NCBI GenBank assembly: GCA_001824455.1
Contig: MHXL01000077.1
Span: forward strand, 1 to 15,095
Direction of reading: 5' to 3'
From: Desulfuromonadaceae bacterium GWB2_53_15
GTDB lineage: Bacteria; Desulfobacterota; Desulfuromonadia; Geobacterales; Pseudopelobacteraceae
Length of the DNA stretch: 15,095 nt
Shown here: positions 1-15,095 of the stretch, piece by piece
How positions within the stretch are numbered: position 1 is the first letter of the stretch
How the letters are laid out: each line of letters starts with the position of its first letter
The notes under the pieces: model-generated
Databases searched by the model: none
What the model was told of the DNA's origin: nothing
The model's input: the letters and a program-made list of their open reading frames with translations, nothing else
Program-made: the position numbers and the translations under genes

Positions 1-14
1 TTGTTCATGCCTAT

Positions 15-43
15 TTAGTATCACCATATGATACTATTGTCAA
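15..43 (-). promoter_or_regulatory. Leftward sigma-70-like promoter with palindromic operator in its spacer
   Basis: On the minus strand a perfect TTGACA (43-38) is followed by a 17-nt spacer and TACTAA (20-15). The spacer is filled by a perfect inverted repeat: 8-bp arms TAGTATCA and TGATACTA (16-23 and 29-36) around a 5-nt centre. A predicted transcription start near position 8 would serve a minus-strand gene mostly outside the window; an ATG lies at 8-6, so that message would have almost no leader. A dyad between -35 and -10 is the usual place for a repressor or a MerR-type activator. The bound protein cannot be named from here. Confidence 0.5.
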
Positions 44-67
44 TACAACAGACAGGATATGTGATGT

Positions 68-601
68 TTATCTTGGCTTGACGAATTTCAGCGCCGCCGA
101 ATTCATGCAGTAGCGCTGCCCGGACGGCGGCGGTCCGTCATCAAAGACATGCCCCAGGTGGGCATCGCAGCGGGCGCAGACCACCTCGGTCCGCACGGAA
201 AAGAACGAGCGGTCCTCCATGGTGCGGACATTCTCCCTGGCAATGGGTGCCGTGAAACTCGGCCAGCCGGTCTTGGAGTCATATTTGGCATCTGAAGTGA
301 ACAGGTCCAGCCCGCAGCAGATGCATTGGTAGATCCCCTTTTCATGATTGTTCCAGTACTCGTTGGCAAAGGCCCGCTCCGTGCCTTTTTTGCGGGTTAC
401 ATGAAACTGCTCCGGAGTGAGTAGTTTTTTCCACTCCGCATCGCTTTTGACAACCTTCTCAGACATGATGTATCCCCTTTTTTCCGCCGACCAGACCCTG
501 ACCGGCCCGCTGGCGCTTGTCTGTTCCTTTGATGCGCAGGCAAAGGCAACAACCGTCAACAAACCAAGGAACAGCCCAAATGCAATCCGGCACACCTTCA
601 T
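68..601 (-). CDS. msrB: Peptide-methionine (R)-S-oxide reductase MsrB, exported form
   Basis: Reduces methionine-R-sulfoxide in oxidised proteins back to methionine. Of 177 residues, 1-23 are a signal peptide or weak lipobox (hydrophobic run ending AFAC, Cys22), so the enzyme should act in the periplasm or on a membrane surface. The MsrB fold follows: GWPSF at 112-116, GHVFDDGP near 150-157, the catalytic Cys165 in [11 protein letters not shown], and two zinc-binding pairs, Cys93/Cys96 and Cys142/Cys145. The whole family signature is intact. The ATG at 601 was chosen because GAGG lies 5 nt upstream; a longer TTG-start reading from 628 has no such support. A second well-placed ribosome site (AGGGG, 7 nt) precedes an internal ATG at 466, whose product would be a leaderless MsrB. 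No clear terminator is seen after the stop. Confidence 0.95.
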
Positions 602-640
602 GGCAACCTCGCTGTTTTCATAATGCAATCTCTTGGAAAA

Positions 641-668
641 AGTATAGCAGAAACCTGAATCTATTCAA
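641..668 (-). promoter_or_regulatory. Promoter of msrB
   Basis: On the minus strand TTGAAT (668-663), a 16-nt spacer and TATACT (646-641), with TGC just before the -10 making it an extended -10 element. The predicted start near 634 gives msrB a leader of about 33 nt. Confidence 0.6.
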
Positions 669-689
669 AGAAACAGCAGGCGCCTGAGC

Positions 690-718
690 TTGTCAAGCAT
701 GGGAATTCAGGTTACAGT
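690..718 (+). promoter_or_regulatory. Promoter of the YdbH/AsmA-like operon
   Basis: TTGTCA (690-695), 17-nt spacer, TACAGT (713-718), with a predicted start near 725 and the ATG at 742. A 9-bp inverted repeat, AACCTGAAT (652-660) and ATTCAGGTT (705-713), has one arm in the msrB promoter spacer and the other in this one, so one regulator could touch both divergent promoters. That link is an inference. Confidence 0.45.
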
Positions 719-741
719 CTTCGTGCGAGGGATGTACAGGC

Positions 742-3700
742 ATGGGCGACAGCACTGGAAAAATTAAATTATGGTTTCGGATTGCAGGAATGCTTTTATG
801 CATTTTACCGGTATCGTTCCTTGCCCTGAAGATCTATCTGGCCACACCTTTTTCTGCGCCGCAGTTATCCCAACTGCTTACCGCTTACCTCCACCAGACA
901 GTTGCCATATCCGCCCTGCGCACAACAGGCGGCAGCCTGTATCTCCAGGGCGTGTCACTGGCCAATCCGCCCGGTTTTCCAGCCGGAAATCTTGCCACGG
1001 CAGACTCAATCGCCATTGCGCCGCAATGGGGAAAGCTGCTGCTCGGACGGCAGGGTTTCCGCCTGATAGCACTGGAAGGGGTCAAGCTGGACATTCGTAA
1101 GGACAGCACAGGCCACTGGAATTATTCAGGCCTGCAACGAATGTTCGCCAACAAAAAGCCATCTGCCCGCGAAACCTTCATCAAACGCTTCGTCATCAAG
1201 AACGGATCTTTCCAGGTCAACAGCCAGGGGGTAAAGGGGATTTCCCTGCAGATCTTCAACCTGGCAACTCTGGGCTCGGGAGATTCAAGGATTGAACTGG
1301 CCTTCGATGATGCTGCCCGGAACCATTATGCCATTACCGGTAAAGCCCGGCCAGGCAAGGAACCGGCCTTTGACCTGGCTTTGAGTGCCCCTTCGCTCTC
1401 CCTTTCAACACTTGCCAAGGCTCTGCCCATGAAAAACGCGGCCCTCCTGGAAGCTGGCCGGGCAAATCTCCAGGTGAATGCCGGATTGCAGGCGGGACAA
1501 CTCCAGGTAAGGGGAACACTGGGGTTCAACCAGGTCTCATTGCCAATTGCAAGGAGAATGCTGCCCCTGACCGGCATCCTGAGCCTCAAGGCCGACTATG
1601 ACCTCCACAATGACCAGGCACGGATCGAGGCCCTGAACCTGAATATCAATAACCTCTTCAAGCTGTATCTGACCGGAACAGCCAGCAGCCTGCGGAGCGA
1701 GCGCAACTATTCCGCCAACATCGATATGGGTGAGGTCAACCTCGCCGCGCTGACCCATGCGCTGCCGGAGCAAGAACAACGCAGGCTGGTTCTGGGCGGC
1801 ACGCTTGGCAACGCAAGGATCAACATCTCCGGAAACGCCCGCCAGGGGCTAACAGGCGCAAACGGCAACATCCTGTTGCAGGATGGATCTTTGGCCAGGG
1901 ACGGGCGCAGGCTGGTCAACGGGCTTGACGGTATCATCCGGCTTTCCCGGCAAGGAGACGGCTTTCTCGTTAATGGAAAATTGTCTCTGCGCAACAAGCG
2001 CAACAAGGCTTTGCTGGAAGCAATCAACGCTCCCTTCTCCGTCAACCTGTCCAGGCGCTTGAAGCTGCTCTCGGCGGAGAGCCAGTCCCTGTCTGCCAAG
2101 GTCATGGGAATTCCCATCATGGGCCGGCTTGGATTTGATGCCTCGGCAACCAGCCCACTCAGCGCCAGCCTGCGGATTCCCGAAACATCGCTTTCAACCC
2201 TGCAGCCCCTGCTGGACAGATTCAATCTGAAGCTTGCCTCGGGCACTGGTTCGCTGGCCCTGGAAGCCGGTGGGCAAGGACCGCAAGAGTTCGCAGCAAC
2301 AACCACAGTTCATCTGGCAACATTGCAGGGCCAGAGGGGCAAAACAGCCTTTGCGGTGAAGAATGGCACACTCAACAGCCATGTGAGCTGGAGTAAACAT
2401 CGTCTTAGCGTAACCGGGAATGTGCAGGCCAACGGCTTGGCAGCAAACGGGAAAAAAGGGGACGCAAGTTTCGCTTACCGGTTTGCGGATAGAGTGGCCG
2501 TGCTCGATCACGCTGTATTTCGCCTGGGCATCACATCGGCCAGTATCGCCAGGCTCACTGCACAGATTCCCGTGAAAGAGACGCGACAGGGAACCTTGCG
2601 CTACCCGCTCATCCTGGAATTCAACGGCGCTGATATCCAGCAGGCCGGGGCAGTGCTGAGCGGACTTTCCGGATCAATACGGGGCAGCTACGCTTCCGGC
2701 CTTGGCGGCAAGTGGCTGGAAGGGACCGCTGATGTGGCCTCCGGCTTGATCTCATGGCAAGGGAAACCAATCGGTTCACCGGCCGCCCATATAGCCTTTT
2801 CTCCCTCAGGCGCGCGCTTGAATCTCAGCGGCCCGCTGCTGGGAGGTGAGCTGCTGGGCAACATGCTCTTCAATCCATTTGCCCTGGAGCAGGAAAGCCG
2901 CTTTACTCTGAACGTCAAGAAGCTGCAACTGGCCAGGGCAGGTGCATTGGTCCCCAAACAGAAGTCGATCACCCTGACAGATGGCCTGCTTGAAGGCAGC
3001 TTGAGCGGCGCCTACTCCCGGCTGAAGGGGTTTGCCTGCGTTTTCGAGGCCAAGGGATCTGCCATCAAACTGGACAACAATGTCAACAAGACCATGCTAT
3101 CCGGAGCAGGACTGGGGATCGCCGGAGAACTTTCCGGAGATTTGATTGCCATTCGTGAAGCGGTCTTCACTGCTGGAGAAGGACTTACCCTGACGGCCAC
3201 GGGTAAGCTCGCCAACGCCTTCTCGCCGCAGCGGGCGGGCGCTTTCAGCTATGTTCTGCCGCAAACTTCCTTCAACAACATCATCGACCCCTTTATCAAT
3301 ATCCTTCCGCGCTTCCTCCAGGAAGCAACACTTGACGGATCACTGGCAGCCCAGGGGACAATAGAGCTGCATGACAGCAAAAAATTGCTGAATGGAGAGT
3401 TTAGCTTCAAAGATGGTCGCCTGGAGGTGCCGGCGCAGAAGTTCATTGCAACTGATATCAATGGCAGCCTGCCTGTCTCCCTGGACTTTTCAAACGGGAA
3501 AGCGCTTCCAAAGGATGAAACTTTCAGTTTTAACCGCGAAAACTATCAGCGGCTTCTCCAGCAGCTTCGCCAACTGCCCATAGGCAACCAGCCTTTCAGT
3601 ATCGGCAAAATCAGCTTCGGCCCTCTCGAATTCGGAACCTTGACCCTGCATGTCAAGGCGGACAATGGCATCACCGAGATCACCTCCCTGAGCACCTCGC

Positions 3701-4266
3701 TTAATGAAGGGAGCGTGCTTGGCAGGGGATTTGTGGCAGTAAAAAAAGGCCTCCAATACCGAGGGGATTTCCTGCTTCATGACATGAGCCTGATGCAGCT
3801 CTGCAATAGATTCCCTGCTATCAAGGGATATATTTCAGGTCGTCTGGATGGCGTCATCAGCCTCTACGGTGACAAAAAGGGACTGGAAGGCCTGACCGGA
3901 TTTACCGATCTATGGGCACGAGAAGGTTCCGGGGAGAAGATGCTCGTCAGTAAAGAATTCCTGCAGCGCATGGCAGGCAAGAAATTGCGTGGTTTCTTCT
4001 TTCGCGATGACCGTCCCTATGACCAGGCAGAAATTAGCGCCACCCTGGAGGAAGGCTACCTGACCTTTGAAACACTGGATATTGTGCATACTAATTTTTT
4101 TGGGATCCGCGACCTGAGCGTTTCTATCGCCCCATCCCAAAACCGGATCGCCCTTGACCATCTCTTCAACACCATCAAACAGGCAACAGTACGCGGGAAG
4201 GCCGTCACTGGCGAGGATATCCCCACTGAAGCCCCGATCGCACCGGAATTTAAATGGCAGGAATGA
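742..4266 (+). CDS. AsmA/YdbH-like intermembrane transport protein
   Basis: A 1174-residue protein with one N-terminal membrane segment (about residues 11-32) and a long periplasmic part rich in alternating short hydrophobic beta-strands, as in the AsmA-like family (AsmA, TamB, YhdP, YdbH). These form hydrophobic grooves or bridges that carry phospholipids between inner and outer membrane. The N-terminal stretch around residues 65-130 (LQGVSLANPPGFPAG, then a GVKLDIRKDSTGHWNY-type segment) is typical of the AsmA N-terminus. YdbH is favoured over other members because the next gene is YdbL-like, as in the E. coli ydbH-ynbE-ydbL operon. It is longer than E. coli YdbH (about 880 residues). The ATG at 742 has GAGGG about 10 nt upstream. 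The lipoprotein gene follows 78 nt downstream on the same strand. Family assignment is strong; the precise YdbH equivalence is inferred from context. Confidence 0.82.
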   Translation: MGDSTGKIKLWFRIAGMLLCILPVSFLALKIYLATPFSAPQLSQLLTAYLHQTVAISALRTTGGSLYLQGVSLANPPGFPAGNLATADSIAIAPQWGKLLLGRQGFRLIALEGVKLDIRKDSTGHWNYSGLQRMFANKKPSARETFIKRFVIKNGSFQVNSQGVKGISLQIFNLATLGSGDSRIELAFDDAARNHYAITGKARPGKEPAFDLALSAPSLSLSTLAKALPMKNAALLEAGRANLQVNAGLQAGQLQVRGTLGFNQVSLPIARRMLPLTGILSLKADYDLHNDQARIEALNLNINNLFKLYLTGTASSLRSERNYSANIDMGEVNLAALTHALPEQEQRRLVLGGTLGNARINISGNARQGLTGANGNILLQDGSLARDGRRLVNGLDGIIRLSRQGDGFLVNGKLSLRNKRNKALLEAINAPFSVNLSRRLKLLSAESQSLSAKVMGIPIMGRLGFDASATSPLSASLRIPETSLSTLQPLLDRFNLKLASGTGSLALEAGGQGPQEFAATTTVHLATLQGQRGKTAFAVKNGTLNSHVSWSKHRLSVTGNVQANGLAANGKKGDASFAYRFADRVAVLDHAVFRLGITSASIARLTAQIPVKETRQGTLRYPLILEFNGADIQQAGAVLSGLSGSIRGSYASGLGGKWLEGTADVASGLISWQGKPIGSPAAHIAFSPSGARLNLSGPLLGGELLGNMLFNPFALEQESRFTLNVKKLQLARAGALVPKQKSITLTDGLLEGSLSGAYSRLKGFACVFEAKGSAIKLDNNVNKTMLSGAGLGIAGELSGDLIAIREAVFTAGEGLTLTATGKLANAFSPQRAGAFSYVLPQTSFNNIIDPFINILPRFLQEATLDGSLAAQGTIELHDSKKLLNGEFSFKDGRLEVPAQKFIATDINGSLPVSLDFSNGKALPKDETFSFNRENYQRLLQQLRQLPIGNQPFSIGKISFGPLEFGTLTLHVKADNGITEITSLSTSLNEGSVLGRGFVAVKKGLQYRGDFLLHDMSLMQLCNRFPAIKGYISGRLDGVISLYGDKKGLEGLTGFTDLWAREGSGEKMLVSKEFLQRMAGKKLRGFFFRDDRPYDQAEISATLEEGYLTFETLDIVHTNFFGIRDLSVSIAPSQNRIALDHLFNTIKQATVRGKAVTGEDIPTEAPIAPEFKWQE

Positions 4267-4283
4267 TGGCCAGGGAAGATGGG

Positions 4284-4312
4284 CTTTCCTTGTCAGCCGG
4301 ATAAGGTATAAT
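4284..4312 (+). promoter_or_regulatory. Possible internal promoter before the lipoprotein gene
   Basis: A perfect TATAAT lies at 4307-4312, 32 nt before the lipoprotein ATG. The 17-nt-spaced -35 position reads CTTTCC, which is poor; a TTGTCA at 4290-4295 is only 11 nt away, too close. It may supply extra transcription of the second gene, but read-through from 690-718 is enough to explain its expression. Confidence 0.25.
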
Positions 4313-4344
4313 CAAACACAATAGAGCCTACTCGGGAGGAAGAT

Positions 4345-5010
4345 ATGAAAATAAAACTGATTAAATGGTTACTGGCAGGGGGGTGTGGCCTTCTGGCCGC
4401 ATGCGCAATAATTACCGTCAACGTCTACTTTCCGGAGAAGGCTGCCAAAGAAGCCTACAAATCCCTGGATGACATGCTCCTGAAAAACGAGGCTGGCAAG
4501 CTGCCGGCAGGAGAAAAACAGCCCGGTGACGAGCAAAAGCTGCCCGAATCAAAGCCACAGAGCAGCCTATTCAATAGACTGCCAACATTTTCACTTATTG
4601 CTGCAGCCCATGCTGCTGAAAGCGATGCAGACGCACTGGCGGTGGAACTTGCCGGCATGCCGGAAGTTAATAAGGCCTATGAGGAAATGAGCCAAAGGCT
4701 GCCCAGACTCACCACGTTGTTCGATAACGGGGCTGTCGGCCTGACAAACCAAGGTTTGGTAAGCATTCGAGATAAGACAAAAACAAACGCTTCGGACGAG
4801 GGGCTGGTAAATGCGGAAAATAAAAACCGCAAGACCGTCATAAGCAGCATGGCAAAGGCCATTATCAAACTAACCAAACAGAAAGATACAAAGGCCACGC
4901 TTGATCAGGTATTAGGCAAGGCCGCGGCCAGCTACGCCGAAATCAAGCGCGATGCCGCCAAAGCAGGATGGTGGGTTCAACTCCAAAACAACCGCTGGGT
5001 TCAGAAATAG
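4345..5010 (+). CDS. DUF1318/YdbL-family lipoprotein, apparently YnbE-YdbL fused
   Basis: A 221-residue lipoprotein with a clean lipobox, LLAAC (Cys20), and Ala at +2, which in enterics favours the outer membrane. Just after the Cys, IITVNVYFPEKAAKEA resembles the conserved strand of the small lipoprotein YnbE and the start of DUF1318 proteins. Residues 51-80 are a hydrophilic linker. Residues 81-91 (TFSLIAAAHAA) look like a short signal-peptide remnant with an AHA site. The last ~110 residues resemble E. coli YdbL, ending AGWWVQLQNNRWVQK, close to the YdbL ending GxYVQGINGKWLK. In E. coli, YdbH and YnbE form an intermembrane bridge that YdbL assists; no separate ynbE is seen here, so this protein may provide both parts. 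The start has GGAGG 5 nt upstream. Family is confident, the fusion reading less so. Confidence 0.8.
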   Translation: MKIKLIKWLLAGGCGLLAACAIITVNVYFPEKAAKEAYKSLDDMLLKNEAGKLPAGEKQPGDEQKLPESKPQSSLFNRLPTFSLIAAAHAAESDADALAVELAGMPEVNKAYEEMSQRLPRLTTLFDNGAVGLTNQGLVSIRDKTKTNASDEGLVNAENKNRKTVISSMAKAIIKLTKQKDTKATLDQVLGKAAASYAEIKRDAAKAGWWVQLQNNRWVQK

Positions 5011-5024
5011 ACCAGAAACGGCAT

Positions 5025-5078
5025 TTAACCGCAGATATAAGCGAATAACTGCGTTTATCTGCGTGCATCTGCGGTTAA
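5025..5078. repeat. CTGCG-type repeat with 12-bp inverted arms
   Basis: Perfect arms TTAACCGCAGAT (5025-5036) and ATCTGCGGTTAA (5067-5078) enclose a 30-nt centre. Within the right half CTGCG occurs at 5049, 5059 and 5069, exactly 10 bp apart, about one helical turn. It sits just after a stop codon and is followed by GCTTTTT. Similar 'ATCTGCG' intergenic repeats are widespread in many bacteria. It may act as a weak terminator or mRNA 3' end, but the loop is long for that. Confidence 0.7.
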
Positions 5079-5126
5079 TTGCTTTTTGAGAAATAGGTTC
5101 TTCTGTAGGTTTTAGTTGCCAAAATT

Positions 5127-5154
5127 AAAGGCCGCCTCGAAAGAAGCGGCCTTT
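5127..5154. terminator. Bidirectional intrinsic terminator
   Basis: A perfect 9-bp stem, AAAGGCCGC/GCGGCCTTT, with a 10-nt loop lies between the convergent lipoprotein gene and the zinc-ribbon gene. T-rich sequence follows on the plus strand (TTTGTGTTT) and AATTTT on the minus strand, so it can end transcription from both sides. Confidence 0.8.
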
Positions 5155-5192
5155 GTGTTTGCGTTGCAGCGAATTTCCATATTCGTGAGGGA

Positions 5193-5633
5193 TCAAGCAC
5201 AGCGGAGGAGCTTCTTGCCGCTCTGAAACAGAACCTCCATCTTGTTCGGATTTATCAAAAGCTTTACAATGCCCAGCCCAAAGGCAGGGTGAGCCACCAG
5301 CTTTTTTACCCGGAAGGTACCATTCATATCATAGGGGAGCGCCATGTCCGGATCCATGGTCAAGCGCAGAGATTCCCATTCTTCACGCTCCACGGCTCCC
5401 GGGTCCACCTTGGGCTTACGGGCGGCCGGTGACGCCTTTTTTACAGAACCGCCGGCAGCAGGCGCCTTGGCCTTTTTGTCCGGATAATAATTGTGCGTCC
5501 CGCGGCAGGTATTGCATTCCACCCGGATCACCTGCTCGTCTTGCATGGCAACAATCGTATGATTCAAGATTGTCTTACAGCGTGTACAGCGCGACTCAAC
5601 AGTATCACCTGCTGATAATTTTCTGATCTTCAT
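5193..5633 (-). CDS. Zinc-ribbon protein with Tudor-like C-terminal motif
   Basis: A 146-residue protein of unknown role. Cys16/Cys19 (CTRC) and Cys40/Cys43 (CNTC) form a zinc ribbon. A basic, Ala/Pro-rich linker (52-78) follows, then a C-terminal segment (113-146) with the pattern VAHPAFGLGIVKLL...MEVLFQSGKKLL. This resembles the small beta-barrel at the end of PcrA/UvrD helicases (HxxFGxGxV...VxFxxxGxKxL), which in PcrA contacts RNA polymerase. A link to transcription is therefore an inference from motif likeness only. The ATG at 5633 was chosen because the zinc-ribbon domain begins there and a purine-rich AAGGGG lies upstream; the open frame to 5759 runs through a terminator hairpin and is not expected to be coding. 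It is transcribed alone, convergent with the operon on its left. Confidence 0.75.
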   Translation of the reverse strand: MKIRKLSAGDTVESRCTRCKTILNHTIVAMQDEQVIRVECNTCRGTHNYYPDKKAKAPAAGGSVKKASPAARKPKVDPGAVEREEWESLRLTMDPDMALPYDMNGTFRVKKLVAHPAFGLGIVKLLINPNKMEVLFQSGKKLLRCA

Positions 5634-5678
5634 CCCTGTTTCCCCTTGCTCCTGCTGGTTAATTTCGTGGCAACCCAA

Positions 5679-5694
5679 CCGGCGAGATCGCCGG
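5679..5694. repeat. 16-nt perfect palindrome in the zinc-ribbon gene leader
   Basis: CCGGCGAGATCGCCGG reads the same on both strands and lies between the leader terminator and the start codon. As RNA it could form a 7-bp stem with a very tight loop; as DNA it could be an operator. No direct sign favours either. Confidence 0.45.
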
Positions 5695-5722
5695 CAAGAT
5701 CCACACCGATCAACCCAATAAA

Positions 5723-5748
5723 AAAACCCCGAACAGGTTCGGAGTTTT
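5723..5748 (-). terminator. Leader terminator upstream of the zinc-ribbon gene
   Basis: Read on the minus strand, an 11-position stem with one mismatch and a 4-nt loop (CCGAAC/GTTCGG core) is followed by a run of seven T then ATTGGG. It faces the zinc-ribbon gene and lies about 40 nt after the predicted start of transcription, so it could act as an attenuator or end a separate short RNA. Confidence 0.7.
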
Positions 5749-5795
5749 GGTGGCACCACGCGTGATGCGTTTAAACCATGAGTATCCGCTTTTAG

Positions 5796-5824
5796 AGCTT
5801 ACAGCGTAGCCCAAATTTTGTCAA
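5796..5824 (-). promoter_or_regulatory. Promoter of the zinc-ribbon gene leader
   Basis: Minus strand: perfect TTGACA (5824-5819), 17-nt spacer, TAAGCT (5801-5796). The -35 is strong and the -10 weak. Predicted start near 5789, giving a leader of about 155 nt that includes the terminator hairpin at 5723-5748. Confidence 0.5.
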
Positions 5825-6026
5825 ATGTAACTCTGGGGAATGAAGGAATAGCATTGGCCTCAAAGGCCGGCAAGACACCGACAGCCTGTACTGAATTCTT
5901 TGATCATAACCGCCTTAATTATAAAAACTGATTGCCTACCGGTGATTGCCATGGTATCAGGTGCAGTTTACATTTCATTTCCATCCGCAAACTCCGGATG
6001 AGAAACTATCATTCAGGGGCCTTATA
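5825..6026. other. Gene-free stretch before the first ABC-F gene
   Basis: Together with 5634-5824 this makes a 393-nt gap between divergent genes. In this right half I see no RNA gene and no convincing promoter: TTGATC (5900) and TATAAA (5920) are only 14 nt apart. The open frame from 5946 has no family sequence before residue 28 and is taken as untranslated leader. Confidence 0.5.
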
Positions 6027-7646
6027 ATGATTCACCTTTCCAATATCACCAAACAACACGGTTCGCAAGTACTCTTCAAGGAAGCCAGTTTCCAGGTCCT
6101 GCCCGGTTCACGGACCGGCCTGGTCGGCCCCAACGGAGCCGGCAAGACCAGCATCTTCCGCATCATCACCGGAGAGGAGGAGGTGGACAGCGGCGAGATC
6201 ACCTGCGCCAAGAAAACCACCATCGGCTACTTCTCCCAGGATGTGGGCGACATGAGCGGCCGGTCGGCGCTGGAGGAGGTTATGGCCGGTTCGGCTGAGA
6301 CGGTGCGTCTGTCCGCAGAGCTTAAACTGATGGAAGCTGCCATGTGCGAGCCCATGGAAGACGACGAGATGGCCGCCCTGCTGGAACGATACGGCACTGC
6401 CCAGGAGGATTTCGAGCATCGCGGCGGGTACGATCTGGACACCCGCGCCCAAACCGTGCTGACCGGCCTCGGTATCGGACCGGACCGCTTTCATCACCCG
6501 GTGGAAACCTTCAGCGGCGGTTGGAAGATGCGTATCGCGCTGGCCAAGATACTGACCCTCAAGCCGGACGTGCTCCTGCTGGACGAGCCAACCAACCACC
6601 TGGACGTGGAGTCGATCATCTGGCTGGAGGAGTGGCTGGCCAATGAGTTTGACGGTGCTTTGCTTATGACCAGCCACGACCGCGATTTCATGAATCGCAT
6701 CGTGACCCGCATCATCGAGGTGGCCAACAAGACTGTGACCACCTATGGCGGCAACTATGATTTCTATGAGCGTGAGCGCGACATCCGCCTTGAGCAGCTC
6801 CTTTCCAGCCACAAGCGACAACAGGACATGCTGGCCAAGGAGGAGGAGTTCATCGCCCGCTTTGCGGCCCGCGCCTCGCATGCGGCCCAGGTGCAATCAA
6901 GAGTCAAGAAGCTGGAGAAGATCGACCGGATCGAGATCCCTCCCGAGGAGCGCACGGTGCGCTTCGAGTTCAGCGAGCCGCCCCGCAGCGGCGACGACGT
7001 AGTTGTCATGAAGGATCTGGGCAAGTCCTGGCATACCCCTGACGGTCAGCTAAAATCTGTCTTCAGCGGCGTTTCCGGCATCATCCGGCGCCAAAACAAG
7101 ATCGCCGTGGTAGGTGTCAACGGTGCCGGCAAATCGACCTTTCTCAAGGTATTGGCCGGACAGACGCAAGCCAGCAGCGGCAGCGTCAGTCTGGGGGCCA
7201 ACGTTGAGCTGGGCTACTTCAGCCAGCATGCCATGGAGGTCCTTGAGCCACGCAAAACCGTGTTCGAGACCGTGCAGGATGCCATGCCCCTGGCCAACAT
7301 CGGGGTCATCCGCAACCTGCTGGGTTCCTTCCTCTTTCAGGGGGATGCGGTTGACAAACGCATTGAAAACCTGTCCGGCGGCGAGAAGAGCCGGGTTGTC
7401 CTGGCTACGCTTTTGGCGCGGCCAGTCAATTTCCTGGTGCTGGACGAACCGACCAACCACCTGGACATCCGCTCACGGGAGGTCCTGCTGGAAACTCTGA
7501 GGAAATTCAGTGGCACGGTGGTACTGGTCAGCCACGACCGCCACTTCCTGCGCCTGCTGGTGGATCGGGTTTTCGAGATCGATCATGGGGAGATGCGGAC
7601 CTACGAGGGTGACTACGAGTACTACCTGCACAAGGTCCATGGTTAA
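6027..7646 (+). CDS. ABC-F family ATPase with two intact sites
   Basis: A 539-residue soluble protein with two ABC ATPase domains in tandem and no membrane segment, the ABC-F plan. ABC-F proteins bind the ribosome E site and affect translation or antibiotic resistance. Domain 1: Walker A GPNGAGKT (34-41), Q-loop Gln71, signature FSGGW (162-166), Walker B with Asp186/Glu187, His217. The linker (about 245-310) is charged and helical, as in the P-site tRNA interaction motif, with ARFAARASHAAQVQSRVKKL. Domain 2: GVNGAGKS (363-370), Gln400, LSGGEK (449-454), Asp473/Glu474, His503. All catalytic elements are canonical. The ATG at 6027 is preceded by AGGGG at 8 nt and starts directly with family sequence; an in-frame extension to 5946 is not supported. 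The exact subfamily (EttA, Uup, YheS or other) was not resolved. Confidence 0.93.
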   Translation: MIHLSNITKQHGSQVLFKEASFQVLPGSRTGLVGPNGAGKTSIFRIITGEEEVDSGEITCAKKTTIGYFSQDVGDMSGRSALEEVMAGSAETVRLSAELKLMEAAMCEPMEDDEMAALLERYGTAQEDFEHRGGYDLDTRAQTVLTGLGIGPDRFHHPVETFSGGWKMRIALAKILTLKPDVLLLDEPTNHLDVESIIWLEEWLANEFDGALLMTSHDRDFMNRIVTRIIEVANKTVTTYGGNYDFYERERDIRLEQLLSSHKRQQDMLAKEEEFIARFAARASHAAQVQSRVKKLEKIDRIEIPPEERTVRFEFSEPPRSGDDVVVMKDLGKSWHTPDGQLKSVFSGVSGIIRRQNKIAVVGVNGAGKSTFLKVLAGQTQASSGSVSLGANVELGYFSQHAMEVLEPRKTVFETVQDAMPLANIGVIRNLLGSFLFQGDAVDKRIENLSGGEKSRVVLATLLARPVNFLVLDEPTNHLDIRSREVLLETLRKFSGTVVLVSHDRHFLRLLVDRVFEIDHGEMRTYEGDYEYYLHKVHG

Positions 7647-7761
7647 GGGCAAAGGGTTGCCATTGGATTTAAGCGTTCGCAGAAGGAAAAATGCCTCCAG
7701 TCTCGCAGAAAATTATGCTATAGGATTACGTGTGTTGTATTTGAACCATTAAGGGGGGATC

Positions 7762-8025
7762 ATGTTACAGGATATTGGTGCAGAGATTTATCAAACATGG
7801 AGCGAACAGCAGCGCCGTGAAGAGATCGGCAAGCTTGTTCAGGGGTACCAGGCAGGCTTGTCGGTTGCAATACTGTGCATGATGGCAGCCTCCATCGCCG
7901 GAAGCCCGGCCAAAGCAAAAAAACACCTGAAAGCCCTGATGACGCTGAAGGAACGCAGGGCCGCCGTAGCCAAGGTAATTGACACGGCTGACACCCACTC
8001 ACTGGCCAGCTCGTTTCTGCTCTGA
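7762..8025 (+). CDS. Hypothetical 87-residue protein
   Basis: Not recognised. It is supported as a gene by a very strong ribosome site (AAGGGGGG, just upstream of the ATG) and by its position 33 nt before yaeQ on the same strand. The N-terminus is charged and helical (EIYQTWSEQQRREEIGKLV), the middle has a short hydrophobic stretch (LSVAILCMMAASIAG, about 33-47), and the rest is basic and helical (KAKKHLKALMTLKERRAAVAKV). No Cys pair, signal peptide or known motif is present. It could be a small helical DNA- or protein-binding factor, but that is only a guess from composition. Confidence 0.65.
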   Translation: MLQDIGAEIYQTWSEQQRREEIGKLVQGYQAGLSVAILCMMAASIAGSPAKAKKHLKALMTLKERRAAVAKVIDTADTHSLASSFLL

Positions 8026-8058
8026 GCAGGACTTCCGTTATAAGGATGTAAACTGCCC

Positions 8059-8607
8059 ATGGCCCTGCCGGCAACCATATACCGCACCAGCATTCAACTC
8101 TCCCATATCGACCGCAATCTATATGAGACCTTGCAGGCCACCGTGGCCCAGCATCCTTCAGAGACGGCGGAACGCCTGCTGGCACGTATCCTCGCTTATG
8201 CCATCTGCTACGAACCGGAGCTGGCCTTCACCAAAGGGGTCGCGGCCGGAGATGAACCGGACCTGTGGGTCAAGGGGCCGGATGGAAGGGTCAAGGTCTG
8301 GATCGAAGTGGGTCTGCCCGACCCAGTGCGCCTGAGCAAGGCCTGTCGTCACGCCAATCAGGTGATCCTGTTCGCCTGCGGAACCAGTCTTGCGCGTTGG
8401 CAGGAACAACATCTGGCCAAGCTGTCCACCATCTCCAACCTGGCCATTATCGGTCTGGACCAGGGGTTTCTTAATCTCTTGGCAGGCCGTCTGGAACGCT
8501 CTATCACCTGGTCAATCACCATCACCGAAGGTTTGCTGTATTTGAATGTCGGAGGTGAGACCCTGGAGACCGGGCTGTCTCTGCTTGCAGGCACGCTTCC
8601 ACTCTAA
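8059..8607 (+). CDS. yaeQ: YaeQ family protein
   Basis: A 182-residue protein, the usual YaeQ length (E. coli about 181). It begins MALPATIYRTSIQLSHIDRNLY as YaeQ proteins do, then has the family segments ETAERLLARILAYA, LAFTKGVAAGDEPDLWVKGPDG and the strand VKVWIEVGLPDPVRLSKACRHANQV. YaeQ proteins have a PD-(D/E)XK nuclease-like fold; the DEPDLW and WIEVG segments are where the nuclease-type acidic residues lie. The biological role in most bacteria is unclear; early reports linked it to suppression of rfaH loss. It probably shares a transcript with the small gene upstream. It ends only 12 nt from the convergent winged-helix gene, with no visible terminator between them. Confidence 0.92.
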   Translation: MALPATIYRTSIQLSHIDRNLYETLQATVAQHPSETAERLLARILAYAICYEPELAFTKGVAAGDEPDLWVKGPDGRVKVWIEVGLPDPVRLSKACRHANQVILFACGTSLARWQEQHLAKLSTISNLAIIGLDQGFLNLLAGRLERSITWSITITEGLLYLNVGGETLETGLSLLAGTLPL

Positions 8608-8619
8608 TTTAGCAACGTC

Positions 8620-9003
8620 TCAGGGCGCAGTCGCCACAAAACCAACCTTATCAGAACGCCTGTCACAGCTCGGTTTTCGTGTTCCGGGCGAACGGGACCT
8701 TGTCTTAGCAGCCGCGGTTGGCTCGCTTGGTTCCGTCAATGGAGCACTGCACTGACCGAGGAACTGCCGCGCAATATCCGTAAATCTCTGCCCCGGCTTA
8801 TAAAACTTGCCACCGTCATCCCAACATACCATTCCCCGGTTCTCCAGAGTTACCAGAAGCAGCAGCACTTCATTGCGACTAAGGCACAACTTTGCAGCCA
8901 ATTCACCGATGCGTAGTTTTTTACTGCCGGAGGCTAGCAGCTCCATGAGTTCCAGTGTCTTTTCAGTGACCTGCACTGTAAGCAGGCGTTTCTCCTTGAG
9001 CAT
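8620..9003 (-). CDS. Small winged-helix DNA-binding protein
   Basis: A 127-residue protein. Residues 10-75 form a winged helix-turn-helix of the IclR/MarR general type: TLELMELLASGSKKLRIGELAAKLCLSRNEVLLLLVTLENRGMVCWDDGGKFY, with helix-turn-helix at about LRIGELAAKLCLSRNEVLLLL. The last ~35 residues are basic and Ser/Thr/Pro-rich and likely disordered. There is no ligand-binding domain. The ATG at 9003 was chosen because GGAG lies 8 nt upstream; an open frame to 9075 lacks such a site. It lies 81 nt downstream of the ribbon-helix-helix gene on the same strand and may be co-transcribed with it. Confidence 0.75.
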   Translation of the reverse strand: MLKEKRLLTVQVTEKTLELMELLASGSKKLRIGELAAKLCLSRNEVLLLLVTLENRGMVCWDDGGKFYKPGQRFTDIARQFLGQCSAPLTEPSEPTAAAKTRSRSPGTRKPSCDRRSDKVGFVATAP

Positions 9004-9084
9004 AAGAGTTCTCCGCATATCTGTAGTTAATATCCACATCGGTGATAGGCGCCAAATACCGGCAGTAAACCTCATCCAGCCCTG

Positions 9085-9249
9085 TTACGCCTTTTTCATT
9101 TTATGCATTTGCAGCTCCAATGCCTCACGCATGAGTTGTGACACGCTGCGGTGCGTCTTCTGCACAAACAACTCCAGCACCTCCCGCTCTTTGTCACTTA
9201 TCCTCAAGCTGACAACATTGTACCTCGGCTGCACCTTCATAGCCCCCAT
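9085..9249 (-). CDS. Ribbon-helix-helix DNA-binding protein
   Basis: A 54-residue protein starting MGAMKVQPRYNVVSLRISDKERE. The strand NVVSLRISDKE followed by two helices (REVLELFVQKTHRS and SQLMREALELQMHKMKK) fits the CopG/Arc ribbon-helix-helix fold, which binds DNA as a dimer through the strand. The ATG at 9249 has GGGG 7 nt upstream; the ATG at 9240 is an alternative start, and the longer frame from 9294 is unlikely because it runs into a perfect palindrome. It could be an antitoxin-type or self-regulating repressor, but no toxin gene is next to it; the adjacent gene is the winged-helix protein. Confidence 0.7.
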   Translation of the reverse strand: MGAMKVQPRYNVVSLRISDKEREVLELFVQKTHRSVSQLMREALELQMHKMKKA

Positions 9250-9272
9250 TTGCGCACCCCACAAACCGTTAT

Positions 9273-9289
9273 GTTTCGCATAGCGAAAC
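9273..9289. promoter_or_regulatory. Operator site 1: perfect 17-bp palindrome
   Basis: GTTTCGC-ATA-GCGAAAC, perfect 7-bp arms around 3 nt, 24 nt upstream of the ribbon-helix-helix start. It lies between that gene's predicted transcription start (about 9302) and its start codon, a position suited to repression. Two related sites occur at 9445 and 9520. Confidence 0.65.
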
Positions 9290-9308
9290 TGCATTTCTTT
9301 TTTATAAT

Positions 9309-9337
9309 AACTTACCTAATAAAAGACATATTGTAAA
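9309..9337 (-). promoter_or_regulatory. Possible promoter of the ribbon-helix-helix gene
   Basis: Minus strand TTTACA (9337-9332), 17-nt spacer, TAAGTT (9314-9309), within an AT-rich block. The match is moderate; a TATAAT on the plus strand at 9303-9308 has no matching -35. Confidence 0.3.
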
Positions 9338-9361
9338 CAATTTTATTGGCATCTTTCTTTG

Positions 9362-9444
9362 ATATTAAACACTGTTAATGCCTTAGTTATGTGGACCTAT
9401 CGGGTTATTTGACCACAACTTATCCAAGCGAAGGCCATGCTGTT
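9362..9444. other. Left part of the gene-free IclR control region
   Basis: The gap between divergent starts (9250-9552) is 303 nt. Apart from the AT-rich block at 9290-9370 and the three palindromes, I see no RNA gene here and no convincing plus-strand promoter. Confidence 0.4.
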
Positions 9445-9461
9445 GTTTCGTTCTGCGGAAC
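9445..9461. promoter_or_regulatory. Operator site 2, imperfect copy
   Basis: GTTTCGT-TCT-GCGGAAC matches 12 of the 14 arm positions of the palindrome at 9273, with the same 3-nt centre length. It lies 92 nt before the IclR start codon. An 11-nt palindrome TTTGCGGCAAA follows at 9467-9477. Confidence 0.5.
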
Positions 9462-9519
9462 TAATGTTTGCGGCAAATTCAGTTTGACTTCTAACAGGCT
9501 TTATGCAAATCTCGTAGTT

Positions 9520-9536
9520 GTTTCGCACAACGGAAT
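9520..9536. promoter_or_regulatory. Operator site 3, imperfect copy
   Basis: GTTTCGC-ACA-ACGGAAT has a perfect left arm and 4 of 7 in the right arm. It starts exactly 75 bp after site 2 (about seven helical turns) and 17 bp before the IclR ATG. Sites 2 and 3 also share upstream GTT and line up over 21 nt with 16 identities. Confidence 0.45.
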
Positions 9537-9552
9537 TGATCGGATAATCTTG

Positions 9553-10353
9553 ATGGGGAAAGCTAAAACTGAAACCGGTGTAGAAAACGATCGACAATCG
9601 GTTCGTGCCCTGGAACGCGGTCTTGAGGTGCTGCGCAGCTTCAAGCCGGGGGATCGCTTCCTCGGCAACCAGGAAATTGCCGCACGAACAGGACTGCCAA
9701 AGCCAACGATCTCGCGCCTGACCCACACGCTCACCAGACTCGGCTACCTCAGCTATTCGGAAAAATTCGGCAAATACCATCTGGACTCAGCCGTCCTTGC
9801 CTTGGGCTACTCCTACCTGGTCAATATGGATGTACGCCGGGTTGCCCGCCCCTTGATGCAGGAACTTGCCGAATATGCCCAGGCCTCGGTAGCACTCGGT
9901 GTCCAGGATCGTCTAAACATGCTCTATATCGAGGCCTACCGCAGCAGTGCCACCGTCACCCTGACTCTCGATGTCGGCTCACAGATCCCTATCGCCACCA
10001 CCTCCATGGGGCGTGCGCTTTTATGTGCCCTGCCTGAGGCTGAGAGCAATTCCATCCTTGAGCAGGTACAGCTTCGTAACGAAGCTGACTGGCCCCGCAT
10101 CAAGACAGGCATCGAACAGGCTCGCAAGGACTTTGACGAACGTGGCTTCTGCCTCTCCCTCGGCGATTGGAAGCGGGATGTGCATGCCGTCGCAGCACCG
10201 CTCGTCCCTTCGGATGGTTCCCGCGTCCTTGTCTTCAGCTGTGTCGGCGCAGCCTTTCAACTGCGACGCCACATGCTTGAAGACGATATAGGCCCGCGCC
10301 TGCTCAACCTGATCACCAATGTCAAGGAAACCCTTGATCGGCAACACTCATAA
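9553..10353 (+). CDS. IclR-family transcriptional regulator
   Basis: A 266-residue regulator of normal IclR length. Residues 15-75 are the N-terminal winged helix (SVRALERGLEVLRSF, then NQEIAARTGLPKPTISRLTHTL as the helix-turn-helix, then LGYLSYSEKFGKYHL as the wing). Residues 85-266 are the effector-binding domain with the typical ASVALGVQDRLNMLYIEAY and GSQIPIATTSMGRALLCALPE segments and a GDWKRDVHAVAAPL segment near the end. IclR proteins often control aromatic or central carbon metabolism; no such pathway is in the window, so the ligand and targets are unknown. The ATG at 9553 starts just before the domain; an open frame to 9391 covers the operator-like sites and is not expected to be coding. 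It is divergent from the ribbon-helix-helix gene and likely self-regulated. Confidence 0.93.
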   Translation: MGKAKTETGVENDRQSVRALERGLEVLRSFKPGDRFLGNQEIAARTGLPKPTISRLTHTLTRLGYLSYSEKFGKYHLDSAVLALGYSYLVNMDVRRVARPLMQELAEYAQASVALGVQDRLNMLYIEAYRSSATVTLTLDVGSQIPIATTSMGRALLCALPEAESNSILEQVQLRNEADWPRIKTGIEQARKDFDERGFCLSLGDWKRDVHAVAAPLVPSDGSRVLVFSCVGAAFQLRRHMLEDDIGPRLLNLITNVKETLDRQHS

Positions 10354-10437
10354 CACACAGCCTGCTGCAGACCCGACAGTTGATCGTACAGGCTCTGGTA
10401 GCAGGCTACTCTTGAAACAAACTCGAATGGGAAACAG

Positions 10438-10923
10438 ATGACAGATTTGATCTCGGCCGCAGGATTAAAAAAACTCGAAGAGGAATACCATCAACTGTGG
10501 CGCGTGGAACGCCCCAAGGTTGTCCAGGGGGTATCCGATGCCGCGGCAGAGGGAGACCGTTCCGAAAACGCCGAATATATCTACGGCAAAAAGCGGTTGC
10601 GAGAGATCGACCGCAAGCTGAAACATCTGGGCAGCCGCCTGAAGGTGCTCAGGGTCGCCGGCCCGCCTGCCAGACCTGGCTCGGTGACCTTTGGCTGCTG
10701 GGTGACCTATGAAGACGAGGGTGGGCTTAGCCGCTGCTACCAATTGGTCGGTCCGGACGAGATCGACGTAACCGAGGGACGTATCAGCATAGACTCTCCG
10801 GTCGGACAGGCATTGCTGCACAAGAAACTGGACGATGAGGTCGTCATCAGCCGGCCGAACGGTGAACTGACCGTGTATATTACCGACATCAGCGCGACGC
10901 AACCTGATTCTAACAGCGAATGA
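10438..10923 (+). CDS. greB: Transcription elongation factor GreB
   Basis: A 161-residue Gre factor. It enters the RNA polymerase secondary channel and stimulates cleavage of the backtracked RNA 3' end. Residues 1-75 form the antiparallel coiled coil; its tip carries the catalytic acidic pair in EGDRSENAEYIYGKKRL (Asp40 and Glu43, matching Asp41/Glu44 of E. coli). The C-terminal domain (80-155) has the FKBP-like GreB segments FGCWVTYEDEGG, YQLVGPDEIDVTEGRISIDSPVGQALLHKK. The YGKKRLREIDRKL stretch and the IDVTEGRISIDSP loop favour GreB over GreA. The ATG follows GGGA at about 6 nt. It is 84 nt after the IclR gene and may be partly read through from it, but no functional link is implied. It converges on the YbiT-type gene. 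Confidence 0.93.
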   Translation: MTDLISAAGLKKLEEEYHQLWRVERPKVVQGVSDAAAEGDRSENAEYIYGKKRLREIDRKLKHLGSRLKVLRVAGPPARPGSVTFGCWVTYEDEGGLSRCYQLVGPDEIDVTEGRISIDSPVGQALLHKKLDDEVVISRPNGELTVYITDISATQPDSNSE

Positions 10924-10978
10924 CAACTTCTTTGGTGTCGCAGGAATAAAGGATGTATTGAATAGCGGTGGGAGTATC

Positions 10979-11015
10979 GGAGGGGCACGGCATACACAAC
11001 ATGCTGTGCCCCTCC
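10979..11015. terminator. Strong hairpin between convergent greB and ABC-F genes
   Basis: A 15-position stem with one G/U-type mismatch and a 7-nt loop (GGAGGGGCACGGCAT paired with ATGCTGTGCCCCTCC). It is very stable but lacks a T run on either side, so it may stop transcription poorly, protect mRNA ends or block antisense read-through between the two genes. Confidence 0.55.
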
Positions 11016-11040
11016 TGCATTACGGGGAAGGTGAAGCGCT

Positions 11041-12678
11041 CTACAGACTCAGATCGGCATGGCCGTGGTACAGCTCGTCCCGCTCTCGCGACACGTCCGC
11101 ATCCTCCAGATATTCCTCAAAACCCATCACACGGTCGATAACGCCGCCGGGTGTGATTTCGATGATCCGGTTGGCAACGGTGGAGACAAACTCATGGTCG
11201 TGCGAGGCGAACAGGATCACCTCGGTGTAGGCTATCAGTCCGTCGTTCAGGGCGGTGATGGATTCCAGGTCCAGGTGGTTGGTCGGCTCGTCCAGGATCA
11301 GAACATTGGCGCCGGACAACATCATGCGGGACAGCATGCAGCGTACCCGCTCGCCGCCGGAAAGGACACTGGTCTTCTTCATGGCCTCATCGCCGGAGAA
11401 GAGCATCCTGCCCAGGAAGCCGCGGGCAAAGGTCTCGCCTTCCGTAGGGGGCGAGTACTGGCCCAACCATTCGATCAGTGTCAGGTCATTATCGAAATAG
11501 GTGCTGTTTTCCTTGGGGAAATAAGCGCTGGAGATGGTCACACCCCAGCGGAAGCTGCCGCTGTCCGGTTCCAATTCGCCGGCCAGGATCTGAAAGAGGG
11601 TCGTCCGGGCCAGGGTGTTGCCGCCCACAAAGGCGATCTTGTCCCCTTTTCTCACAATTAATTCCAGGTTGTTCAGCACCTTGACACCTTCGATCTCCTT
11701 GGTGAGCCCCTGGATCTCCAGGATGATATCACCGCAGGGACGTTCCGGCTTGAACACAACGTGGGGATACTTGCGGGAAGAGGTCGGCATATCCTCCAGG
11801 GTCAGCTTGTCCAAAAGCTTTTTGCGCGAAGTGGCTTGCTTGGCCTTGGAGGCGTTGGAGCTGAAGCGCTGGATAAAGGCCTTCAATTCTTCGGCTTTTT
11901 CGGACACCTTGCGGTTCTCGTTCTGCTTCTGCTTCAGATTGAGCTGGGCGGCATGGTACCAGAAATCGTAGTTGCCCACGTAGATCTGGATCCGGCCGAA
12001 GTCGATGTCCGCCGTGTGGGTACAGACCTGGTTCAGGAAATGACGGTCATGGGAAACCACGATAACCGTATTGGAGAAACGGAACAGGAAATCCTCCAGC
12101 CAGGAGATGGATTTGAGGTCCAGATTGTTTGTCGGCTCATCCAGCAGCAGCACATCCGGGTTGCCGAACAGCGCCTGGGCCAGCAGCACGCGCACCTTGT
12201 CGCCCGCCTCCAGTTCCTTCATCTTCTTGCTGCGCAGCTCCTCGGGGATGCCCAGGCCGTTCAGCAGCACAGCGGCCTCCGACTCCGCCTCATAGCCGTT
12301 CATCTCGGCGAACTCGCCCTCCAGCTCTGCCGAGCGGACGCCGTCTGCTTCGCTGAACTCCGCCTTGGAGTAGATTGCCTCGCGCTCGATCATGACATCA
12401 TACAGTATCTTGTGACCCATGATGACGGTGTTGAATACTGTTTCCTCGTCAAAGGCGAATTGGTCCTGGCGCAGGACCGCAATCCGCTCCCGGGAGCCGA
12501 TGGTGATCTCGCCCTTATCTGCATCGATGTCGCCTGCAAGGATCTTGAGGAAGGTGGATTTGCCGGCGCCGTTGGCGCCGATCAGGCCGTAGCAATTGCC
12601 CGGGGTAAATTTGATATTGACGTCCTTGAACAGGACCCGTTTGCCATAGGATAGTGTAACGTTCGATGCGGCTATCAT
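11041..12678 (-). CDS. ybiT: YbiT-type ABC-F ATPase with one degenerate ATP site
   Basis: A 545-residue ABC-F protein, close in order and wording to E. coli YbiT (LRQDQFAF, TVIMGH, DPTNNLD-type Walker B, RFSxNASKxxQATSR linker, NDLTxxEW). Such proteins act on the ribosome. Domain 1: Walker A GANGAGKS (34-41), Gln71/Gln73, Asp180/Glu181, His210, but the signature is LEAGDK (156-161) instead of LSGGE. Domain 2: signature LSGGER (439-444) and Walker B Asp463/Glu464 and His493 are normal, but Walker A is GGNTLART (352-359), with Arg358 for the invariant Lys, and the Q-loop reads YFPK (386-389). All odd parts fall in the same composite site. The ATG at 12678 has AAAGGAG 9 nt upstream. It has its own promoter and leader terminator, shared in design with the Gre-domain gene at 14047. 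Confidence 0.93.
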   Translation of the reverse strand: MIAASNVTLSYGKRVLFKDVNIKFTPGNCYGLIGANGAGKSTFLKILAGDIDADKGEITIGSRERIAVLRQDQFAFDEETVFNTVIMGHKILYDVMIEREAIYSKAEFSEADGVRSAELEGEFAEMNGYEAESEAAVLLNGLGIPEELRSKKMKELEAGDKVRVLLAQALFGNPDVLLLDEPTNNLDLKSISWLEDFLFRFSNTVIVVSHDRHFLNQVCTHTADIDFGRIQIYVGNYDFWYHAAQLNLKQKQNENRKVSEKAEELKAFIQRFSSNASKAKQATSRKKLLDKLTLEDMPTSSRKYPHVVFKPERPCGDIILEIQGLTKEIEGVKVLNNLELIVRKGDKIAFVGGNTLARTTLFQILAGELEPDSGSFRWGVTISSAYFPKENSTYFDNDLTLIEWLGQYSPPTEGETFARGFLGRMLFSGDEAMKKTSVLSGGERVRCMLSRMMLSGANVLILDEPTNHLDLESITALNDGLIAYTEVILFASHDHEFVSTVANRIIEITPGGVIDRVMGFEEYLEDADVSRERDELYHGHADLSL

Positions 12679-12709
12679 GCTGTAAAACTCCTTTGCTCGA
12701 CAAATAAAA

Positions 12710-12734
12710 AACCACAGGGATGATCCCTGCGGTT
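12710..12734 (-). terminator. Promoter-proximal leader terminator of the YbiT-type gene
   Basis: In the minus-strand RNA, a 10-bp stem (AACCGCAGGG with CCCUGUGGUU, one G-U pair) closes a 5-nt AUCAU loop and runs into UUUUAUUUG. It begins 14 nt after the -10 element, so a transcript ending here is only about 40 nt long. The ribosome site AAAGGAG is downstream, so gene expression needs read-through. Confidence 0.8.
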
Positions 12735-12747
12735 CAGGTGATGAATA

Positions 12748-12777
12748 ACAATAGCATTATTGCCAACCAGACGGCAA
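12748..12777 (-). promoter_or_regulatory. Promoter of the YbiT-type gene
   Basis: Minus strand TTGCCG (12777-12772), 18-nt spacer ending TGC (12756-12754), TATTGT (12753-12748): an extended -10 promoter with predicted start near 12741. The same elements at the same spacing precede the Gre-domain gene (14604-14633). Confidence 0.6.
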
Positions 12778-12944
12778 TCATTTTCCCGAATCGGACGATT
12801 GTTTATGGTGATTTTCTCAGTGGTTATTCCATGCGGCCTAAATGCAGCACCTAAAATACATTTTTTGACCCACGTCATAATCCCCGGCACAACCATCTGC
12901 TATTCTGACTGCATTTCATAATCGTACCTTACAGGAGATAAATC

Positions 12945-13241
12945 ATGTGTGATTGCGGATCAACCAGTAAACCGGGGATAGGACCTTACGCGACCGGGAG
13001 GGCGTTGGTGGAGTTTGTGCTGGGTGCCCACGGAGGTGCCGTGGCTGCCTCAGAACTGCCGAACAACGGCTTGGAGCTTGCATGCGGGGGCTGCGGCAAG
13101 CACTTTGTGCTGAAGACCTTTGTCCAGTGTTGCCCGCAATGCGGCGGTGTCCACGCGGTCTCGCCGCCTCGTGCCAACGACCCGGCAGCCATCCAGTTCG
13201 CCGGGGTCGATTTTGCCCTCCCAAAAGCCAACAGCCATTGA
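12945..13241 (+). CDS. Small zinc-ribbon protein of unknown function
   Basis: A 98-residue protein starting MCDCG, with AGGAG about 9 nt before the ATG. Cys47/Cys50 (CGGC) and Cys63/Cys66 (in CCPQC), 12 residues apart, form a zinc ribbon; Cys2, Cys4 and Cys62 are extra. The ribbon sequence LACGGCGKHFVLKTF..CCPQCGGVHAV is followed by a short tail (AAIQFAGVDFALPKANSH). No transport signal is seen, so it is probably cytosolic. It is divergent from the YbiT-type gene with 266 nt between. I do not recognise a named family; a metal-binding or small regulatory role is possible but not shown. Confidence 0.75.
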   Translation: MCDCGSTSKPGIGPYATGRALVEFVLGAHGGAVAASELPNNGLELACGGCGKHFVLKTFVQCCPQCGGVHAVSPPRANDPAAIQFAGVDFALPKANSH

Positions 13242-13439
13242 CCCGGAGGGCGGCCCAGCAACCAAACTCCACCCCATATCCGGTAGAGCATACCTTCAGA
13301 AGGACGGGCAAGCGGCATCACTGCTAAGGGCATCCTGCGGAAAGCACCTGTGGGGGCGGCATTGCCGAGGCAAAAGACTTTCAGGCATCAATCTTGCTGA
13401 AAGCAATGCTATATGCAGACCATCAGAAAGGAGATTTTC

Positions 13440-13964
13440 ATGCGAAAAACAATACTGATAAGCTTTGCAGCAGCCATGGCGCTGGCCGCTACTGCCTCAG
13501 CGGAGGTGAGCGTCAATGTCAACATCGGCATGCCGGCACCACAGGTCGTTGTCAGCGGCCCGCCTACAGTGGTCTTCGAGACCCCTCCGGTTTTCCTCTC
13601 CCCTTCACGACTGGGATTCTACATCGGGGTGGATGTGCCTTATGACATCGTCTTTGCCGCGGACAATTACTACATCTATTACGGCAACAGCTGGTATCGG
13701 TCGCGTCATTACAACGGTCCCTGGGCAGGGGTGCGGCGCGAACATTTGCCGGCGGCTATCCGCAAGCACAGGGTGGAGTACATCCGTGAGAGCCGCGATC
13801 ACGAGTACCGCAGTTACCGCGAGCAGCGTGAGCACTATCGCGGCCGTCACTTCAGACCCGAGAAGGAGCGCAAGGAAGAATGGAAAGATGAGCGTCGGCG
13901 GGAGAAGCAAGAGTGGAAGGAAGAGAAGCGCGAGCGAAAACAGCGCCGCCATGACCACGACTGA
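13440..13964 (+). CDS. Secreted protein with YNGPW motif and charged coiled tail
   Basis: A 174-residue exported protein. Residues 1-21 are a signal peptide (MRKTILISFAAAMALAATASA). The middle (about 30-110) is strand-rich with Pro/Val stretches, then YYIYYGNSWYRSRHYNGPWAGVRREHLPAAIRKHR, a motif seen in a family of small periplasmic proteins of Geobacter and other proteobacteria. The C-terminal ~65 residues are almost entirely Arg, Lys, Glu, Asp and His (EKERKEEWKDERRREKQ type) and should form a single charged helix. The ATG at 13440 has AGGAG 6 nt upstream; a 9-residue longer frame from 13413 would spoil the signal peptide. It is followed by a strong terminator, so it appears to be the end of its transcript. 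Function is not known. Confidence 0.82.
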   Translation: MRKTILISFAAAMALAATASAEVSVNVNIGMPAPQVVVSGPPTVVFETPPVFLSPSRLGFYIGVDVPYDIVFAADNYYIYYGNSWYRSRHYNGPWAGVRREHLPAAIRKHRVEYIRESRDHEYRSYREQREHYRGRHFRPEKERKEEWKDERRREKQEWKEEKRERKQRRHDHD

Positions 13965-13972
13965 TACGACTC

Positions 13973-14002
13973 AGGGGGAGCCGCCAACGGTTCCCCCTTT
14001 AT
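13973..14002 (+). terminator. Intrinsic terminator after the secreted-protein gene
   Basis: An 11-bp stem (AGGGGGAGCCG paired with CGGTTCCCCCT, one G-U) with a CCAA loop, then TTATTATT. It starts 9 nt after the stop codon. Confidence 0.85.
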
Positions 14003-14046
14003 TATTACTCTCCGCTACCTCAGGCTGTCTGCACCAACGAAGCCCA

Positions 14047-14526
14047 TCAACAGACCTCCACGATCTCGAATTCGGATACTGCATCACCCACGCCTACCGC
14101 AACATAATCACCCACGACCTTGCCAATCAGCCCTTTGCCCAAAGGTGAAGCCGGCGTAATCACCACGACCTCGATATCCCCCTGCTGCACCTTGAGACCA
14201 CCCTCCAGAGGACCTACGAAAACCGTCCGGGTGGCGGCTTCGGCCGCAATGGTCACCAGGGCGCCCAGCCGGATCGGGCTGTCGCCTTCAAAGTGCCGCA
14301 GGGGCAGATTCTTGTAGGCCTCCAGGGCGACCTTGAGTTCCTGCGCGCGGTTGGCCTGCCCTTGGGCAACATAGGAGGCCTCCAGACTCAGTGTGTCATA
14401 CTTGTTGTCAGGGGCGTTTTCTTCGTGGGTGGCGGCTTCATGGGCTGTTTTGGCGGCTGTGAACAATACATCCACATCGCGGGAGAGTTGTTCGATGATC
14501 AGCTTTAGAATTCGTTCTTTGTTCAT
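14047..14526 (-). CDS. Divergent GreA/GreB-domain protein
   Basis: A 159-residue Gre-like protein, clearly different from GreB at 10438. Residues 1-75 are a helical hairpin; its tip has THEENAPDNKYDTLSLEASYVAQGQ, acidic (Glu35, Glu36, Asp40, Asp44) but without the GDxxENAEY motif of GreA/GreB. The C-terminal domain (85-159) has the FKBP-like Gre pattern: IRLGALVTI, RTVFVGPLEGGLKV, ITPASPLGKGLIGKVVGDYVAV. The SPLGKGLIGKxVGD segment is the Gre hallmark (SPIGKALLGKxxGD). It should bind the RNA polymerase secondary channel; whether it cleaves RNA or competes with GreB is open. The ATG at 14526 fits the domain start and AGGG lies 10 nt upstream; the frame to 14571 crosses the leader terminator tail. 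Related proteins are sometimes misnamed as 3-oxoacyl-ACP synthase. Confidence 0.85.
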   Translation of the reverse strand: MNKERILKLIIEQLSRDVDVLFTAAKTAHEAATHEENAPDNKYDTLSLEASYVAQGQANRAQELKVALEAYKNLPLRHFEGDSPIRLGALVTIAAEAATRTVFVGPLEGGLKVQQGDIEVVVITPASPLGKGLIGKVVGDYVAVGVGDAVSEFEIVEVC

Positions 14527-14565
14527 GGCAAATAGCCCTGCGACCTTCCTTTGCGCAAATAAAAA

Positions 14566-14590
14566 AACCACAGGGTTGATCCCCGTGGTT
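14566..14590 (-). terminator. Promoter-proximal leader terminator of the Gre-domain gene
   Basis: Minus-strand RNA: a 10-bp stem (AACCACGGGG with CCCUGUGGUU, one G-U pair) closes an AUCAA loop and is followed by UUUUUAUUUG. It starts 14 nt after the -10 element, exactly as in the YbiT-type leader; the two hairpins differ at stem positions 5 and 7 but both stay paired. Confidence 0.8.
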
Positions 14591-14603
14591 CAGGTGATGG
14601 AGA

Positions 14604-14633
14604 TGTATAGCACTTGCGACCATTCATCAGCAA
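14604..14633 (-). promoter_or_regulatory. Promoter of the Gre-domain gene
   Basis: Minus strand TTGCTG (14633-14628), 18-nt spacer ending TGC (14612-14610), TATACA (14609-14604): an extended -10 promoter, predicted start near 14597. Same layout as 12748-12777. Confidence 0.6.
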
Positions 14634-14677
14634 TGTAATTTAGCGACCCGGCATTCAACAGCTGCTTGGCTGGATGT

Positions 14678-14706
14678 TTGAAATATGCCAACAGCTCAGC
14701 TATACT
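14678..14706 (+). promoter_or_regulatory. Promoter of the CoA-binding-domain gene
   Basis: TTGAAA (14678-14683), 17-nt spacer, TATACT (14701-14706). One of the best sigma-70-like matches in the window; predicted start near 14713, about 39 nt before the ATG. Confidence 0.65.
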
Positions 14707-14751
14707 ACACTTGCAATCCATTCGATGATGTACGCAGAGGAGGATATGACT

Positions 14752-15095
14752 ATGATCCCGAAACAGATCGACAGCTTTCTTGCCTCACCAGCCTTTGGAG
14801 TCGTAGGGGCTTCCAGCAATCCCCACAAATTCGGCAACAAAGTACTGCGCTGCTACCTGCAGCATGATCGCCGAGCCATTCCGGTCAACCCCAAAGAGAG
14901 CGCAATCGAGGGAGTTACTTGTGTGAGCAGCATTACTGACCTGCCGGCCGAGGTCAAGAGCATCTCCATGATCACTCCGCCAGCAGTGACCGAACAGCTC
15001 GTGCCGCTGGCCATCGCGAAGGGGATCGAGAACATCTGGATGCAACCCGGCGCTGAGAGTCCCGTGGCAATTGCGCTCTGTAGGCAGCACAACAT
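14752..15095 (+). CDS. CoA-binding-domain protein, partial (runs off the window)
   Basis: An open frame to the window end with no stop, about 114 codons. It begins MIPKQIDSFLASPAFGVVGASSNPHKFGNKV, the nucleotide/CoA-binding Rossmann start (FGVVGASSNPxKxG) of the small CoA_binding_2 family (YccU-like) and of the N-terminus of larger acyl-CoA synthetase (ADP-forming) proteins. IPVNPKES and GIENIWMQPGAESPVAI are further family segments; in the small family the WMQPG region marks the later part of the Rossmann fold. The full protein is therefore likely short (about 135-145 residues). The ATG at 14752 has GAGGAGG 8 nt upstream; an ATG at 14746 is too close to that site. Its own promoter is at 14678. 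The role of these small proteins is poorly known. Confidence 0.85.
   Translation, partial: MIPKQIDSFLASPAFGVVGASSNPHKFGNKVLRCYLQHDRRAIPVNPKESAIEGVTCVSSITDLPAEVKSISMITPPAVTEQLVPLAIAKGIENIWMQPGAESPVAIALCRQHN

What the first reader, a model, noticed from the sequence alone, without database searches (positions are those of the whole stretch)
14566..14633. Shared promoter-plus-terminator module in front of a Gre-domain gene and an ABC-F gene
Two non-adjacent, unrelated minus-strand genes (Gre-domain 14047-14526; YbiT-type ABC-F 11041-12678) have start regions with identical geometry: TTGCYG, 18-nt spacer ending TGC, a TATNNN -10, 14 nt, then a 25-nt hairpin (10-bp stem, 5-nt AUCA-type loop) and a U run with AUUUG. 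CATCACCTGAACC is conserved at the start of transcription. Stem changes at positions 5 and 7 keep pairing (A-U versus G-U), which supports a selected RNA structure. Predicted transcripts end at about 40 nt. In E. coli the greA leader has a promoter-proximal terminator yielding the short GraL RNAs; this looks like the same logic, extended to a ribosome-acting ABC-F ATPase. Common control of both genes by read-through (Gre activity, RNA polymerase pausing or translation stress) is an inference.
Basis: partly seen in the sequence, partly recalled or inferred. Interest (0 to 1): 0.8.

Follow-up and report, generated by a model that had tools for sequence, protein, structure and literature searches.

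The report
Tiny start-site terminator shared by ribosome-care genes
In Geobacter-like bacteria a stop signal of about 37 bases sits right behind the start of transcription of a set of ribosome- and RNA-remodelling genes, which suggests one shared switch, perhaps tuned by cold, that decides whether these genes are read.

Summary
In detail: two minus-strand modules (14633-14561 and 12777-12706) carry a TTGCYG -35, an 18-nt spacer ending TGC, a TATNNN -10 and, 13 nt on, an intrinsic terminator; 0 expected by chance in the window.

It is not a Gre/ABC-F pair. A covariance model finds it in 134 of 141 genomes of the order, up to 5 per genome. Of 97 distinct downstream places examined, 41 precede a YbiT-like ABC-F, 27 RhlE/DbpA-like helicases, 5 RsgA-like, 4 RluA-family, 2 the Gre-like gene. 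Of the 30 closest Gre-like homologues only 2 carry it, so that gene is a sporadic member.

Best reading: a minimal promoter-proximal attenuator shared by a ribosome-assembly gene set. Strand-specific G-U changes and variable arm spacing argue for RNA rather than a DNA operator. No competing helix is supported. Cold as the signal and cold-shock proteins as antiterminators are inferred, from the gene set, published cold induction of such genes, and csp genes upstream of YbiT in 11 of 80 loci, most of which lack a recognised module promoter. Rfam and my paper searches show no description. No expression data were available.

The parts
14604..14633 (-). Promoter of copy 1: TTGCTG (14633-14628), 18-nt spacer ending TGC, TATACA (14609-14604)
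   Evidence: Sequence; same layout in most copies: in 130 copies with a recognised -10, a -35 of the form TTG[CTA] lies 17 or 18 nt from it in 118. Start of transcription near 14597 is inferred.
14560..14597 (-). Predicted terminated RNA of copy 1; stem-loop 14590-14566 and U run to 14561
   Evidence: R1 match 14554-14639, 74.4 bits
14047..14526 (-). Gre-like gene (159 aa), read only if the terminator is passed
   Evidence: Pfam PF01272 28.8 bits, cut-off 26.9; below the NCBIfam GreA cut-offs
12748..12777 (-). Promoter of copy 2: TTGCCG (12777-12772), 18-nt spacer ending TGC, TATTGT (12753-12748)
   Evidence: Sequence
12705..12741 (-). Predicted terminated RNA of copy 2; stem-loop 12734-12710 and U run to 12706
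   Evidence: R1 match 12698-12783, 79.6 bits
11041..12678 (-). YbiT-like ABC-F ATPase gene (545 aa)
   Evidence: Best NCBIfam model NF011646 (PRK15064, ABC-F family ATPase), 657.9 bits against a cut-off of 762, so best hit but below the equivalog cut-off. That PRK15064 is the YbiT model is recalled.

Best explanation
The module is a minimal transcription attenuator. A sigma-70-like extended -10 promoter starts a transcript that almost at once forms an intrinsic terminator and ends at about +37, so many initiations give a short RNA and only read-through reaches the gene. In the order (Geobacterales by the named relatives) the same module precedes a set of ribosome-assembly and RNA-remodelling genes: YbiT-like ABC-F, RhlE- and DbpA-like helicases, RsgA-like GTPase, RluA-family pseudouridine synthase, sporadically the Gre-like factor, and some unknowns. 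The set is therefore probably controlled together by how often the terminator is passed. Likeliest trigger (inferred): cold or another state in which RNA folds too stably and ribosome assembly suffers, with cold-shock-domain RNA chaperones holding the nascent hairpin open. Shown from sequence: module, geometry, RNA-level pairing, gene set. Inferred: termination in vivo, regulation, signal and antiterminator. My split: attenuator leader 0.85; shared regulation of the set 0.7; cold or ribosome-assembly signal 0.45 (lowered from 0.5 on checking, because the csp-linked loci mostly lack a recognised module promoter); antitermination by cold-shock proteins 0.3.
For: Module found by model R1 in 134 of 141 genomes of the order at E<=0.01; reversed-pattern control 0 in all 57 genomes. 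First C of the stem lies 14-16 nt after the -10 in 115 of 130 copies with a recognised -10, so promoter and hairpin are coupled. In 67 non-redundant copies G-U 39 against A-C 4. No room for a second promoter (27 and 34 nt to the start codons). 97 distinct places: 42 ABC-F (41 YbiT-like), 27 helicases, 5 RsgA-like, 4 RluA-family, 2 Gre-like, 8 Cys-rich, 5 lipoprotein-like, 2 + 2 others. Cold context: a csp gene 83-513 nt upstream of YbiT on the same strand in 11 of 80 loci, 0 of 48 Gre-like and DbpA loci; cspA, cspB, rhlE, dbpA cold-induced in Caulobacter (PMC8552747), rhlE and dbpA in Yersinia (PMC6277586); E. coli CSPs lower intrinsic termination at some sites (PMC9765468).
Against: No transcript, termination or expression data. 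Geobacterales csp genes do not show the module in the 14 distinct upstream regions printed out of 25 csp matches. The 11 csp-linked YbiT loci are outside the order as far as titles show, and none of those that passed the finder had a recognised -10; five (L080, L086, L098, L103, L110) had no CC...GG hairpin at all; a short lysine-rich ORF stands between csp and YbiT in several (by eye). Control loci are shorter than the ABC-F loci. 0 of 34 Geobacterales-type YbiT loci (L034-L067) have a csp gene nearby. CSPs are not uniform: in the passages read, CspB, CspF and CspH had no significant effect at the tested terminator. No competing helix or aptamer is supported. Colder conditions by themselves would favour termination.
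Confidence: 0.6

Rival explanations
1. Fixed down-tuning: the terminator sets a low constant output from the promoter and is not regulated.
For: The leader is too short for an aptamer or upstream ORF, and no alternative helix is supported.
Against: Conserved spacing and arm sequence and a narrow, functionally coherent gene set are more than a constant tuning needs.
Confidence: 0.25
2. GraL-like trans-acting RNA: the short terminated RNAs are the main product and regulate other mRNAs.
For: Several copies per genome with a conserved 5' end and U tail. In E. coli the short greA leader RNA has effects in trans (reported in PMC2965389, section 11).
Against: Loops and flanks vary between copies (listing); the constant feature is position in front of one gene set, which points to action in cis. 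Targets and Hfq were not tested.
Confidence: 0.12
3. DNA operator: the palindrome binds a repressor next to the start site.
For: Arms conserved in sequence, fixed distance to the promoter.
Against: G-U 39 against A-C 4 in 67 non-redundant copies (the finder counted G-U as a pair, but at the five positions it did not strictly require the ratio is 31 to 4). Arm spacing 11 to 24 nt. U run on one side only.
Confidence: 0.06
4. Gre-centred loop: Gre activity and polymerase pausing set read-through at both genes.
For: Geometry like the greA leader, where GreA represses its own gene through the leader (PMC6829880 passages). The window's Gre-like gene carries the module.
Against: Only 2 of the 30 closest Gre-like homologues carry it, and 29 of the 141 genomes' module-bearing gene families do not depend on a Gre gene being attached; most module copies precede other genes.
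Confidence: 0.08
5. Spreading repeat: the module was copied in front of genes as a mobile unit without a common function.
For: Whole module including spacer is alike between different genes of a genome. Attenuators carried by mobile elements are known (PMC2965389, section 12).
Against: 1 to 5 copies per genome, nearly always in front of the same few families, and no transposase was seen among the downstream genes.
Confidence: 0.08

Closest known systems
greA leader / GraL of E. coli (PMC6829880, passages)
   Same: Intrinsic terminator close behind the start (hairpin region +19 to +48), short RNA plus read-through mRNA, in front of a Gre-family gene.
   Different: Stem here starts at about +7 to +8; the module is attached mainly to ABC-F and helicase genes; the Gre-like gene is a sporadic carrier; autoregulation untested.
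greA- and rnk-leaders and attenuator 'regulons' (PMC2965389, sections 11 and 12)
   Same: Terminators in front of genes, some groups shared by non-homologous genes.
   Different: Regulons there were surveyed in Enterobacteria and bacilli, and antiterminator structures are described for the greA/rnk leaders; none is supported here.
vmlR leader of Bacillus subtilis (PMC9226507, abstract)
   Same: Transcription attenuation of an ABC-F gene; induced also by ribosome assembly defects.
   Different: Depends on ribosome stalling on an upstream ORF; the 37-nt leader here has no room for one before the terminator.
Cold-shock proteins as antiterminators (PMC9765468, passages, citing Bae et al. 2000)
   Same: Proposed mode of read-through at intrinsic terminators, including nusA and rbfA expression.
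   Different: No dedicated short leader shared by a gene set is described in the passages read; action here is inferred.

Membership tests
Intrinsic-terminator attenuator leader | Promoter upstream, terminator between start of transcription and gene | tested here: met
   Sequence of both copies and stem position in 115 of 130 copies; start site itself inferred
Intrinsic-terminator attenuator leader | Stable hairpin plus U run | tested here: met
Intrinsic-terminator attenuator leader | Signal-dependent change of read-through | not testable with these tools
   Needs RNA data or reporters
Riboswitch or structure-switching attenuator | Competing antiterminator helix | tested here: inconclusive
   162 4-bp helices scanned in 67 copies; GUGA:UCAC type 10 of 67 against 5.1 in shuffles, z 2.7, not convincing after so many tests
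Ribosome-mediated attenuator (vmlR type) | Upstream ORF in the leader | tested here: not met
   The 37-38-nt RNAs of both window copies contain no ATG, GTG or TTG reading frame ahead of the terminator apart from codons inside the hairpin itself
greA leader / GraL family | Stable association with the greA/Gre gene | tested here: not met
   2 of the 30 closest Gre-like homologues
Any Rfam family | Match at the gathering score | tested here: not met
   0 matches in the window; weak matches are all at E 1.1 or more and far under their gathering scores
CSP-controlled cold-shock leader | CSP binding raises read-through; genes rise in the cold | not testable with these tools
   Context only

The most novel reading that the evidence does not exclude
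The 37-nt promoter-terminator module is the shared control element of a cold and ribosome-assembly regulon: RNA chaperones keep a nascent start-site hairpin open, so the polymerase senses, without metabolite, leader peptide or DNA-binding regulator, that RNA in the cell is folding too stably, and then reads through into helicases, ABC-F factors, an assembly GTPase and an rRNA-modifying enzyme together.
Probability: 0.3. Interest if true: 0.75.

Novelty: new variant of a known kind. Interest (0 to 1): 0.57.

Why it matters
If true, one very small attenuator governs a set of ribosome factors in metal-reducing bacteria. How bacteria raise helicases, assembly GTPases, ABC-F factors and rRNA-modifying enzymes together when ribosome assembly falters is only partly understood; a 37-nt element in front of such genes makes this testable with simple reporters and small-RNA sequencing. 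It also nominates unknown proteins (the Cys-rich protein and the lipoprotein-like family) for a role in that response.

Tried and rejected
Gre-centred model: rejected as the common denominator. Alternative helices: I suspected GUGA:UCAC and CCUG:CAGG as an antiterminator; a scan of 162 helices in 67 copies did not support it. DNA operator: disfavoured. Rfam: nothing at the leaders, also with relaxed cut-offs. Module in front of Geobacterales csp genes: not seen in the 14 distinct upstream regions that my motif script printed, of 25 csp matches; the other matches were not read. Paper searches showed no description of this element in the titles and abstract starts listed; one search listed 15 of 269 papers with the letter strings, by title not about bacterial leaders; the library holds open-licence papers only, so this is weak evidence of novelty.

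Limits of the counts: A1/R1 was built from 52 leaders picked by me (26 of 30, 26 of 62), many before ABC-F, which favours ABC-F copies. The 60 stretches were picked by me from the capped list. One search had 101 places; 3 were fetched twice, leaving 98, and I dropped L207 (E 0.157) to reach 97. Family names rest on representatives and on blastp grouping; RhlE (567.8 of 743 bits), YbiT (657.9 of 762) and RluA-family (185.8 of 192.7) representatives are best hits under their NCBIfam cut-offs, while DbpA (715 of 524) and RsgA (TIGR00157, 177 of 100) are over. The finder missed 25 of 202 regions, 18 of them among the 80 ABC-F loci (at least L043, L072 and L084 show a hairpin by eye), and kept 144 unique of 177; 14 of the 144 had no recognised -10. 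Its CC and GG are required, so their invariance is by construction. (13 of 18 DbpA-like loci with the hairpin) and L253 were read by eye; two of the 13 (L294, L295) show no clear promoter.

Full report
What is there. On the minus strand two modules share one layout: TTGCYG, an 18-nt spacer ending TGC, a TATNNN -10, 13 nt, a 10-bp stem with a 5-nt loop, and a U run followed by AUUUG. The core pattern with up to 3 mismatches occurs twice in the window and in none of 200 shuffles. In the genome held (52% complete, 189 contigs) there are the two exact matches and one with 3 mismatches. The predicted 37-38-nt RNAs fold at -17.5 and -18.9 kcal/mol, better than all 200 shuffles each. The neighbour upstream of copy 1 is a divergent CoA-binding-domain gene; that of copy 2 is an ORF without Pfam match on the other strand.

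How far it reaches. A stem pattern is in 27 of 57 relatives, with 0 hits of the reversed pattern in all 57. Model R1 (52 copies) matches 134 of 141 genomes of the order at E<=0.01, up to 5 per genome, and 21 of 395 genomes of a phylum-wide draw at E<=0.001, 8 of the 21 being of the order. Of the 13 outside the order I could read the downstream gene in 5 (L220, L224, L225, L226, L231), all YbiT-like ABC-F. Titles (Oryzomonas japonica, Geobacter sp. OR-1, many Geobacteraceae MAGs) place the window in Geobacterales; that order name is my reading. A CC...GG terminator lies within 190 nt upstream of YbiT in 62 of 80 loci (L094 looks unrelated). Of the 7 genomes of the order without an R1 match, 5 have no close YbiT (best identity 32-35%), G135 has it in pieces, and G122 has it without leader behind what by eye is a sensor-kinase gene (same arrangement in L046).

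Which genes. Of 97 distinct places, 41 are YbiT-like ABC-F, 1 a second ABC-F (L156, 87% identical to the window gene at 6027-7646), 17 RhlE-like and 10 DbpA-like helicases, 8 a small Cys-rich protein, 5 a lipoprotein-like family, 5 RsgA-like, 4 RluA-family, 2 Gre-like, 2 an unknown pair (L189, L192), L175 (spermidine-synthase-like) and L172 (no clear gene). In the window's own genome the 4 matches with E<=0.01 precede YbiT, the Gre-like gene, the lipoprotein-like gene (L205) and an RluA-family gene (L206, where only model positions 46-86 match). DbpA-like genes, found in 18 of 43 genomes, show the hairpin in 13 of 18 loci by eye. The Gre-like gene, in 105 of 141 genomes, shows it in 2 of the 30 closest.

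RNA or DNA. In 67 non-redundant copies, pairs other than Watson-Crick are G-U 39 times, A-C 4 times, others 14 times. Arm spacing runs from 11 to 24 nt while the stem starts 14-16 nt behind the -10 in 115 of 130 copies. This favours an RNA hairpin. The arms vary little, which may mean a sequence-reading factor or shared descent. No competing helix is supported.

Mechanism. A terminator ending at about +37 releases the polymerase early unless hairpin closure is delayed. There is no space for an aptamer or leader peptide. The gene set is one of ribosome assembly and RNA remodelling. Published: cspA, cspB, rhlE, dbpA and rhlB rise in cold Caulobacter (PMC8552747, abstract and passages); csdA, rhlE and dbpA rise at 3 degrees in Yersinia pseudotuberculosis (PMC6277586, passages); in E. 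coli CspA, CspC and CspE lower termination at an internal terminator of metY-rpsO and CspD does so at others, while CspB, CspF and CspH had no significant effect on the one tested (PMC9765468, passages). A csp gene stands 83-513 nt upstream of YbiT on the same strand in 11 of 80 loci, against 0 of 48 Gre-like and DbpA loci (shorter stretches) and 0 of 34 loci L034-L067; Rfam's cspA element is matched at the gathering score in L073, L103, L105, L106, L107, L108 and L110. These csp-linked loci are, however, those where the promoter half of the module is not recognised. Among 7 Geobacterales genomes, a csp gene lies within 15 kb of DbpA and the Gre-like gene in G008 and G020, and about 10 kb from the YbiT module in G004, and not in the other 4 as far as the coordinates show. 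So cold and cold-shock proteins are the likeliest inference, not a result.

Comparison. It works like the greA leader of E. coli (terminator hairpin +19 to +48; autoregulation needs the leader sequence; PMC6829880, passages), but it is not that leader, since the Gre association is sporadic. Attenuator sets before unrelated genes are known from Enterobacteria and bacilli (PMC2965389, abstract, sections 11 and 12). An ABC-F attenuator is known in vmlR (PMC9226507, abstract and outline), with an upstream ORF that is absent here. I rate this a new variant of a known kind.

Verdict. Observation confirmed. Interpretation partly supported: right about the leader, wrong about Gre as the link.

Noticed in passing
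window 5723-5748 (-), before the gene at 5193-5642 (-): A different strong hairpin with U run precedes the Cys-rich protein gene of the window; 8 homologues elsewhere (51-61% identical) carry the R1 module instead.
   Followed up: partly
window about 5929-6026 (+): The second ABC-F gene has a TTGCCT ... TGGTATC promoter-like stretch but no terminator here, while its orthologue in L156 has the full module.
   Followed up: partly
L073, L080, L086, L098, L103, L105, L106, L107, L108, L110, L112: A cold-shock-domain gene lies upstream of the YbiT ABC-F on the same strand; in L073, L080 and L086 the csp leader itself shows a hairpin with U run.
   Followed up: partly
L301, L302, L303, L306, L308, L311, L322: Geobacterales csp genes share a conserved leader of about 130 nt (AGTTTCGGAAGTTTTTGCAGAAC ... 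CTCCGGAAACT) that looks like a structured RNA; only L307 of 20 loci searched matched Rfam cspA.
   Followed up: no
L144, L149, L177, L178, L182: A lipoprotein-like family of about 370 aa follows the module; L144 and L178 have no Pfam match.
   Followed up: partly
leaders of DbpA-, RhlE- and RsgA-like genes, e.g. L282, L155, L160: A stretch like GGGCGCAGAATGAGAG follows the U run in many of these leaders, up to the ribosome-binding region.
   Followed up: no
L242 (G122) and L046: YbiT gene without the leader, about 50 nt behind what looks like a sensor-kinase gene: loss of the module or an assembly artefact.
   Followed up: no
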